The notes beneath the pieces are model-generated. The model was not told the origin of the DNA and made no database searches. It saw nothing but the letters and a program-made list of their open reading frames with translations. A DNA stretch of 64,000 nucleotides, taken from contig CANJLL010000004.1 in NCBI GenBank assembly GCA_947475545.1, forward strand, positions 1 to 64,000, in the 5' to 3' direction. Positions 1 through 64,000 of the stretch are shown here, one piece after another; within the stretch, counting starts at the first letter, position 1; every line of letters begins with the position of its first letter. The DNA is from Chloroflexota bacterium. Lineage in GTDB: Bacteria; Chloroflexota; Limnocylindria; Limnocylindrales; CSP1-4. The translations under genes were made by a program, and so were the position numbers.

Positions 1-74
1 CTCAGCCGCGGTCTTCGGTGTGCGCGAGTCGGTCTGATCTGACCGTCGACCACGACAGTCGAGGCAGGGCACGG

Positions 75-409
75 CTACCGCCGACGCGAAGTCGGGCATG
101 GTCCAGTCCTTCCCGAATCGGAGCTGACGATCCTGCGAAGGAGGAAGATCCCGAAGGCACGCTGGGCGACCTGCGGTGAGAGCGACGTGCCGATCTGCGC
201 GCCGAAGTAGGCGCCCATCAGGAACCCGACCGCGATGACGGCCGCGACCCGGACATCGACGTGCCCAGCCCGGAAGTATTCGAGCGCGCCGAGCAAGCCC
301 ACGGGCAGCAGGAGCGCCGCCAGGAGGTGCCCGCCGCCGTCGCGATCGGGTAGCCGACGACGAGGACGAGCGCCGGCACGATCACGAGCCCGCCGCCGAT
401 CCCGAACCT
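75..409 (-). pseudogene. Half-size TauE/SafE-type permease, frameshifted relic
   Basis: Two reading frames together recall a short sulfite/sulfur-anion exporter of the TauE/SafE family. One frame (about 409 to 325) encodes a glycine-rich first helix (FGIGGGLVIVPALVLVVGYP). The next frame (about 325 to 75) encodes LAALLLPVGLLGALEYFRAG and a GAYFGAQIG helix. The join falls near 318-330, where the frame changes inside an A-A-G-T-S-L-A-A-L stretch. No start codon is evident and the C-terminus runs into unrelated sequence. It lies downstream of the ArsR-ATPase-thioredoxin genes on the same strand. It is probably a dead gene unless the frame change is an assembly error. Confidence 0.55.
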
Positions 410-580
410 TCGAGGCGCGGCGCCCTCTTCTCAGTCGCCGAAGTCGGACCGAAAGAGACGGCCTATGCCGTGACGGTCTCCTTCGTGGATCCTGCGACCG
501 GGGCGCACGTCGAAGCCGGCTCCGCGGTATTCCCCCTCGTCGCTGGTCCTTCCCACTGACGAGAAGACGCCGGCTCCAGC

Positions 581-898
581 TCAGGAGCGGAGCGCGGCCA
601 CGATCCACTCACGTGGCGGCACGCCACGCAGCCCGTCAGGCGTCCGGAACAGGCGACAGCGCGGCGTGTAGTCACCCGGATCCTCGAACCCTGGCGAAAT
701 GTCGCGGCCATCGATGCGGATCGTGGGAGAACCAGGAAATCGATGGGCGGTCGCCACCGCGGGGTTCGAGGCATCCACGACGTCGACCGGCGTCCCGGGT
801 GCGACCTCCGCGATCACCTCGTCGAGCAGGCGGCGGGCGGCGACGTGGTTCGGGCAGCCCCTGAACCAGAGGAACTCCACCCGGTGCGAAGTGGTCAT
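581..898 (-). CDS. Thioredoxin-like (DUF2703/alkylmercury-lyase-associated type) small protein
   Basis: A 105-aa protein with a thioredoxin-like pattern: beta strand VEFLWFRGCPNH, helix, the cis-proline-like segment FPGSPTIRIDGRDI near residue 55, and a late Cys in PRCRLF. The usual CxxC is reduced to a single Cys (C-P-N-H). Small proteins of this kind often sit beside mercury or cadmium resistance genes and are assumed to handle thiols or bind metal; no reaction is established. The gene starts 40 bp after the metal ATPase on the same strand, so the two are probably co-transcribed. Function is inferred from fold and context only. Confidence 0.75.
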   Translation of the reverse strand: MTTSHRVEFLWFRGCPNHVAARRLLDEVIAEVAPGTPVDVVDASNPAVATAHRFPGSPTIRIDGRDISPGFEDPGDYTPRCRLFRTPDGLRGVPPREWIVAALRS

Positions 899-937
899 GT
901 CCCAAGGGTAGCCGGATGGTCGCGAGGTTCTGACCGG

Positions 938-3286
938 CTAGTTGATCCGTGCCCGGATCAGCCGCGCGGAGTTGAGCATGATTGCGACGTCGGGCAGGGA
1001 CTGGGCGGCAGCCGCCCAGACCGGCGGCAGGATCCCGGCCGCAGCGAGGCTGATCCCGACCACGTTGTAGATCGCCGCGAAGCCCAGGTTCTGACGGATC
1101 GTGCCCGCTCCCCGTCGCCCGAGCCGGATCGCGGCGGGGACCAGCATCCAGTCGTCCCGGAGGAGTGCGACGTCGGCGGCTTCGATCGCCACCGCCGTCC
1201 CGGCCATGCCCATCGCCACGCCGACGTCGGCCTGGGCCAGTGCCGGGGCGTCGTTCACCCCGTCGCCGACCATCATCACGACGCGGCCCTTTGCCTGGAG
1301 CTCGCGGACCGCGGCGATCTTGTCCTCGGGCAGCAGCTCGGCACGGAAGTCGATCCCGAGCTCGCCGGCCACGGCGCGCGCGACGGCGGTGTTGTCGCCG
1401 GTCAGGAGAATCAGCTCCTTGATCCCGAGGCGGCGCAGCTGATCGAGCGCGGCGCGCGCCTCGGGCCGGACGGTGTCCGCCAGCGCGATCAGCCCCAGGA
1501 CGGCCTGCCCGCCTGCCACGAAGAAGACGGTCCGCCCCGCCCCCTCGAGCGCGACCGCCCGCGCTTCGACGGCCGGTTCCGGCGCGATCCCCCGATCGGC
1601 CAGCAGGCGCCGGTTGCCCACCGCCAGCTCCCGACCGTCGACCAGGCCCACGACGCCCTGCCCCGGCACCGGCGAGAACGATTCCGGCTCCGGGAGACGC
1701 AGGCCCCGCTCCCCCGCGGCGTCCACGATCGCCCGGCCCAGCGGATGCTCGCTGCGGCCCTCCAGCGTCGCGACCAGGCGGAGCAGCTCAGCCGGATCCG
1801 AGCTATCCAGCGGCACGATGTCGGTCACCACCGGCCGGCCGAAGGTCAGCGTCCCGGTCTTGTCCACCACGACGGCGTCCACCCGCGCCAGCTGCTCGAT
1901 CGCGGCGCCACCTTTCACCAGCAGGCCGCGCCTGGCCGCGTTTCCGACGCTCGCCAGCACGACGACGGGCGTCGCCATCGTGATCGCGCACGCGCAGGCG
2001 ACCACGATCACGGCCACCGCGCTGACGAGGTTCCGGGTGACGAGATAGGTCCCCAGCCCGATGACCAGCACGGTGGGCAGGTAGTAGCCGGCGAACCGGT
2101 CGGCGAAGCGCTGGACGGGCGCCCGATGCGCCTCGGCTTCCTCCACGAGGCGGACGATCCGGGCGAACGTGGTGTCCCGGCCCACGGCGGTGGCACGGAC
2201 CTTGAGGAAGCCGGCCTGCGCAACGGTGGCGGCGAAGACCGGGTCGCCCGCGGCCTTGTCCATCGGCACGCTCTCGCCGGTGATGGCCGCCTGGTCAACC
2301 GGCGCGCTCCCGTCGATCACCTCGCCGTCAACCGGGATCCGCTCGCCAGGCCGGACGATGACGACATCGCCGGCCGCCACCTGGCCAACCGGGATCTCCA
2401 CCTCGGCTCCGGCCCGGATGACGCGCGCGATGGCGGGCTGGAGGCCGACCAGGGCCTGGATCGCGGCGCGGCTCCGCTCCGTGGTCAGCTCCTCGAGCCA
2501 GTCGGCGAAGCGCATGAAGAAGACGATCAGCGCGGCAGTGGTCCACTGGCCGATGGCCGCGGAGGCCACGACACCCACCGTCATCAGCGTGTGGCCCGTC
2601 ACCTCGAACCGCCGGGCGGCGCGGGCGACGCCGCGAAACACCTTCCATCCGCCGAGGAGGATCGCCAGGGCCGGGATCCACCAGGGGAGCTGCTCCAGAA
2701 CCGCATCGAACAGGCCCAGCCGTTCACCCAGCGCGGCAACGACGACCACGGCCGCCACCAGGCCCAGCGCGGCCCAGCCGATCACCTGGGCGACATCGCG
2801 CCGGGGCTGGACGGGTGTCGTGACCCCGGGACCGTCCGGGGCCGCCGACTCGACCACCGCGCACCCGGTCGACGCGATCGCCGCCCGGAGCTGATCCAGG
2901 CTGACGAGGCTGGGATCGAAGGTGACGGTGGCCCGGTTCGACGCGAGGAGCGCCTGAACGGTCTGCACGCCCGACAGGGCGCTCACGGCCGCCTCGATGT
3001 GCGACACCTCGTCCTGGCAGTCCATCCCCATCACGGCCAGGTCCACGGTGACCATGTCCGCCGGCCTGATCCCGCACCCGGTCGACTCAATGGCGGCCTG
3101 GATCTGCTCGCGCGTGACGCGATCGGGATCGAAGCGGATGGTGGTCCGGTTCGAGGCGAGGAGCGCGTGCACTTCTTCGACGCCATCCAGGTCGCCCACG
3201 GCATGCTCGATGTGGCGCACCTCGTCCTGGCAGTCCATCCCGGTGATGGGCAGGTCGAGCAGGATGATGGGCGTCGTCGACGTCAT
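938..3286 (-). CDS. P1B-type metal-translocating ATPase with a CAC transmembrane motif
   Basis: A 782-aa cytoplasmic-membrane metal pump. Two N-terminal HMA-like domains (near residues 10-75 and 80-145) each carry GMDCQDE, so the usual CxxC is C-x-x-E. Core motifs are TGES (about 334), DKTGTLT (about 474), SEHPLG, TGDNTAVA and [10 protein letters not shown], so the catalytic cycle should be intact. The metal-site helix reads VVACACAITMATP (about 428): the normally invariant proline of CPC is Ala (codon gcg). The last helix has SLPDVAIMLNSARL. I chose the ATG at 3286 (MTSTTP), which avoids overlap with the repressor gene ending at 3336. The upstream CmtR-like repressor suggests Cd/Pb/Zn, but the altered site makes the substrate uncertain. 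Confidence 0.9.
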   Translation of the reverse strand: MTSTTPIILLDLPITGMDCQDEVRHIEHAVGDLDGVEEVHALLASNRTTIRFDPDRVTREQIQAAIESTGCGIRPADMVTVDLAVMGMDCQDEVSHIEAAVSALSGVQTVQALLASNRATVTFDPSLVSLDQLRAAIASTGCAVVESAAPDGPGVTTPVQPRRDVAQVIGWAALGLVAAVVVVAALGERLGLFDAVLEQLPWWIPALAILLGGWKVFRGVARAARRFEVTGHTLMTVGVVASAAIGQWTTAALIVFFMRFADWLEELTTERSRAAIQALVGLQPAIARVIRAGAEVEIPVGQVAAGDVVIVRPGERIPVDGEVIDGSAPVDQAAITGESVPMDKAAGDPVFAATVAQAGFLKVRATAVGRDTTFARIVRLVEEAEAHRAPVQRFADRFAGYYLPTVLVIGLGTYLVTRNLVSAVAVIVVACACAITMATPVVVLASVGNAARRGLLVKGGAAIEQLARVDAVVVDKTGTLTFGRPVVTDIVPLDSSDPAELLRLVATLEGRSEHPLGRAIVDAAGERGLRLPEPESFSPVPGQGVVGLVDGRELAVGNRRLLADRGIAPEPAVEARAVALEGAGRTVFFVAGGQAVLGLIALADTVRPEARAALDQLRRLGIKELILLTGDNTAVARAVAGELGIDFRAELLPEDKIAAVRELQAKGRVVMMVGDGVNDAPALAQADVGVAMGMAGTAVAIEAADVALLRDDWMLVPAAIRLGRRGAGTIRQNLGFAAIYNVVGISLAAAGILPPVWAAAAQSLPDVAIMLNSARLIRARIN

Positions 3287-3335
3287 CGCGAGGTTCGCCT
3301 CCGTGAGATAGCCCGGCGGGCCGGACCGGTCGACA

Positions 3336-3743
3336 TCAGTCCGGACACGATGGGTCCGCATTCGCCCGCACGACCGGCGAGGCCCGGAGGGCCCGCCGGC
3401 TGGGAGGCCCGTAGTTGCCGCACGCCTCGATGAATGGTGCGATCACGGCCAGGACGATCGCCGAGGCATCGAGGAGGCGGACGATCGCGGGATGCGCCAG
3501 CTCGTACACGTTGTACCGGCCGCGCGGTTCGATGGTCACCAGGCCGCAGTCCAGGAGGCAGCCCAGGTGGTTCGACGCCCGCGTCGGCGGCAGGCGGCAC
3601 AGGCGGGCGAGCTGCCCGGCGGTCAGCGGGCCGTGGCGGAGCTCGCGGAGGATGGCGAGGCGGGAGGGATCGGCCAGCCCTCGGTGGAGCTTGGTCTCGA
3701 TGTCCAGGAGCGTCGGACGGACCTGCTGCGTCGCTTCAGGCAT
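3336..3743 (-). CDS. ArsR/SmtB-family repressor, CmtR-like (Cd/Pb type)
   Basis: A 135-aa winged-helix metal sensor. It has the ArsR core ADPSRLAILRELRHGPLTAGQLA, the recognition helix region RASNHLGCLLDCGLV with C-x3-C, and a further Cys in the tail IEACGNYGPP. Cys-x3-Cys in the recognition helix plus a C-terminal Cys is the ligand set described for mycobacterial CmtR, a Cd(II)/Pb(II) sensor. The start is the ATG at 3743 (MPEATQQV). The gene lies directly upstream of the CAC-type ATPase on the same strand and most likely represses that operon. A close paralogue sits at 24766-25173, beside the APC-type ATPase. Confidence 0.88.
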   Translation of the reverse strand: MPEATQQVRPTLLDIETKLHRGLADPSRLAILRELRHGPLTAGQLARLCRLPPTRASNHLGCLLDCGLVTIEPRGRYNVYELAHPAIVRLLDASAIVLAVIAPFIEACGNYGPPSRRALRASPVVRANADPSCPD

Positions 3744-4082
3744 GGATGAATAGTAGTCAGTGCCCGCCCGGCTGTCCACGAGTCCGGATACCGGGTGACG
3801 TTCCGCTCCGGCCGCGATAGTCGACGGCGCCCGAGGTAGTCGACCCTGGGCCATGACGAGGTCTGACGGCAAGGTGGGCCAGCCATTCTCTTCCAGCGCG
3901 AAACGGAGATGTGCCGCGGTCTATGCCCATCGGCATACTGGCCGCCGGTCGGTCCAGGGTCCCGGTCCATCGGAATTGTGCCGAGCAGTCTCTGGCGATC
4001 GCAGGCCGTCGGGCTCGATGATCGGACCGTCAGATACAGCACGATTGTCCGGGGGCTTCCTGCCCGGTACGAGGAGAGCTCG
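3744..4082. other. Divergent intergenic region between CmtR-like repressor and PCYCGC lipoprotein
   Basis: No convincing gene is seen in these 339 bases. The region must hold the promoters of both flanking genes. Just upstream of the repressor start an AT-richer patch (gatgaatagtagtcagt, 3744-3760) contains an imperfect TGA-N7-TCA dyad. It is a weak candidate for an autoregulatory operator. Confidence 0.4.
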
Positions 4083-4640
4083 ATGGTCCGCTCGAGTCGA
4101 GCCACAGCACCGCGACGGCGGCAATTGGCGCCCTGGTTCCTCGCCCTGGCGATGGCCCTCCTTGTCGGTCCAACCGTTGCCGGCTGCAGCGCCAATCGCT
4201 CGTCCACCCCGCCCCCTGCAACCGCGAGCACGCAGGCCGGGACGCACACGATGCCAAATGACGCGGAGATGACTACCGCCGAGATGGATTCAGCCTGGGC
4301 TGGCCGGCCGGCATTCGCTCGCCAGAACCAGCGCACCGAAGCGGCCTACGCCTTCGCCCTGCGGACCGGGCACGTCATCGAGTGGATGCCCTGCTACTGC
4401 GGCTGTGGTGCCATGGGCCACGGCAGCAATCTCGACTGCTACTTCAAGCCAGCGCCGGCCACCTCCAAGAAGGTCGTCTACGAGGAGCACGCCTCCTACT
4501 GTGACATCTGCGTCGACATCACCCTGACCGCCCAGAAGCTGCTGAACCAGGGCAAGTCCCTGCGCGAGATCAGGGACGCCGTGGACCGCCAATACGGCAT
4601 CGGGGCACCGGGCACCAAGACCGCCCTGCCTCCCGCCTGA
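4083..4640 (+). CDS. PCYCGC-motif lipoprotein
   Basis: A 185-aa exported protein. The ATG at 4083 follows a gaggag ribosome site. The N-terminus has an arginine-rich stretch, the hydrophobic segment APWFLALAMALLVG and a lipobox ending V-A-G-C, so the mature protein is probably a membrane-anchored lipoprotein. The central MPCYCGCGAMGH (about residue 101) is the signature of the PCYCGC-motif family; later come NLDCYF and YCDICVDIT, giving a cysteine-rich putative metal site. No biochemical role is established for the family. It is divergent from the metal repressor and convergent with the next operon, consistent with metal trafficking. Confidence 0.88.
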   Translation: MVRSSRATAPRRRQLAPWFLALAMALLVGPTVAGCSANRSSTPPPATASTQAGTHTMPNDAEMTTAEMDSAWAGRPAFARQNQRTEAAYAFALRTGHVIEWMPCYCGCGAMGHGSNLDCYFKPAPATSKKVVYEEHASYCDICVDITLTAQKLLNQGKSLREIRDAVDRQYGIGAPGTKTALPPA

Positions 4641-4666
4641 TTGACCAGGCACAACAGGGGCGACGC

Positions 4667-4697
4667 GGGGCATCCCCGACTGCGTCGGGAATGCCCC
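4667..4697. terminator. Stem-loop between convergent genes
   Basis: An inverted repeat with 14-base arms, one mismatch and a 3-base loop (ggggcatccccgac / gtcgggaatgcccc). It lies between the convergent genes ending at 4640 and 4722. It has no strong T-run but fits a bidirectional terminator in high-GC DNA. Confidence 0.65.
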
Positions 4698-4721
4698 TCA
4701 ATCCCGTCGCCGGGGTGAAGG

Positions 4722-5888
4722 TCACTGGGCGTCGGTGAGCCGGTTCGCCACCCGTTGACCCGCCGCGATCGAGAACGTCACCACGATCCCGGTCGCCGTG
4801 GCCATGTGCTCGCGGAGATGACCGGCATTGAACCCCCCGTTCGCGAGGTCCAGCGTCCCGACGCCGAATACGATGGTCTCGCCGGCCGCGGTTCGCAGCG
4901 TGAAACTCGTGACCTCTGTGAGCGATGGCTGGTCCACGGCGATGACGATCCCGCGGGCGGTCCCGGACACCGGGACGACGGCTTGGAAGGCCGCCCGGAG
5001 CTCATCCTCTGCGACGACCGCCTCGAACTTCGCACTCACGGCGCCTCCTGCGTCGACCACGAAGACCCACGGCTCGGTCCGCAGACCCCAGGCATCGGTC
5101 CAGGCGGCAGCCTGGAGCTGGCCGGCCGCGAGCTCGGGCTGGAGGCGGCCGTCCGTGAACGCCATCTTGTACGGCTCGACGTTGATGAAGGTCAGCGTCG
5201 GGTAGGCGGCAGCGACGGCCTTGACCGTGTCAAGCATCGGGCCGCAGATCGCGGTCTGGCAGAACGCGGGCGTCGCAAACACGAGGACGAACGGGTCCCT
5301 GGCGGCGATGGCATCCTCAACCGACCGCGAGTAGAAGCCGGGGTTCGGCTTCTTGTCGGTCGAGACCTTCGCAAGATCGCCGCCAACGGCGCCCGCCGTC
5401 GGCGTATCGACCGACACGGCCTTGGCTCCGAGCGCCGGCGTGGGGCCCGACGCTGCGACGGTGAAATCCGCGCGGACCTGCTCCTTGCGCCCGCCCGGGA
5501 ACGTGGCGTCGAAGCGGACGCCCCAGCGACCGGCCCTGGTGAACTCGACGTTCGCGACGTACAGGCCCTTCTGGCCCTCGATCGCCCAGAGGAACCTGGC
5601 GTTGGCCGTGAACGCGACTTTCGCGTCGTCCTTGGCGATATCGAAGAACTCGAGGGTGACCGGCACATCGGGCGCCGCGACCACGGTGTTCGCGTTGTCC
5701 ACCAGCGAGAAGACGAAACGGTTCTTGCCGGCCAGGATCTCCGACGATATGAAGATCGGCAGGATCGTCGGTGCACCGCTCGACGAGTTGGTAGTGCTCG
5801 CTGGACGAGCGCTCGGCGCCCGAGTCGGCGTTCCCCCTGTACAAGCGGCGAGCAGTACGGCTGACAGGATCAGGCCGAGCTGGCGCAT
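4722..5888 (-). CDS. Lipoprotein with thioredoxin-like domain
   Basis: A 388-aa exported protein. The start at 5888 (MRQLGLILS) gives a signal peptide with lipobox LLAAC. Residues about 40-140 form a beta-rich extracellular domain (ILPIFISSEILAGKNRFVF onward). A thioredoxin-like domain follows, with FATPAFCQTAICGP (about residue 190; Cys-x4-Cys rather than CxxC). A C-terminal domain (about 310-388) contains TLRTAAGETIVFGVG and LREHMATA. The Cys-x4-Cys redox centre and membrane anchoring suggest a Sco/TlpA-like thiol or copper-delivery role, but this is inference. It is the last gene of a leftward run after the CadC-like repressor, CDF exporter and DoxX genes. Confidence 0.82.
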   Translation of the reverse strand: MRQLGLILSAVLLAACTGGTPTRAPSARPASTTNSSSGAPTILPIFISSEILAGKNRFVFSLVDNANTVVAAPDVPVTLEFFDIAKDDAKVAFTANARFLWAIEGQKGLYVANVEFTRAGRWGVRFDATFPGGRKEQVRADFTVAASGPTPALGAKAVSVDTPTAGAVGGDLAKVSTDKKPNPGFYSRSVEDAIAARDPFVLVFATPAFCQTAICGPMLDTVKAVAAAYPTLTFINVEPYKMAFTDGRLQPELAAGQLQAAAWTDAWGLRTEPWVFVVDAGGAVSAKFEAVVAEDELRAAFQAVVPVSGTARGIVIAVDQPSLTEVTSFTLRTAAGETIVFGVGTLDLANGGFNAGHLREHMATATGIVVTFSIAAGQRVANRLTDAQ

Positions 5889-5941
5889 GATCCTCCCCCT
5901 TGCTTCCGCGCGCGAGAACGGCCTGACGTCGGCGGCGGTCG

Positions 5942-6496
5942 TCATCCTGGAAGGCTGCGCTTGGTCGCACGGCCCGATCGCGGGAGGCTGGGTCGTGCCG
6001 CCTCGGCCTCGGCGACGAGTCGCCCGCCCCGGACGGTCGCACCAACGACCATGGCCGCCCCGATGAGCACGATGTTCTTGATGATGTATTGACCCTCCAG
6101 CGTTGGCGCCAGCGGGAAGCTCGTAAACGCCTCGCCCGGGAACAGCCCGAGGGGAGTCACCGTACCGAGCATCTGGATTGCCAGGAGGAGGAGTGTCGCC
6201 CGCAGGAAGCGTCCGGTGAGCAGGGCCACGCCGATCAGGGTCTCCCACATGGCCAGTATGGGGAGGGCAAGGTCTGGTTTGACCACGCCGAACGTGAGGC
6301 GCTCGATCGTTCGGGTTGCCAGGTCCTGGGCCGGGCTCAGGCCCGGGAAGAACTTGAGCAGCCCGAACCACAGGAACACGAGCGCGAGCCCGGTCCGGAG
6401 GACCGGCACGCCGGCGCGGGCAAGCGTCGACGTGATCTTGGTATCGATCCGATCGTACGCGAGACTGAACGCGGGCCAGGCAGGCCGGTCACGCAT
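5942..6496 (-). CDS. DoxX-like membrane protein
   Basis: A 184-aa integral membrane protein with about four hydrophobic segments, opening with VLRTGLALVFLWFGLLKFFPG and including PILAMWETLIGVALLTGRF, the typical DoxX layout. The start ATG at 6496 overlaps the end of the CDF gene by 8 bases, implying translational coupling. DoxX-type proteins are often co-encoded with redox or thiol-stress proteins, but the function of most members is not known. Here it sits between a metal exporter and a thioredoxin-like lipoprotein. Confidence 0.8.
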   Translation of the reverse strand: MRDRPAWPAFSLAYDRIDTKITSTLARAGVPVLRTGLALVFLWFGLLKFFPGLSPAQDLATRTIERLTFGVVKPDLALPILAMWETLIGVALLTGRFLRATLLLLAIQMLGTVTPLGLFPGEAFTSFPLAPTLEGQYIIKNIVLIGAAMVVGATVRGGRLVAEAEAARPSLPRSGRATKRSLPG

Positions 6497-7397
6497 GGTG
6501 CGCCAGCTCGAGGCGCCTCCGGTCGGAGGACTCCAGCTGGAAGGTCGAGTGCTCGATGTCGAACTCCGCGGACATGCCAGAGCACAGGGCGTCGAGCGCC
6601 CTCGCCGGATCGGCGCCGTCGGCCAGAACAACATGCGCCGACAGGACGTGCGTCCCCGAGGTGATGGTCCAGGCGTGCAGGTCGTGGCAATCGACGACGC
6701 CCGGTGCGTCGAGGATGTGCTGACGGACGTGCGCCATGTCGATTCCGCTGGGGGTCGCCTCGAGGAGCACCTCGGCCGCCTGACGCAGGAGGGTGAAGGC
6801 GCGCGGGAGGATGAACAGCCCGATGAACGCCGAGGCGATCGCGTCGGCAATCGTCCAGCCAGTCAGCGTGATCACGATGCCGGCGACGATGACGGCAGCC
6901 GACCCGATGAGGTCGCCCAGCACTTCGAGATACGCCCCGCGCATGTTGAGGCTCTCCTCCTGCGCATCCCGCAGAAGGAACAGCGCCCCCCCGTTGATGA
7001 CGAGCGCGACAATCGCAACCGCGATCATCGGGCCTGACGCAACCTCCGGCGGCGCCGACAACCGCTGCCAGGCCTCGACCAGGACCACGGCGGCGATCAT
7101 GAACATGAGGACGCCGTTGGCCAGCGCCGCGAGGATCTCCAGGCGGAGGAAGCCGAACGTGCGCCCGCTCGTCGGGCTGCGGCCAGCGAACGAGATCGCC
7201 AGCAACGCGAGCCCGATGCCCGCAATGTCGGTCAACACATGGCCCGCATCGGCGAGGAGGGCGAGGCTGTTCGCGAAGAGTCCGCCAACAACATCCATGG
7301 CAAGGATCGTCAGGCTGGCCGCCAGGACGGCCATGAGGCGGCCGCGGTGGCCGGCCGCCGCCGACCCGTGGTTGTGCGAGCCATGGTTATGCGCCAT
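6489..7397 (-). CDS. czcD: Cation diffusion facilitator (Zn/Cd/Co exporter, CzcD/ZitB type)
   Basis: A 302-aa metal/proton antiporter of the cytoplasmic membrane. The start is the ATG at 7397, followed by a His-rich stretch (MAHNHGSHNHG). Six helices follow, with the TM2 site DAGHVLTD and the TM5 site LEVLGDLIGS. The cytoplasmic C-terminal domain has the usual HDLHAWTITSGTHVLSAHVVL block. It exports divalent cations such as Zn or Cd. The first 11 bases overlap the repressor gene (ends 7387), so expression should be tied to that metal sensor. The TM5 site begins E-V-L-G-D where His is common, a frequent variant. Confidence 0.93.
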   Translation of the reverse strand: MAHNHGSHNHGSAAAGHRGRLMAVLAASLTILAMDVVGGLFANSLALLADAGHVLTDIAGIGLALLAISFAGRSPTSGRTFGFLRLEILAALANGVLMFMIAAVVLVEAWQRLSAPPEVASGPMIAVAIVALVINGGALFLLRDAQEESLNMRGAYLEVLGDLIGSAAVIVAGIVITLTGWTIADAIASAFIGLFILPRAFTLLRQAAEVLLEATPSGIDMAHVRQHILDAPGVVDCHDLHAWTITSGTHVLSAHVVLADGADPARALDALCSGMSAEFDIEHSTFQLESSDRRRLELAHHA

Positions 7398-7782
7398 CGC
7401 GTTCCTCCGCGACGTGGGCTGCGGCGCCAAGAACAAGGTCGCTCAGATGCTGATCGATGAGCCGGTAGAAGACGACCCGGCCCACCTTGCGGCGCTCGAC
7501 AGCGCCGCGGTCGTTGAGGAACCGCAGCTGGTGCGACAGGGCCGACACGCTCATGCCCAGGACCAGCCCGATATCGCACACGCACAGCGCCCGCTCGCTG
7601 ATCGCGAGAAGGTGAACGATCCGCGCTCGCGATGGGTCAGCCAGCGTCGCAAACAGGTCGCCGACCGCCCGTGCTCCGTAGCTGCCCAGCGACCGTCCCA
7701 GGAGCGGGTGGATGGTTTCCGGGTGAAGGCACGCGACGGAGCACGTGTGGGCGTCGATCTCCGAGGCGAATACTTGAGTCAT
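7387..7782 (-). CDS. ArsR/SmtB-family repressor, CadC/SmtB-like
   Basis: A 131-aa winged-helix metal sensor. It carries two recognisable ligand sets. The N-terminal Cys cluster (HTCSVACLHP) plus ALCVCDI matches the CadC alpha3N thiolate site for Cd/Pb/Zn. The tail D-Q-H-x10-H-x2-E matches exactly the alpha5 zinc site of SmtB/CzrA. The helix-turn-helix reads GMSVSALSHQLRFLNDRG. It heads an operon with the CDF exporter, a DoxX protein and a thioredoxin-like lipoprotein, and should derepress it when Zn or Cd rises. An inverted repeat covers its own start codon. Confidence 0.92.
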   Translation of the reverse strand: MTQVFASEIDAHTCSVACLHPETIHPLLGRSLGSYGARAVGDLFATLADPSRARIVHLLAISERALCVCDIGLVLGMSVSALSHQLRFLNDRGAVERRKVGRVVFYRLIDQHLSDLVLGAAAHVAEERDGA

Positions 7783-7789
7783 GGCTCAA
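7774..7789 (-). promoter_or_regulatory. Candidate operator of the CadC/SmtB-like repressor
   Basis: TTGAG-N6-CTCAA with a CATG centre overlaps the start codon of the repressor gene (7780-7782). The position suggests autoregulation by blocking transcription or translation initiation. No sequence match to a defined operator is claimed. Confidence 0.5.
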
Positions 7790-7994
7790 CTGTAGCACCT
7801 CGGAGCCACTACGATCGCGCGGATGGAGGCAAGATGCCATTGGCATCCTCGTCTCTCGCACGAGCCTTCCGCTATCGTGACGACGTGGACATCACCCCGG
7901 GCGGCCGCCTGCTGTTGCGAAGCCTTCGCTCACCGCATGCCGCCTGCTCGCGGTCAGTGATTGGACCGGCGCCGACCGTCGCCGGGCACGCGGG

Positions 7995-8743
7995 TTGAGG
8001 ACCGGCAGCTCGGTCTCGGAAGTCTTCCGCGTTGCACTCCGCCTCGGACTCACGTCGTTCGGCGGCCCGATCGCGCATCTCGGCTACTTCCGGCGCGAGT
8101 ACGTCGAACGCCGTCACTGGCTCGACGAGCATGCGTTCGCGGATCTCGTCGCCCTGTCTCAGTCCCTGCCCGGCCCGGCGAGCAGCCAGCTTGGCATCGC
8201 GATCGGCACGCGCCGGGCGGGGATGCTCGGCGGTCTCGTTGCCTGGCTCGGCTTCACGCTGCCGTCGGCGATCGCCCTGGTCCTGTTCGGGCTGTTCACG
8301 GCCTCGGTCGATCTGTCCGCCGCCGGCTGGGTGCACGGCCTCAAGATCGCGGCCGTCGCGGTGGTCGCCCAGGCCGTGTACGCGATGGCGCGCACGCTCA
8401 CGCCCGACTGGTCCCGGCGGGCCGTGGCGATCCTGGCGGCCGTCGTCGCGCTGGCCTGGTCCACGCCCTTCGCCTCCTCATCTTCGCGGCCCTCCCGTAC
8501 TGGGACGTCCTGCGCGGCTCGGTCGGCTTTCGGCGGGCCCTGACGGGGACGAATGCCGCGGTCGTGGGCATCCTTCTGGCTGCCCTGTACACGCCGATCT
8601 GGACGAGTGGCATCGGCGCCCCGATCGACGTCCTCGTCGCGGTGGCTGCGCTTGGGCTTCTCCTCTCGGGGCATGTGCCGCCGGTCTTCGTTGTCGCGCT
8701 GGCGGCGCTGGCCGGGCAACTGATCGGCATCCCGTCGGGATAG
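7995..8743 (+). pseudogene. chrA: Chromate transporter ChrA, internally deleted and frameshifted
   Basis: The first 165 codons form a good N-terminal CHR domain (RLGLTSFGGPIAHLGYFRRE, WLDEHAFADLVALSQSLPGP). At about 8455-8470 the frame shifts by one. The sequence then resumes with the end of a second CHR domain: AALPYWDVLRG and TNAAVVGILLAALYTPIWTS up to the stop at 8743. A functional two-domain ChrA is usually near 390 residues; here the C-terminal domain start, including its own GG-P loop, is missing. The total of about 250 codons in two frames therefore looks like a decayed chromate exporter. The upstream gap (7783-7994) shows nothing else. Confidence 0.75.
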
Positions 8744-8981
8744 CCGCGTGCGGCACCGTGACGCGATCTCAGACCAGCATCAGCACCATTCGCTCCCCGA
8801 CGTCCCTGCAGTCGACGTCTCGAGAGCGATCGACGGGCGCCCACACGGCCGAGCGCCCCGCGTCTGCCACGGTCAATGGTGCCCGCCGTGACCAGCATGG
8901 TCGCCGTGGCTGGCTGGCTCCTTGTCCGGGTGGCCATAGCGGTGGGGATCGTCGACGCGATTGCCGAACGCCCGGGCCGGA

Positions 8982-9407
8982 CTACTGGACCGTGATCGTG
9001 GCCTTCATGCCCGCGAGGTAGTGACCCGCGACGTGGCAGCCGGCCAGGTAGGTGCCCGGGTCCTTGAAGGTGTAGGTCAGCTCCTTGGTCGTGCCGGCCT
9101 TCACCGAGATCGCGTTCGGCTCATCCATGGTCATCGGCATGGCGGCCATCTCGTTTTCGTGGTCGTCCTGGGCCTGCTGGTCACCGATCACGAACTCGTG
9201 GTCGATCGCGCCCGCGTTGGTCACGACGAACGTCACCGGCGATCCTGCCTTCAGGGTGATGACGGCGAGGTCGATCTGAAGGGCGTCGCTCAGCTTTACC
9301 TCCACCCTGGTCGCACTGGCAGCGGGTGAACCGGTCGACGCGCAGGCGGCGACGAGCACGGATGCCAGGAGGAACCAGACCAAGAGGATCGGGCGAACGC
9401 GACGCAT
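8982..9407 (-). CDS. Cupredoxin-like copper lipoprotein
   Basis: A 141-aa exported protein with signal peptide and lipobox (VLVAACAS). The mature part is a plastocyanin-like beta-sandwich. Type-1 copper ligands are visible as H in AIDHEFVIG and C, H, M in AGCHVAGHYLAGM. It probably binds one copper ion outside the membrane as a chaperone or electron carrier. The start ATG at 9407 lies 52 bp from a CsoR-like palindrome, so copper control is likely. It is divergent from the SHOCT-cupredoxin-CcdA-HMA-CopA run. Confidence 0.85.
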   Translation of the reverse strand: MRRVRPILLVWFLLASVLVAACASTGSPAASATRVEVKLSDALQIDLAVITLKAGSPVTFVVTNAGAIDHEFVIGDQQAQDDHENEMAAMPMTMDEPNAISVKAGTTKELTYTFKDPGTYLAGCHVAGHYLAGMKATITVQ

Positions 9408-9458
9408 CAGAACCTCGCAGCTTCGGAAGTGGGCCGCGCTCCAACGAAGGTCGTGACT

Positions 9459-9475
9459 ATACCCCCAGGGGGTAT
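9459..9475. promoter_or_regulatory. CsoR-like operator, copy 1
   Basis: A perfect palindrome (atacccccagggggtat) lies between the divergent cupredoxin gene (start 9407) and the SHOCT gene (start 9668). G/C tracts flanked by TA are typical of CsoR/RcnR-family operators controlling copper genes. An almost identical palindrome occurs at 21065. Confidence 0.7.
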
Positions 9476-9667
9476 GTTCTGCAACGGGCGGTCACCGCGC
9501 TTCGGCCTGCCCGACTGGTCGATGAGTGCCGCTTCCTGCGTGGGGCTTGACCAAGGCTTGATGAAGTCTTGGCACTTCCTGAGTTGATCCGGCCCAAGAG
9601 GCGTCCCACCCTAGACGCAGGCTGGAAGCGTCCTCTCCGGCAAACAACGCACGGAGGCGCCATCGTC

Positions 9668-9892
9668 ATGGCCAGCTGGACCTTGGGACTCGAACCCTGG
9701 GTGTGGATGGCCGCCTGGGCGCTCGTCCTGGGCGTAGCCGTCTGGCTCCTGGTGCGACAGCCGCGGCATGACGAGACCGCTGACGCGGTAGCCATCCTGC
9801 GCGCGCGGTTCGCACGTGGCGAGATCAGCGAGGAGGAGTTCCGGCGTGCGACTGCCGCGCTTGGCGCCGACCCCCGGCAGGTCCCCCGTTGA
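9668..9892 (+). CDS. Small membrane protein with SHOCT domain
   Basis: A 74-aa protein. The ATG at 9668 follows a ggaggcgcc ribosome site. One transmembrane helix (WVWMAAWALVLGVAVWLL) is followed by a short C-terminal SHOCT segment (AILRARFARGEISEEEFRRA). SHOCT segments are oligomerisation-type motifs found on many small membrane proteins. A second SHOCT protein sits next to a cupredoxin at 24157. It is first in a rightward run with cupredoxin, CcdA-like, HMA and CopA genes. Confidence 0.78.
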   Translation: MASWTLGLEPWVWMAAWALVLGVAVWLLVRQPRHDETADAVAILRARFARGEISEEEFRRATAALGADPRQVPR

Positions 9893-9951
9893 CCGCCCCT
9901 TCCGACCCGCCCTGTCGATCCGGGCGCTGAGCCCGAGCCTGGAGGTACACC

Positions 9952-10482
9952 GTGGATGAGACTCAGCCCATGACCCGCCGAGACCGGCGGGCGCTAGAGC
10001 GCGAGCGCGCGTCGGAGGCCGGGCTGTCGAGCCACCAGGCGCGGAAGGCGGCGTTGGCCCGCGAGGCACGCGGCCCCGTCATCCGCAAGGCCGCATTCGG
10101 GCTTGTCGTGGTGGCCGTCCTTGGCTTCGGTGCCTTCTTTGCCTTCGGCGACTTCCTGAACCGGCCGGTCGCGAGCAACGATTCGATCGATGTCCAGAGC
10201 TCCATGGCGGGCTTCACCCCATCCGTCATCAAGGTCACGGCGGGAACAACGGTGACGTTGGATTGGTGGACCCAGGACGCCGCGGTTCATCTCCAGGGCG
10301 GAGCCCACACGATGATCTCGCCGGAGCTTGGGCTCGCCGAGAAGCTCCCGGCCGAGAGCCGCCGCCAGGTGATCTGGACCGTGCCCGACAAGCCGGGCAC
10401 CTACGATGTGTGGTGCGAGACCTGCTGTGGCGGGAAGGACAGCCCCACGATGCACGGGAAGATCGTGGTCGAGGCCGCCTGA
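9952..10482 (+). CDS. Membrane-anchored cupredoxin (CuA-like site)
   Basis: A 176-aa protein starting at GTG 9952 after a ggaggt site. The N-terminal cytoplasmic part is charged (TRRDRRALERERASEAG); one helix follows (AFGLVVVAVLGFGAFFAFGDF), then an extracytoplasmic cupredoxin domain. The metal-loop segment DVWCETCCGGKDSPTMHG holds several Cys plus Met and His, with an upstream His (AVHLQGGAH), recalling the cytochrome oxidase subunit II/nitrous oxide reductase CuA loop. The stop overlaps the start of the CcdA-like gene (TGATG), so the two are coupled. Role in copper handling or electron transfer is inferred. Confidence 0.78.
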   Translation: MDETQPMTRRDRRALERERASEAGLSSHQARKAALAREARGPVIRKAAFGLVVVAVLGFGAFFAFGDFLNRPVASNDSIDVQSSMAGFTPSVIKVTAGTTVTLDWWTQDAAVHLQGGAHTMISPELGLAEKLPAESRRQVIWTVPDKPGTYDVWCETCCGGKDSPTMHGKIVVEAA

Positions 10483-11336
10483 TGAGCGCGCCGTCAGCCG
10501 ATGGCCTCCGGGAGCATCGGCTGGTCTTCGGCTGGCCGCTGCCGGCCGTCGTCCTGGTGACCGCGCTGCTCACTGTCGCGACGACGGCCGGCGCCTTCGT
10601 GCTGGCCGTCCCGTTCGAGGGCGGTGCGTTCGGGGGCCTGACCATCCCAATGGTCCTCGCGGCCGGATTCGCAGACGGCTTCAATCCATGTGCCTTCGCC
10701 CTGCTGGTGCTCTTCGCGACCTTCACGCTCACGCTCGTCAACGCGGTCACGGCCGACGGGACGCCGACGAGCGAGGCGCGGCGTCGGCTCCTGGGTGCCG
10801 GCTCCCTGTACGTGGGCGCCGTCTGGGTCACCTACTTCATCATCGGCCTGGGACTCCTGAGCGTCCTTTCGTGGCTCGGACGGGATCATCTGGTGGCCCG
10901 TGGTGCCTCCGTGCTTGCGCTGTTGATGGCGCTCTGGATGCTCAAGGACGTGTTCCTGCCGGGCGTCGGGCCCTCGATGATGGCGCCCGGTGGGACCCAC
11001 GGCCGGATGCAAAAGGCGATGGAGCGCGGCGGCCTGGGCGGCATGCTCCTCGCCGGCGTGCTGGTCGGCATCTGCACGGTTCCGTGCTCCGGTGCCATGT
11101 ACCTGCAGATCACCGCCGTCCTGCATGCGTCCGGCGGCGGGGCAACCGGCCTCGCCCTGCTCGCGCTCTACAACATCGCCTTCATCATGCCCCTGCTGAT
11201 CCTGCTGCTGACGGTGAGCAATCGTCGAGTCCTGGGCCGGATCGGCCGCTGGAATCGCTCCAACTCGCCGTGGATCAAGGCGGCCCTGGCGACCACGGTC
11301 ATCGTCATGAGCTTCGGCCTGATGGTGTCGATGTGA
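10482..11336 (+). CDS. CcdA/DsbD-family transmembrane thiol reductant carrier
   Basis: A 284-aa membrane protein with about seven to eight helices. Two conserved Cys motifs are present: FADGFNPCAFALLVLF and VGICTVPCSGAMYL, the internal pair by which CcdA/DsbD proteins pass electrons from cytoplasmic thioredoxin to the outside. Its ATG overlaps the cupredoxin stop, and its end overlaps the HMA gene by 4 bases (GTGA). In this setting it probably keeps extracytoplasmic copper-protein thiols reduced. Confidence 0.85.
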   Translation: MSAPSADGLREHRLVFGWPLPAVVLVTALLTVATTAGAFVLAVPFEGGAFGGLTIPMVLAAGFADGFNPCAFALLVLFATFTLTLVNAVTADGTPTSEARRRLLGAGSLYVGAVWVTYFIIGLGLLSVLSWLGRDHLVARGASVLALLMALWMLKDVFLPGVGPSMMAPGGTHGRMQKAMERGGLGGMLLAGVLVGICTVPCSGAMYLQITAVLHASGGGATGLALLALYNIAFIMPLLILLLTVSNRRVLGRIGRWNRSNSPWIKAALATTVIVMSFGLMVSM

Positions 11337-11659
11337 GCGCGGATGGTGTTCCGGCCGACACCGTCCTGGAGGCGATCCAGTTCCCGGTGTCCGGCATGGT
11401 GTGCGGGTCGTGCGTGAACCAGATCACCAGGGCACTCAAGCGACTCGGAGGCGTCTCCGCTGTCCGCGTTGACCTCGGACGCGAGCTGGTCACCGTGCGC
11501 CGCCGCCCCGACCTGACGTCCGACGCGGAGATCTCCGCCGCCCTCAGCACGGCTGGCTACGAGGCGGACCTCGATGCCGCCGTGCATCTGCCACTTCACG
11601 GGGACGGCGGCCTGCTGTCGCATCTGATCTGGCGCAGCGGCAGGCTCGCCCGAAGGTGA
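11333..11659 (+). CDS. Small HMA-domain metallochaperone
   Basis: A 108-aa protein starting with GTG at 11333, overlapping the CcdA-like gene by 4 bases. It is essentially one heavy-metal-associated domain: strand IQFPVSGMVCGSCVNQI with the metal-binding CxxC, then ALKRLGGVSAVRVDLGRELVTV. It resembles CopZ-type Cu(I) chaperones but has about 30 extra C-terminal residues. It lies just before copA and should deliver or store Cu(I). Coupling to a CcdA-like partner suggests its CxxC may also be a reductase substrate. Confidence 0.82.
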   Translation: MSADGVPADTVLEAIQFPVSGMVCGSCVNQITRALKRLGGVSAVRVDLGRELVTVRRRPDLTSDAEISAALSTAGYEADLDAAVHLPLHGDGGLLSHLIWRSGRLARR

Positions 11660-11712
11660 GCGGTCAGGGCTAACCAGCAGACCCGCGGCACGGCGTGACG
11701 GCGCCTGTTAGG

Positions 11713-11729
11713 ATACTCCCCCAGAGTAT
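11713..11729 (+). promoter_or_regulatory. CsoR-like operator, copy 2 (copA)
   Basis: Arms atactc and gagtat flank a C-rich centre. The palindrome ends 16 bases before the copA start, just ahead of its ggagag ribosome site. It suggests an extra copper-regulated start for copA inside the cupredoxin-CcdA-HMA run. Confidence 0.6.
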
Positions 11730-11744
11730 TGGAGAGAACAACCA

Positions 11745-14102
11745 GTGACCGCCCCATCCCCCATCCACATCGAGATCGTGTCGTTCCCCGTCGAGGGGAT
11801 GACGTGCGCCTCGTGTGTGAATCGAATCACCCGTTTCCTCTCGAAGGTCGAGGGCGTGGAGGAGGCGAACGTCAATCTCGCCTCCGAATCGGCGACCGTC
11901 CGCTACGACGCGTCGAAGCTGACGGTCTCGGACCTCGTCGCCGCCGTGGACGCGGCGGGCTACGTCGCCCGGGCCGAGCAGGCAGCCACGTCGGAACATG
12001 TCGCCGACGTCGCGGAGGCCGCCGAGGCCAAGGCCGACCGTGACGAGGCGGCCGCGCGTCACGTCGCCGAGCTGCGCCGCCGGTTGCTGGTCGCCACGGT
12101 CCTCACGATCCCGCTGCTGGGCGGGCTCGCCCGGATGACCGTCGCGCCGTGGCTCCCCGCGTTCCTGGCGAACCCGCTCTTCCAGCTCGCGCTGGCGACG
12201 CCGGTCCAGTTTTGGGCGGGCTGGCCGTTCTACACCGGCGCCATCAAAGCGCTCCGCCACAAGTCGACGGACATGAACACGCTCATCGCGGTGGGCACGT
12301 CGGCCGCCTTCGGCTACAGCGTGGCCACGATCCTGTTCCCCGGCTTCTTCCGCGCCGCCGGGATCGGCATGGCCGGCATGGACCTGCCGATGTACTTCGA
12401 CACCTCGTCGGCCATCGTCACGCTGATCCTGCTGGGCCGGTTCCTCGAGGCGCGGGCCCGCAGCCACACCTCCGACGCGATCCGCCGGCTCATTGGCCTC
12501 GCGCCGCGAACCGCCCGGGTCCTCCGGGACGGCGCCGAGGTCGACGTGTCGATCGCCGAGGTCCGCGTCGGGGACCTGGTCCGCGTCCGGCCGGGCGAGA
12601 CCATCGCCGTCGATGGCGTGGTGACCGACGGCGCCTCCGGTGTCGACGAGAGCATGATCACCGGCGAGAGCCTGCCGGCCTCGAAGCGGGTCGAGGACCT
12701 GGTCGTGGGCGGCACCCTCAACACCACCGGCACGCTGACGTTCCGCGCCACGCGGATCGGCGCGGACACGGTCCTGGCCAGGATCATCCGACTGGTGTCG
12801 GACGCGCAGGGCTCACGGGCGCCAATTCAGCGCCTCGCCGATGTCGTGACGAGCTACTTCGTCCCGGCGGTCCTCGGCCTCGCGGCGTTCACCTTCGTGG
12901 TCTGGTTCGTCTTTGGCCCGGCGCCGGCCTTCAACCTGGCGCTCCTGAACACGGTCGCCGTCCTGATCATCGCCTGCCCATGCGCGCTCGGGCTGGCCAC
13001 CCCAACCTCCATCATGGTCGGGACCGGCAAGGGCGCCGAAGCCGGCATCCTCTTCCGGAACGCGGAGGCGCTCGAGCGTCTGGGGTCCGTCCGGTCCGTC
13101 GTCCTCGACAAAACCGGCACGCTCACCGAGGGCAAGCCGCGCGTCACGGACATCATCCGCGCGGACGGTGCCCCCGAAGAGGAGATGCTGCTCGCCCTGG
13201 TCGCCGCCGCCGAGCGCGGCTCCGAGCACCCGCTTGCCGACGCGATCGTCCGCGAGGCCGGGACTCGCGGCCTGGCCATCCCCGTCACGACCGAGTTCAT
13301 CAGCGTCCCCGGTGGGGGTGTCGCAGCCGTCGCCTCCGGCCGCCGCATCCTCGTCGGCCGGCCCGGCTACCTGGAGGCGGAAGGGATCGACGTCTCCTCG
13401 CTGGTCGGTCCGGCCGACGCCCTCGCCGCCGACGGGCGAACGCCGGTGTTCGTTGCCATCGACGGCCTTCCGGCCGGCGTGCTGGCGATCGCCGACACCC
13501 TCAAGGCCGGCTCCATCGAGGCGGTTGCCGAACTCCACCGCCTGGGCATCGCCGTCACGATGCTGACCGGCGACAACCGGCGGACGGCCGAGGCGATCGC
13601 GCGCTCCGCGGGCATCGACAAGGTCGTGGCCGACGTGCGGCCCGACGGCAAGGCGGCGGCGGTCAAGGCGCTCCAGGCGGATCGCACGGTCGTGGCCATG
13701 GTTGGCGACGGCGTGAACGATGCCCCCGCCCTCGCCTCCGCGGACGTCGGCATCGCGATGGGCACGGGCACGGATGTCGCGATGGAATCGGCCGGTGTCA
13801 CCCTGATGTCGGGCGACCTGCGCGGCCTCGTCACGGCGATCGCGCTCTCGCGCGCCACGATGCGGAACATCCGCCAGAACCTGTTCTGGGCCTTCGCCTA
13901 CAACGTCATCCTCATCCCGACCGCCATGGGCGTCCTGTACCCCATCAACGGCGCGCTCCTGGACCCGATCCTCGCCGCGGCCGCGATGGCCCTGAGCTCG
14001 GTGACCGTGGTGTCGAACGCGCTGCGTCTTCGCCGGTTCCGCACCTCGGCCGCTGTCCGCAGCCCGCGGCCGGTGGCGGCCACGGCGCCCTCGGCGTCGT
14101 AG
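11745..14102 (+). CDS. copA: Cu(I)-exporting P1B-1 ATPase
   Basis: A 785-aa copper pump starting at GTG 11745. One N-terminal HMA domain has [10 protein letters not shown] (about residues 19-28). The core contains [44 protein letters not shown] and [10 protein letters not shown]. The last helices have [12 protein letters not shown] and the [18 protein letters not shown] segment, the YN and M-x2-SS signature of Cu(I)-specific P1B-1 pumps. It exports Cu(I) from the cytoplasm using ATP. A CsoR-like palindrome lies directly upstream; an HMA chaperone precedes it. Confidence 0.95.
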
Positions 14103-14126
14103 CGCTCCGGGTGCGCCGCTCCGCGG

Positions 14127-14627
14127 TCAGGCGTCCTGGACGTACACGTCGTCCTTCTCGATCGACACCTGAAACTCCTTCAGCGGTGTCGGCGGCGGCC
14201 CAGCGAGCACGGATCCGTTCACCACGCTGAAGTGCCCGCCATGGCATGGCGAGACGATGTCCGGGCTCTGGGCGGCGTCGTACGCCACGATGCAGCCCAG
14301 GTGCGTGCAGACGGCCGAGAAAGCCTTGATCCCGGTCGGGCCATTGCACACGATCACGGGCCTGGGGCCGAGCGTGACGACCTTGCCCGTTCCCGGCACG
14401 ATGGACTGGATCGTCCCTGCCAGAACCCGGCCGGCCTGGTTCGACGGGCTCTTCCCCGGCATCAGGAAGCCAGCCACGGGTGCCAAAACCAGCACGACCG
14501 TCGATGAGGCCGAGAAGCCGAGGAGCAGGCGGATGAACCGCCGGCGCGAGAGCGCTGCCGGCGGCCTTTCGGCGGGGTCCGACTGAACGCCCGCCAGGCC
14601 CTGGCCGCGTGACCGTCCTGCATCCAT
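14127..14627 (-). CDS. Rieske [2Fe-2S] protein with Tat-like signal
   Basis: A 166-aa exported iron-sulfur protein. The start at 14627 follows an aggggag site. The N-terminus has a twin-arginine-like SRRRFIRLLLGF and a hydrophobic segment. The cluster motifs are CTHLGC (about residue 109) and SPCHGGHF, giving the usual Cys-His pairs. It resembles the Rieske subunit of quinol oxidoreductases, but no cytochrome b gene is near. It is the last gene of the leftward run from the two-component system at 18123, so it may serve copper redox chemistry instead. Confidence 0.83.
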   Translation of the reverse strand: MDAGRSRGQGLAGVQSDPAERPPAALSRRRFIRLLLGFSASSTVVLVLAPVAGFLMPGKSPSNQAGRVLAGTIQSIVPGTGKVVTLGPRPVIVCNGPTGIKAFSAVCTHLGCIVAYDAAQSPDIVSPCHGGHFSVVNGSVLAGPPPTPLKEFQVSIEKDDVYVQDA

Positions 14628-14698
14628 GAGCGCTCCCCTTGTTCCGTGGCGCGTCGACGACGCTCGAAGGTGGGGACGCCGATACCCGGATCGATGGG

Positions 14699-16165
14699 TC
14701 AGCCGCGTGGGCTCGACGAGCCGGCCGGCCCGGACGTGGGGCTGAAGCCGGCGGGTGGATCCACAATGGTGATCGTCGCGCTGTACATCCCCATCGAGCA
14801 GGAGTAGCGCAGGACGCCGGCCTTCATCGGCGGCAGGTTGATCGTGTTGGTCCCGAGCTTGAGGCGCTTCGAGATGTTGAGGGACGGGACGACGAGCGAC
14901 GAGGCGCACGACGAGGCGCTCTTCGACTCGATCGTCCAGGTCGTCGCGAAGCCCGCGTAGATCTGGACGTTGCGCGGGCTGTAGCCCTGTGCCTCCTGCG
15001 TCGTCCGGAGCGCCTGGGTCCCATCCGCGGCGACCGCCCCCGGCAGCACCGCGGCCGCCGCGGTCTGGACGTCGAGGAACGGGATTGCCACGCCGGCCAG
15101 GCGGGCACCGGCGCTCCCGTTGATGATCGCGAACGCCAGGACGACGACCCCCACGAAGCGGAAGACCGTCGGCTTGGACTCGCTCGACACCATCGCGGGA
15201 AGGCCAGCGAGGCCCAGCAGGCCGGGCGCGGTGCCGATCGCGAACGTCGCCAGGAGGGCCGCGCCCAGGACCGGCGAGCCCGTCGACAGGGCGTAGACCT
15301 GGATCGCCTGGGTGAAGCCGCAGGGCATGAAGAACGAGAGGGCGCCGAGCACGGCTGAGCGGCGGTCGGAATAGGCGCCCATCGGCCCCTCGCCGAGACC
15401 CAGCCGGCGTGCCAGGCCCATGGGCAGCGTCGGCGACCATGCGGCCATCCGCGGCGACACGCCCATCAGCCGGGTCCCGAGGAGGGTCATCACGATGGCG
15501 ACCGTGATCATCAGGATGGCCGTCACCTGGGGCGGCATCGTCACGCTCGCGCCGAGCGCGCCGAGGAGGGCGCCGAACGCCCCGTAGCCGGCAATCCGGC
15601 CGGCGACAAAGGTCAGGGCCGGCCGCATCGATCCGCCGAGCTCCGGGGCACGCGGGTTACGTTCGCGGGCGGACTGGTAGGCCGCGGACATGGCCAGCAC
15701 CAGGCCGCCGACCAGGGCGGCGCACGTCGAGACACCGGCGGCGAGGCCGAGCAGCAGCGCCACGAAGATGCCGCCACGGCTGATGTCGCCCAGGCCGCCC
15801 GCCAGCTCGAAGAGCCCGGTCATCTGCGCGAGGAAGGCGAGCGCGACCACGATCCAGATGCTGATACCCACCTCCATCCATACCACCCGGTTGCGCTCCA
15901 GCCAGGGGGTATGGCCGATCTCGTACCCAGCCTGGTTGAGCGCCCGCTCGAGAGCCGCGGCCGGGACGGGCCGCCGGCTCTCGATGACGACGCGACCCTT
16001 CGTGGCCGACGCCTCGACCTTCTCGACCGACGGCAGCCGCGAGACGAAGCGCTGGATCCGGACCTCGCACGAGCGGCAGGTCATCCCCGCCACGGGGACC
16101 TCGACGCGAATGAGATTGGGTGCCGAGCCGCGGGCGGCGACGGCGGCGGTGCGTCGGCTGGCCAT
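14699..16165 (-). CDS. HMA - DsbD-like membrane domain - cupredoxin-like fusion protein
   Basis: A 488-aa three-part protein. Residues about 17-85 form an HMA domain (VAGMTCRSCEVRI). About 105-350 is a six- to seven-helix sulfite-exporter/DsbD_2-type membrane domain with Cys motifs GVSTCAALVGGL and FFMPCGFTQAI. A C-terminal extracytoplasmic domain of about 90 residues has cupredoxin character, with YSCSMGMYSATITIV near the end. The arrangement suggests handling of Cu(I) from a cytoplasmic chaperone-like domain across the membrane to a copper-binding domain. I chose ATG 16165 (MASRRT) over the upstream ATG at 16213. It follows the copper-type sensor kinase gene on the same strand. Confidence 0.83.
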   Translation of the reverse strand: MASRRTAAVAARGSAPNLIRVEVPVAGMTCRSCEVRIQRFVSRLPSVEKVEASATKGRVVIESRRPVPAAALERALNQAGYEIGHTPWLERNRVVWMEVGISIWIVVALAFLAQMTGLFELAGGLGDISRGGIFVALLLGLAAGVSTCAALVGGLVLAMSAAYQSARERNPRAPELGGSMRPALTFVAGRIAGYGAFGALLGALGASVTMPPQVTAILMITVAIVMTLLGTRLMGVSPRMAAWSPTLPMGLARRLGLGEGPMGAYSDRRSAVLGALSFFMPCGFTQAIQVYALSTGSPVLGAALLATFAIGTAPGLLGLAGLPAMVSSESKPTVFRFVGVVVLAFAIINGSAGARLAGVAIPFLDVQTAAAAVLPGAVAADGTQALRTTQEAQGYSPRNVQIYAGFATTWTIESKSASSCASSLVVPSLNISKRLKLGTNTINLPPMKAGVLRYSCSMGMYSATITIVDPPAGFSPTSGPAGSSSPRG

Positions 16166-16313
16166 CAGGACGCTGCTCCAGGGTATGTCGGCCGAGATCC
16201 CCGGCCGCTCCACCCCACTGTCGCCGTCTCGGGTCGAGCGTCCGTCCAGCCGTGGTCAAGCCGTGGTCAAGTCTTGGTCAAGGGCGACCGGAGCGGGCGG
16301 GCCTGTGCCAGCC

Positions 16314-17411
16314 TCAGGCCGCGGGCAGTTCCAGGAAGAACGTCGCCCCGCGGCCGGGTCCCGCGCTGTCGGCCCACGCCCGACCGCCCATCGCGGACGC
16401 CAGGGCCCGGACGATGGCCAGCCCGATCCCGGCCCCGCCCTCGACGCGAGATCGGGCGGGATCGACGCGGTAGAACCGCTCGAACACCGCCTCCAGCTGG
16501 TCGGCATCGAGACCCGGACCTTCGTCCCGGACCGAGACCTGGACCAGGTGCCCATTGGTCGACGTGCCGACATCGATGGTCGAGCCGTCCGGTGCGTGCC
16601 GGATCGCGTTGGACAGATAGTTCGAGAGCACCTGTGCGACCCGGTCCCGGTCGGCCAGCGCCGGCGCCGCACCGCTGCTGATCTCGATCCGGATGCCGCG
16701 GGCCTGGGTCTGCGGGCCGAACCGCTGCGCGACCTGGCCCGCGACCTCGGCGAGGTCCACCGGCCCCAGCCGGAGCGGCAGCTGGCGCGCCTCCGCCCGC
16801 CACAGCTCCGACAGGTCCGCGACCAGGCGGGTCAGGCGCGCGGTCTCGGTTCGCAACAGCCGCCATGTCTCGGGAGACGGCGAGATGACGCCGTCCTCGA
16901 GGCCCTCCAGGTAGCCGTCCAGGGTGGTCAGGGGCGTCCGGAGCTCGTGGGCGACGTCGCCCACCAGGCGGACGCGCCGCTGTTCCGTGGCCTCGAGGGA
17001 GCCGGCCATCTCATTGAACGACTCCGCGAGCTCGCCCAGCTCTCCCGGCTCGTCCGTCGGGACACGCTCGCCGTAGTGCCCGTGAGCAATCCGCCGGGTG
17101 GCCCTGGCGAGCGAGACGACCGGGCGAGCGATCCGGGCCGCGACCGCGAGGCTGACGACCCCGGCAGCGACCACGGCCGTGAATGTCGCAGCCAGCAGCG
17201 CATCCAACAGCGCGCTCCGGAACGCCGCCATCGTGGAGGTCGCCATCGCGTCGCCCATCGGGTCGCCGGGCAGGTGGCCCATGGCGTCGGCGAACCGTCC
17301 CGGACCGACGAGGAGGACGGCGATCCCCACCGTCCCGAGGGCCACCGCCGCCACGACGAGGAATGCGGCGAGGAGCCTGGCTCCGAGCGACCGTGGCAGC
17401 TTCACAGACAT
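16314..17411 (-). CDS. Sensor histidine kinase, CusS-like
   Basis: A 365-aa membrane kinase. It has an N-terminal helix, a short extracytoplasmic loop rich in Met (DAMGHLPGDPMGDAMATSTM), a second helix and a HAMP linker. The H-box reads GDVAHELRTPLTTL. N (NYLSNAIRHAPDGS), D/F (RDEGPGLDADQ) and G boxes (GAGIGLAIVRALA) follow. Its partner regulator lies 25 bp upstream. The Met- and His-bearing sensor loop and flanking copper genes suggest that it senses periplasmic-side copper or silver. A clear paralogue is at 21731-22849. Confidence 0.9.
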   Translation of the reverse strand: MSVKLPRSLGARLLAAFLVVAAVALGTVGIAVLLVGPGRFADAMGHLPGDPMGDAMATSTMAAFRSALLDALLAATFTAVVAAGVVSLAVAARIARPVVSLARATRRIAHGHYGERVPTDEPGELGELAESFNEMAGSLEATEQRRVRLVGDVAHELRTPLTTLDGYLEGLEDGVISPSPETWRLLRTETARLTRLVADLSELWRAEARQLPLRLGPVDLAEVAGQVAQRFGPQTQARGIRIEISSGAAPALADRDRVAQVLSNYLSNAIRHAPDGSTIDVGTSTNGHLVQVSVRDEGPGLDADQLEAVFERFYRVDPARSRVEGGAGIGLAIVRALASAMGGRAWADSAGPGRGATFFLELPAA

Positions 17412-17436
17412 GCGTCCCGCAGCCGGCCGCCAGCGG

Positions 17437-18123
17437 TCACGCCGGCTCACGCAGCCGGTAGCCGACGCCCCGGACGGTCTCGACGAAGCGCGGGCCGGCG
17501 GGGTCGTCGCCCAGCTTCCGGCGCAGGTTCGCGATGTGGACGTCGACGAGGTGGTCGTCGGCAACGAAGTCGCGGCCCCAGGCACCATCGAGGAGGCCCT
17601 GTCGGCTGACAACTACCCCGGGATCTCGGGCGAGGATCGCGAGGAGGCTGAACTCGAGCGCGGTGAGCTCGACCGGTCGACCGTCAACCCGGACCTGGTG
17701 GCGCGCCAGATCGACATCGAGCCCAGATGCGGGGCGCGACACGGGCGCAGACCGCGGCCGGCGGAGCATCGCTTTCACCCGGGCGACCAGCTCGCGGGGC
17801 GAGAACGGCTTGACGAGGTAGTCATCGGCACCGACGCTGAGCCCGACGATCCGGTCGATCTCTTCCCCGCGTGCCGTGAGCATCAGGACGTACGCGTCCG
17901 AGAACGTCCGGAGGCGCCGGCAGACCTCGACGCCGTCGAGCCCGGGCAGCATGACGTCCAGGATCACCACGTCGGGGTTGCGCGCCCGGATCGCCACCAG
18001 AGCCGCGAGGCCATCGCCTTCGCCGGCCACGTCGAAGCCCTCCCGCGCCAGGTACCCGGCGATCAGGTCGATGATGGGCGGCTCGTCGTCGACGACGAGG
18101 ACGAGCGGCCGGCTGGTGGTCAT
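17437..18123 (-). CDS. OmpR-family response regulator
   Basis: A 228-aa DNA-binding regulator. The receiver domain has VDDEPP, phospho-acceptor Asp in DVVILDVMLPG (about residue 52) and the conserved Lys in YLVKPFS. The C-terminal winged helix includes VDVHIANLRRKLGD and VRGVGYRLR. The start is ATG 18123 (MTTSRPL). It should act with the kinase at 16314 to control the neighbouring copper genes, possibly including the divergent CopB-type ATPase at 18296. Confidence 0.92.
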   Translation of the reverse strand: MTTSRPLVLVVDDEPPIIDLIAGYLAREGFDVAGEGDGLAALVAIRARNPDVVILDVMLPGLDGVEVCRRLRTFSDAYVLMLTARGEEIDRIVGLSVGADDYLVKPFSPRELVARVKAMLRRPRSAPVSRPASGLDVDLARHQVRVDGRPVELTALEFSLLAILARDPGVVVSRQGLLDGAWGRDFVADDHLVDVHIANLRRKLGDDPAGPRFVETVRGVGYRLREPA

Positions 18124-18295
18124 GCCGGAAGTGTCGCATGGGACGAATCCGAAGGCGGAGGTCCAGCGGCTCGCAGCGGATCCTTGTGCCATCCTTGGTT
18201 TGCAACGAGCCGTCGTCCCAGTGGAGCGGCCGACTGCCGTTGACCCGGCCGGCCACCGTCACTTGGCGATGGAGGAATCGGCATATCGGGGGCGC

Positions 18296-20614
18296 ATGGA
18301 CCAGATGAACACCTCCGCCGATCACGATCCCGGACACCCGACGCACGATCACGGTCAGACGACGGACCACGACCCGATCCAGGCAACCGTCCACGACGCG
18401 GGCCATGCGACCCTGGGCGGGCATGCGGACATGCCGGTCAACTCGGCCGCGCAGGATCACGATCATCACGGCGGACATTCGGTCCCGGCGGCCAACCCCC
18501 CAGGCGAATTGGCCCACGGTGACCACGCGGGCCATGCCGCGGAAGTCCTGCACGACGCCGGCCACGGTGCCCATCCAGCCCATGGCACGAATGCCGCGCA
18601 AGGTGGGCACGGCACGCATGGTGGCCCCGACAAGCACGAGGGCCACTCTGTCGCGATGTTCCGCGACAAGTTCTGGCTGAGCCTGGTCCTCACGCTCCCG
18701 GTCATCGCCTGGAGCCGGGACCCCCAGGACTGGCTGGGCTACCGTGCCCCGGCCTTCCCGGGCGCGGACCTGATCCCGGCCATCCTGGGCACGGTCGTCT
18801 TCGTCTACGGCGGGCTGGTCTTCATCCGCGGCGCCGCGGGGGAGCTGCGCGGGCGGCAGCCCGGGATGATGACGCTGATCTCCCTCGCGATCGCCGTGGC
18901 CTTCGTGACGAGCTGGGCTGGCTCGCTGGGGCTCTTCGAGGTCGAGATCTGGTGGGAGCTGGCCACGCTCATCACCATCATGCTGCTCGGCCACTGGCTG
19001 GAGATGCGATCGATCGCGCAGGCACGCGGCGCGCTCTCCGCCCTGGCGGACCTGCTGCCCGATACCGCGGAGCGAGTCACCGTCGCGGGCGCGGAGACGA
19101 TCCCGCTCGATGCGCTTGCGATGGGGGACGTGGTCCTGGTCCGGCCGGGAGCGCGGGTGCCCGTCGACGGCGAGGTCGTGGACGGGATGGCGGACGTCGA
19201 TGAGTCGTTGCTCACCGGTGAATCGCGTCCCGTGCCCAAGCAGCCCGGCGACAAGGTGGTGGCCGGCGCGGTCGCCTCGGGCGGCTCCCTCCGGGTGCGG
19301 GTGACCGCCGTTGGCCAGGACACCGCCCTGTCGGGGATCATGCGCCTGGTGGCCGAGGCGGAGGCTTCGGGGTCGCGCGCGCAGGCCCTCGCCGACCGCG
19401 CCGCCGCCCTCCTCTTCTACCTGGCGCTCGCCTCTGGAGCGCTGACGCTGATCGTCTGGTGGGCGCTCGGAGACCCGGAGGGGGCCCTCGTCCGAACGGC
19501 GACGGTGCTCGTGATCGCGTGCCCGCACGCCCTGGGCCTGGCGATCCCGCTGGTGATCGCCATCTCCACCTCCCTGGGCGCGCGCAACGGGCTGCTCGTG
19601 AAGAGCCGGCTCGCGCTCGAGCGAGCCAAGGACCTCGACATGGTGATCTTCGACAAGACGGGGACCCTGACCAGGGGCGAGCCCGGCCTGGCCGGCGTGG
19701 CCACCGCAGAGGGCGTCACCGAGACGGAGCTCCTCCACCTGGCCGCATCCGTGGAGGCGGATTCCGAGCATCCGTTGGCACGGGCCATCGTGCGGGGAGC
19801 CACGGGCCGGGGCATCGCCGCGTCGCCCGTGACGGCGTTTGAGGCGCTGCCCGGGCGGGGCGCGCAGGCGACGGTCGGGGAGGTCCGGGTGTTCGTGGGC
19901 GGACCGCGCCTCATGGCGGAGCGTGGCGTCCAGCCTTCGCCGGAGCTGGCCGGCACGATCCAGGCCTGGGCACGGCAGGGCCGAACGGTGCTCTACGTCA
20001 TGGACGGCGACCGACTGCGCGGCGCGCTCGGGGTGGAGGATGAGATCCGTCCCGAGTCGGCCGAGGCGGTCGCCCGCCTGCACGCGATGGGGGTGCGTGT
20101 CGCCATGATCACCGGCGATGCCCAGGAGGTGGCCGATTCGGTCGCCGCCCGACTCGGGATCGACGAAGTGGCGGCCCAGGTCCTGCCCGCCGACAAGGCC
20201 GACGCCGTGCGGCGTTTCCAGGCCGGCGGCCGCAAGGTCGCGATGGTGGGTGATGGCGTCAACGACGCGCCGGCCCTCGCCACGGCCGACGTGGGCATCG
20301 CCATCGGGGCCGGGACGGATGTCGCCGTGGAGTCCGCGGGGATCATCCTGGTGCGCAGCGACCCGCGCGACGTGGTGGGCGCGATCGAGCTGTCGCGGGC
20401 CACGTATCGAAAGATGGTCCAGAACCTGGTCTGGGCTACGGGCTACAACCTGCTGGCCATTCCCATCGCCGCCGGGGTCCTGGTCCCGTGGGGGATCGAC
20501 CTCCCGATGGCGGTCGGAGCCGTCGCGATGAGCGCCTCGACGGTCATCGTGGCGGCGAACGCCCAGCTGCTTCGGCGCCTCAGGCTTGCCAGTCCGGCGG
20601 TTGGCGGAGCCTGA
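18296..20614 (+). CDS. copB: P1B-3-type ATPase with CPH motif and His-rich N-terminus (CopB-like)
   Basis: A membrane metal pump of about 772 aa. The first 120 residues are extremely His-rich (GHPTHDHG, DHDHHGGHS, GGHGTHGG) and replace HMA domains. The core has [46 protein letters not shown] and [10 protein letters not shown]; the last helix has MSASTVIVAANAQLLRR. CPH with a His-rich tail defines P1B-3 pumps, associated with Cu(II)/Cu(I) or Ag export. The start is uncertain: ATG 18296 or ATG 18269, neither with a well-spaced ribosome site. It is divergent from the copper-type regulator gene. Confidence 0.93.
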   Translation: MDQMNTSADHDPGHPTHDHGQTTDHDPIQATVHDAGHATLGGHADMPVNSAAQDHDHHGGHSVPAANPPGELAHGDHAGHAAEVLHDAGHGAHPAHGTNAAQGGHGTHGGPDKHEGHSVAMFRDKFWLSLVLTLPVIAWSRDPQDWLGYRAPAFPGADLIPAILGTVVFVYGGLVFIRGAAGELRGRQPGMMTLISLAIAVAFVTSWAGSLGLFEVEIWWELATLITIMLLGHWLEMRSIAQARGALSALADLLPDTAERVTVAGAETIPLDALAMGDVVLVRPGARVPVDGEVVDGMADVDESLLTGESRPVPKQPGDKVVAGAVASGGSLRVRVTAVGQDTALSGIMRLVAEAEASGSRAQALADRAAALLFYLALASGALTLIVWWALGDPEGALVRTATVLVIACPHALGLAIPLVIAISTSLGARNGLLVKSRLALERAKDLDMVIFDKTGTLTRGEPGLAGVATAEGVTETELLHLAASVEADSEHPLARAIVRGATGRGIAASPVTAFEALPGRGAQATVGEVRVFVGGPRLMAERGVQPSPELAGTIQAWARQGRTVLYVMDGDRLRGALGVEDEIRPESAEAVARLHAMGVRVAMITGDAQEVADSVAARLGIDEVAAQVLPADKADAVRRFQAGGRKVAMVGDGVNDAPALATADVGIAIGAGTDVAVESAGIILVRSDPRDVVGAIELSRATYRKMVQNLVWATGYNLLAIPIAAGVLVPWGIDLPMAVGAVAMSASTVIVAANAQLLRRLRLASPAVGGA

Positions 20615-20659
20615 GCTCCCTGACTGAGGGCTGCGGTCCGCGGGATCCGAAGCTCAGGC
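20609..20659. terminator. Long inverted repeat between convergent genes
   Basis: Nine-base perfect arms (gcctgagct / agctcaggc) enclose a 33-base loop. They overlap the stop codon of the CPH ATPase and the 3' end of the Rieske gene. A smaller GC dyad lies inside the loop. It is a plausible bidirectional terminator. Confidence 0.5.
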
Positions 20660-20965
20660 CTCGATCAGGACGTCATCCCCATCCTGCGTGATCGAGCGGA
20701 TCCGGAGCGGGTCCTCGGCGGGCGGGTCCAGGACCTCGCCGGTCCGAAGGTCGAACCGACTGCCATGGCACGGGCAGGCCACCGTGGGGCCGGCGAGCCG
20801 GCCCCTCGACAGCGAGCACCCCTCGTGGGTGCACTCATCGTCGAACGCGCGGAGGCGGCCCCCCACGTTGGCGATCGCGACCTTGACCGACCCGACCTTG
20901 ACCGTGACCATCCGTCCTGGCGGGGGCAGGACCGCCTGGATGCGAACGACGTTGGCTTCGGCCAT
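20654..20965 (-). CDS. Small soluble Rieske-type ferredoxin
   Basis: A 103-aa cytoplasmic protein, essentially one Rieske domain with ECTHEGC (about residue 45) and ACPCHGSRF (about 64), plus ILIEA-like end DVLIEA. It resembles ferredoxin components of oxygenase or nitrite reductase systems. No such enzyme is nearby, so its electron partner is unknown. The start ATG 20965 follows a ggagga site and lies 22 bp from a CsoR-like palindrome, implying copper-dependent expression. Confidence 0.87.
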   Translation of the reverse strand: MAEANVVRIQAVLPPPGRMVTVKVGSVKVAIANVGGRLRAFDDECTHEGCSLSRGRLAGPTVACPCHGSRFDLRTGEVLDPPAEDPLRIRSITQDGDDVLIEA

Positions 20966-20986
20966 GGCTCCTCCAATCGAACGACG

Positions 20987-21003
20987 TACTGGGGGGGAGT
21001 ATA
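20987..21003 (-). promoter_or_regulatory. CsoR-like operator, copy 3
   Basis: A G-rich box flanked by TACT and AGTA (tactgggggggagtata) lies just upstream of the Rieske ferredoxin start. It has the same layout as the boxes at 9459, 11713 and 21065, though its two halves are not fully symmetric. Confidence 0.5.
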
Positions 21004-21064
21004 GCCGGCGCCGCTGATCAGGCGACGGCCCGCCCGATCAAGCTCTGGCGCCGCTTGCGGGCGC

Positions 21065-21081
21065 ATACCCCCAGGGGGTAT
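21065..21081 (+). promoter_or_regulatory. CsoR-like operator, copy 4
   Basis: A perfect palindrome (atacccccagggggtat) identical over 17 bases to the box at 9459. It lies about 97 bp upstream of the YHS protein start and is immediately followed by a hairpin. Confidence 0.7.
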
Positions 21082-21104
21082 CCTGTCGGCAGACGACAGG
21101 ATAC
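21078..21104 (+). promoter_or_regulatory. Hairpin in the leader of the YHS gene
   Basis: Ten-base arms (gtatcctgtc / gacaggatac) pair perfectly around a 7-base loop. The left arm overlaps the end of the CsoR-like box. It could be a second operator, or an RNA structure in the 5' leader of the YHS gene. Confidence 0.5.
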
Positions 21105-21177
21105 GCCCCCCTTCATTGAGATTGGGATTCGGCGTTCCCTCGCCGGGCAGCCGAATTGCCAGTTGGAGGAGTTCACC

Positions 21178-21699
21178 ATGGTCGACATGCACCTGAAGAT
21201 CGACGTCAGCGCCGACGACGCGATCTTCGCGAGCTACACCTGCCCGTGCGGCTGCAACCCGGGCGTGGCGCTCAAGAAGGGCGCCGACGTCGTCACCGAG
21301 GGTTGCTGCTGCGGTAACGAATTCGCCGTCGGCCACCACGCCTCGGGGCTCATCGTCGACAAGCAGTACGTCGCGCGGCCCGGCTACCAGCTCCAGGTCC
21401 AGCCGATCCAGACACCGTGGGGCGAGACGGTCGAGGCCGCCTGGGCCATCGGGCAGTCGGAGCACCCGGCCGAGGGCGGCCACGATCACGGCCACAGCCA
21501 CGATCACGGCGAAGTTCCCGCCGGCCGGGCCATCGATCCGGTGTGTGGCATGAGCGTCGACGTCGAAGCGGCAACCGGCAAGGGCCTCCACCTCGAGCAC
21601 GCCGGCACGGACTACTACTTCTGCGGCAAGGGCTGCAAGCTCGACTTCGAGGAGGAGCCGGCGCGCTACCTGGATCCCACCTACGTCCCGTCGATGTAG
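21178..21699 (+). CDS. YHS-domain metal-binding protein with CPCGC and CCC motifs
   Basis: A 173-aa cytoplasmic protein. The ATG at 21178 follows a ggagga site. The N-terminal part has YTCPCGCNPG and TEGCCCGNEF, two Cys-rich sites. A His-rich linker (GGHDHGHSHDHG) leads to a C-terminal YHS domain: DPVCGMSVDVEAATGKGLH and YYFCGKGCKLDFEEEPARYL. YHS/TRASH domains bind copper or other soft metals and are often fused to copper ATPases. This stand-alone copy may be a metal buffer or chaperone. A CsoR-like box and a hairpin lie in the upstream region. Confidence 0.85.
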   Translation: MVDMHLKIDVSADDAIFASYTCPCGCNPGVALKKGADVVTEGCCCGNEFAVGHHASGLIVDKQYVARPGYQLQVQPIQTPWGETVEAAWAIGQSEHPAEGGHDHGHSHDHGEVPAGRAIDPVCGMSVDVEAATGKGLHLEHAGTDYYFCGKGCKLDFEEEPARYLDPTYVPSM

Positions 21700-21730
21700 C
21701 TCGAATCTCCGATCCCGCGGCGGCCTGACG

Positions 21731-22849
21731 TCAGCCTGACGGCAGGCGCACCGTGAAAGTGGAGCCGCGTCCGGGCCCGGCGCTCGCCACGGCGATCGAC
21801 CCGCCCATGGCCGCCGCCAGCGACCGGCTGATCGCCAGCCCCAGGCCGCTCCCGCCCGCGTCGCGGGATCGGGATGTGTCGGCCCGGTAGAAGCGATCGA
21901 AGACGCGGGCGGCCTGCTCGGTCGTCAGGCCGGGACCGTCGTCGCCGACCGTGATCGCCACCTCCGTCCCGTCCGCGGCCAGCCCCAGCTCGACCCGGCC
22001 CCCGGCCGACGTGTAGCGGAGGGCGTTGCCGACGAGGTTGTCGAGCACCTGGGCCAGCCGCGCGGGATCGGCCAGGACGGCCTGGCCGGCGATCGGCCCG
22101 AGCACGATCTCGATCGACCTCGCGGCGGCCACCCCGCGCTGCCGCTCTCGCAGATCGGCCAGGAGGGCCCGTCCGTCGATCGCTTCGCTCTCGAGACGAA
22201 GGTCGTTCGACTCCGCCCGCCACAGGAGGGCCAGGTCGTCCACGAGGCGTTCCAGCCGAAGGCTCTGCTCGTCGAGGACGCGCCAGGCATCGGGTCCGGG
22301 CTCGAAGACGCCGGCCATCAACCCCTGCGCATAGCCCCGGACGGACGCGATCGGCGTCCGCAGCTCGTGCGCGACGTCGCCGATGAGGTCGTCGCGGCGA
22401 CGTTCGTTGGCCTCGAGGGCCCCGGCCATCGTGTTGAACGAGGTCGCCAGCTCGCCGAGCTCGCCCGTCGCAGGGGGCACGGGCTGGGAGTAGTCGCCGC
22501 GGGCCACGCGTCGGCTGGCGGCGGAGAGATCGGCGATCGGCCTCGAGATCAGTGTGGCGAGGAGGACCGCCGCGATCACGGCGCCGACTGCCGCTGCGAC
22601 CAGCCCGAGCAGCAGCGCGGAGCCCACGGCCTGGCCGAAGGCGGAGCGGAGCAGGGGATCCATCATGCCGCTGCTGTTCATCCCGAGGCCCATGCCCTGG
22701 CCGCCGGCCGCATGGCCCATCGCATCCTCGAACGCCGCGGGCGCCACCAGCCAGGCGGCAGCAATCACGGCGACGATGCCGACCGTCGCCACGGCGAGGT
22801 TCGCCGCCAGGAGCCGCCAGCGCAGGCGGCCGAAGTCGGGCGCCCTCAT
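21731..22849 (-). CDS. Sensor histidine kinase, CusS-like (second copy)
   Basis: A 372-aa membrane kinase. The extracytoplasmic loop is Met-rich (DAMGHAAGGQGMGLGMNSSG). HAMP, H-box GDVAHELRTPIASV, N-box NLVGNALRYTSAGG and G-box GSGLGLAISRSLAAAMGG are all present. Its start overlaps the regulator gene by 4 bases. The loop suggests copper or silver sensing. Layout and many blocks match the kinase at 16314-17411, so the two cassettes are paralogous. Confidence 0.9.
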   Translation of the reverse strand: MRAPDFGRLRWRLLAANLAVATVGIVAVIAAAWLVAPAAFEDAMGHAAGGQGMGLGMNSSGMMDPLLRSAFGQAVGSALLLGLVAAAVGAVIAAVLLATLISRPIADLSAASRRVARGDYSQPVPPATGELGELATSFNTMAGALEANERRRDDLIGDVAHELRTPIASVRGYAQGLMAGVFEPGPDAWRVLDEQSLRLERLVDDLALLWRAESNDLRLESEAIDGRALLADLRERQRGVAAARSIEIVLGPIAGQAVLADPARLAQVLDNLVGNALRYTSAGGRVELGLAADGTEVAITVGDDGPGLTTEQAARVFDRFYRADTSRSRDAGGSGLGLAISRSLAAAMGGSIAVASAGPGRGSTFTVRLPSG

Positions 22850-23556
22850 CGATCGGGCGCGCGGAGGCGGTACCCGACTCCACGCACGGTCTCAACGAAG
22901 CGCGGCCGGCCCGGATCGTCACCGAGCTTGCGACGCAGGTTCGCGATGTGCACCTCGAGCGCGTGCTCGTCGCCCAGGAAGTCGATGCCCCAGGCCGCGT
23001 CGAGGAGCTGCTGCCGCGTGAGGACGACCCCTGGATCGCGCGCAAGTGCCTCGAGGATCGCGAACTCGAGCGTCGTCAGGTCCACGTGGGCCTCGCCGAT
23101 GGTGACGTCCCGGCGGGCGGGGTCGATGGCCAGGTCGCCCGAGCGGATGACCCCGTTTCGATCGTCCGCGGGCGGCTGCCGTCGCCGGCGCGCGAGGGCC
23201 TGGACGCGCGCCACGAGCTCGCCGGGAGAGAAGGGCTTGGTGAGGTAATCGTCCCCACCGACCCGCAGCCCGACGATTCGGTCCACCTCCTCGGTGCGCG
23301 CGGACAGGAAGATCACGAGTGGATCCGAGAAGGCGCGGATCCGTCGCAGGACCTCGATGCCGTCGAAGCCCGGCAGCATGATGTCGAGGACGATCACGTC
23401 CGGCACGAACGTCCTGGACGCCTCGACGGCGCCGGGCCCATCCGCGGCCTCGGCGATGGTGAAGCCCTCGCGCTCCAGGAATCCGCGGACGATGGCGCGG
23501 ATCGGTGGCTCGTCGTCGACGACCAGGACGCGTACCGGGCTCGTCAGGGTGGACAT
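22846..23556 (-). CDS. OmpR-family response regulator (second copy)
   Basis: A 236-aa regulator. The receiver has VDDEPPIRAIV, phospho-acceptor Asp in DVIVLDIMLPG and Lys in YLTKPFS. The winged helix contains LEVHIANLRRKLGDDPGRPR and VRGVGYRLR. The start is ATG 23556 after a gaggag site; an upstream in-frame start at 23604 lacks one. It pairs with the overlapping kinase and probably controls the cupredoxin/SHOCT genes just upstream. Confidence 0.92.
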   Translation of the reverse strand: MSTLTSPVRVLVVDDEPPIRAIVRGFLEREGFTIAEAADGPGAVEASRTFVPDVIVLDIMLPGFDGIEVLRRIRAFSDPLVIFLSARTEEVDRIVGLRVGGDDYLTKPFSPGELVARVQALARRRRQPPADDRNGVIRSGDLAIDPARRDVTIGEAHVDLTTLEFAILEALARDPGVVLTRQQLLDAAWGIDFLGDEHALEVHIANLRRKLGDDPGRPRFVETVRGVGYRLRAPDR

Positions 23557-23623
23557 CAGCTCCTCGTGACGGTGTCCTGGAGGCCGGGCGCGCTCCCCGG
23601 CCACCAGGAATGGTAGGCCGTCG

Positions 23624-24160
23624 TCAGCGCACCACCTCGATCACGCCGCGCATGCCGGCCTCGTAGTGGCCGGTCACGTGGCAGGCGAAGGCGAAGGGCC
23701 CGTCGCCCTCGAAGGTGTACGTGATCGACTTCGTCTGCATCATCCCGATGTCCGACGCTTCCGGGGTCCCGGCCCTGTCGGCGGCGACATCGGCGGCCGG
23801 TCCCACCATGAGCTCGTGGGCCGTCGGGCCCATCGCCGTGACGTCGAACCGGACCGTCTCGCCCGCCTGGACGCGGATGACGGCGGGCGTGAAGCGCAGG
23901 TCGGGTGTCGCGAGGATCCTCACCACGCGCGGCGCGCCGACCGTGCCGGCGACGAACCCGGCCTGACCGGGGCCGGGTGCAACGGCACCGCCGCCGCCCA
24001 TCATCCCGCCGCCGCCGTTGCCCATCATGCCGGCCCCGCCGCCGCCGCCCATCATGCCGGCGCTGCCGCCGATGTTGCCACCGAAGGCCGTGCTCGCGCC
24101 GATCAGGAGCATCCCGCCGAGCACGAGGCCGCCGCCGACCAGTCCCAGGCGGCCGTTCAT
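23624..24160 (-). CDS. Secreted cupredoxin with Gly/Met-rich linker
   Basis: A 178-aa exported protein. A signal peptide (LVGGGLVLGGMLLIGASTAFG) is followed by a low-complexity Gly/Met stretch (GMMGGGGGAGMMGNGGGGMM), which could bind Cu(I) through Met. The cupredoxin domain has FTPAVIRVQAGETV, His in TAHELMVG, and the C-H-M loop FACHVTGHYEAGM, so the type-1 copper set is complete. It overlaps the SHOCT gene by 4 bases and lies 67 bp upstream of the regulator on the same strand. Confidence 0.86.
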   Translation of the reverse strand: MNGRLGLVGGGLVLGGMLLIGASTAFGGNIGGSAGMMGGGGGAGMMGNGGGGMMGGGGAVAPGPGQAGFVAGTVGAPRVVRILATPDLRFTPAVIRVQAGETVRFDVTAMGPTAHELMVGPAADVAADRAGTPEASDIGMMQTKSITYTFEGDGPFAFACHVTGHYEAGMRGVIEVVR

Positions 24161-24417
24161 CGCTGGGCCTCCAGGGTCTGCCTGGCCGCCGTGAGCTCGT
24201 CGGCCGTGATCTCGCCGCGGGCGAAGCGCATGCGCAGAACGTCGATGGCGTCCGCCTTCGCGATTGGCCCCTGGCCCTGTGGCAGCCGCGCTGGCTCGCC
24301 GATCCGGCCGGCCGCCCAGGCGATCAGCACGACCAGGCCCACGACCAGCGCGATGCATCCCAGGAGCACGAGGAGCCCTCCAAGGCCGAACCCGAGTCCT
24401 GCGCCGTAACCCATCAT
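24157..24417 (-). CDS. Small membrane protein with SHOCT domain (second copy)
   Basis: An 86-aa protein. I chose ATG 24417 (MMGYGAG), spaced 9 bases from a ggag site; an upstream GTG at 24444 is possible. A glycine-rich start and a long hydrophobic helix (LLVLLGCIALVVGLVVLIAWAAG) precede a SHOCT segment (VLRMRFARGEITADELTAAR). It is the first gene of a leftward run with cupredoxin, regulator and kinase. The SHOCT-cupredoxin pairing repeats the one at 9668-10482. Confidence 0.8.
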   Translation of the reverse strand: MMGYGAGLGFGLGGLLVLLGCIALVVGLVVLIAWAAGRIGEPARLPQGQGPIAKADAIDVLRMRFARGEITADELTAARQTLEAQR

Positions 24418-24739
24418 TTGATCATCTCCATGTGTGACACCCAAGTGGGGATCACCGCCAACGATGGGTGGTTCGGCTCAGGGCTGGCGCTCGACGGGCT
24501 CAAGATCCGGTCAAGATCGCAACTGCATGCCACTGAGATGGGCTCCACGGTACTGCCCCAGCGTGGCTGCCGTACCCAATCCACGAGGCCCGGATCGCAT
24601 CCTGGCTAATAGATGCTCTGCGCTGTCTGATCGCCAACCTGTCAGTGCGTCATGTCGGTCAGCACAGCCCGGCGCCAGGTTTGGACGTGTTCGGAGGACT
24701 CGAGGCCGAACTAACAGCAGCCATCGCGAGGACGCCGGG
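24418..24739. other. Gene-free stretch upstream of the SHOCT-cupredoxin-RR-HK run
   Basis: No ORF with coding character is seen. The stretch should hold the promoter of the leftward SHOCT gene. I found no CsoR-like palindrome here, which fits control by the two-component system rather than by CsoR. Confidence 0.4.
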
Positions 24740-24760
24740 GCGGCCTGAAAGTCAGGCCGC
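24740..24760 (-). terminator. Stem-loop after the second CmtR-like repressor gene
   Basis: Perfect 9-base arms (gcggcctga / tcaggccgc) with a 3-base loop lie 6 bases beyond the stop of the repressor gene (24766). No T-run follows. It is a likely factor-assisted terminator. Confidence 0.6.
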
Positions 24761-24765
24761 TCGGG

Positions 24766-25173
24766 TCAGCCCGCGCGCTGGCTAAGTGGCTCCGAGCGAC
24801 CCTGTGCCGGCTGTCGGCGCCTCGGCGGGCCGTAGTTTCGGCAGGCTTCGATCAACGGTCCCACCAGTGCGAGCACGCCGTCTCCCGCCTCCAGCAGACG
24901 GGCGATCGACGGATCAGCGAGCCGGTAGATCGAGTTGCGCCCAGCCAGCTCGACCGTGACCAGGCCGCATTCGAGCAGGCAGCGCAGGTGGTTCGAGGCG
25001 CCTGACGGTGAGAGACCGGCCGCCGTGGCGAGCGCGCCGGCCGTGGTCGGCCCATCTCGCAGCGCCCTGAGGAGGGCGAGCCGCCCAGCGTCCGACAGGC
25101 CCCGAAAGAGCTTGGCCGCCGCTTCGTGCTCGCGGTCATCGCCAGCCTGCAGGGAATCTCGCACGGCGTCCAC
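24766..25173 (-). CDS. ArsR/SmtB-family repressor, CmtR-like (second copy)
   Basis: A 135-aa metal sensor if started at GTG 25173; an upstream ATG at 25209 is also in frame. The core SDAGRLALLRALRDGPTTAGALA is followed by the recognition region GASNHLRCLLECGLV with C-x3-C and the tail IEACRNYGPP with a third Cys, the CmtR ligand set. It shares length and many blocks with the repressor at 3336. It is divergent from the APC-type ATPase starting 63 bp away and most likely controls it. Confidence 0.88.
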   Translation of the reverse strand: MDAVRDSLQAGDDREHEAAAKLFRGLSDAGRLALLRALRDGPTTAGALATAAGLSPSGASNHLRCLLECGLVTVELAGRNSIYRLADPSIARLLEAGDGVLALVGPLIEACRNYGPPRRRQPAQGRSEPLSQRAG

Positions 25174-25235
25174 GGGGCAATGATACGCTCCGGGCCTCGC
25201 ATCTTTCATTACACGCTGAAACGAGGGCGCAACGC

Positions 25236-27215
25236 ATGAGCACCGGCACCTTGCCCGCGGCCCCGGCTCCGGCGGCCCTCGCCGCCCGACCACCAGCCAA
25301 TGCCGGCCACGCTGGCAGGTGGTGGTCGTACCGCCAGCTCCAGGGCGCCGCGATCGCTGGCATCCTGTTCGCGCTCGGATTCCTGGGCCAGGTGTCCGGC
25401 ATCCTTCCGGCGCCCCTGCCGATCGCCTTCTATCTGCTGTCCATGCCGTTTGGCGGGTACTGGTGGGTGCGCGAGGGGTGGAAGGAGCTCCTTGAGCCCG
25501 AGATCGGGATCGAGGCGCTGATGGCGGTCGCCACGATCGGCTCGGCGGCCCTGGGCGCTTGGGAGGAGGCGGCATTCCTCGTCTTCCTGTACGGCGCGGC
25601 CGAGGCTGTCGAGTCGCTGACGGTCGCGCGGACACGGTCGGCGATTCGTTCCTTGCTGGACCTCGCGCCCAAGGAGGCCCGAGTCCTCCGGGACGGCACC
25701 GAAACCATGGTGCCCGCGACAGCGCTGGTGCCGGGGGACACCTTCCTGGTGCGACCTGGTGAGAGCCTCGCCACCGACGGCACGGTCCGGTCGGGCACGT
25801 CAAGCGTCGACGAGTCGGCGGTGACCGGTGAGAGCGTCCCGGTCGACAAGCAGCCCGGGGACCAGGTCTTCGCCGGCACGATCAACCGGCAGGGCGCGCT
25901 CACGATTGAGGCCACCAAGTCCTTCGCCGACAACACCCTGTCCTCGATCATCCACTTGGTGGAAGTGGCGCAGAAGCAAAAGGGTCGGGCCCAGCGCTTC
26001 ATTTCCCAGTTCAGCAAGCGGTACAGCCCCGCCGTGCTCATCGGCGCCGCCCTCCTGGCGATCATCCCGATCCTCCTTGGTGGAGACCCGTCGTTCTGGA
26101 TCACCCGGGCGATCACCGTCGTGGTGGCCGCAGCCCCATGCGCGCTCGTGATGTCGACGCCCGTTGCGATGGCCGCCGGCATTGGGTCGGCAGGCCGGCA
26201 CGGCGTCCTCATCAAAGGCGGGATCCACCTGGAGAATCTCGGCAGGATTGCGGTTGTCGCGATCGACAAGACCGGCACGCTGACGCATGGCCGCCCTGTC
26301 GTCACCGACGTGGTGCCGCTGGACGGCGTCGACCGCTGGCATGTCCTGGGGTCGGCCGCGGCCGTCGAACGCTACTCGGAGCACCCATTGGCCCGGGCCA
26401 TTACTGCCGCGGCATCCGTCGACGGCGGCTCCGTGCCGGAAGCCACGGACTTCGCGGCCCTGACCGGGTTCGGGGCGACCGCTCGCGTCGGCGGGCGGGT
26501 CGTCCACGTGGGCAGTCCTGAGCTGTTTGCCGATCTTGGGGAACGGCCCTCGGCGGCAATCGTGGCCCAGCTCGACGAGTTCCGGGCTGCTGGCAAGACC
26601 GCACTGCTGGTCGGCGAGCACGATGGCGACACCACCGACCCCAGCCGGCGACCGCGGATCGTTGGGCTGCTGGGCATCCGGGATCAGATCCGACCGAATG
26701 CGGTGGCGGCCATCCAGGCGCTGCACGATCTTGGGATCAAACGGGTGGTGATGCTGAGCGGCGACCATCCGCAGACCGCGCGGGCGATCGCCCAGGAGCT
26801 CGGCATCGATGACGTGCGAGCCGGCCTGCGGCCCGAGGACAAGGTGGCCGCCATCCAGGAGTTGGAGCGCCAGTACGGTGCGGTGGCGATGATCGGCGAC
26901 GGAGTCAACGACGCCCCCGCGCTCGCGGCTGCGACCGTGGGGATGGCGATGGGTGCCGCCGGGACCGATGCCGCCATCAACGCGGCCGATATCGCCCTGA
27001 TGGCGGATGACCTGGAGAAGGCCGCCTACGCTCTCCAGATGGGCCGCAAGGCCCGGTTGATCACCCGCCAGAACATCGTGTTCGCAATCCTGCTCCTGTC
27101 GGTGACCATCCCGAGCGCCGCGGTCGGGCTCTTCAGCATCGCTGTGGCGGTGACCATCCACGAGGGTGGCGAGCTGATCGCCGTTGCCAATGGTCTGCGG
27201 GCGGCCAGGGTCTGA
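25236..27215 (+). CDS. P1B-type metal ATPase with APC motif, no HMA domain
   Basis: A 659-aa membrane pump that begins almost directly with transmembrane segments. It has TGESVP, the metal-site helix VVAAAPCALVMSTPVA, DKTGTLTHG, SEHPLARAI, SGDHPQTARAI and [10 protein letters not shown], with a last helix ending HEGGELIAVANGLRAARV. The overall pattern resembles Zn/Cd P1B-2 pumps, but the first Cys of CPC is Ala. The divergent CmtR-like repressor suggests Cd, Pb or Zn. ATG 25236 is preceded by gagg. Confidence 0.92.
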   Translation: MSTGTLPAAPAPAALAARPPANAGHAGRWWSYRQLQGAAIAGILFALGFLGQVSGILPAPLPIAFYLLSMPFGGYWWVREGWKELLEPEIGIEALMAVATIGSAALGAWEEAAFLVFLYGAAEAVESLTVARTRSAIRSLLDLAPKEARVLRDGTETMVPATALVPGDTFLVRPGESLATDGTVRSGTSSVDESAVTGESVPVDKQPGDQVFAGTINRQGALTIEATKSFADNTLSSIIHLVEVAQKQKGRAQRFISQFSKRYSPAVLIGAALLAIIPILLGGDPSFWITRAITVVVAAAPCALVMSTPVAMAAGIGSAGRHGVLIKGGIHLENLGRIAVVAIDKTGTLTHGRPVVTDVVPLDGVDRWHVLGSAAAVERYSEHPLARAITAAASVDGGSVPEATDFAALTGFGATARVGGRVVHVGSPELFADLGERPSAAIVAQLDEFRAAGKTALLVGEHDGDTTDPSRRPRIVGLLGIRDQIRPNAVAAIQALHDLGIKRVVMLSGDHPQTARAIAQELGIDDVRAGLRPEDKVAAIQELERQYGAVAMIGDGVNDAPALAAATVGMAMGAAGTDAAINAADIALMADDLEKAAYALQMGRKARLITRQNIVFAILLLSVTIPSAAVGLFSIAVAVTIHEGGELIAVANGLRAARV

Positions 27216-27402
27216 CCGTACGTCGAGGGTGACGATCGGTAGGGCCAGATGGGCGGCCCAGGCGCCTAGATCGCACCCTTCGAGCGGTTGCGCGCCAGAC
27301 ATCGCCGCCCGGATTGAGAGGTACTTCTCTTCGCGGGTCAGGCACCCCCGCCTCGCGGACCCACGGCGACGGGCCCGCCCTAGGCAAGCGACTGCGCGCG
27401 CC

Positions 27403-27447
27403 TGGAGCCGACACTCGGATTTGAACCGAGGACCTGCTGTTTACGAA
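27403..27447 (-). tRNA. tRNA-Thr 3'-half fragment, probable attachment-site remnant
   Basis: Read on the minus strand, this stretch has an anticodon-loop-like TTCGTAA (CGT = Thr), a variable region, a perfect T-arm (ctcgg-ttcaaat-ccgag) and an acceptor 3' strand ending in TCGGCTCCA with encoded CCA. The 5' half (acceptor 5' strand, D-arm, anticodon 5' stem) cannot be found upstream. A fragment running from anticodon loop to CCA is the usual core of a tRNA attachment site for a site-specific recombinase. It sits between the metal island and the transfer genes. It should not be a functional tRNA. Confidence 0.7.
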
Positions 27448-27543
27448 CTGGCTGATCGCGGAAGCGCGCGCCTTATGGGCGCCGAGGCGTCGGATTGCCT
27501 GTCGCTGGAGGAGTCGAAGCAGCGTTTCCTGGGTCCCGGCATC
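27448..27543. other. Short spacer between tRNA fragment and transfer genes
   Basis: Neither this spacer nor the other side of the tRNA fragment (27216-27402) holds a recognisable gene or integrase. The 328-base gap 27216-27543 contains only the tRNA fragment. Confidence 0.4.
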
Positions 27544-28491
27544 TCAGCGGAGGTAGGGCCGAAGGACCGACATCGCCTGTGCGGCTCGATCGTCGAAGGC
27601 GGCCAGCGCGTCGGGGTCAGCCAGGCAGCCCGCAGTCAGGACAGGGGCGTCGGTGGCACCGAAGGCCTCGAGGCCGCGCGTCGGGATGGATGCGATCCCC
27701 TCCGCCCATTGCGCCCCGATCGGGTCGGCAATCAGCCGTTCGGCGGTAATGGTCAGGATTCGCGGCCCGGTCGGTGATGGGCGCACCTGGTTCAGGATGG
27801 AACGCTCCCGGCGCCCGGACTCCACCACGAAACCCACGCTCAGCGCGATGGGTGTTGGTCCGCCGAACAAGGAGCGATAGCGACGGATCTTGCCGGGGAG
27901 GACGTCGCCCCGCTCCGTCCCGAGGTCGCGCTCGATGAACAGCACGATCGCCCGGTCGCCGACCCGAATCCCGGCGATCGCGTCGGGTCGCACATAGCCG
28001 CCGAGCAGTTCGCCGGCCGGCCGCTCCGGGATCCAGGCGAAGAGCCCCTCGCCGCGCGTCTCGGCCGCATGGGTCAGGAACGCCGCCAGGAGGTCGTGCG
28101 ACGCGAGCTGGTGGATCGGCGGCGAGGGCGGGAGCGGCATCGCCCGTTGCGGTCGACCATCGGGCCACACCAGCCGCTCGATGTCGACGCGGGCGGCCGG
28201 CGTGAGCGCGTACGCGTAGCGGCCCCGTGGGCGCTGCACCCCGGCCGCCCAGAAGCCCGCCAGGAGGCCGTACTCGACCAGCCGGGCGAGCCGGCGCTGG
28301 GCGGTCCGCAGCTGGCCATAGACAAGGAGCGCTGCCAGCTGGGCGGTGACGACATCAGCCCCGAGTAGCCAGAGCAGGAGCCGCTGGTCCCGGACGGGCA
28401 ACGCGGTCCAGATGGCACCAGCCCGCAGGTAGCGAAGCGTGTCGCGCTTTCGGGCCGGGGACCGCTGAGCACGCCTGGGTGTCGCGCCCAT
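27544..28491 (-). CDS. Replication-relaxation family protein (MOBL-type relaxase-like)
   Basis: A 315-aa protein. The N-terminal half has winged-helix character (LLLWLLGADVVTAQLAALLVYG, RTAQRRLARLVEYGLL), followed by YAYALTPAARVDIERLV. The C-terminal half contains HDLLAAFL, then VRPDAIAGIRVGDRAIVLFIERDLGTE and PGKIRRYRSLF. The D...E-x-D...K pattern is the core of the replication-relaxation family (PF13814), whose members include MOBL relaxases of conjugative elements. Start ATG 28491 fits just after the coupling-protein gene. It is the last gene of the leftward transfer unit and may nick or process the transfer origin. Confidence 0.8.
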   Translation of the reverse strand: MGATPRRAQRSPARKRDTLRYLRAGAIWTALPVRDQRLLLWLLGADVVTAQLAALLVYGQLRTAQRRLARLVEYGLLAGFWAAGVQRPRGRYAYALTPAARVDIERLVWPDGRPQRAMPLPPSPPIHQLASHDLLAAFLTHAAETRGEGLFAWIPERPAGELLGGYVRPDAIAGIRVGDRAIVLFIERDLGTERGDVLPGKIRRYRSLFGGPTPIALSVGFVVESGRRERSILNQVRPSPTGPRILTITAERLIADPIGAQWAEGIASIPTRGLEAFGATDAPVLTAGCLADPDALAAFDDRAAQAMSVLRPYLR

Positions 28492-28558
28492 CGTCACCCG
28501 ACTGTCGTCCCTCGTGTTGCGGACCGCGTTGGGGACCGCGTCTCGGACCGCGACAGGC

Positions 28559-30757
28559 TCATCCGTCGCGCAGTTCGCGCGGGACGTGACCGTCGCGCTG
28601 GTCGCTGTGGCGTCGGACGGCGGCCGACGAGCCCAACCGCGGCGGCTCGCGCAGCACATCGGTGGTGAGGATCCGCGTCTCGCCGTCGAACTCGGTCCGG
28701 ATGGCCATCCGGAAGCGGGGCAGGTTGAACAGGTCCCGCTCGGTCAGCGGCGTGAACGCATCGGCGAGCATGCGCGCGTCCTCGGGCGAGGGCTGCAGGA
28801 GCGCCAGGGTCGCGACGTTGGCCCGGATCGCGCTCTGGAGATCGAGCCCGAGACTGCGCAGGTATTGGGTCGCCAAGGTCAGCCCGAGGGCGAACTTGCG
28901 GCCTTCGGTGTGAATCCCGCGGAGCGAGCTTGTGTCGAAGTTCTGGACCTCGTCGACGTACAGCTGGTGCGGCCGGCGCTCCGCCAGCGGGATCACCTGG
29001 CGGCCGAGGGCGTCGACGTAGTAGCGGCCGATGAGCATCCCCCCGAAGAGCCGGGCGTGGTCGCGCCCGACGCGCGACAGGTCGACGAGGAGGACGTCCC
29101 CCGCATCCATGATCCGGCGCGGTCGGATCGTCGAGAAGGGCGTCGCGACGATCTCGCGGATCGACGGGTAGCTGAGGTACCCGCCAAGCTTGTTGAGGAC
29201 GGCCTCGACGGACGGCTCGCGGGCCGAGCGGTTGCGGAGCGGCCACTCGTTCTCCCAGAACTCGCGCAGGAGCGGGTCGGTCAGGCGGCCGGTGAAGTCG
29301 GCCCGCCACTCACGATTGACGAGGAGCTTGTAGAGGTCGCCGATCGTCCACGGGCCGGCCTCCTCGGGCGGCCGGGTGAGGACGGTCATCAGGGCCATCC
29401 GCAGGTAGTGGGTCTGCTTCGGACCAGAAGTCGCGAGGTACAGGTCGCGCAGGGTGTCGACGAACTGGCTGGCGACGAGCTCCGGGTCGGCCCCATCGAG
29501 CTCGAGGAAGTTGAAGGCCCGTGGCCGATCGCGCTCGGCGAGCTCGAGCAGGTGGACCCGCTCGACCTGGTCGGGCGGGACGGCGTCGAGGAGCCGCGCG
29601 ACGGCGTCGCCATGGGGATCGATGAACGTGAAGCCGCGCCCGGCGGCGAGGTCGTCGGCGGCGAGGGCGACCATCTCGGTGCTCTTTCCTGAGCCGGTCC
29701 GCCCGATGAGCGCGACGTGGCGGAGGAACAGGCTCGCTGGGACGCAGACGGGCTGCCCCGCCTCGAGCCCGATCGGTCGCTGACCGACGTCCTTGGACGC
29801 CACTGGCGCCCGCAGGCGCCGGCTCCGGATGACCTCCACGGCGCGTCCCTCGTCGGCAGTGCCCGCCAAGCCCCACAGCTCGGCGAGGTTGGCCGCGCCC
29901 AGGTTCAGCGAACTGCCGTGGCCGCCGACGGCGGCGTCGATCCGCCAGCCCACGCTCCGGAGCGTCGCGACGGCGGCCACCGCATCGAACAGCCACGCCC
30001 GGGCCGCCCCTCGCGCCGCGCCGACGACCTCCAGGCTCGCGGTCGCGGCGAAGAACGGACCCGTGGGCACCCCTCGCACCAGCTGGTGGGCGGAGCCCGC
30101 CGGACGAGACGGCCGGTTGAGCAGGGAGTCGAGGAGGAGCTCGCCCATGCCCGGCGACGCGTCATCGTAGCTCGCCACATCGGGTTGCGGGCGGACGACG
30201 AGCGTCCAGCGGGCGCTCGCCCCGGTGGGCAGCCGCGCGAAGAGCTCGACGAGCGCCGGCCCGAACCGCGGCTCTCTCGTTCTGCCGACCCCGGGTTCGG
30301 GCGGCGAGCCCCCGACGCTCAACCCGGCCGAGGGTGTGATCCTGCGCATCGGCTCGAGGAGGTCGAGCTCGCAGTCGGGGAACGCCGCGAACACCGCCGT
30401 CTCGACGAGCCGGCGCAGCTGCCGGGGTGCCTCGATCTCCCAGCGGGCGCGGTGGCCGGCCACCGTGACCGCGAGTGTCAACTCCGGCCAGCCGCTGGCC
30501 CACGGCGAGACGCCGCGGCGAATCCCGGGATGCAGGCCGGCAACGAGTCGCCGGCCGGCGTCAGGGTCGCCAGCGGAGCGCGGATCGAGTCGAAGCACCC
30601 AGCGCAGGCGCTCACCGCCAACGGCACGGTCATATGCGCGCTGGCGGAGTCGTCGGACGATCCGTGGCCCGATGGCCAGACCGAGGGTGCCAGCGCCGAG
30701 GAGGCCGGCGATGGGGAGGAGATCGGGAAGCGCCGGGATCGGGAAGTCAACGACCAT
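28559..30757 (-). CDS. VirD4/HerA-like conjugative coupling ATPase
   Basis: A 732-aa protein with one N-terminal membrane segment (LLPIAGLLGAGTLGLAIGP), a domain of about 300 residues with no clear match, and then an ATPase. Walker A is GRTGSGKST (about residue 351), Walker B is QLYVDEVQNF (about 602) and a later TQYLRSL fits the sensor position. FTFIDPHGDAV follows the P-loop as in type IV secretion coupling and HerA-like proteins. It should recruit DNA-relaxase complexes and pump DNA into the channel. It lies between a cell-wall hydrolase and the relaxase-like gene. Confidence 0.87.
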   Translation of the reverse strand: MVVDFPIPALPDLLPIAGLLGAGTLGLAIGPRIVRRLRQRAYDRAVGGERLRWVLRLDPRSAGDPDAGRRLVAGLHPGIRRGVSPWASGWPELTLAVTVAGHRARWEIEAPRQLRRLVETAVFAAFPDCELDLLEPMRRITPSAGLSVGGSPPEPGVGRTREPRFGPALVELFARLPTGASARWTLVVRPQPDVASYDDASPGMGELLLDSLLNRPSRPAGSAHQLVRGVPTGPFFAATASLEVVGAARGAARAWLFDAVAAVATLRSVGWRIDAAVGGHGSSLNLGAANLAELWGLAGTADEGRAVEVIRSRRLRAPVASKDVGQRPIGLEAGQPVCVPASLFLRHVALIGRTGSGKSTEMVALAADDLAAGRGFTFIDPHGDAVARLLDAVPPDQVERVHLLELAERDRPRAFNFLELDGADPELVASQFVDTLRDLYLATSGPKQTHYLRMALMTVLTRPPEEAGPWTIGDLYKLLVNREWRADFTGRLTDPLLREFWENEWPLRNRSAREPSVEAVLNKLGGYLSYPSIREIVATPFSTIRPRRIMDAGDVLLVDLSRVGRDHARLFGGMLIGRYYVDALGRQVIPLAERRPHQLYVDEVQNFDTSSLRGIHTEGRKFALGLTLATQYLRSLGLDLQSAIRANVATLALLQPSPEDARMLADAFTPLTERDLFNLPRFRMAIRTEFDGETRILTTDVLREPPRLGSSAAVRRHSDQRDGHVPRELRDG

Positions 30758-30769
30758 GGCTGGTTCCGA

Positions 30770-31711
30770 TCACGGCGCGGGTGGGAGGATGAGCAGTGGA
30801 TCGACCGGCTCGCCCGCGGCCGTGATCTCCAGGTGGAGGTGCGGCCCCGTCGTGTTGCCGGTCAGTCCGACCGAGCCGATGACGGTCCCCGCGATGACCG
30901 ACTCCCCAACGCGGACGGCGAGTTCGGGTTGGAGGTGGCCATAGAGGGAGTCGACGCCCGGGCTGTGCTCGATGATCACGACGACCGCCCCGTCGGCCAC
31001 GGGCCCGGCGAACGTCACCTGGCCGGACGCGATCGCCCGGACCGGCGTGCCGAGCGGCGCGGCGATGTCGAGCCCATCGTGGAAGTGCGGGTAGCAGGTG
31101 CCCTGGTAGCAGTCGGGAGGCTCGGCGCTGAAGTCGGTCGGTCCGAAGCCCTGGGTGATCCGGCCACCTTCGATCGGCCAGACGACGAGCGCGCCGTAGC
31201 CGTACCGTTCCGCCCAGGCCATGACGAGCGGCGGGTACCAGTCGACCGGGTTGAATTGGCGCAGGGCGCGTTGCCAGTCGTCCGGCGCCCCATCTGATTT
31301 CAGGTAGGCGGCCGCAGCCAGGATCGCGACGGCCGGGTCGCAAACATCCGGGTCGGCGATGCCGGCCAGCCTCGCCGCCTCGACGAAGGTCGCTTCGGGG
31401 AACTGCATCGGGCCGCGCGCACCGGCTGCGTTCGGGTCGCAGCCGCTCGGGTTCCGGCCGTGGTTCGTCGCGACCCGCCCGACCGCGGCGAGGACCGGCC
31501 AGTCAAGCTCGAACCGCGCGGCCGCCGCCTGGTAGAGGACGAGGTAGTCAGCGGGAATGTCGGCGACCGCGGGCGGCGCGTCGGGGACCTTCGGGCGGGC
31601 GAGCGCGGCCCAGTTGCCGGCGAAGATGCCGACTGCCCCGAACAGGATGACGAACGCAACGAGCGGGACCGCGCAGCCCGAGACGGCGCAGCCGAAGCCT
31701 GCCCGCCTCAC
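30770..31711 (-). CDS. Bifunctional lytic-transglycosylase-like/M23 peptidase cell-wall hydrolase
   Basis: A 313-aa exported protein starting at GTG 31711, with an N-terminal membrane helix (AVPLVAFVILFGAVGIFAG). Residues about 55-160 have an SLT/lysozyme-like fold: AVGRVATNHGRNP, GARGPMQFPEATF. The catalytic Glu expected in the E-S/T-x-H-G-R block is Ala. Residues about 190-313 form a complete M23 endopeptidase: HFHDGLDIAAPLG, YGHLQ and PHLHLEI supply the zinc ligands. In conjugation clusters such VirB1-like proteins open the cell wall for the channel. Its start overlaps the preceding mini-gene by 4 bases. Confidence 0.85.
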   Translation of the reverse strand: MRRAGFGCAVSGCAVPLVAFVILFGAVGIFAGNWAALARPKVPDAPPAVADIPADYLVLYQAAAARFELDWPVLAAVGRVATNHGRNPSGCDPNAAGARGPMQFPEATFVEAARLAGIADPDVCDPAVAILAAAAYLKSDGAPDDWQRALRQFNPVDWYPPLVMAWAERYGYGALVVWPIEGGRITQGFGPTDFSAEPPDCYQGTCYPHFHDGLDIAAPLGTPVRAIASGQVTFAGPVADGAVVVIIEHSPGVDSLYGHLQPELAVRVGESVIAGTVIGSVGLTGNTTGPHLHLEITAAGEPVDPLLILPPAP

Positions 31712-31833
31712 CCCGTATCGGGGGGGTCGTACCTCGAGTGGGACTGGCCGACAAGGTCGGCTGGGCGCGTTGTGAGCAGGGTGTACTCACGACGGGGAGA
31801 TGACCGGCTCGGATGCGACCTGGACGTGACCAT
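31708..31833 (-). CDS. 41-aa mini-ORF resembling the C-terminal tail of VirB4
   Basis: ATG 31833 to TGA 31708. The peptide contains SRSH and RREYTLLTTRPADLVGQ, matching the last residues of the VirB4-like protein (GRSH and RREYAMLTTRPADLVGQ). It is the first ORF after the promoter at 31844-31896 and overlaps the GTG of the hydrolase gene by 4 bases. It is therefore probably translated as a leader, coupling translation to the hydrolase. It looks like the leftover 3' end of a virB4 gene interrupted by the 32047-36052 cargo. It may have no function beyond coupling. Confidence 0.6.
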   Translation of the reverse strand: MVTSRSHPSRSSPRREYTLLTTRPADLVGQSHSRYDPPDTG

Positions 31834-31843
31834 CAGCCCGTCA

Positions 31844-31896
31844 AACGTAGCCACCGTCTGTCGGCGGGTCAACAGGCGAGATGTACGAAATGTGCA
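31844..31896 (-). promoter_or_regulatory. Promoter of the distal transfer unit with 18-bp upstream box
   Basis: On the minus strand: box TGCACATTTCGTACATCT (31896-31879), 6 bases, TTGACC (-35, 31872-31867), 17 bases, TACGTT (-10, 31849-31844). The same four parts with the same spacings occur upstream of the main transfer operon at 49292-49344. The box lies where a transcription activator or co-regulator would bind. Confidence 0.7.
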
Positions 31897-32046
31897 CGCG
31901 ACCATGACCCGTGCTTGACCATTCACGGGACAGTGGTGTCCCTTGATGGACGAGCTACTGCCTGCTGCTTCTATCGCACCCACCGCGGCAATGAGCTTGG
32001 TGCCGGGAGGGCCCGACGGCCCGGGCGGGCCGGCTCCTCAGGCTGG

Positions 32047-33531
32047 CTAGGCCTCGAACCGGCGATCGGACGCGTCACCGGAATCGGCGGTCTGGCCGGC
32101 GGTGACAGTCGGCGTATTGGTCCAATCGCTCGGCAGTCGGTAGCCGACCCGAATGATTACGACGGCCACCATCGAGGGCACGGTCGGCTGTGCGGCGCCG
32201 TGCAGTCGCGGGTAGACCCACTTGACGTAGTTGGCGGGGATGCCAGGCGCCTCGTTCTTTTGCGAGTCGTCCAACACCGTCAGGATCGACACCGGTGAGT
32301 CGGCCGCGCTCCCGTATTGCGTTGGCTGCCCGACAAGCCTTTCCGCGTTCGCGATGTCCACAGCCTGGTGCACCACCTTCAACTCGTCGTTGACCCGGCG
32401 GAGCACGAGGTCAACTACTCCTCCACCGAGACGCGAACCCTCCTGGATGTCACGCCCGATCCGTGGGTCTTGCACGAAGGCTTGCTTGAGCTTCTGTTGG
32501 AAGGTTCGCTCGTTGATCCCCTCAAGATCATCACGTTCCAGGGCGAGCGAGGCAAACGCCAGCGTCGCGTCGAGTAGCGCGACGAAGTCCTTTCGGTCCT
32601 GGGTCGGGAGCGTCGGGATCCGGCCGCTGAGCTCGCCGAGCATCTCGACGATCTTCTGCGCGACGAACGGTTGGCCCGTTGCAAGGCCGGGGTCGAGCGT
32701 GGTAACCCGGAGCTGTCGATGCCCCACCACGCGGGCCGGCTCGTCCATTTCTGGCCCGACAAGGCGGGCAACGGCGGTGAGCTCCGCTGGGTGGTCGATG
32801 CCAATCTCGGCATGGGAGACCATGTAGGTCTCGGCCCGCGCAGTTCCGTTCGGGATAACGATCGGGCTCACTGAGAGCACTGCGCTCGGAACTCCCTCGA
32901 GGACGATCTCGATCCGGTCGGCACCCAGGGGCCAGGGATCGACCCGGGCTGTCGCGCCGAGTCGGTACGCGCGGTTCGACTCGACCGCGAGCGGCCACGC
33001 AACCGCGCGCTCGTCCAAGTCAAAGCGAAGGTGGACGACGGGGCGCGGAGCCTCCGTCGGATCCTCGAGCCGGGGGGTCCACCGCTCGGGTCGGTCGAAC
33101 AAGGTGGTGACCGGCGAGGAGAAGGCCGTTCGGCGAAGGGCAGCGGCGGCCCTCGGGGGATCGTCGAACGATTCGAGGGCCGAGAGGATTCTGAGCGCAT
33201 CACGGAGGCCGGGGCTCCAGGCATCAATGGGTGCCGTCGCCATGGTTTGCTCGGCTAGATACCGGGCCGAAGCACGGAACCGATCGGGCTCCTGCTCGGC
33301 GTGGGCGATGGCGTGCTCCCAGCGCTGCGCCCGATCGAGCGCTCGCATGGCACCGCCCGTAGCCCAAGCGGCGGTGCCAGCTTCGCGGCCCTCGGTCAGC
33401 TCGTCCGCCAGTTCGTTCAGTTCGACAATCCCGCCTCGCGCCACGGCCGCCAGCCGGTCGTCGATGTCGCGACGGAGCCGGAAGAGCCAGCCGAGGGATC
33501 GCCCTTGCTCGGAGAGGCGGATCTCACGCAT
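32047..33531 (-). CDS. Uncharacterised protein with C-terminal PD-(D/E)XK-like nuclease motif
   Basis: A 494-aa protein from ATG 33531 (ATGs at 33543 and 33570 are alternatives). It overlaps the upstream gene by 8 bases. The N-terminal 150 residues are helical; the middle (about 155-330) is beta-rich (VVHLRFDLDERAV, EIVLEGVPSAVLSV, ELTAVARLVGP). The C-terminal third has KLKQAFVQDPRIGRDI, then GGGVVDLVLRRVNDELKVVHQAV, a D-x(n)-E-x-K pattern of restriction-like nucleases, then QYGSAADSPVSILTVLDDS. I do not recognise the family. With its partner it forms a two-gene unit inside the transfer cluster; a defence effector is the most natural reading. Confidence 0.7.
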   Translation of the reverse strand: MREIRLSEQGRSLGWLFRLRRDIDDRLAAVARGGIVELNELADELTEGREAGTAAWATGGAMRALDRAQRWEHAIAHAEQEPDRFRASARYLAEQTMATAPIDAWSPGLRDALRILSALESFDDPPRAAAALRRTAFSSPVTTLFDRPERWTPRLEDPTEAPRPVVHLRFDLDERAVAWPLAVESNRAYRLGATARVDPWPLGADRIEIVLEGVPSAVLSVSPIVIPNGTARAETYMVSHAEIGIDHPAELTAVARLVGPEMDEPARVVGHRQLRVTTLDPGLATGQPFVAQKIVEMLGELSGRIPTLPTQDRKDFVALLDATLAFASLALERDDLEGINERTFQQKLKQAFVQDPRIGRDIQEGSRLGGGVVDLVLRRVNDELKVVHQAVDIANAERLVGQPTQYGSAADSPVSILTVLDDSQKNEAPGIPANYVKWVYPRLHGAAQPTVPSMVAVVIIRVGYRLPSDWTNTPTVTAGQTADSGDASDRRFEA

Positions 33532-36052
33532 TGTCAGATGCATCCTCAGCGGCGAGAGACGCCGCCTCATCGAGGAGGCGCTTCAATTCATCTGGGTCGT
33601 CGGCGGCCGCATTGATGCGGTGGCTATAGGTGATGAGCCGAGCAAGCCGGCGGCGATGGCGGCTCTCGCGGGTGTCAGGCGTGCCGTCGACGACCGACTG
33701 AGCCAGATTCGCGGCTCGCTCATGTTGGCCGTGCCGGCCGAACAGGTCTGCGACAGACCAGCTCCATGTGCTCCGGAAGTCTAGGTCGCGCAACGCCGCG
33801 GCCTCGAGCGCATCCCAGTTCGTCTCGAGCCAGGCAGGCGGCGCCTCCGCGAGCAGTCGCAGCAAGTCCTCCTTCTTCATCTCGTGGACGCCGAACCAAT
33901 CGCCTCCGCGATCGTCCGGCTCGAGTGCGCGGACCACCGCCGCCACCCACTCAGGGCCCTTGCGAAGCTCGTGCAGGTGCTCTAGGGCGTCCGCGGCCTC
34001 GGTGCTCGGCATGTCGTTGACGATCTTGAGCGCCAGCTCCTTGACCTGCAGTTCGAAGTCCTGGTCCTCTGCCAGCCTCAGGGCCTGCGAGAGAGCTCGC
34101 TCGACATCATCGGAGCGGAGGGCCTCGCGCTTGTAGGCAAAGGCAAAGCCGACCAGTACGTTGATCAGTTCGAGACGCTCATTCGGTTCGACCTCGACGA
34201 GGTGAAGGGCGCGGATCGCCGAGATCCTCACCCACAGGCGATCGGTGTGGACAAGGTTGCTCACGATCAGACGCTGGAGCGGCCCTGGGATCGTGATGTC
34301 GCGGCGGCTTGACGTCGCCAAGGCCCCGAACACTGCGGACCGTTCGAGCGTTTCGCCGGTCGTGAGCACGCGTGTCAGCAGCGACTCGGCCTTGGCGATG
34401 TCGTCTTCGGTCCGCATTACAGCGAGCCCGTCGAGGAGCGACTCCCTGTCGCGGTCATCGAGAGCTGCGCGGCCGGTTAGCTCGAGCAGGGGATTGATGG
34501 CATCGACGTAGCCGCCGAAGTCTCCCCTTGCCTTTCCCTGGACGGCCTTCTCGAGGTTCCGCGCAATGCCGCGGATCCGGATCTTCTCGTTGTCCCACTC
34601 GAGGAAGGCCAGCATCGGTGACCCATCAGGCGGGCGACGACCTTCTGCGTCACGAATCTTGACGTTCCAAAATCGAAGAAGATCGATCAGCTCATCAACC
34701 GGGACGCCGACTGTAGGCCCGTGGTCGTCCGTTAGGTGTGAGAGGGTCTCGGAGACCTGCGCGAGAAGCCCAGCTGGCCGATCCTCGTGCAGGATGGCGA
34801 CCGCACGTCGTTCGATCAGGGCGATAATCTCATCCGGCACGCCGCCTCTGAACCTCGTCGGGGCCGCGTGCCAGTAACACTTCCACAGGGCTCGACCTTC
34901 GCGCTCTCCGGCCCTCGTCATGCGCGCGGCGATCGCGTCGTCTGTCGACGGGTCGGCAATAAGGACGTCCGCCACGACGTCCGCGGCAGTCGAGGCGGCG
35001 AAGGGGTCACCGTGGTATCGGCTGCCATCCGGCATCTTCACGCAGTCGAGCAGCGCGGGGAGTAGCAATGGGCCCGATCCGGCTCGACTTCGCACGAGGT
35101 GCCGTGCGGCATGCGCCCCGACTGTCCGCGCTGCCGCCTCCTCGTGGCGGAGGACGAGGCCGAGCGCGTCGGCGGCGCCGGTTGGGTCGACATCAAAGAA
35201 GCGGAGCAAAGCCGCCGGCTTCTCGCCCGTCCAGTCACTGCCATGGAAGCTGAACGTCCCGGCGGCCAGCGTGATGATGCCGAGCCGGACAGATTGATCC
35301 GGTGGAATGGTCGTGGCGTGCGCCGCGACGACCTCTCCGCCGACCTTGGAAGCGATCCCAGTCGCAACGGCGGAAAAGGCAAGCGGCATGACGGTGTCCA
35401 GCGCGGGGCGGCCAGAGAGCTCGAACACCTTGAAGACAACCTCGAGAAGAGCGCCGCGCCTGATGGCGATGGCCTCGCCAGCGAGATGCTGCAGGAGCGG
35501 ATCAGGGAGATCCTGCGGTGAGAGCTCAGCCGTCTTGAGGAGCAGGGCCTCTGCCTCGGCGTCGGAGGTCTCAGCGTCAATCCGATCGACGAGGTCAAGA
35601 AGGCCCTGGACGGCAGGATCAGGCGCACCAACCAAGAACCGCCTGTTTCTCGCTCGCTCCTGGCGGCGCTCGGCATCGACTCGGCGCTGCTCCTCGGCCT
35701 GCCTGGCCGCTTCGTTTCGCTGGGCGATTACCTCATCGGCCCACGTGCCCAGATTGGGGGTTCGACCCGTTGGCTTGTGATGCGGACAGCCAACGCAGTT
35801 CGCGGCGTAGAACTCGACCGCCGTGTCCTTGAGCACCATGCCGTAGGTGCGTGGGTGATTGGCGAAATCGCACCGGAGGCTGCCGCCGCTGATCGGCAGG
35901 CCGGTCGCTTGCTCGATCAGGCCGATCCCCAGAGGGCCCTTGTCGAGACCGACGTGCTCGCACCATGCGGCTGCGAGCTCGATGACCTGAAGGTTCTCCA
36001 CGCCGATCGCCGTCGCCCGATCGATGTCTTCCTGAATTTCGTCTTGATCCAC
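33524..36052 (-). CDS. Large helical-repeat (HEAT-like) protein of unknown function
   Basis: An 842-aa protein. The N-terminal 100 residues carry a Cys/His site (LRCDFANHPRTYG and NCVGCPHH). A charged coiled-coil-like stretch follows (EAARQAEEQRRVDAERRQER, about 115-145). The rest is alpha-helical with repeated LLxxL-type helices that recall HEAT/ARM scaffolds, for example WVRISAIRALHLVEVEPNER and WVAAVVRALEPDD. No enzyme motif is seen. It overlaps the nuclease-like gene by 8 bases, so the two are made together. It could be a sensor or adaptor for the nuclease. No known family is claimed. Confidence 0.7.
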   Translation of the reverse strand: MDQDEIQEDIDRATAIGVENLQVIELAAAWCEHVGLDKGPLGIGLIEQATGLPISGGSLRCDFANHPRTYGMVLKDTAVEFYAANCVGCPHHKPTGRTPNLGTWADEVIAQRNEAARQAEEQRRVDAERRQERARNRRFLVGAPDPAVQGLLDLVDRIDAETSDAEAEALLLKTAELSPQDLPDPLLQHLAGEAIAIRRGALLEVVFKVFELSGRPALDTVMPLAFSAVATGIASKVGGEVVAAHATTIPPDQSVRLGIITLAAGTFSFHGSDWTGEKPAALLRFFDVDPTGAADALGLVLRHEEAAARTVGAHAARHLVRSRAGSGPLLLPALLDCVKMPDGSRYHGDPFAASTAADVVADVLIADPSTDDAIAARMTRAGEREGRALWKCYWHAAPTRFRGGVPDEIIALIERRAVAILHEDRPAGLLAQVSETLSHLTDDHGPTVGVPVDELIDLLRFWNVKIRDAEGRRPPDGSPMLAFLEWDNEKIRIRGIARNLEKAVQGKARGDFGGYVDAINPLLELTGRAALDDRDRESLLDGLAVMRTEDDIAKAESLLTRVLTTGETLERSAVFGALATSSRRDITIPGPLQRLIVSNLVHTDRLWVRISAIRALHLVEVEPNERLELINVLVGFAFAYKREALRSDDVERALSQALRLAEDQDFELQVKELALKIVNDMPSTEAADALEHLHELRKGPEWVAAVVRALEPDDRGGDWFGVHEMKKEDLLRLLAEAPPAWLETNWDALEAAALRDLDFRSTWSWSVADLFGRHGQHERAANLAQSVVDGTPDTRESRHRRRLARLITYSHRINAAADDPDELKRLLDEAASLAAEDASDNA

Positions 36053-36574
36053 TGCTAGTGCCCTAACTGGCTCGAAGCGCCGCTCGGAGAGGCCCCATCT
36101 CGGCGCAGTGCGTCGGCGTTGGCCAGCTAGGCGGCTGTTTCATCACCTTCCAACTCGCCCCGCGATCGCCGATGTCCCGTCGTTCGAGGAGCCGGCTGAG
36201 TAGACAAATCCCGTCCAACCCAGTGCAAAGAATAGGGCCACGCCAGAGCCCCAATTGGCTGACCCAGGGGGCGCGGCTTGAGCGACCAGTTTGAGGAGAA
36301 TCGTAGCCTTGGGCCGATGATGGGCGGGCGCGATAAGGCCTGGGTAGCCACGCGTGTTCCAGTGCCGCTCCCGAAACCGCAGCGGTCGAGAAGGGCCTCC
36401 TCATGATCGCCCCGGCAACGGGGCCGTGTGGAGCGCGAAACCGGACGGTCTTCGGGGGATCCCTTTTCGGGATGGGTCGCGGCCACAGGGGAGCGATTGG
36501 CTCGACTCGGCTCGCGGTCCACCTGGCGCGTCGGGTTGGCCCGGCTCAAGAGGTATCCCCCGCCCTACACCTTG
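36053..36574. other. Gene-free stretch between virB4 and the cargo pair
   Basis: No convincing gene in 522 bases. It must contain the promoter of the leftward HEAT-like gene and the end of the main transfer operon. A small dyad at 36459-36473 (atccc-ttttc-gggat) could help terminate the virB4 transcript. At about 36139-36155 a W-K-V-M-x-Q-P coding echo of VirB4 is visible on the minus strand but does not extend. Confidence 0.4.
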
Positions 36575-38758
36575 TCAGCCCTGACCGACGAGGTCGGCTG
36601 GACGGGTCGTGAGCATCGCGTATTCGCGCCGCGACACGATCGCTTCGAAGCTGACATGGCTGCGCCCGACGAAGAGGAGCCCTTCGCCGGGCCGGGCATG
36701 GACAAGGGTCCGTCGCTCGGCGGGCGTGAGATCGAAGTAGCGGGTGAGGGCGTCGGCACCCTCGGGCGTCTGACCGAGCAGGACCCGCAGGTCGCACTGC
36801 TTGACGATCGCCTCGCCGAAGTCCGAGCGCAGGAACTCGACGATGTCCTGGGTCGCGAGTTGGATGCCGGCATGGTAGTGGCGGGCCGAGCGGGCGAGCT
36901 CCTCGATGAAGTCGGCCCCGGACGGCTGGCGCATCACCTTCCAGGCCTCGTCGATGACGACGAGCTTCGGGGCGAGGTCGGCCCGGACGGCATCCCAGAG
37001 GAGACCGAGCGCGGCCAGCTGGGCGATGTCGCGGACCTCCGGATCGCCGATCCCGGCGAGTCCGACGATGAGGACGCGCCGGTCGAGCGGGAGCGCCTCG
37101 TCGGCCGTGAACAGGCTGGCCAGCGACCCGGTCGCCCAGCGTTCGAGCCGCCGGGCAAGCGGTGCCCCGCCGGGCGTGTCCGCGAGCCGCTCGACGAGTG
37201 TCGCGAGCGTCGGCGGACGGCGGCCGTGGGTCGCGGGGTCGGGCCCGATGCCGGCGGCGTCGTAGGCCGCCCGCAGCGCCCGATCGAGGGCGGGCCGTTC
37301 GTCACGTGACAGCCCGCCGGCCATCGCCCCGACGAGACGGCTGAGCATCGCGAGCTTCGCGCTGAGGGCCGCCTCCGCCGTGCCGGCCACGAGGGCGAAC
37401 GGGTTGAGGCCGCCACCCGCACCGAGCTCGACGTACGTCCCGCCGAGTGCGTCCGCGAGCCGCCGGTAGTCGCCCAGCGGATCGACCGCGAGGACGCGGA
37501 TGCCGCGGACGAAGCAGCGGGTCATCTCGGCGCCCGTCAACATCGTCTTGCCGGTGCCGGTCTGGCCAAGGACAATCGCGTTGTGACTCGCGTGGGCGAA
37601 CCGATCGAGGACGATCGGCGCGCCGGTCGTCCGGGAGCGGCCGTACAGGTGGCCTGCGGGTTCGTATAGGTCCGACGCGGTGTTGAGCAGGCTCGCCGCG
37701 AGGCTGGCCGAGTCGAGGTTCCGCTCGGCGATCGGGCGGGCGGCCGGGCCGGGCAGCGCCGCCCCCCAGGCATCGCCGACGCGGAATGTCGCGGACTCGA
37801 CGTCGAGGTCGAGGCTCCGGGCCGCGAGCCGCAAGGCCTCGATCCGCTCGTGGAGCGTGGCGTGGTCGGGCGCCTCGAGGAGCAGCACGGTGTCGACGAG
37901 GTAGATCCGCCCGGCGCCGGCATGGACCGTCCGCCGTGCCCCGGTGGCCATCTCGGACACGCGCTCGCGCTCGACGTCGGCGAGCTCGCCGCGCTCGGCG
38001 GCCAGCCGCTCGGCCGCCCGGACCTGGCGGAGCCGCACGGTCAGGAAGGTCATCGCCTCGGGGCGCGACAGCGGCCGGACCCGCATCGAGACGGCGCTGA
38101 GCCCCGGGGTTCCGAGGAGCCCGCTGAGCCAACCGGGCGCCACCTCGGCCGGCCAGCGCCGGGAGAACGACAGCCCCGCGATGAGGCCCCTGCCGGCCGC
38201 GAGCTGGGCGCCGAGCCGGTATGGCGTGCCGACCCGGGCGAGCTCGGACCAGCGCTCGGCGAGCTCGTCGGACGGCACCTCGCGCAGCGGGATCCCGCGC
38301 TCCTCGGCGACCCGGGCAGCCGTGACGAGCACGCGGCGCAGCTCCGGCTCGGTCGTCCCATCGAGGAGCAGGTACGTCCGGCGGAGCGGCCGGCGGGCGG
38401 CCGCGGACAGCTCGCGATAGAGGGCCGCGTAGGCGGAGAAGGCGCCCGCTGCCCGTCGCCCGTCGACCCGCTCCTCGACGAGCGCGAGATGCTCATCGGG
38501 CGGTCGGTCGGTCGGCACCGACAGGAGCTGGAAGGCGCGCGGAATCGCGTCGTACAGGGCCGCCAGCCCCTCGAGGGCGGCCTCGCGCTCCGCCTCCGCC
38601 ATGAGTTCGAGATGGACCGGGGCGAGCTCGAACCCGCCGATCAGTCGGTCACCGCTCCGGAAGCCGGCAGCCGTGCGTTCCGCCCGTGGCCACGGCGCAT
38701 CCACAACGGGTTCTCGAGCTGGGCGATGGCCGAGGCTGGACAGCGACAGCGGCCTCAT
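36575..38758 (-). CDS. VirB4-like conjugation ATPase
   Basis: A 727-aa ATPase from ATG 38758, overlapping the CpaB gene by 4 bases. The N-terminal half (about 1-380) is the usual poorly conserved VirB4/TraC-type domain (SFSRRWPAEVAPGWLSGLLG). Walker A is GQTGTGKT (about 399); Walker B is LVVIDEAWKVM (about 604), followed by LATQDIVEFL and FVGRSHVSFEAIVSRREYAM. It should power assembly or substrate transfer of the envelope channel. Its last 17 codons are echoed in the mini-ORF at 31708-31833. Confidence 0.9.
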   Translation of the reverse strand: MRPLSLSSLGHRPAREPVVDAPWPRAERTAAGFRSGDRLIGGFELAPVHLELMAEAEREAALEGLAALYDAIPRAFQLLSVPTDRPPDEHLALVEERVDGRRAAGAFSAYAALYRELSAAARRPLRRTYLLLDGTTEPELRRVLVTAARVAEERGIPLREVPSDELAERWSELARVGTPYRLGAQLAAGRGLIAGLSFSRRWPAEVAPGWLSGLLGTPGLSAVSMRVRPLSRPEAMTFLTVRLRQVRAAERLAAERGELADVERERVSEMATGARRTVHAGAGRIYLVDTVLLLEAPDHATLHERIEALRLAARSLDLDVESATFRVGDAWGAALPGPAARPIAERNLDSASLAASLLNTASDLYEPAGHLYGRSRTTGAPIVLDRFAHASHNAIVLGQTGTGKTMLTGAEMTRCFVRGIRVLAVDPLGDYRRLADALGGTYVELGAGGGLNPFALVAGTAEAALSAKLAMLSRLVGAMAGGLSRDERPALDRALRAAYDAAGIGPDPATHGRRPPTLATLVERLADTPGGAPLARRLERWATGSLASLFTADEALPLDRRVLIVGLAGIGDPEVRDIAQLAALGLLWDAVRADLAPKLVVIDEAWKVMRQPSGADFIEELARSARHYHAGIQLATQDIVEFLRSDFGEAIVKQCDLRVLLGQTPEGADALTRYFDLTPAERRTLVHARPGEGLLFVGRSHVSFEAIVSRREYAMLTTRPADLVGQG

Positions 38759-39447
38759 GGGGTCGCGGCCGCTGGAGCCTGCGGGCTGAGCGCGAGATAG
38801 AAGGTCGAGGACAGCGCCGCCGCTGCGAAGTCGACCACCCGATCCTGCGCGATCGCGACGACGACGCTGCCGAGCTTCGGCACGACGAGCGGCTGCGAGC
38901 CGCCGCCGGTGTTCGGGTCGGTCAGGGTGTGCCCATCGGCAGTGCGGAGGGCAAGCACGGTCAGCCCCTGGCCGAGGACGACCGGGGTGGGGGCCGCTGC
39001 CCCCAACAGCGCCTGGGTCTTGAGCGAATTCGGGACGGCGACGACGTCGACCCGGGCGCCGGGCGAAAGCGCGGCCCCGACCGCCTCGGATGGTTCGACC
39101 GGGAGCGCGAAGGCGACCTGCCCCGGACCGAGTGGCGCCCCGAAGCCGAACGCGCGCTGGCCCGGCGTTCGCTCGAGCGCCCGGCCATCGACGTCCTGCC
39201 CGGAAAGGATCGGCAGCGCCGCGTACCAGCCGACGACATCGTCGAGCGAGCGGACCGTGGTCGCCGCGGGATCGAGCGAGCCGACCCGGACGATCTCGAC
39301 CATGTCGGCCGTGATCGGCGTCAGCACCGGGATGTCGACCATGGCCCGGATGATCGCGGTCCGCGGCTGGGCGACGTAGTAGAGGCCCGCGGCGAGCACA
39401 CTCGCGACGAGAAAGACGATGACGTAGGCCGTTCGTCGAGCGCGCAT
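38755..39447 (-). CDS. SAF-domain pilus assembly protein (CpaB/RcpC-like)
   Basis: A 230-aa exported protein. Start ATG 39447 follows a ggggag site. One N-terminal helix (AYVIVFLVASVLAAGLYYVA) precedes a SAF domain (AMVDIPVLTPITADMVEIV, PILSGQDVDGRAL) and an RcpC-like region (VEPSEAVGAALSPGARVDVVAV). CpaB/RcpC proteins belong to Tad pilus systems. The gene is wedged between the PKD-like exported protein and VirB4, showing the mixed Tad/type IV secretion make-up of this cluster. Confidence 0.85.
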   Translation of the reverse strand: MRARRTAYVIVFLVASVLAAGLYYVAQPRTAIIRAMVDIPVLTPITADMVEIVRVGSLDPAATTVRSLDDVVGWYAALPILSGQDVDGRALERTPGQRAFGFGAPLGPGQVAFALPVEPSEAVGAALSPGARVDVVAVPNSLKTQALLGAAAPTPVVLGQGLTVLALRTADGHTLTDPNTGGGSQPLVVPKLGSVVVAIAQDRVVDFAAAALSSTFYLALSPQAPAAATP

Positions 39448-39464
39448 TCCGCTCCCCTCCCCTG

Positions 39465-40664
39465 TCAGTGCGTGACGGCCGAGTAGACGACGCTGACCGA
39501 CACGGCGCCGCTGACCTCCGAGGTCCGGACGGTGCCGTCGGCATACGTCGTCTCGAGCTCGAGCACGAGCCGAACCGGATAGGCCGCCTGGCCGGCCAGC
39601 GGCGTGTTCCACTGGATCCGGACGGGTGCATCCGCCGGATAGGTGTCAGCGCTCGTCGCGTCCGACGCGTCGTTGACGCCGCCCTCGTAGCGATAGGCGA
39701 CGAGCCGGGTGGTGGCGCCGCCGATGACGAGGCCGCCCGAGCGCATGAATCCTTCCCGCTCGATGATCGGGCGGACGTAGAGCGCGCAGGGCAGGCCGCG
39801 CGGCCACCAGAGCGCGGCGTGGCCGACAGCATCCGGAGGAACGAGCGTGCCGTCCGGGAGCGTGCCTGACGGGCTGCCGCCGACGGTGACGACCGGCGCC
39901 ACGTACTCGATCGGCAGGGCGCTCACACCGGACGCGCGGTTGCTGATGTCGAGGGCGAATGGGACCGTCTGCTCGGCGGGAGCCCCGTCGGGCGTGAAGA
40001 AGGCGCCGTAGGCCCGGCCCGTGACGTGCGCCCTGACGACGACGTCGAACGCACCCGGGCCGTACGTGTGCGTCGTCGTGAGCCGAGTGCCGGAGCCCGG
40101 GAACGTCGCCCGGGTGCCGTCGCCGAAGTCCACCGTCCAGCGCTCGACCTGGACGGAGTCATGGATCACGTAGGCCGAGATGACGTCGCCGAGCGCGTCG
40201 AGCCAGCCGGCGGTCAGCCGGGCGGTCACCGTTCGGGCCGTTCCGGCGGGGGCGACGACCGGGTCGACCGACACGGCCAGATAGAGGTCCGCCACCCCGG
40301 CCGTTTGCCGCTCGATCCCGATCCCCGGGGTGGTCTGGCTGGTGATCACCATGATCGGGGTCAGGAGGTTCACGATGCTGTCGTCGGAGCGGTTGTGGAT
40401 GTAGACCCACCACTCGGTCCGGAGCGGGTTCGTCAGGATCGTCGCGCCCCACCGCCACTCCGAGTAATACGTGGTCCGGATCTCCTGGGTCGTGCTCGCC
40501 GGCGGAGCCCACTCCCCGCTCGCCTCAACACCGATATACCCGTGTCCGGTGTCTGAAGACCAGGTGGCCACGGTCACGCCGACCCCGGGGTCATAGGCAC
40601 GTGTCGGCGGCGGCCACAGCAGGGCCGCGGCTATGACGAGCGGGATGAAGATCAGCCGGCGCAC
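39465..40664 (-). CDS. Secreted protein with PKD-like domain
   Basis: A 399-aa exported protein from GTG 40664 after gaggt, with a signal peptide (LIFIPLVIAAALLWPPPTRA). The middle has a PKD-like signature: WTVDFGDGTRATFPGSG and THTYGPGAFDVVVRAHV. The rest is beta-rich with many Trp and Tyr (TYYSEWRWGATILTNPLRTE), as in cell-surface adhesive proteins. It may decorate the pilus or the mating channel. I do not recognise a named family beyond the PKD part. Confidence 0.75.
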   Translation of the reverse strand: MRRLIFIPLVIAAALLWPPPTRAYDPGVGVTVATWSSDTGHGYIGVEASGEWAPPASTTQEIRTTYYSEWRWGATILTNPLRTEWWVYIHNRSDDSIVNLLTPIMVITSQTTPGIGIERQTAGVADLYLAVSVDPVVAPAGTARTVTARLTAGWLDALGDVISAYVIHDSVQVERWTVDFGDGTRATFPGSGTRLTTTHTYGPGAFDVVVRAHVTGRAYGAFFTPDGAPAEQTVPFALDISNRASGVSALPIEYVAPVVTVGGSPSGTLPDGTLVPPDAVGHAALWWPRGLPCALYVRPIIEREGFMRSGGLVIGGATTRLVAYRYEGGVNDASDATSADTYPADAPVRIQWNTPLAGQAAYPVRLVLELETTYADGTVRTSEVSGAVSVSVVYSAVTH

Positions 40665-40668
40665 GGCG

Positions 40669-41208
40669 CTACCTCGACTCGTACCGCTCGACGAGCCAGC
40701 GGCCATCCACCTGCCGAAGCTCGACGGTAACGTGCGAGACAGGCAGGACGACGGGGCTCTCGAGCGGCTGACCCGTCGTGAAGTCGATGTCATAGCCGCC
40801 CGCGGTGTAGTCAAGGGTCACGGAAGCTGTCGTCCCGGACGGACTGACCACCAACTGCTCCAGTCGTTGGGTGGTCGTCACCGATGCCTTGCCGAGCGCC
40901 TTCTGCCCTTCGAGGAAGCCGAACACCGTCAGGTAGGCCGAGGAGTCCTTCCCGGTCACGAACGGCACGACGACCGTGGCATCGTCGGTTTGTCGGGCGC
41001 GCGCGAACGCCGCGAAGAACGCCCGCGTCGCACTCTCCGGTGTCGATCCCGGATCGGTCGGACTCGGGCTGGCACTCGCCGGCACCCGACTCGGTGAGCT
41101 GCCGGGCGTGACGCCGCCGGCCAGGAGGATCGCCCCCACGACGAGCCCGGCGATCGCCAGGCTCGCGAGCGCCACGAGGGGGAGCCGGTACCGTTCGGCG
41201 ATCGCCAT
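40669..41208 (-). CDS. Membrane-anchored NTF2-like protein of the transfer cluster
   Basis: A 179-aa protein with one N-terminal helix (VALASLAIAGLVVGAILLAGG), a Ser/Pro-rich linker and an extracytoplasmic domain. That domain begins ATRAFFAAFARARQTDDATVVVPFV and ends VTVELRQVDGRWLVERYE, the helix-then-sheet order of NTF2-like folds. Related folds occur in VirB8/TcpC conjugation proteins, so a channel-scaffold role is possible. The fold call is from pattern only. Confidence 0.65.
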   Translation of the reverse strand: MAIAERYRLPLVALASLAIAGLVVGAILLAGGVTPGSSPSRVPASASPSPTDPGSTPESATRAFFAAFARARQTDDATVVVPFVTGKDSSAYLTVFGFLEGQKALGKASVTTTQRLEQLVVSPSGTTASVTLDYTAGGYDIDFTTGQPLESPVVLPVSHVTVELRQVDGRWLVERYESR

Positions 41209-41210
41209 GG

Positions 41211-41702
41211 TCAGGTCCTCGCCGCCGCGGAGCCGGTCATCATGAGCGTGACCACGGGCAAGAGCCCCACGAAGCCGAGGAGCGGGATCCGCGCCGGGAC
41301 GGCGACCCGGATGCTCACCGTCGGCGCATCGATCGGCGCACCGGTGATCGGGTCGGTCCCCGGCCCGTTCGTGATGGCGATCTCGGCCCCCGCGGCGATC
41401 TGTGCCGGTGACGCGGCGAGGAGGTCGCTCGTCGCGGCGAGATTGCGAGCGAGGTACTCGCGGGCCAGCGCGTCGGCCTGCGACTCGACGAGGCTGGGCG
41501 GCCCGCCTGCAACGAGCGCCGGCAGATCCAGCGCCTGGGTAGCCGTGAGCGCGGCCATGTCGATCTGCGCCCGGAGCCTGGTGCGCAGGACCTCGAGCGA
41601 GCCCACGGCGAGGACGAGCGCGAGGACGAGCGTCAGGAGCGGGAACAGGACGACGGCGTAGACGGCGACCTGGCCGCGCTCGCCCAGGCGATCAGCGTTC
41701 AA
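41211..41702 (-). CDS. TadE/TadG-like pilus assembly protein
   Basis: A 163-aa protein from TTG 41702, which overlaps the upstream stop by 4 bases (TTGA). The N-terminus ERGQVAVYAVVLFPLLTLVLALVLAVGSLEV is the TadG-like single helix. An extracytoplasmic domain with few features follows, then a second hydrophobic segment at the end (IPLLGFVGLLPVVTLMMTGSA). TadG-like proteins are minor pseudopilin-like parts of Tad systems. Confidence 0.72.
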   Translation of the reverse strand: MNADRLGERGQVAVYAVVLFPLLTLVLALVLAVGSLEVLRTRLRAQIDMAALTATQALDLPALVAGGPPSLVESQADALAREYLARNLAATSDLLAASPAQIAAGAEIAITNGPGTDPITGAPIDAPTVSIRVAVPARIPLLGFVGLLPVVTLMMTGSAAART

Positions 41703-42124
41703 TGGGTCACCTCGCTGCGCGTGACGAACTCGGCGCTCAACGGCACCGACCAGGTCCCGATGAACGGGATGGACGCCTCCTCGCCGATCTCGACCCGGAC
41801 CCGGATCGGGTCGCCCCAGGCGGCGATAGCAGGGTCGATCGTCACCCGGGCGCGGGCCGGATCGATCCCGCCGTCGCGGAGCTCGCCGGCGATCCGCGCC
41901 CGCACCGTCGCGGTGTCGGCGCCGGCGACGGCCGCCTGGCGGGCGCCGGCCGCGGCCGCGGCATCGAGCACGAGCCGGGTGTGCTCGAGCCGCCCGAAGA
42001 TGACGACCGAGAGGAGGATCGGCACGAGGACGAGGGGCACGACGAGGACGGCCTCGAGGGTCGCCACGCCCCATTCGCTGCGGCGGTCGGTCCGCGGCGG
42101 CCGATCCGCCCAACGGCGGCCCAT
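41699..42124 (-). CDS. TadE-like minor pseudopilin
   Basis: A 141-aa protein from ATG 42124. The N-terminal stretch EWGVATLEAVLVVPLVLVPIL matches the type IVb pseudopilin pattern, with cleavage after Gly and Glu at mature position 5. A soluble beta-rich domain of about 90 residues follows (ARVTIDPAIAAWGDPIRVRVEIG). It lies directly after the Flp pilin gene, overlapping by one base, as in Tad loci. Confidence 0.82.
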   Translation of the reverse strand: MGRRWADRPPRTDRRSEWGVATLEAVLVVPLVLVPILLSVVIFGRLEHTRLVLDAAAAAGARQAAVAGADTATVRARIAGELRDGGIDPARARVTIDPAIAAWGDPIRVRVEIGEEASIPFIGTWSVPLSAEFVTRSEVTH

Positions 42125-42315
42125 CAGGCGAGCAGCTGCCCGACGAGCTGGCCGATCTTCGTGGCGAGCCCGTTGTTCCAGGCCAGGATCGCCGCCGCGA
42201 GGACGACGAGGATGATCCCGGCCCCGATGACGTATTCGAGCGTTGTCAAGCCGCGTTCGTCGGCCCGGATTGCCGACCAGATCCGCCGAAGCTCGGCGTT
42301 GATGCGATGGATCAC
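42124..42315 (-). CDS. flp: Flp-type (type IVb) pilin
   Basis: A 63-aa prepilin from GTG 42315 after a strong gggaggt site. A charged leader (ELRRIWSAIRADERG) is followed by G/LTTLEY, the exact Flp prepilin site with Glu5-Tyr6, then a helix VIGAGIILVVLAAAILAWNN. It should be cleaved by a TadV-like peptidase; none is visible in the window, so a chromosomal one must be used. It is the structural subunit of the predicted Tad-like filament. Confidence 0.88.
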   Translation of the reverse strand: MIHRINAELRRIWSAIRADERGLTTLEYVIGAGIILVVLAAAILAWNNGLATKIGQLVGQLLA

Positions 42316-42334
42316 GGTGCACCTCCCATGCGTG

Positions 42335-43240
42335 TCAGATACGCCCCAAGGTCGAAATGAACAGGGGCAACACGACGAGCACGATGAACTCCGGCAGGTA
42401 GACGCCGGCAAGGATCGCGGCGAGCTTCGGCTGGACCGTCGAGGCGGCGCCGAGGAGGCGGTTCCGTTCGCCCTCGCGCAACGCGCGCTCGTGCTCCATG
42501 AGGATCTCGGCCAACCCCTTCCCGAGGTGACGCGCCTGCTCCGCGGCCGCCGCGAGCTCATCGAGCTCCTCGAGATCCGCGGCCGCGGCGACATCGCGCA
42601 GCGCGGCATAGAGGTTCGTGCCGGCGCCGTACGCCGCGACGGCCGAGCGGACCTGGACCGCGAGCAGGTTTCGACCGTCGGAGGCCTCGTGGAGAGCATC
42701 GGCGACGTTCGCCACCGCTCGTTCCAGGCCGTCCTTCCCGGCCAGCGGCCGGACGAGGGCGAGGAAGTCAGGCAGCTCTCGACGGAGCTGGCTTTGTCGG
42801 TGGCGGCCGCGGGCGCCGAGGTACTCGGTGGGGAAGACGTAGCCGATCCAGGCGACCGGCAGGGCCAGGAAAAGGGCGAGCGGGAAGAGCGGGGTCAGGA
42901 CGACCCCGGCCGCAACCGCGCCGAGGGCGAGGACGAGCTTCGCGGCGTAGACCTCGGCCGGCGACAGCGCCCGGGGATCGAGGCCCGCCCGGATGATGTC
43001 GCGCTCGCTGACCTGCGCGGCGAGCGCCGGCGCCCGGGCGGCCAGCCGGGACGCGAGTGGCGCGACGAGCCGCTCCCAGAACGGCTGCTCCGCCGACACC
43101 AGCCGCTCGTACCGATGACGCGGCAGCGCCGCAGCGCGGACCGCATCGAGGCGTGGCGGCGTCGCGAGTCCCGGCGCGAAGAGCGCCATGAGGAGGCTGA
43201 ACACCGCGAGACCGGTCAGGCCAGCGCCAAGCAGCTCCAC
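42335..43240 (-). CDS. tadC: TadC-like type II/IV secretion F-domain membrane protein
   Basis: A 301-aa membrane protein with N-terminal helix (AGLTGLAVFSLLMALFAPG), a pair of central helices (LVLALGAVAAGVVLTPLF) and C-terminal helices (AAILAGVYLPEFIVLVVLPLFI). The cytoplasmic T2SSF domain has LRRELPDFLALVRPLAGKDG and LGKGLAEILMEHERALREGE. It pairs with the TadB-like protein 2 bases upstream as inner-membrane platform for pilus assembly. Confidence 0.87.
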   Translation of the reverse strand: MELLGAGLTGLAVFSLLMALFAPGLATPPRLDAVRAAALPRHRYERLVSAEQPFWERLVAPLASRLAARAPALAAQVSERDIIRAGLDPRALSPAEVYAAKLVLALGAVAAGVVLTPLFPLALFLALPVAWIGYVFPTEYLGARGRHRQSQLRRELPDFLALVRPLAGKDGLERAVANVADALHEASDGRNLLAVQVRSAVAAYGAGTNLYAALRDVAAAADLEELDELAAAAEQARHLGKGLAEILMEHERALREGERNRLLGAASTVQPKLAAILAGVYLPEFIVLVVLPLFISTLGRI

Positions 43241-43242
43241 GG

Positions 43243-44118
43243 CTAGGCCTCCAACCGCGTCACTCGCCAGGACAGGAAGATCCCGCTGACCTCGAGGAGC
43301 GCCGCGGCCGGCAGGAGGACGAACCGACCGAGCGCGGTCTCCATGACCGGGCCGACGAGCTCGTGGTTCGCCACGAGCAGGTACAGGAACAGGAGCGGGA
43401 TGACGACCGCGAGGATCGTCGCCTGCAGCCGCAGGCCCTTGCTCTCGGCGGCCGCCTGGCGCGCGATCGACTGGTTCGAGCGGGCGGCCTCGCCGAGCGA
43501 GCCCAGGACATCGACCGCCGCCGAGACGGGTTGGTGGGTCCGGATCAGGACGAGGAGCGCGTCATACAGGAGGGCGAGGTTCCGCCCGGCCTGTCGGCGC
43601 CGGACGTCGGCGAGAGCGTCGGCCGGCGGCTCGTTCGCGTAGTAGCGGCCGAGAATCTCCTCGAAGTCGGCGCGGACCCAGCGGTGGCGCGCCGCCTCCG
43701 CGGCCGCCGAGAACAGATCCGGGTAGGTGCCGCCAGCGGCGGCGCGATTGACGATCGCCCGGAGGACGCGGGGCGTGTCGTCGTCGGCCGCGCGCGCCTC
43801 ACCGCCGAGCAGGTAGCGGACATAGAGTCGCGGCACGAACACCCCGACAAGGGCGCCGATGAGGCTCATCGGTAGCGAGAGGACGAACCCGACGAGCCCG
43901 AGCCCAATCGGGGCCGCGACCGTGAGTGCCAGGAACGTGCGGGGCGACACGTCGAGGCGGGCCTGGGCGAGGAGCGCGTGGGAGGCGTCGAGCCGGACGC
44001 GCAGCGCAGCCTGCAGCCGATCGACGATGCCAGGTGATGCCCCGACGGGACCCGGCAGGAGCGCCATGAGCGCCGCGAAGACCGCGACGCCGGTCGCGAG
44101 CGCGCCGATCAGCTCCAT
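43243..44118 (-). CDS. tadB: TadB-like type II/IV secretion F-domain membrane protein
   Basis: A 291-aa membrane protein from ATG 44118, overlapping the TadA gene by 10 bases. Helices at about 5-25, 60-105 and 235-285. The T2SSF domain includes RVLRAIVNRAAAGGTYPDLF and SLGEAARSNQSIARQAAAES. Its first residues (MELIGALATGVAVF) resemble those of the TadC-like neighbour (MELLGAGLTGLAVF), as expected of an old duplication. Confidence 0.87.
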   Translation of the reverse strand: MELIGALATGVAVFAALMALLPGPVGASPGIVDRLQAALRVRLDASHALLAQARLDVSPRTFLALTVAAPIGLGLVGFVLSLPMSLIGALVGVFVPRLYVRYLLGGEARAADDDTPRVLRAIVNRAAAGGTYPDLFSAAAEAARHRWVRADFEEILGRYYANEPPADALADVRRRQAGRNLALLYDALLVLIRTHQPVSAAVDVLGSLGEAARSNQSIARQAAAESKGLRLQATILAVVIPLLFLYLLVANHELVGPVMETALGRFVLLPAAALLEVSGIFLSWRVTRLEA

Positions 44119-45410
44119 CGCTCGCCCTCCGACTCGATCCGGGCGGCCAGCCGCGCCGACGGCCGCCAAGCCTCGTTGCGCACGAAGCGGGGTTCGCCCG
44201 GCCGGGAGTGATCGGCCGTGAAGACGTCGCTGAGGCGGTACGTGCCCGCGTCCGTGAGGCCGTCGAGCGCGGCGACCTGGCGGACGACGCGGAGGCCGGT
44301 CCGCAAGCGGCGCAGGATGACGACGAGATCGAACACGCGCGCGATGTACAAGCGCAGGTCGACGACGGTCAGATCGCGCATCGACTGGCGGGCGAGGAGC
44401 TCGAACCGGAACAGGGCATCCTCGGCCGAGCTCGCGTGGATCGTCGTCGCCGAGCCGTCGTGTCCGGTGTGGAGCGCCTGGAGCGTGTAGAAGGCCTCCC
44501 GAGGCAGGCGGATCTCGCCGACGACGAGGCGGTCGGGCCGCATGCGGAGAGCGTTCGCCACGAGGTCGCCGACATCGAGCAGGCGGTTCTCCGCCTCGCC
44601 TGCCACAAGGTCGTGCGGGTGGATCGTTTCGAGGTTGAAGCGGTTTGGGTTCTCGAGGGCGAGCTCGGCCGTGTCCTCGACGACGCCCACCCGCTCCGCC
44701 GGATCGAACAGGTCGGTGAGCGAGCGCAGGTACGTCGTCTTGCCCGCGCCGGTCTCGCCGGCCACGAGGAAGTTCGCCTTGGCCCGGACCATCCGGGCCG
44801 TGAAGTCGGCCATCTCGGCCGACAGGCCGCCCGCGGAGACCCAGTCCCGGCCATGGCGGCCACCGGGCACGAGGTCGAGCCGGAGGCGGTTGAACTTGCG
44901 GATGGAGAGATACGGCCCACCGACCGGCGGGATGACCGCGTTGACCCGTGACCCGTCGGGCATCCGGGCATCGACGATCGGATGGGCGACCGACAGCTCG
45001 CGTCCGGCGAGGGCCGCGATCCGCTCGGCGATCTCGATGAGCTCGCGCGCGGATCCCAGGCGGATCGTCGTCGGCTCGAGACGTCCAGATCGCTCGACGA
45101 AGATCGCGTCCGGCGCGTTCACGAGGATGTCCCCGACTGCGCTGTCCTCGACGAGCGGCTGGAGCGGTCCGAGCCCGCACACGACGGCTTCGACCGCGGC
45201 GACCAGCCCGGGCGCCGGTTCGAGGTCGAGCTCGGGGTCGTCGAGAATCGCCTCGATCGTCCGGCGCAGGAGCGCCTCCTTCTCAGGGGTCCGATCGAAG
45301 GGGTTGAGGGTCTCGGGTGCGAGGCGGGCAACGAGCATCCGCCGGATCGTCCCGAGCGTCGCGGCAGACAGCGGCGGGCGGGCGAACTCGGCGGTGCGCT
45401 CGAGGTTCAC
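44109..45410 (-). CDS. tadA: TadA/CpaF-family secretion ATPase
   Basis: A 433-aa hexameric motor ATPase. The N-terminal domain leads to GLGPLQPLVEDSAVGDILVN and VNAVIPPVGGPYLSIRKF. Walker A is GETGAGKTTY (about 215), the Asp box is VVEDTAEL, Walker B is RPDRLVVGEIR and the His box is HTGHDGSATTIHA. It should drive filament assembly or DNA transfer. It overlaps both neighbours, the ParA-like gene by 4 bases and TadB by 10. Confidence 0.93.
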   Translation of the reverse strand: MNLERTAEFARPPLSAATLGTIRRMLVARLAPETLNPFDRTPEKEALLRRTIEAILDDPELDLEPAPGLVAAVEAVVCGLGPLQPLVEDSAVGDILVNAPDAIFVERSGRLEPTTIRLGSARELIEIAERIAALAGRELSVAHPIVDARMPDGSRVNAVIPPVGGPYLSIRKFNRLRLDLVPGGRHGRDWVSAGGLSAEMADFTARMVRAKANFLVAGETGAGKTTYLRSLTDLFDPAERVGVVEDTAELALENPNRFNLETIHPHDLVAGEAENRLLDVGDLVANALRMRPDRLVVGEIRLPREAFYTLQALHTGHDGSATTIHASSAEDALFRFELLARQSMRDLTVVDLRLYIARVFDLVVILRRLRTGLRVVRQVAALDGLTDAGTYRLSDVFTADHSRPGEPRFVRNEAWRPSARLAARIESEGERWS

Positions 45411-46882
45411 GACCGACTCCCGACGACCTGGCCGAGCGCCCGCCGGACGGCCGAGGCCATCCCGCGCACGGGGTCGCGACCGCGTCCGCGCGACCCGGCC
45501 ATGAGCGGCCAGACGGCGCTGATGACGGGTTGGAGAGCCTGCGCGAACGCCGGATCGGTGGACCAGGCGGGCTCGCCGCGGTCCCCCGCCGTAACGACAC
45601 CGCTAGTCGATGGGATGAGCCCGACGATCGGGACATCGGCCTCGGCGGCGAGGCGGCGGATCGTCGCGTCGTCGTCAGCCATGTTCCCGACGACGGCGAG
45701 CTTACGGCCCATCGCCAGCGTGCGGACGTACTCGGCGACCCGGAGGAGATCGGGCAGCGACTCGATCGTCGGGCGGACGACGGCGAGGACGAGCGAGGCC
45801 TGGTCGATGAGATAGCGGTGGCCCTCCTCGTGGACCGTCCCGAGGTCGGCGACGAGGAGCTGGTAGCCGGCTCGCTGGGCCTCGTCGAGGATCGCCTCGG
45901 CGTCGCGCGCCCGGAAGTCCGACGCTTCGCGCCCGACGACGAGCGGATGCGGCGCGAGGGTCACGAGATCGGTGCCCCAGCGGCTCGTCTCGCGTGCCGC
46001 TTCGAGCGCACCCGGTTGCGTCCACGTCCGCGGCGCCCGACTGCGTGACACGGGCTCGCCAGCGAGCCCGAGCCGGAGGGCGCAGGCGGGGCTCGTTCGG
46101 CTCGCGTCGAGGAGGAGCACGCCCAGTGGTTGCTCGTCGCCGTCGATTGTTCGATACCGGGCGAGCGACGCGATGCGGGTGGCGACCTCGACCGCCAGAG
46201 TCGTCTTCCCGACGCCACCGGCGAAGCTCATCACGCCGACGACCCGGAGACCGGCCAGGACGTGAGGAATCGCGAACGGACGCTCGACCTCCTCCCGGTC
46301 GGGAGTGCCCGGTCCCGGATCCCCCGATCCGGCATCGCCTGGCCTGAGCAGCCTCAGGCGGGCGGCCCCTGTCTGCATCGGCGCTGGCTCCAGAGCACGC
46401 GGAGCTTCGCTGGCGGCCGACTCGTCGACCGTCCCCGGGCCCTGTCCCGGGCGCGACGACTGGCCTCGCCCATCGTCCGCCTCGAGCGACCCGCCCGGCA
46501 ATACAGAAAGTTGCGTACCCAGCGGCATCACGACTCCGGCCTGCGTGCTCTGAGGATCCGCTGCGCCGCTTATCTCCGACTTACCTGGGGCCAGGAGGGT
46601 TGCCTGCCAGACGCGCGGACCCCGGACGTGGCGCACGGCGCGAACGAGCCAGCGATACGCCGGCTCGCCGTGGACCGGCAGGATCGCCGCGATGACGATC
46701 GGGCCTGCGCCCAGGAGAACGAGCAGCAGCCGGATCGGGACCGGGAGCGGGAGAAGATTGAGGACCGCGCCGACGACGACCGCACCAGCGAGGATCCCAA
46801 GCTGGGGTGCCGTCAGGCCGAAGGCGATCGGGTCGTCGCGGATGGCGTTCTCCGGGATCGCCACGAGGCCGTGCTCGTTCAT
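45407..46882 (-). CDS. PrgI-like membrane domain fused to ParA/TadZ-like ATPase
   Basis: A 491-aa fusion from ATG 46882. Residues about 1-95 have two helices in a PrgI-type arrangement (DPIAFGLTAPQLGILAGAVV, IRLLLVLLGAGPIVIAAILP, AYRWLVRAVRHV), typical of the VirB3-like subunit of Gram-positive type IV secretion. A Pro/Gly/Ser-rich linker (about 120-200) leads to a MinD/ParA domain: VMSFAGGVGKTTLAVEV (Walker A near 217), LGVLLLDASRTSPA and LVADLGTVHEEGH. TadZ proteins have this ATPase fold and place Tad pili. The fusion physically joins a secretion-channel part to a Tad localisation part. Confidence 0.82.
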   Translation of the reverse strand: MNEHGLVAIPENAIRDDPIAFGLTAPQLGILAGAVVVGAVLNLLPLPVPIRLLLVLLGAGPIVIAAILPVHGEPAYRWLVRAVRHVRGPRVWQATLLAPGKSEISGAADPQSTQAGVVMPLGTQLSVLPGGSLEADDGRGQSSRPGQGPGTVDESAASEAPRALEPAPMQTGAARLRLLRPGDAGSGDPGPGTPDREEVERPFAIPHVLAGLRVVGVMSFAGGVGKTTLAVEVATRIASLARYRTIDGDEQPLGVLLLDASRTSPACALRLGLAGEPVSRSRAPRTWTQPGALEAARETSRWGTDLVTLAPHPLVVGREASDFRARDAEAILDEAQRAGYQLLVADLGTVHEEGHRYLIDQASLVLAVVRPTIESLPDLLRVAEYVRTLAMGRKLAVVGNMADDDATIRRLAAEADVPIVGLIPSTSGVVTAGDRGEPAWSTDPAFAQALQPVISAVWPLMAGSRGRGRDPVRGMASAVRRALGQVVGSRS

Positions 46883-47973
46883 GACGCGGTCCGCAGCGGG
46901 CCGGGCCCGGCCATCGCGAGCGGCACGAGGGCGACTGGCAGGACGAGCATGAGCAGGGCGCCACCGGTCGCGAGGCCGAGCAGGGCGTTCATGTCGTCCA
47001 CGGTCGGCGGCGTGCCGGCCGCATTGAGATGGGCCAGCCCTTCGAGGCTGAACAGGATGAACACGATCGTCCAGGCGAACCGGACGACGAGGATCGCGGC
47101 GAGGACCTTGAGCCAGACGTTCGTCACCCGCTGGGTTGCCGGCAGGGCGTACGCCGCAAGACAGATCGGCCCGACGATGACGAGGAGGCGCTCGAGCACC
47201 GAGAGCACCGCGTTCAGCATCTGGAGGAAGGTCGTCAGGATCGCCGCGAGCAGGCCGACCGACAGCCAGGCACCGGAGTTCCAGTTGTTCGGACCTTCCC
47301 CGATGCGCGGGTCGAAGCCACCGTTCTGGAGGACCGCGAACACGCCGCCCGACGCCGGCCAGGTGTCGGCACCGCCGACGGCGTTCGCCGGCATCGCCAC
47401 CCCGACCATCGCGAGGTCGGTCGCGATGACGAATTGGGCCAGGACGCTGACCAGGAAGATGCCCAGGACCGACAGCGTCGCCCCGACGACGAAGCGCGGG
47501 GTGACCGCGCGCGCGGTGTAGGTCGATTCCCCGGTCGTCCCGCTGAGCATGACGAGGTAGCCGAGGATGATCCCGCCGAGCGCCAGGAGCGGGATCGTGA
47601 TGAGCAGGATCTTGCCGTACAGGTCGCGCGTCGCCGTGTCGGCGAGCGGGTCGAGCGGGGCAAGGAACTGGCCTCGCAGGTTGTCGATCCCGGCCCGGTT
47701 GGCATCGGAGACCCGCGCCGAGTACCACAGGGTCAGGTCGCGGATCGGGTCCCCGATGATCGGCAGGTCGCCGCGCGGGAGCTCGGTGGCCTCGGTCCCG
47801 AGGGTGGCCGGAGCGATCGCCTCCGGCGCGCTGGGCGGGCGGCCCACGACGGCGAGACCGAGGCCACCGAGCGCCAGCGCCAGGAGGAGCAGGGGCACGG
47901 GGCCGAGCCGGATGAGGGCATCCGGGAGGTGGGGCTGAGCGTAGGCGCGTCGGATCGCTGCTAGGACGACCAT
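46879..47973 (-). CDS. TrbL/VirB6-like polytopic membrane protein
   Basis: A 364-aa protein. It has an N-terminal helix (VPLLLLALALGGLGLAVVG), a soluble stretch with DLTLWYSARVSDANRAG, and then about five helices (ILLITIPLLALGGIILGYLV, LSVLGIFLVSVLAQFVIATD, FLQMLNAVLSVLERLLVIVG, LKVLAAILVVRFAWTIVFIL, LLMLVLPVALVPLAMAG). This order is that of TrbL/VirB6 inner-membrane channel subunits. It overlaps the PrgI-fusion gene by 4 bases. Confidence 0.78.
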   Translation of the reverse strand: MVVLAAIRRAYAQPHLPDALIRLGPVPLLLLALALGGLGLAVVGRPPSAPEAIAPATLGTEATELPRGDLPIIGDPIRDLTLWYSARVSDANRAGIDNLRGQFLAPLDPLADTATRDLYGKILLITIPLLALGGIILGYLVMLSGTTGESTYTARAVTPRFVVGATLSVLGIFLVSVLAQFVIATDLAMVGVAMPANAVGGADTWPASGGVFAVLQNGGFDPRIGEGPNNWNSGAWLSVGLLAAILTTFLQMLNAVLSVLERLLVIVGPICLAAYALPATQRVTNVWLKVLAAILVVRFAWTIVFILFSLEGLAHLNAAGTPPTVDDMNALLGLATGGALLMLVLPVALVPLAMAGPGPLRTAS

Positions 47974-47983
47974 CGGACTATCG

Positions 47984-48376
47984 TCAGAACGGCGGTGCGA
48001 TCAGCCCGTACGCGATCGCGATCGCGGTGATCGTGCTGACGATGACGCCCGCCAGGATCATCCAGACGAGTCCAGTAATCCCGTTCGTGATCCGCTTCTG
48101 AGCCCGGTGCTCCGCGTCCGCGTTGGCGCCGGCGACCGTCTTCTCGATCCCGCCCCAGACGATGACCGCACCGCAGATCGTAATGCCGAGACCGATGGCG
48201 ATGGCCACGAGGGTCCCGAGCATCTTGGTGACCGGCGCCAGCGCCTCTTGCGCGCCCGGCGGGACCGAGTCGGCGGCGACGACCGGACCTACCACGATGA
48301 GCAGCAGGAGTACCGCAGCTGACGCTGCGATGAGCGCCAGATACGTCGGCGTGAAGGCCCGGGTGCGCCGAGACAT
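47984..48376 (-). CDS. VirB2/TrbC-like pilin-type membrane protein
   Basis: A 130-aa protein with a signal-like first helix (YLALIAASAAVLLLLIVVGPVVA) and two further helices (MLGTLVAIAIGLGITICGAVIVWGG and GLVWMILAGVIVSTITAIAIAYG) separated by a charged loop. The short length and signal-plus-two-helix layout match VirB2/TrbC conjugative pilins. It precedes the TrbL-like gene by 10 bases, the common order in type IV secretion clusters. Confidence 0.72.
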   Translation of the reverse strand: MSRRTRAFTPTYLALIAASAAVLLLLIVVGPVVAADSVPPGAQEALAPVTKMLGTLVAIAIGLGITICGAVIVWGGIEKTVAGANADAEHRAQKRITNGITGLVWMILAGVIVSTITAIAIAYGLIAPPF

Positions 48377-48388
48377 CGAGCTCGCTCC

Positions 48389-48994
48389 TCAGCCGGCTGC
48401 CGCGGCCGACTCGTCCGCCGCCGCCGGCCCCGCGCGGAAGCGGCGCACGAACTCGACGATCTGCGGCTCGTCGGCCTCGCCGAGGTCGAGCCCGGCGGCG
48501 CGGAACCAGCTGACCGTCCGGGTCAGGTCGCGCAGCCGATCGAACTCGGCGATGCTGATGAGGATGACCGGGAAGCGGCCGTTCAGCGAGATTGTCTGCG
48601 GCTGGCCGGCCCGGACGCGGTCGATGATTTCGGCGAGGACCCGCTGGATCTCCCGGACACCAACCGTTTGCAACGGGGCGAGGATCTGGCGCGGCTGGCC
48701 GGCCAGTCGCCGGATCGCGCCGAGGCTCGGCTGCACGCGGCCCGAGACGATGGCCGCCAGTTCGCTCGTGTCGCGTGCGAGCTCCGGGTAGATGTCGAGA
48801 CCATGGAGGGCCGACAGCGCCCGCTCGACGCGGATCCAGCGCTCGACCTCGTCGAAGCGGAGCATCGCCGCGGCCGGATGGCCATGCTCGAGCACGATGA
48901 GCGGCGAGCCCTCCTCGACCAGCTCGACCGCAACCCGCAGCTTCTGGCGGACCTCGTTCATCAGCATCGAGCGGAGTTCGCCACGCAGGGTCAT
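48389..48994 (-). CDS. Protein with two Phd/YefM-like segments, probable regulator
   Basis: A 201-aa protein from ATG 48994, overlapping the preceding gene by 4 bases. Two halves each resemble a Phd/YefM antitoxin core: NEVRQKLRVAVELVEEGSPLIVLEHGHPAAAMLRFDEVERW in the first, and REIQRVLAEIIDRVRAGQPQTISLNGRFPVILISIAEFDRL in the second. No toxin gene follows. Placement at the head of the transfer operon suggests a transcription regulator of the operon rather than a toxin-antitoxin pair. Confidence 0.65.
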   Translation of the reverse strand: MTLRGELRSMLMNEVRQKLRVAVELVEEGSPLIVLEHGHPAAAMLRFDEVERWIRVERALSALHGLDIYPELARDTSELAAIVSGRVQPSLGAIRRLAGQPRQILAPLQTVGVREIQRVLAEIIDRVRAGQPQTISLNGRFPVILISIAEFDRLRDLTRTVSWFRAAGLDLGEADEPQIVEFVRRFRAGPAAADESAAAAG

Positions 48995-49284
48995 TCGTCG
49001 GGCTCCCAGGTGAAGTCGGGTGGCAGTGGGGCGACGACGGCTGCTTCGCCACCGTGCCAGGTCAACAGGACCGGCCGGCTGCGTGCCGTCCGAAGGGCAG
49101 ATCGGAGGGTCCGGCGGAACGTCGACACGGAGATCCGGGTCAGTCGTTCGCCGGGGACCGGCGGCCGAAGGAAGGCCACCGGGCGGCCTCGCCGGGTCAC
49201 CAGGATCGTCTCGCCGGCCGACGCGCGACTGACGTACTCGCTCGCCCGGCGCCTGAGGGTGCTGCTGTCGACGACGCATTCCAT
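48991..49284 (-). CDS. Phd/YefM-like small protein heading the transfer operon
   Basis: A 97-aa protein from ATG 49284. The N-terminal half is a clear Phd/YefM fold: VDSSTLRRRASEYVSRASAGETILVTRRGRPVAFLRP. The C-terminal half (LLTWHGGEAAVVAPLPPDF) looks like a further strand-rich piece. The predicted -10 ends 8 bases before the ATG, so the transcript is probably leaderless. As first gene behind a promoter that is repeated at the distal unit, it is the prime candidate for the protein that binds the shared box. Confidence 0.7.
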   Translation of the reverse strand: MECVVDSSTLRRRASEYVSRASAGETILVTRRGRPVAFLRPPVPGERLTRISVSTFRRTLRSALRTARSRPVLLTWHGGEAAVVAPLPPDFTWEPDE

Positions 49285-49291
49285 GGCCGCG

Positions 49292-49344
49292 ACCGTAGCA
49301 GGCGATCGGCCCGGGTGCAAGACCTCAGATGTACAAAATGTGTA
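49292..49344 (-). promoter_or_regulatory. Promoter of the main transfer operon with 18-bp upstream box
   Basis: On the minus strand: TACACATTTTGTACATCT (49344-49327), 6 bases, TTGCAC (-35, 49320-49315), 17 bases, TACGGT (-10, 49297-49292). The box differs at two of 18 positions from that at 31879-31896 and all spacings are identical. The nearest ATG is 8 bases past the -10, implying a leaderless message. Confidence 0.7.
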
Positions 49345-49619
49345 TGAGTTGGGACAGGTGATTGGCATGCATCGGCACCCCGGGATGAGCCGCGAGGCTC
49401 ACTGTGCTCGGACGGGTTGCGCGCCGAAATCGACCCACCAACCGTGATCGAACGTGTCGACGACTGCCTGTCGCCCCCCTACCTGTCAATGATGTGGTCG
49501 GGGCAAGAGGAGTCGAGCCGAGCCCTTACGGGTGAGCGTCCGGATAATGGGCCTACGCCCGCCGGCCCTTCGGATCGTGCAGTCCGTCTGAATCTACCCT
49601 CGCCAAGGTCGTGCCGACT

Positions 49620-50303
49620 TCAGAACTCATGACCACAATACCGGCAGACCAATGCGGCAGCCTTGATCGTCTCGGCGCATCGAGGGCATTCCTTGGTCCT
49701 AGCAGGCTTCCGTCGGCCGAGTTGGATCGTTTCGACGCCGAAGCCAATGCCGATGATGAGCACCATGAGCCCAGGGCCCGCGACGAAGACCGCGCCGAGG
49801 TTGACATGGCGTGGGTCGAAGTGAGGTCCGAGCGCTGGCTGGGCGGGCCGCGCCAATCTACTGCAACGGTAGTTGTGCCACCCAACGCCGGACGGTGGAA
49901 CGACTTGCATGCATTGAATCGTGGGGACGATCTCGTACAGGTCAATGGTCGCCTCGGTGGCCGGCACCCATCCCGTCGACAAGGTCGTAATCACAAGACT
50001 GCCGAACGCGACCAAGGCCCCGTATTGCAGCCACTTTCTCGAGGTGGTCCGAGGCGCGCTCGTCGCGAGCACCCCGACGTCGCCCCCGACTTGGCTAGGG
50101 CTAATCGCAGAGTCCGAGCCAGTCGGCGCCGTGGCGGCCCGGTAGCCCGTGAAATATCGCAGGACCACATAGAGGACCAAAGGCCAGGTGAACGGGATCA
50201 CCGCGAGGCATGCGGCGACAACCAAGGTCCCGGGACTCGGGTATCGAATCTGCTCAAGAAGCGATCGATTGATAGGCTCGGTTGGGTCACGTCCTTCTGC
50301 CAT
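49620..50303 (-). CDS. Membrane protein with C-terminal zinc ribbon
   Basis: A 227-aa protein if started at ATG 50303 (MAEGRDPTEP); starts at 50375 and 50462 are possible. Three hydrophobic segments are seen (LVVAACLAVIPFTWPLVLYVVL, LVAFGSLVITTLSTGWV, FVAGPGLMVLIIGIGFGV). The tail KECPRCAETIKAAALVCRYCGHEF is a two-CxxC zinc ribbon of the UPF0547/DUF2628-associated sort. Function unknown. It stands alone between the transfer operon and the STAND defence pair. The flanking 49345-49619 holds nothing recognisable. Confidence 0.7.
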   Translation of the reverse strand: MAEGRDPTEPINRSLLEQIRYPSPGTLVVAACLAVIPFTWPLVLYVVLRYFTGYRAATAPTGSDSAISPSQVGGDVGVLATSAPRTTSRKWLQYGALVAFGSLVITTLSTGWVPATEATIDLYEIVPTIQCMQVVPPSGVGWHNYRCSRLARPAQPALGPHFDPRHVNLGAVFVAGPGLMVLIIGIGFGVETIQLGRRKPARTKECPRCAETIKAAALVCRYCGHEF

Positions 50304-50615
50304 CACCGGAGTGTGCCATGGCCGGGCAGTGCGAGTAGAGCCTCCGCCGAGGTGCGGGCGGTCCACCTCACTCATGGAGGTCCGGGTTACGGGCTTGGCG
50401 GGCCCTTGACCTCGCGGGTCTGCCGGAGCGCGCCACAGATGAGGCTGCAGCGGAAGTCGCAACTGGATTTGAAGCCGAGGTGACGAGCACAGGCGGCCAT
50501 CGATCCGGGCCGTTGACCTACCCCGGTGTTTCTGTTCGTCGAGGGTCTAACCCGACCGCCCTTGGTGCTACTGGCACAATGCCGGGGTGATGGTGCGGAC
50601 CCACCCTTGGTGTTG
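50304..50615. other. Divergent intergenic region before the STAND gene
   Basis: No gene with coding character is seen in these 312 bases. They should contain the promoter of the STAND NTPase. A weak resemblance to a tRNA T-arm near 50460 was examined and rejected. Confidence 0.35.
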
Positions 50616-53321
50616 ATGGACGCGAGCTTGAATACAACTCCTGGCCAGCCTCCGCTGTCGGCCTTCGTTAGCAGTGGGATGGGCACTCAAGTCGAGGCCG
50701 AGGCGAGGGACGTCTGTTACGAAGTCCTGTCGGCGTCGCTATTCCAACCATGGCTCTTCGAGCACACACCGCCGAGCGCCCGAACGGCCGTTCAGACGTA
50801 CATATCTGCTATCGACCGGTGCGATCTATTCGTCTGGCTCGCCGGCTCCACTACGTCGCCGGCGGTACAGGCTGAGTTGGAGCGTGCGGAAGCCGCGGGG
50901 CGGCCAATCCTTGTCTTCCGGCTTCCAGCTGCGACTCGTGACGCCGAGACCGTGGATTGGGTCGGGCGATTGCGGCGAGCCCGCAAGACAGGTGACGTCA
51001 GAGACACCACGGATCTTCGGGCTCAACTCGTGCAGGCCATTGGCGACTTCGTGGCGGAGTGCGTCAGAGACCGCCAGCCTGTTGCTGGCGACAGCTACCT
51101 AGCGACACTCGCCAGCGACCTCCACGGGATGGCAGTGGCGCGCTGGATGGCGGTCGGATTGGCAACCCCGAAGGCGCAAGAGCTTGCTTCCGATCTCACC
51201 GTAGGTCGCCTACCCCTCGATCAGCTTCCGAACGAGGCGGAACGCCTGCGGGTGCTCGAAGCGCCGGTCGGAGCCGGAAAGACGATTGCCGCGATCCGAT
51301 ACGCTCAGGAGGCCGTCCGACTTGCGCGCGACAACCCAACTGCACCGCTGCCGATATGGGTCTCCGCTGGCGCGACTCCCGACATTGGCGGGGCCGTTCG
51401 TGCTGCCCTGGCACAAGCGGGAAGGCCCCCAGCGGGACCAGTGTTGCTGGTGGTGGATGGCTTGGATGAAAGTCCCAGCGGAACCACGGCATCCGCGGTC
51501 GAGTGGGCGCGGGCGTGCGCCTACTCCCAATCCGAAAGCCGGGTCCTTCTGACCGCTCGACCAAGCATCGTCCGGTTCAGGGAGGGAGAGGCAGCGATCC
51601 TTCCCGAGCTGTCGCCATTTGACGCTACCTCTCTCGTGGCGCGCGCATTCGGGGTAAGCCTCTCCGAACATGCCCTGTACGACCTCGCGGAGCCCCTCCG
51701 CGATGCGGTGCGACGACCGTTGTTCGCCCTCATGCTCGGACGCCTAACCGCCGTCGCACCCATGGCGACCCTGACGTACGTCGGTGAGCTAATCGATAGC
51801 CTGGTGACTGAGGCCCTTAGGCGTAGTGGTACGCCTGACGGCGAACGTGTGCTCGCGACGCTGGCTCGGCTTTCGCTCGACGCCGGGGTGCAAGCGATTC
51901 CGATTCGCGACGTGACCAGCCTGAGCGAGCTGCCGAGTCTCATTGCGACGCGCATGGTGACGGCGTCCCCGGACCGGATGATTCAGTTCTCGCTGCCGAT
52001 ATTCCGAGAGTGGTTCGGCGCTCGGGCGGTCGACCTCGGGTTTGTCGAGGTGGTCGACATTGTCGCGTCGCCGGAGAGGCTCGAACACTGGCGGTACGCG
52101 ATCTTCCTAGCAGCGACGACCATGCGTCGTGACGGCGTCACCGGACTTCTCGACAATCTCGCGCGGTCGGCACCGGGGTTCGCGGGTGAGTTCCTCGCCG
52201 GGGCACCTCCGCCTCAAGAGATGGCGCCCGCACCGGGTTCGGACGCTGCTATTGCCGACTCGATCCGCAACGCTTGGAGCGCCTTCGAGGCGGGTTTGGG
52301 CCACCTCGCCGACATGGTCGGTCCGAAGATCAATGGCGTGCTCCCAACGCTCGGGGTGCAATTGCGTGGTGGAGGGCTGATCTACACATGGTCAAAGACC
52401 GCGAGTACGCCGCCTGGAATCGCTCTCCCCAACTCCTTCTCCTGGGACGCGCCCGTGGACCCCGAATGGGGGCGCCGGAAGTTCCGGGACAGCGTCTCCA
52501 CCGACCCCCTCTGGGCTTGGCGAATTGCTCAGGAAGACCTCAAGGAGGAGTTGCAGGAGGTCCTTGAGGCCCGCGCCTTGTTCCCGGATGTGCCCGCGAT
52601 GCGGGCCGAGGCGGCGTGGAAAGCTGCTCTCCAGCTTTCGCGCTCCGGCGACCACCGGTACGAGGCTCTTGACTCGACCGCGGTCGCCGCGCACCTGGCA
52701 GCCCTCGGTACCGCGGAATTGCTGCGTGAGTGGCCAATGGGAAGGCGCCTGATCCCTCTCGACCCGCTTCGGAGGGTTTTAGCAACAGGTGCCGGCGACC
52801 TCAGGCCACCCTATAACGAACCTGACCAGCTCCGGTCTTCTTTGGTGTGGTCTGGGTTCTCAGACCAGGCGTTGCTTGATCGCACGAGGGCTGTGTACCA
52901 GGCCGCCTTTGAGATCTACCAAGGGTTTGTCGACCACTTCTTTCCTCGGTTCGCGCCCTGGCTTGAGTTGGCCCTTTTGCTCCCTGCCCACGTGCGCGGC
53001 CTGCTGCGGCCCGCGAAGGGCGGCCATTCCCCGGCGCTGACCTACGTCATCGACCCTCTACCGCCCACAGCCAAGACGCGCTTGGAGATCGAGCTGACGA
53101 CAGCCGACAGTCGGGGGACCAATGATTGGGCTTGGCTGGCCATGGAGGGGAATGCAGAGGCGATTGCGCGATTCCGGCCGTGGTCTCCTCCATGGCTCAG
53201 AGCGACGGCGTCGACAACTGTACTTGAGGTGTTTGGCGCAGACCCGGCCACGCGCCTTGCGGAGAAGTGGCTCGCCGCGGATCTGCATCGGATCGGTTGG
53301 CTGAAGAGCGTCCGCGTCTAG
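50616..53321 (+). CDS. DUF4062-like/STAND NTPase, probable anti-phage sensor
   Basis: A 901-aa protein if started at ATG 50616 (upstream start 50526 possible). The N-terminal 130 residues match a DUF4062-type domain: AFVSSGMGTQVEAEA, PWLFEHTPPSARTAVQTYI, CDLFVWLAGS, AGRPILVFRLP. A STAND ATPase follows, with Walker A EAPVGAGKTIAAIRYA (about 215) and Walker B LLVVDGLDESPSG (about 280), then a winged-helix-like region (LTYVGELIDSLVTEALRRSG) and a long C-terminal part without obvious repeats. STAND proteins oligomerise on sensing a trigger; many protect against phage. It is followed 14 bp later by a nuclease gene, the likely effector. Confidence 0.82.
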   Translation: MDASLNTTPGQPPLSAFVSSGMGTQVEAEARDVCYEVLSASLFQPWLFEHTPPSARTAVQTYISAIDRCDLFVWLAGSTTSPAVQAELERAEAAGRPILVFRLPAATRDAETVDWVGRLRRARKTGDVRDTTDLRAQLVQAIGDFVAECVRDRQPVAGDSYLATLASDLHGMAVARWMAVGLATPKAQELASDLTVGRLPLDQLPNEAERLRVLEAPVGAGKTIAAIRYAQEAVRLARDNPTAPLPIWVSAGATPDIGGAVRAALAQAGRPPAGPVLLVVDGLDESPSGTTASAVEWARACAYSQSESRVLLTARPSIVRFREGEAAILPELSPFDATSLVARAFGVSLSEHALYDLAEPLRDAVRRPLFALMLGRLTAVAPMATLTYVGELIDSLVTEALRRSGTPDGERVLATLARLSLDAGVQAIPIRDVTSLSELPSLIATRMVTASPDRMIQFSLPIFREWFGARAVDLGFVEVVDIVASPERLEHWRYAIFLAATTMRRDGVTGLLDNLARSAPGFAGEFLAGAPPPQEMAPAPGSDAAIADSIRNAWSAFEAGLGHLADMVGPKINGVLPTLGVQLRGGGLIYTWSKTASTPPGIALPNSFSWDAPVDPEWGRRKFRDSVSTDPLWAWRIAQEDLKEELQEVLEARALFPDVPAMRAEAAWKAALQLSRSGDHRYEALDSTAVAAHLAALGTAELLREWPMGRRLIPLDPLRRVLATGAGDLRPPYNEPDQLRSSLVWSGFSDQALLDRTRAVYQAAFEIYQGFVDHFFPRFAPWLELALLLPAHVRGLLRPAKGGHSPALTYVIDPLPPTAKTRLEIELTTADSRGTNDWAWLAMEGNAEAIARFRPWSPPWLRATASTTVLEVFGADPATRLAEKWLAADLHRIGWLKSVRV

Positions 53322-53335
53322 GAAGGAGGTTCGGG

Positions 53336-54112
53336 TTGTCACGCAAAGTGGACGACTTCCTGGAGCGGCTTCTCTTTGGCTTCGTCACCCGAGTCCGCGG
53401 TCACTTTGTCGCCCTGGCCGCTCTGCTCTTCTACCCGGGGGTCGGGCTCATCCTCCCACTTGCGGCTAGGTGGTCGGAATCGTGGCTTGTGTCGGCCAAC
53501 GTCAGCGGCGTTTCGGTGGCAGCGGCCATTTGTCTCTGCTGGCTCGCGGTCCAGATCACGGCCCAACAACGACGGCTCTTGGTCGAATGGACCTCGGACC
53601 TGCGGCTTCTCGATGCGGCCGAGTTCGAATGGTTCGTCGGTGAGCTGTTCCGACGGGAGGGCTGGCGGGTCGAGGAGACGGGGCAACACGGGGCGCCGGA
53701 CGGCAACGTAGACCTGCGCCTGTCGAAACCCGGTGAGAAGCGCCTCGTCCAGTGCAAGCGTTGGCGGTCGTGGCAGGTCGGCGTCGATGACGTTCGCGCA
53801 TTCGCCGGCGCGCTCCTGCGGGAAGGAGTTGCCGGCCGGGAAGGGGTCTTCGTGACCCTATCTGACTACACCCCTCAGGCACGGGAGGAAGCGAAGCAAA
53901 CGGGCCTTGCCCTCCTTGACAGCCGTGATCTCTACGAGCGAGTGGAACGGGTACGTCGAGCGGAGCCGTGCCCCATCTGCGCAGCACCGATGCGCCTCGA
54001 TCGCTCGGCCCACGGCTGGTGGTTCCGCTGCCTGGCACTCAACTGCGCCGGCAAACGAGACCTCGGCCGAGACCCCGTTCGCGCTGTGGAGCTCCTGACG
54101 CAACACCGGTAG
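53336..54112 (+). CDS. Membrane-anchored Mrr-type restriction endonuclease
   Basis: A 258-aa protein from TTG 53336, which follows a near-perfect aaggaggt site; no ATG fits. Two N-terminal helices (FVALAALLFYPGVGLILPLA, VSGVSVAAAICLCWLAVQI) anchor it. The Mrr_cat domain starts LDAAEFEWFVGELFRREGW and has the catalytic D...Q-x-K (DGNVDLRL, LVQCKRW), then SDYTPQAREEAKQTGLALLD. The C-terminus has C-P-I-C and a second Cys pair (WFRCLALNC), a zinc-ribbon-like finger. It cuts DNA by family inference. Its spacing shows that it is co-translated with the STAND NTPase. Confidence 0.85.
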   Translation: MSRKVDDFLERLLFGFVTRVRGHFVALAALLFYPGVGLILPLAARWSESWLVSANVSGVSVAAAICLCWLAVQITAQQRRLLVEWTSDLRLLDAAEFEWFVGELFRREGWRVEETGQHGAPDGNVDLRLSKPGEKRLVQCKRWRSWQVGVDDVRAFAGALLREGVAGREGVFVTLSDYTPQAREEAKQTGLALLDSRDLYERVERVRRAEPCPICAAPMRLDRSAHGWWFRCLALNCAGKRDLGRDPVRAVELLTQHR

Positions 54113-54229
54113 AACGTCAGGCAAGGCCGGCCCGAGCCTTGTCGCGTGCCCGAGGCTCGCCGTCGGCACCAAGTACTGCCGTGGCCAATCTTGGCCAGCC
54201 AATCCATGCTCAAGAAGTTGAGCCATCCC

Positions 54230-54706
54230 TCTACCCGGGCATGGCGCGCTCCAGGTTGAGCGCGAGCAGGCTCCCCAAGACCGCCCACCGAGGAGGCGGC
54301 AGCTCGCGAGCGGGCGGACCACGGGCCAACGGCCGAGCAGGCGATCGAGCACCTTCGGGACCTCGTCCGGCCGTGGGATCAGGCGGATGGTTCGGGCCGG
54401 AAGCTGCTCGCCGAAGCCCTGTTCGAGCGGATCGAAGTCCTGGGGGTCCGCAAGCTCAACCTGCACCCCACGCCGTCGGCCGTGCGCTTCGGCTGTGCGG
54501 ACGCGTGGAAGGGGGAGCGATTGCTAGTTATGGTCGGGGCGAGAGGAGTAGGACCGGCTGGTCCCACCACTCGAATAGTCGTGCCGGCCTACATCGCCGA
54601 GTCGCTGTTCGCGGCAATCAGGTTAGCCGCTACGAGGCTGACAGAATTGACAGAACCCAGGCTCGGCCTGAGCCTCGGGTCGTGCCAGCGGGAGCCTACA
54701 AGCTGA
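54230..54706 (+). pseudogene. C-terminal relic of a large serine recombinase
   Basis: One frame reads AEQAIEHLRDLVRPWDQADG, LLAEALFERIEVLG and LHPTPSAVRFGCADAWKGE before the stop at 54706. This block resembles the C-terminal end of large serine recombinases (resolvase-invertase family). The catalytic N-terminal domain is absent; upstream frame quality decays before about 54260. No start codon is assigned. It marks old mobile-element activity between the defence pair and the small-lipoprotein cluster. A further short coding-like patch without start (54731-54850) is unassigned. Confidence 0.5.
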
Positions 54707-54923
54707 CGACCAAGTAGTCGGGCCGAGACGCCGGCTCGTTCGCCCCGGGCGCGGCTGACTTCTCGTTCTTCCTCGAAAGCGACAACCCGAACGCGCGCAT
54801 CGGCATCAAGAACAACGTCGGATTCTCATTCAAACACCCTCCACGATCGTCCACGCGACCGCATTGTGAGCGAGGCTCGGGGCTTCCCCCCAATCGCGGT
54901 ACAACATCGCCTCCCGAGCAACC

Positions 54924-55100
54924 TTACGGGGCGATGCCTCTGTCCAGTCGCCACAGCCAGTAGGCACCGCCAACGTACAGGCCGAGGGCGATCAGATAGG
55001 CGATGCCCGGCCCATTGGGCCAGAGTGTCGCGCGCAACCCCAACTCCCAAAGGATCTTGCCTGGCAGGAGGATCGTGGCGATCCAGAAGACTAGATCCAT
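54924..55100 (-). CDS. Small two-helix membrane protein
   Basis: A 58-aa ORF from ATG 55100 with two hydrophobic segments (MDLVFWIATILLPGKILWEL and IAYLIALGLYVGGAYWLW). No ribosome site is evident and no family is recognised, so it may be spurious. It lies 25 bp after the lipoprotein gene on the same strand. Confidence 0.4.
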   Translation of the reverse strand: MDLVFWIATILLPGKILWELGLRATLWPNGPGIAYLIALGLYVGGAYWLWRLDRGIAP

Positions 55101-55125
55101 GTCGGGAGCTAAGAAGGGCCGTCGC

Positions 55126-55587
55126 CTAAGAACACGTGACCCCCAGCGATGCCAGATCTGTGGCGGCCCGCTGGATCGATGACGTGGATGCCGAATACCA
55201 AGCTGCGTATCGCGATCGAGCGGCAGTCCACCGTGCGCTGTCGGCATTGTTCACGGCGGCTTCGAAGTCGCCGAGGATCGCGAGGAGATCGTGCTGGGTG
55301 GTAGCCAGAGCCCTGGCGTCAGCCGCGCCAGGCGCCCACGTGGCTGCCGCGTCAAGAGCATCTGCCGCCGCCTGCGTCCTGCTCTTCATGCGCCCCATGG
55401 CCTCGAGGGCCGCTGTTGCGCTGACGGAGTTGCTGGAGAAGGTCGCGAAATCCTGGTTGTTGCCCGCGAGGCTCCTGATGGCGCCGCATACCTTCGTCTC
55501 GTATCCAGCGCGGTCAGTCGACGCGGCACATCCCGCAAGAACAAGGCAAGCAACAAGCAGACTTACAACGCCAGCGCGTGCCCGCAT
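55126..55587 (-). CDS. Hypothetical lipoprotein, helical
   Basis: A 153-aa exported protein with a good aggagga site before ATG 55587. Signal peptide and lipobox (LVACLVLAGCAAS) are clear. The mature part is helical with Cys in YETKVCGAIRSLAG and a Cys next to the last residue, possibly a disulfide. No family is recognised. Neighbouring small membrane genes on the same strand suggest a short operon. Confidence 0.72.
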   Translation of the reverse strand: MRARAGVVSLLVACLVLAGCAASTDRAGYETKVCGAIRSLAGNNQDFATFSSNSVSATAALEAMGRMKSRTQAAADALDAAATWAPGAADARALATTQHDLLAILGDFEAAVNNADSARWTAARSRYAAWYSASTSSIQRAATDLASLGVTCS

Positions 55588-55621
55588 TGGCTCCTCCTAT
55601 TTCGGGGCTGGCGCAAACGAG

Positions 55622-55918
55622 TCAGTGAGGCTGCCGGGTGCGGGCTAGGACCGTCTCCCGGTACTTGGGATTGGTTCGCATCAAGTAGTCGTGGAACGAT
55701 TCCCCGGGTTGTCCTGACCTCTCGTAGTTCGCCCTCACCATCTCATGGAAGCCCTCGTCAGTCCGCATCCTGAACTCAAACGAGGTCTCGCGATCAGCTT
55801 TCGGTGTGGCTAGGTGCATGAGAACTCCGGCGCCCATCACGGCTACGGCGGCCAAGACCGCGCCGGTTCCCCCACCGATTGCGTAGCCGATGACTCCCGC
55901 GACGATGACGAGCAGCAT
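55622..55918 (-). CDS. Small hypothetical membrane protein
   Basis: A 98-aa protein from ATG 55918 after a ggtggagag site. A glycine-rich membrane hairpin (LLVIVAGVIGYAIGGGTGAVLAAVAVMGAGVLMHL) is followed by a soluble charged tail (FEFRMRTDEGFHEMVRANYE, FHDYLMRTNPKYRETV). No family is recognised. It precedes the lipoprotein gene by 34 bases. Confidence 0.65.
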   Translation of the reverse strand: MLLVIVAGVIGYAIGGGTGAVLAAVAVMGAGVLMHLATPKADRETSFEFRMRTDEGFHEMVRANYERSGQPGESFHDYLMRTNPKYRETVLARTRQPH

Positions 55919-56015
55919 CTCTCCACCCTCTTCAAGCAGTACCTCGCCACTCTGAGCCTTGAGGCGGCGGAAATCAACGTTGAGCGACGAGCGTCGGCCC
56001 GGCGAGGCTGGCGCC

Positions 56016-56540
56016 CTACGGCCCCCGGTCCGGCTCCACGTCCCCCGGGTACCGCGCCAGCACCCGCTCCAGTTCCTCGGTCGCCATCGCCCGCCCCCAC
56101 TCCTGCCGCGTCCGTTCCTCCGCCCCATCGAGACAGGCAAAGCGGAGCCGTCGGTTCAGCGCTTCCATCCGGCTCCCGTCCGGTTGCGGGTCGCCGCGGA
56201 GTTGGTCGTCCAGGTGTCGAAGGGCGGCCAGCTCGTCCTCACCGGTCCCGGTGACGGTCTGCGGCGCCTTGCCGCGGCCGGGGTGCGGGCCATGGGCCGA
56301 GACGTGCCAAGCGCGGTCGCCTGGGCTGTAGAGGGCTGGGCCGACATTCCAGCGGGCCGGGAGGGCCTCGTGGATGGCATCCCAGGCAGCTTCGCGGGGA
56401 TCAGAGGTGGTTATCGGGTCGGATCGTATGCGGCTGGTCGGCCCGGCGAGGCCGACCGGCTGGGCGGGTTCGCTTCGAGGGCCCGTCCCGACCTGGCAGG
56501 GCCGAGCCGAGTAGCCAGGAGTCGCTCCCGAGACGTACTG
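56016..56540 (-). pseudogene. Start-less conserved ORF in frame behind the DUF6438 stop codon
   Basis: The frame is open for 174 codons from directly after the TAG at 56541-56543 to a TAG at 56016. It has clear coding character: SDPREAAWDAIHEALPARWN, GRGKAPQTVTGTGEDELAAL and LERVLARYPGDVEPDRG. These blocks recall a small conserved family of unknown function that normally has its own start near the SDPREAAW block. No ATG, GTG or TTG occurs in the first 120 codons; the first ATG is at the MEALNRRL segment. It is either a gene that lost its 5' end or is read through from the upstream gene. Confidence 0.5.
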
Positions 56541-57920
56541 CTAGGTGGTCGGCGGTGGCACCTGACCGCGCAGGGCAGCCGCGGCGCCCGCGGCCCGTTC
56601 AGCGCGGACACGCCAATACGGCGCAACTGCCAGGGGGGTCGTGCCCAGCGGCGCCGGAGGCTCAGCGAGGACGAGACGGGCGGAGTCAAGCGCGGGACCA
56701 TCTCCGGTCTCCAGCAGGCAGCGGTCGATGAGCGTCGCCAACTCGGCCTCCGCCGTGATCGCCTCGTCGTGCCACCGCCGCACCTCTCGCATCACATCCG
56801 AGGCCCCGAGGGTACCGAACTCCTCCTCCGGTTCGATATCGGGAGGCGGAGACGCGTCGAATTCCTCTTGCGTCACATCCGAGGCCCCGAGGGTACCGAA
56901 CTCCTCCTCCGGTTCGTTATGGGGACGCCGAGACGCCTCGAACTCCTCTCGCGTCATCATGCCGGCGTAACGGTCGTGTCGCGCTTGAGTCCAGTGACGT
57001 CGGTCCCCGGGAGCCGACGGCATCGGCGACGGACCGACGAACGCGTCTGCTTGACCGCCGGGCGCGTGCCACTCGAACTCGGAGGCGGCCAGGTCGATGA
57101 CCGCGCCGAGCCTCTCTCGGATCCGGTCGCGAACGCCAGCGAAGGCCCCGACGTCGACTTGCTCCGCCCCGCGGGCAACCCAGACCGAGGTACTCGATCG
57201 ATCGGTCACAACCCATCCACCAGGTTCGGGATCACGCGTGGGTGACGCGAGGCAGAGGAACATCACAGCCCGCGCGAGGTCGTCGAATGCTTCGGACTCC
57301 AGGCCTGCCTCGTGGGGGCCGATCATGTCGACGTTGTAACCGCCAATGAACGCCGCGAGTCCCGACCGGTGCAACGTCACCGTGTATTCCGGACAGTACC
57401 CGAAGCAGGCGCCCCTGCTGAGGCCGATCTCGGTCACCGCATCGGCAGCCGCCGCAACCTCAGCGTGACCGGCCCACGGTGTGCCCCACGGACGAGCCGA
57501 CCAAGATGAGAGGCGGACGAGGAAGGATGCCTCCACGAGCTTCGGGAGGATCGAGGTGAGGAGCTCCGACTCAAACTCCCAATCGGGGCTCGAACCCAGG
57601 TACCAGCTGACCATCCGGCCGATTTCATGTCGGCCGACTTCATACTCAGGTGCGTCCAACGGCCGAGCCACGGCTTCCCACAGAACCGCGGTGCTGACGG
57701 CGCGGGCCGCGGTGATCGTCATCGGCGAACCGGGGCGATCGCTGACGCTGCGATAGCGGCTCATGACCGCCACACCCGCCTCGATCGTCGCCTCGAGGAG
57801 GTCGGCCAGCGCGATGTTCCCGTCATCGAGGCTCAGAACGGCTTGGGGGATCTCGCGTCTGAGCGCGGTGATGAACGTCTGTCGGGTGACCACCGTGGTC
57901 TCGGTCGGGCGAGAGGTCAT
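56541..57920 (-). CDS. DUF6438-domain protein with duplicated acidic segment
   Basis: A 459-aa protein from ATG 57920. The N-terminal 170 residues are unassigned. A DUF6438-like block follows (LSRGACFGYCPEYTVTLHRSG, FIGGYNVDMIG, about residues 165-205). The C-terminal part holds a 27-aa tandem duplication (EEFGTLGASDV twice) and a helical tail ending with Pro/Thr. DUF6438 has no known function. The gene is divergent from the helicase, with a 347-base shared upstream region. Confidence 0.65.
   Translation of the reverse strand: MTSRPTETTVVTRQTFITALRREIPQAVLSLDDGNIALADLLEATIEAGVAVMSRYRSVSDRPGSPMTITAARAVSTAVLWEAVARPLDAPEYEVGRHEIGRMVSWYLGSSPDWEFESELLTSILPKLVEASFLVRLSSWSARPWGTPWAGHAEVAAAADAVTEIGLSRGACFGYCPEYTVTLHRSGLAAFIGGYNVDMIGPHEAGLESEAFDDLARAVMFLCLASPTRDPEPGGWVVTDRSSTSVWVARGAEQVDVGAFAGVRDRIRERLGAVIDLAASEFEWHAPGGQADAFVGPSPMPSAPGDRRHWTQARHDRYAGMMTREEFEASRRPHNEPEEEFGTLGASDVTQEEFDASPPPDIEPEEEFGTLGASDVMREVRRWHDEAITAEAELATLIDRCLLETGDGPALDSARLVLAEPPAPLGTTPLAVAPYWRVRAERAAGAAAALRGQVPPPTT
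56792..56916 (-). repeat. 81-bp tandem duplication inside the DUF6438 gene
   Basis: Two 44-base stretches, 56792-56835 and 56873-56916, are identical and start 81 bases apart, so the duplicated unit is exactly 27 codons. The intervening parts have diverged. The perfect 44-base core suggests a recent duplication or selection on the acidic EPEEEFGTLG segment. Confidence 0.85.
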
Positions 57921-58267
57921 CTTTGGTGTCTGCGCGCCCAGGACATGCTGCTCGCCTCGTCGGTGTCCCAGTCCACGTGCCCTCCCCCGTGTAGTCGATC
58001 GAGCACAGTCTGCACCGTCCGGCCTGCTCCGCGCCGAATTGCCAAGCAACCTTCGCAATCCACGAGTCTTGCCCGTTGACACGGGTCGTCGCATGGCAGC
58101 AAATGGCTGTGTAGTGGATTGCGCAGCAGCGCGCCGCGACGACGAGAAGGAGCCCGGGACCCGATGACACGCGTTCGCGGCGATGCAGCGCTGGCCCGCA
58201 TCGGTCGGCCACGCCCTGGCTCTCCCCTCCCCTCCCCCCTCCCCGCCTGCCAGGAGCGATACCCCCG
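57921..58267. promoter_or_regulatory. Divergent promoter region of the DUF6438 and helicase genes
   Basis: No gene is seen. A consensus -35 TTGACA lies at 58076-58081, with a weak -10 (gcaaat, 58099-58104) at 17-base spacing, facing the helicase. A pyrimidine-rich run (58218-58245) precedes the helicase start. Confidence 0.45.
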
Positions 58268-61200
58268 ATGACCAACCGGCTCCACCCCCTGGCAGCGAGC
58301 GACCGGATCGGCACGGCCTATGCCGCGTACCTGCGCACCGTGTTCGCCCCGGGGCGCGACGACTGGCGGGCCGACTTCGAGACCGCCCTGCGAACCCAGG
58401 TCGACCTCGCCAAGGGGCCCTTCCTGCAAGCGACCCCGCCATTCAAGACCGCCGAATCGGTCGACGAGCTGGTGGCCGCGAACGTGCTGTCGTCGGGGTT
58501 CGGGCAACTGCCGGCCGCCTTTCCCCGCGGTCGGGCCCTGTATACCCACCAGGCCGCCGCGATCAAGGCGGCGCTCGAGGGCCGAAACCTCCTGATCGCC
58601 ACCGGCACGGGCTCGGGCAAGACCGAGTGCCTCCTCTTCCCCGCGATCGAGCTCCTCCTGCGTGAGCGCGCGGCCGGCACCCTTGACCAGCCGGGCGTCC
58701 GGGCGCTCCTGCTCTATCCGATGAACGCGCTCGCGAACGACCAGGTGCGCCGCTTCCGCGAGCTGCTGGCGGGCTTCCCGGACATCACCTTCGGCCGCTA
58801 CATCGGCGCCACGAAGGAGTCCGCCCGAGACGCATCGAGTGTCTACGATGCCCTCTTCCCGGGTGTGCCGCGCCTCCCCAACGAGCTGCTGTCGCGCGAG
58901 GAGATGCGCGACCGCCCGCCGCACATCCTGGTCACCAACTTCAGCATGCTCGAGTACCTGCTCCTGCGGCCCAAGGATCATGCCTTCTTCGACGGTCCAA
59001 AGGGCCGCCACTGGCGCCTGATCGGTCTCGACGAGGCCCATGTCTACGACGGCGCCGACGGCGCCGAGATCGCGCTGCTGCTGCGCCGCCTGCGTGACCG
59101 GGTGGTCGCATCGGAGCGCGGCCGCCTGACCTACATCGCCACGTCGGCGACCCTCGGCTCGACCGAGGACTACCCGGCCCTCGTGGACTTTGGACAACGA
59201 CTCTTCGACGAACCGTTCGAGACGCGCGACATCATCGGCCCGAACCGCTTCGGCCTTGCCTCGGCCGGCTCCGCCTTTGAGCTTCCATCACCAACCTACG
59301 CGGCACTAGCCGACGCCAAGACCGTGGCCGAGATCGTGGTGACCCTCGCCGCGGCTTGCCCACCGGCCGCCGCCCTGGCCGGCGCGGCCCCCGATGTCCC
59401 GACCGCGCTCCATGCCGTGCTCGACCAGGATGCCCGGACTCGTCGGCTCCAGGTCCTCCTCGACGACGGCATGGCCACCGTCGAGACGGCCGCGAGCACG
59501 ACCTTTGGCGCGCCGGACGCCCGTGATGCGCTCGTGGCCCTCGTCGAGGCCGGTGTCCGCGCCCGTCGCACACCGTCCGAGGCATCACTGCTGCCGGCTC
59601 GCTACCACTTCTGGCTGCGCGGTCTCGAGGGTGCCTTCGTCTGCCTCCACGACGCGCACCCCGCCAGCGCGCCGCGGCTCGTCCTGCGGCCGGGCCGCCA
59701 GTGCGCCGCCTGCGCGGCCGAAGACCGGCAGGCCACCCTGTTCGAGCTCGGGTCATGCCGACGCTGTCGCGCGGAATACCTGGTCGGCCAGCTCCGCGAC
59801 TCGGTCATCGAGCGCAGCCCGGTCGGCATGACGCCACGGGTCTACCTGCTCCTCGATGCGCCTGGCCGGCCCGGCCTGGGCGAGGGCGCTGACGAGGGCG
59901 CTGACGAGGACGAGGCGGTCGAGGACGGCGAGCTCGCCGGCGAGATCGTCTACCTGTGCGCGGGCTGCGGGGGCATGCTCGCCGGAAGTGGCGACGACTG
60001 TTCCTGCGCCGTGCCCACCCGGCGCACCCGCGCCTGGCACCAGGAGATCCCGGCCGACAGCGACGGTGGCGGGCTGCGCCGGTGCGGCGCGTGCCATGGT
60101 TCGGGCACGTCGGGTGAAGTCGTCGGGCGGTTCCTGACCGACACCAACGCACCCGCAGCTGTCGTGGCCACGGCGCTCTACCAGGAGATCTCGATGGCGT
60201 CCGAGCCACGGATCGCCGACAAGGTCGGTGGTGGCCGCAAGTTGCTGGCCTTTGCCGACTCGCGCCAGGAGGCGGCGTTCTTCGCCCCATACCTCGAGCG
60301 GACCTACGGCACGGCGCTACGGCGCTCGCTCCTCCTGCGGACCATCCGTGATCTCGCCCAGGAGGGAGAGCCGGTACCCTTTGAGCTCGTCGCAAGGCGG
60401 TTGGCCACGATCGCCCGTGAAGCGCGCGTGCTCGACCCATCGCGCCAGCCGGCGGAGCACCGGGCCGAGGTCAGGACCTGGCTCATGCAGGAGCTGGTCG
60501 CCCTGGACCGCCGGCTCTCCCTCGACGGCGTCGGCCTCGTCCGCACGACGCTCTCACTGCCGCCCGACGTGCCGGTGTCGCTCGCCCCCCTCGGACTCTC
60601 GGACACGGCGGCTCGTGATCTCGTGGAACTCCTGCTCGGGACGCTCAGGACCGACGCCGCCCTGCGCTTCCCCGACGAGGTGGATCGCAACAGCCCCGAC
60701 TTCGCGCCACGCAATCGCGACATCGCGATGCGCGGAGAAGGCGCCGACCCCAAGAAGTCCGTGCTTGCCTGGACGCCGAGCCGCGGCCTCAACCGGCGCC
60801 GCCACATCGTCGAGTCCGTCGTTCGCCGGCTCGGGCTGGCCCTCGACGCCCGCGCCATCCTGCGCGACCTGTGGCGCGAGCTGACAGCCGAGGGCAGTCC
60901 CTGGGCATTCCTCCTGCCGCGAACGATCGGGGTCGGGAGCCTGGGCGTCCTCTACCGGCTCGCGTCCGACCGCCATGCCTTCGTCCCGGCGTCCGCGGCC
61001 GGACCGCGCTATCGGTGCGCCGCCTGCCACTCGATCACCTGGACGAACGTGGTCGACGCCTGCCCGGCATACCGCTGTGCCGGCACCCTCGAGGCGCTCG
61101 ATCCGGCCGACGCCGCATCGCATTACGCGACCCTGTACGAGACCCTGGCGCCGATCGTCCTAACGGCCGAGGAGCACACCGCCCAGTGGGAACTCGACAA

Positions 61201-62977
61201 GGGCACGGAGATCCAAAACCTCTTCATCGGGGGCGACATCAACGTGCTCTCGTGCTCGACCACGTTCGAGCTCGGGGTGGACGTCGGCGACGTCGAGGCG
61301 GTCCTGCTCCGCAACGTCCCGCCGAGCGCGGCCAACTACGTCCAGCGCGCCGGACGAGCGGGCCGCCGGGCAGGGGCCGCGGCGATGGTCGTCACCCTCG
61401 CCCAGCGCCGCAACCACGACCTCTCCTGGTTCCGTGATCCGGCGCCCATGATCAATGGCGCCGTGAAGCCGCCGGTGATCATCACCGACAACCCGGTGAT
61501 TGGCCGGCGCCACGCCCACTCGGTTGCCATTGCCGAGTGGCTCCACGTCGAGCCGGTGTTCAACGCTGGCCCGTTCGCGCTGCCCGATGCCAGCGGCACG
61601 TCCGGGTCCGACCGGTTCATCGCCTGGCTGCGTGGCCATCCGGCCGCGCTCGGCGCTGCGCTCGGGCGGATCCTGCCGCCCACCGTGGCCGCCGCGATGG
61701 ACCTCGATGGCTGGAGCTGGGTCGATGACCTGGTCATCACCTCACCATCCGACCCGGCATCCGGCTGGCTCGGTCGCGCGATCGACCTGACCCGCGACGA
61801 TGCCCGCCAGCTCGAGGAGGCCAGGGCCACGGCCGCGGCCGCCAACAAGTACGAACGCGCCGGACAACTCAATCGGCAACTGAACACCCTGATCAACGAG
61901 GAGCTCGTGAGCTTCCTGGCCCGCCGCAACGTCCTGCCCAAGTACGGCTTCCCGGTGGATGTCGTGGCCCTCGACCTGAGCCACACGACCGCCGCCGGGA
62001 TCAAGCTCGAGCGTGACCTGCGCATGGCCATCAGCGAATACGCCCCAGGCAGCGAGGTCGTGGCGGCCAAGAAGGTCTGGCGGAGCATCGGGCTCCGACG
62101 TCACCCATCGCAGGATTGGCGCGTGCGCGACTGGTCCATCTGCGCGAACTGTGGCGGCTACCGCGACGGGATCGAGGCCGCCGCCGAGTGCCCCGTCTGC
62201 CAGGACCACACGACACGAACCGGCGGCCGCTGGGTCAAGCCGATCTTCGGCTTCGTCGGGGCCTTGAGCACGACCGTGATCGGTGAGCAGCCGGTCCTCC
62301 GCCGCTCGTCCACGGAGTCGTGGTTCGGCGCCTACGGGGCGACCGAGGCCCAGGAGGCAACGCCACCGCCAGGCATTCGGCCCGACGTGGCCCGGACCCT
62401 GCTGTCGCCCCAGGGCCGGATCGTCGTGATCAACTCGGGTCCGAGCAAGGCCGGCTTCCGGATCTGCTCGACATGCGGCTGGGCCGAACCCGCCACCGTC
62501 GCGGGCCGACGGCGGACAGCGCCCAAGCACAAGCACCCGATCCGCGGCACCGATTGCACGGCGACACCGAGCCGGCACGAGCTGGCCCACGAGTTCCTGA
62601 CCGATGTCGTCGAAGTCCGCCTTGTGCAGCCGGCGTCGAGCGTCGATCTGCGCAGCACCCTGTATGCCCTCCTCGAGGGTGCCGGCCGCCTCGGGATCAA
62701 GCGCGACGAGATCGATGGCACCCTGCATGCCTATGCCAAGGGGGCGACCCCGGCACTCGTCATCTACGACACGGTGCCCGGCGGTGCCGGCCACGCACGG
62801 CGCATCCGTGACCACCTCGCCGACGTCGTAGACGAGGCCAGCCGCCGCGTCAGCGTCTGCGACTGCGGGGAGGACACGAGCTGCTATGGCTGCCTGCGCA
62901 GCTATGGCAACCAGCTCTGGCACGATGAACTCGTCCGCGGCGCGGCGGCCAGCGTGCTGGCAACGATGCGCGAATGA
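58268..62977 (+). CDS. Large DEAH helicase with Cys cluster and DUF1998 C-terminus
   Basis: A 1569-aa superfamily 2 helicase. Motifs: Q-like YTHQAAAIKAAL, I ATGTGSGKTE (about 112), Ia LYPMNALANDQ, II LDEAHVY (about 256), III SATLGS (about 293), IV-V region CSTTFELGVDVGDV, VI QRAGRAGR (about 1026). Between the RecA halves lies a long insert with several CxxC pairs (CAACAAE, CRRCRAE, CAGCGG). The C-terminus has the DUF1998 signature CDCGEDTSCYGCLRSYGNQLWH (given here in part as CDCGEDTSCYGC). Large DUF1998 helicases are core proteins of DISARM, Druantia and Dpd defence; short MrfA types repair DNA. Size and context favour defence. Its stop overlaps the next gene by 4 bases. Confidence 0.88.
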   Translation: MTNRLHPLAASDRIGTAYAAYLRTVFAPGRDDWRADFETALRTQVDLAKGPFLQATPPFKTAESVDELVAANVLSSGFGQLPAAFPRGRALYTHQAAAIKAALEGRNLLIATGTGSGKTECLLFPAIELLLRERAAGTLDQPGVRALLLYPMNALANDQVRRFRELLAGFPDITFGRYIGATKESARDASSVYDALFPGVPRLPNELLSREEMRDRPPHILVTNFSMLEYLLLRPKDHAFFDGPKGRHWRLIGLDEAHVYDGADGAEIALLLRRLRDRVVASERGRLTYIATSATLGSTEDYPALVDFGQRLFDEPFETRDIIGPNRFGLASAGSAFELPSPTYAALADAKTVAEIVVTLAAACPPAAALAGAAPDVPTALHAVLDQDARTRRLQVLLDDGMATVETAASTTFGAPDARDALVALVEAGVRARRTPSEASLLPARYHFWLRGLEGAFVCLHDAHPASAPRLVLRPGRQCAACAAEDRQATLFELGSCRRCRAEYLVGQLRDSVIERSPVGMTPRVYLLLDAPGRPGLGEGADEGADEDEAVEDGELAGEIVYLCAGCGGMLAGSGDDCSCAVPTRRTRAWHQEIPADSDGGGLRRCGACHGSGTSGEVVGRFLTDTNAPAAVVATALYQEISMASEPRIADKVGGGRKLLAFADSRQEAAFFAPYLERTYGTALRRSLLLRTIRDLAQEGEPVPFELVARRLATIAREARVLDPSRQPAEHRAEVRTWLMQELVALDRRLSLDGVGLVRTTLSLPPDVPVSLAPLGLSDTAARDLVELLLGTLRTDAALRFPDEVDRNSPDFAPRNRDIAMRGEGADPKKSVLAWTPSRGLNRRRHIVESVVRRLGLALDARAILRDLWRELTAEGSPWAFLLPRTIGVGSLGVLYRLASDRHAFVPASAAGPRYRCAACHSITWTNVVDACPAYRCAGTLEALDPADAASHYATLYETLAPIVLTAEEHTAQWELDKGTEIQNLFIGGDINVLSCSTTFELGVDVGDVEAVLLRNVPPSAANYVQRAGRAGRRAGAAAMVVTLAQRRNHDLSWFRDPAPMINGAVKPPVIITDNPVIGRRHAHSVAIAEWLHVEPVFNAGPFALPDASGTSGSDRFIAWLRGHPAALGAALGRILPPTVAAAMDLDGWSWVDDLVITSPSDPASGWLGRAIDLTRDDARQLEEARATAAAANKYERAGQLNRQLNTLINEELVSFLARRNVLPKYGFPVDVVALDLSHTTAAGIKLERDLRMAISEYAPGSEVVAAKKVWRSIGLRRHPSQDWRVRDWSICANCGGYRDGIEAAAECPVCQDHTTRTGGRWVKPIFGFVGALSTTVIGEQPVLRRSSTESWFGAYGATEAQEATPPPGIRPDVARTLLSPQGRIVVINSGPSKAGFRICSTCGWAEPATVAGRRRTAPKHKHPIRGTDCTATPSRHELAHEFLTDVVEVRLVQPASSVDLRSTLYALLEGAGRLGIKRDEIDGTLHAYAKGATPALVIYDTVPGGAGHARRIRDHLADVVDEASRRVSVCDCGEDTSCYGCLRSYGNQLWHDELVRGAAASVLATMRE

Positions 62978-64000
62978 CCAGTGCCCGGGTTCGTCCGACG
63001 AACCCGCAGCTCGACGCCGAGGTGCGCGCGCGGCTGTCCGGTCGCCGGCTCGTGTGCGAGGTGGACTGGGAACCGTGGCTCGTCGGCGAGATCCGCCAGG
63101 CCTGGGCATTCCGGCCCGGCAACATGCGCGGCTACGACGACTTCGTCCGGGCCTACCCGGCGATCAGCGTCGTGTACCTCGTGCTCCACGGCACCGAGCA
63201 CTACGCAGGCAACGAGTTCTGGACGCGCCTCAGGCTCATGCCGGCCGAGCAGTCGCGGGTCGCCCTGGCGTTCGAGACCGCCCTGGGCGCGCTCGGCCTC
63301 GAGACCTTCCCGCACTTCGAGGAGGAGCGCGCCCGTCGCTTCGTCGCCCGGATCCTCGCCCACGGCGGGATCCCCGCGTCACTCGTCCCCGACTTCCTGG
63401 CCGGTGTGCTCTTCCCCGCCATCCGCCGCTCACCGGGCGCCACCGGGGCCGAGGTCGTCGCTCGCTGGCGCGCCGACCGTCCAGCGTCCATGCCACGCAC
63501 GATCGAGCGGTTCCTGCTGACGGGTGGGCGGACCGCCGTTGGCCTGCTGGATCGCCTCATCGAGCTCGCCCGGATCCCGCGCGCCGACCTCGAGGCCGGT
63601 GCCGCCACCGGGTTGCCGGCCGCGATCGTCCGGGCCTTCCTGTCCGTGCCGGTCGCCAGCGTCCCGGTTCCGCGGGCTGCCCTCCCCCGCCCCTCGGTCC
63701 ACTTCTCTCCCGACGCGTCGAACGGCCCAGTCCTGCGCCTCCCGCCGCTGACCGCCGCGGTCGGGACTGGCCTGACCTGGGAAGTTGACGACGGGAGCGG
63801 TACCAGCAAGGCGGTTCGCGGCTACCCGCGCCGCGATGATGACCGCCACCCGCTCGTCCCGGCCGACGCCTGGCGAGTCGTGGCCAGGCGGGGCGACATG
63901 ACCGAGCTCGATTTCGCGGTCGAGGGCTTCGGCCCCAACCGGCTCGTCTGCTTCGACGCATCGGGCGGCTACCTGCCCGACATCGAAGGGATCGAGGCCG
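62974..64000 (+). CDS. Helicase-partner protein, uncharacterised (runs off the window)
   Basis: At least 342 codons from ATG 62974, with no stop before the window end. It overlaps the helicase stop by 4 bases, so the two are coupled. The N-terminal 170 residues are helical, with HYAGNEFWTRLRLMP, LGALGLETFPHFEEERARRF and HGGIPASLVPDFLAGVLFPA. Later comes a proline-rich, beta-like part (LRLPPLTAAVGTGLTWEVDD). The H-Y-x-G-N-E-F-W and HGGIP blocks look family-specific, and I believe similar proteins accompany DUF1998 helicases, but I cannot name the system. Function unknown. Confidence 0.7.
   Translation, partial: MTSARVRPTNPQLDAEVRARLSGRRLVCEVDWEPWLVGEIRQAWAFRPGNMRGYDDFVRAYPAISVVYLVLHGTEHYAGNEFWTRLRLMPAEQSRVALAFETALGALGLETFPHFEEERARRFVARILAHGGIPASLVPDFLAGVLFPAIRRSPGATGAEVVARWRADRPASMPRTIERFLLTGGRTAVGLLDRLIELARIPRADLEAGAATGLPAAIVRAFLSVPVASVPVPRAALPRPSVHFSPDASNGPVLRLPPLTAAVGTGLTWEVDDGSGTSKAVRGYPRRDDDRHPLVPADAWRVVARRGDMTELDFAVEGFGPNRLVCFDASGGYLPDIEGIEA

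Follow-up and report, generated by a model that had tools for sequence, protein, structure and literature searches.

PrgI is described as a protein of 117 residues flanked by prgH and prgJ (VirB4) in the available part of PMC12857230, and VirB3–VirB4 fusions are mentioned in the available part of PMC12102498. TadZ is characterized by an atypical Walker A motif, ATP binding and low ATPase activity (PMC6668835, available portion), and Tad pili are described as serving DNA uptake in Micrococcus luteus (PMC4322843) and as tied to DNA uptake in Liberibacter (PMC8513845), again in the portions of these papers that were available. No description of a VirB3-type anchor fused to a MinD/ParA-type ATPase was found in the literature searched, within the available parts of the papers. 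Such a fusion is encoded in the window analysed here, i.e., the whole stretch of 64,000 nucleotides at the start of Chloroflexota contig CANJLL010000004.1:

45407..46882, minus strand: PrgI::MinD/ParA-like ATPase fusion gene, 491 aa
46613..46855, minus strand: PrgI/VirB3-like domain, residues 10–90 (PF12666 and AlphaFold2)
46259..46621, minus strand: linker, residues 88–208, predicted disordered, length varying between homologues
45488..46258, minus strand: MinD/ParA-fold ATPase domain, residues 209–465, with the degenerate P-loop SFAGGVGKTT
45425..45475, minus strand: C-terminal helix, residues about 470–486, amphipathic, basic and MinD-type membrane-anchor-like (AlphaFold2 and hydrophobic moment)

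The open reading frame extends from the ATG at 46882–46880 to the stop at 45409–45407, the coordinates at which a preliminary description had placed a single protein joining a PrgI/VirB3-like membrane part to a ParA ATPase through a Pro/Gly/Ser-rich linker. The domain searches which that description proposed bear it out, since both Pfam profiles score above cut-off: PF12666 (PrgI) at residues 10–90 (E 1.9e-7; 31.9 bits vs a cut-off of 27) and PF01656 (CbiA/ParA) at residues 217–438 (E 3.8e-7; 30.6 bits vs 25.4). In the AlphaFold2 models, the PrgI/VirB3-like domain has two predicted transmembrane helices (25–43 and 48–67), the linker, which is Pro/Gly/Ser-rich as had been claimed, has a pLDDT of <50, and residues 209–465 form a confidently modelled domain (alignment of 17 homologues). 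The PrgI-domain model gave no match with E <5, to a solved VirB3 or otherwise, in a structure search against solved folds, and a profile search of PDB sequences with this domain returned nothing relevant. The fusion is real: a MinD/ParA-fold ATPase is attached, by way of a disordered linker, to a PrgI/VirB3-like membrane domain.

Twenty loci were fetched and examined, one of which (L058) was left out as it represents another system, in which PrgI is unfused and flanked by VirB6-like and VirB4 genes; the other 19 and the window provided 20 PrgI-domain copies. The frame is open from PrgI into the ATPase in 17 of these 20 clade copies, the exceptions being L042, which is truncated at its contig end, L056, in which an assembly gap of unknown bases accompanies a frame break, and L047, from which the ATPase is missing. 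None of the 17 through-reading copies has a PrgI-specific stop, and all of them are open across 44–77 codons of varying length, for which the product of chance openness would be ~2e-10 if the copies were independent, which they are not. The PrgI part has matches at E up to 0.01 in 20 of the 177 class genomes, 15 of these reaching E <1e-10; one of the 20 has four copies, and the one other genome of the same genus gave no match to the PrgI part of the window. This spread suggests a mobile element, because it is both patchy and multi-copy. Fusion relatives were also searched for in plasmids and viral contigs, with no match.

The fusion gene lies among the following genes, all on the same strand:

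48991..49368, minus strand: second Phd/YefM-like protein
48389..49279, minus strand: Phd/YefM-like protein, matched over two stretches and conserved ahead of the pilin gene
47984..48376, minus strand: T4SS pilin (PF18895, 24.6 bits, just below the cut-off of 26.6)
46879..47973, minus strand: VirB6-like polytopic membrane protein, without Pfam match, named by context and conserved position
44109..45410, minus strand: TadA/VirB11-type ATPase, with its start within the fusion stop
43243..44232, minus strand: TadB (T2SSF; Pfam)
42335..43240, minus strand: TadC (T2SSF; 23.8 bits, just below the cut-off of 25.2)
42124..42420, minus strand: Flp-type pilin-like ORF, without NCBIfam match, named by position and sequence
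41699..42322, minus strand: TadE (Pfam)
36575..39832, minus strand: VirB4-family ATPase, conserved part from about ORF residue 340

The two Phd/YefM-like genes, the T4SS pilin and the VirB6-like gene lie upstream, the last of them overlapping the fusion start by ATGA. Downstream, TadA, TadB, TadC, the Flp-like ORF, TadE and a second TadE-like gene are followed by two conserved proteins, VirB4, an M23 peptidase, a DUF87/HerA-type ATPase and a Replic_Relax protein. The fusion is flanked by a T4SS block (pilin, VirB6-like) on one side and by a Tad block (TadA, TadB, TadC, Flp, TadE) on the other, and does not adjoin virB4 in the window, the genes from TadA through a PKD protein lying in between; adjacency to virB4 is typical of PrgI/VirB3 genes, not strictly defining.

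The order pilin–VirB6–fusion–TadA–TadB–TadC is kept over the clade loci as far as the contigs extend, and this synteny favours the reading of the preliminary description, in which the fusion is a physical bridge that makes the T4SS and the Tad pilus one assembly, placed at the pole through TadZ. Against this reading stand the relatives from a wider alignment search over 400 sampled genomes of the phylum, from which nine stretches were fetched. Both parts are present in seven of these nine (L117 and L121 are cut), the PrgI-like N-terminus of L114 being recognised by eye only. Tad genes adjoin the fusion in L113–L116. In L118, L119 and L120, VirB4 directly follows the fusion and no TadA, TadB or TadC was found on the contigs, which were examined as a whole; the genomes of these three carry T2SSE-family ATPases elsewhere. 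Because these three fusions have virB4 next to them and no Tad genes on the contig, the fusion belongs to the T4SS module, its link to Tad being by operon. For the same reason the fusion by itself is no proof of one T4SS–Tad machine. What holds of the one-assembly claim is the covalent join, its conservation and its place between the two blocks. The single polar assembly itself seems unlikely to us, also because an internal promoter and start within the gene, as predicted below, would yield an untethered ATPase too.

In that reading the ATPase had been called TadZ. TadZ/CpaE proteins carry an N-terminal atypical receiver domain. Residues 1–208 of the fusion are PrgI and disorder by Pfam and AlphaFold2, with no receiver-like domain, which also argues against the bridge. 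The best NCBIfam model for the ATPase is CpaE_hom_Actino (TIGR03815), a point for the bridge, though at 34.3 bits vs a cut-off of 154.45. Among solved folds, those of MinD, FlhG and FleN come closest (Z about 25 over 222–234 residues); solved TadZ structures are absent among the 50 structure matches listed, which excludes nothing. In all 17 aligned sequences, Ala or Val replaces the signature Lys of the MinD/ParA P-loop, the second P-loop Lys is Arg in two of them, and none of the 24 fusions read (these 17 and seven distant ones) has a full KGGxGK; the canonical KGGVGKT/S P-loop of ParA partition ATPases is missing. In most copies, the C-terminal 15–20 residues make up an amphipathic, basic helix, whose hydrophobic moment is the top value within the domain in 7 of 16 copies and is unremarkable in five (L048, L055, L045, L043 and L054; percentile 0.82–0.92). 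Taken together, the ParA fold, the tad operon and the atypical Walker A speak for the name TadZ, whereas the missing receiver-like domain and the low model score do not, and the name appears to be only partly earned.

The linker contains several additional features:

46553..46585, minus strand: promoter-like composite GGTAAG-N7-TAAGC-N9-GATCCT, the last 6 bases -10-like
46526..46528, minus strand: internal ATG of Met119, a further candidate start, without conservation in the family
46388..46391, minus strand: Shine–Dalgarno-like (SD) GGAG, 9 nt before the internal ATG
46376..46378, minus strand: conserved internal ATG (Met169; family alignment), candidate start of a 323-aa free ATPase

A linker Met aligned just ahead of a conserved RLR(L/V) stretch occurs in 15 of the 20 copies. 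It is missing in L041, L044, L046 and L054, and L042 is cut before the site; L041, L044 and L046 have a Met elsewhere, with an SD only in L044, and L054 has none. An SD core precedes 11 of the 15 aligned Mets vs 5.6% of 408 control ATGs (those in frame within the genes of nine families from the same loci), and the median duplex energy is -8.1 for the 15 Mets vs -2.4 for the controls (Mann–Whitney 4e-8, with relatives treated as independent). The SD of Met169 in the window is modest (-5.6, with 17% of control ATGs as good), and Met119 has a duplex energy of -6.1. The preliminary description had taken an internal start that separates the two domains as speaking against a fusion. A conserved Met with an SD signal does lie behind the promoter-like element, but the domains are not separated and PrgI has no stop of its own, and this start rather implies a putative second, free ATPase product.

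The internal start signals could also be read as those of a read-through accident, in which the working units would be a PrgI protein and a separately started ATPase, and the join would be functionless. The first part of the linker has a low third-position GC (0.51–0.79 vs 0.80–1.00 in PrgI), and its synonymous change is lower than that of either flank in four of the eight pairs compared, the closest pairs among them, both of which a regulatory stretch would be expected to show; the remaining four pairs, however, do not have a low value. Moreover, PrgI never ends in its own stop while all 17 through-reading copies stay open, and fusions without the motif exist in other families, so that we consider a functionless join decidedly unlikely.

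The repeat TAAG-N7-TAAG, two heptads one helical turn apart, is found in 16 of the 20 copies (absent from L043, L045, L055 and L056), where 0.2 matches would be expected in the 341 kb examined and 0.01 in the window alone. The codon before Ser at the motif is ATA, CTA or GTA in 16/16 copies with varying amino acids, compared with 37 NTA codons among 2168 I/L/V codons elsewhere; with NTA codons throughout while the amino acids vary, the motif is conserved at the DNA level. NAnnnT lies exactly 9 nt past TAAGC in 15/16 copies and at any other offset from 3 to 19 in at most 3/16; as this offset was picked after the linker sites had been viewed, the independent test is provided by the sites elsewhere and the family scan. 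At 11 non-homologous sites elsewhere in two genomes, NAnnnT is found at 9 nt in nine. In the window, the -10-like hexamer reads GATCCT, which matches TATAAT weakly. We take the arrangement of 11-bp direct heptads ahead of a -10 to resemble that of OmpR/PhoB- or SARP-type activators.

Other explanations of the motif were considered. A programmed frameshift or a separate PrgI gene was rejected, for no PrgI stop occurs in the 17 through-reading copies; the two TAA triplets of the motif do fall in the two other reading frames, and a DNA site is preferred over a frameshift because the same motif occurs at unrelated places. An RNA element was likewise rejected, as there is no Rfam match in 45300–48500 and a repeat that is oppositely oriented, at the start of the pilin, is against a sense-RNA role. 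This opposite repeat is present at seven of the loci and at L138, with NAnnnT in 0/11 matches, and is not accounted for by a pure promoter reading. A plasmid partition or transfer site was set aside in view of the fixed NAnnnT spacing and the presence of the motif upstream of comEA-like genes. A related possibility is that the tethered ParA-like ATPase, which we presume to be comparable to VirC1, brings the DNA of the element to the channel, the TAAG repeats being a DNA site of this ATPase or its partner rather than a promoter. The ParA-superfamily fold, the repeats at two places in several operon copies and the nearby DUF87/HerA and Replic_Relax genes would agree with such a recruiter, yet a composite with a fixed 9-nt NAnnnT spacing upstream of comEA-like and many unrelated genes fits a promoter, and this role appears very improbable.

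The composite was found by scanning in 85 out of 107 genomes of the family, with one hit in total for the reversed-pattern control over the same 107 genomes. As a negative control, a pattern with 8-nt spacing gave 1 match in eight genomes, in seven of which the 9-nt pattern gave 25 (G158 being outside the family). An ATG or GTG lies 6–7 nt past the hexamer in 11 of 38 sites, linker-site copies included, which by analogy may be viewed as in leaderless promoters or transcripts. Twenty ORFs downstream of the composite were scanned, of which four are ComEA-like (SLBB and HHH_3: L130, L159, L160 and L166) and three contain HTH_31/HTH_3 (L134, L136 and L161); many composite sites precede ORFs without a known family. 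In the reverse test, 30 SLBB loci out of >150 listed matches were taken, with ComEA-size set by us as <350 aa. TAAG-N7-TAAG is present upstream on the coding strand in 18 of the 22 ComEA-size genes, with NAnnnT in place in 14, and was not found at the eight long SLBB genes or on the opposite strands of the 30 loci. In the window's own genome, TAAG-N7-TAAG lies 150 nt before a ComEA-like gene (L191), which is comEA by NCBIfam with E 5.9e-10, below the curated cut-off; the ComEA assignments as such are below NCBIfam cut-offs. No strict motif occurs in the 52 kb fetched for this genome's two further tadA-like loci and one ParA-like locus, which makes the hybrid operon the only Tad locus seen here with it. 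The composite, including the site in the window, looks like a predicted competence-type promoter class, which is defined here.

We therefore favour, with a probability of roughly 0.66, the reading that one gene gives two products, a membrane-tethered ATPase and a free ATPase, the latter co-expressed with the Tad genes from a competence-type internal promoter. On the one hand, the full-length protein would be made whenever PrgI is translated, because no stop intervenes. Its PrgI/VirB3-like N-terminus would insert in the inner membrane beside VirB6 and VirB4, to the latter of which the fusion may dock, and the flexible linker would tether at the membrane the MinD/ParA-fold ATPase with its degenerate P-loop, whose role is probably that of a scaffold that binds nucleotide and not that of a motor. 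On the other hand, in the window's clade, a second transcript starting at about 46546 from the inner promoter would carry the free ATPase from Met169 and the Tad genes. The ATG of Met169 lies 175 nt past the -10-like end and would start a free ATPase of 323 aa that retains the MinD-like amphipathic helix at its C-terminus and shares its transcript with TadA, TadB, TadC and the pilins, but not with the upstream T4SS genes. If the element is a working promoter followed by a working start, Tad expression would follow competence; the fusion would couple both modules in one gene, and the Tad pilus and its ATPase could be raised separately when competence is on.

The competence link is plausible, by analogy, because Tad pili serve DNA uptake in Micrococcus luteus and Liberibacter according to the available parts of the two papers cited at the outset; no paper on competence control in this phylum was found in the literature searched, which covered part of the listed papers only. 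More tentatively, and with less than even confidence, the whole locus may be a competence-controlled T4SS–Tad hybrid machine for DNA transfer or uptake, in which a nested gene would give a VirB3-anchored and a free MinD-like ATPase, a regulon promoter shared with comEA would lie in the coding linker, and entry into competence would switch this operon from making the channel with a tethered ATPase to making additional pilus with a free ATPase. The fusion offers a tangible starting point for understanding the wiring between a T4SS and a Tad pilus; the linker's promoter-like element and start add a second layer pointing to two products from one gene, and the element common to the linker and comEA-like genes across the family would tie the hybrid operon to competence.

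Compared with known systems, the N-terminal part agrees with the PrgI/VirB3 family (PF12666) in its profile score above cut-off, its two predicted transmembrane helices and the position of its gene right after a VirB6-like gene, but it belongs to a 491-aa fusion instead of a small protein and does not adjoin virB4 in the window. As in the VirB3–VirB4 fusions, so far as these are covered by the available text of their source, a VirB3-type membrane part and a P-loop ATPase that belong to one system form a single polypeptide; here, however, this ATPase is of the MinD/ParA type and VirB4 is a separate gene. The ATPase half shares with TadZ/CpaE (and the actinobacterial Ssd, TIGR03815) the MinD/ParA superfamily, the place next to TadA in a tad operon and the atypical Walker A, whereas PrgI stands in place of the receiver-like N-terminal domain and the score is far below the curated cut-off. 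MinD, FlhG and FleN are the nearest solved folds and have in common with it the C-terminal amphipathic basic helix, but here the domain is fused to a membrane domain and lacks the P-loop signature Lys. As with the Tad/Flp competence pili, Tad genes would be tied to DNA uptake, but the tie in our case is a shared promoter-like element, recognised at the sequence level only, and the Tad and T4SS genes are arranged in one operon.

The promoter-like composite, in which the TAAG-N7-TAAG motif is followed 9 nt on by a -10-like hexamer, was found in 85 of the 107 family genomes scanned, with up to 16 sites in a single genome, and, judged from sequence, it shows signs of leaderless starts at some of its sites. 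A TAAG-N7-TAAG repeat is also present at the 5' end of the pilin gene, within its first few codons (for example at positions 702, 15863, 5628 and 505 of loci L059, L045, L048 and L138, respectively). There it lies in the opposite orientation, is extended to three heptads in some cases, and is not accompanied by the -10-like hexamer.

The pilin gene is preceded, in the window and in other loci, by a pair of genes, and a further gene lies nearby:

48389-49368, two Phd/YefM-like genes, upstream of the pilin gene
50526-53321, plus strand, 931-aa protein, features recognised by eye

Relatives of the first and second Phd/YefM-like genes were present in 16 and 13 of the 20 loci scanned, respectively, and no obvious toxin gene accompanied the two; they are possibly regulators of the hybrid operon. 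The 931-aa protein appears by eye to have a TIR/DUF4062-like start followed by a NACHT-like P-loop region, and had no match in PADLOC.

The PrgI part of the hybrid operon occurs in four copies in one genome (G045), three in another (G115) and two in a third (G059). In locus L047 (9538-11749), PrgI and the motif-bearing linker are retained and the ATPase is replaced; downstream of them lie a JAB-like gene, recognised by eye, and an E1/ThiF-like gene.
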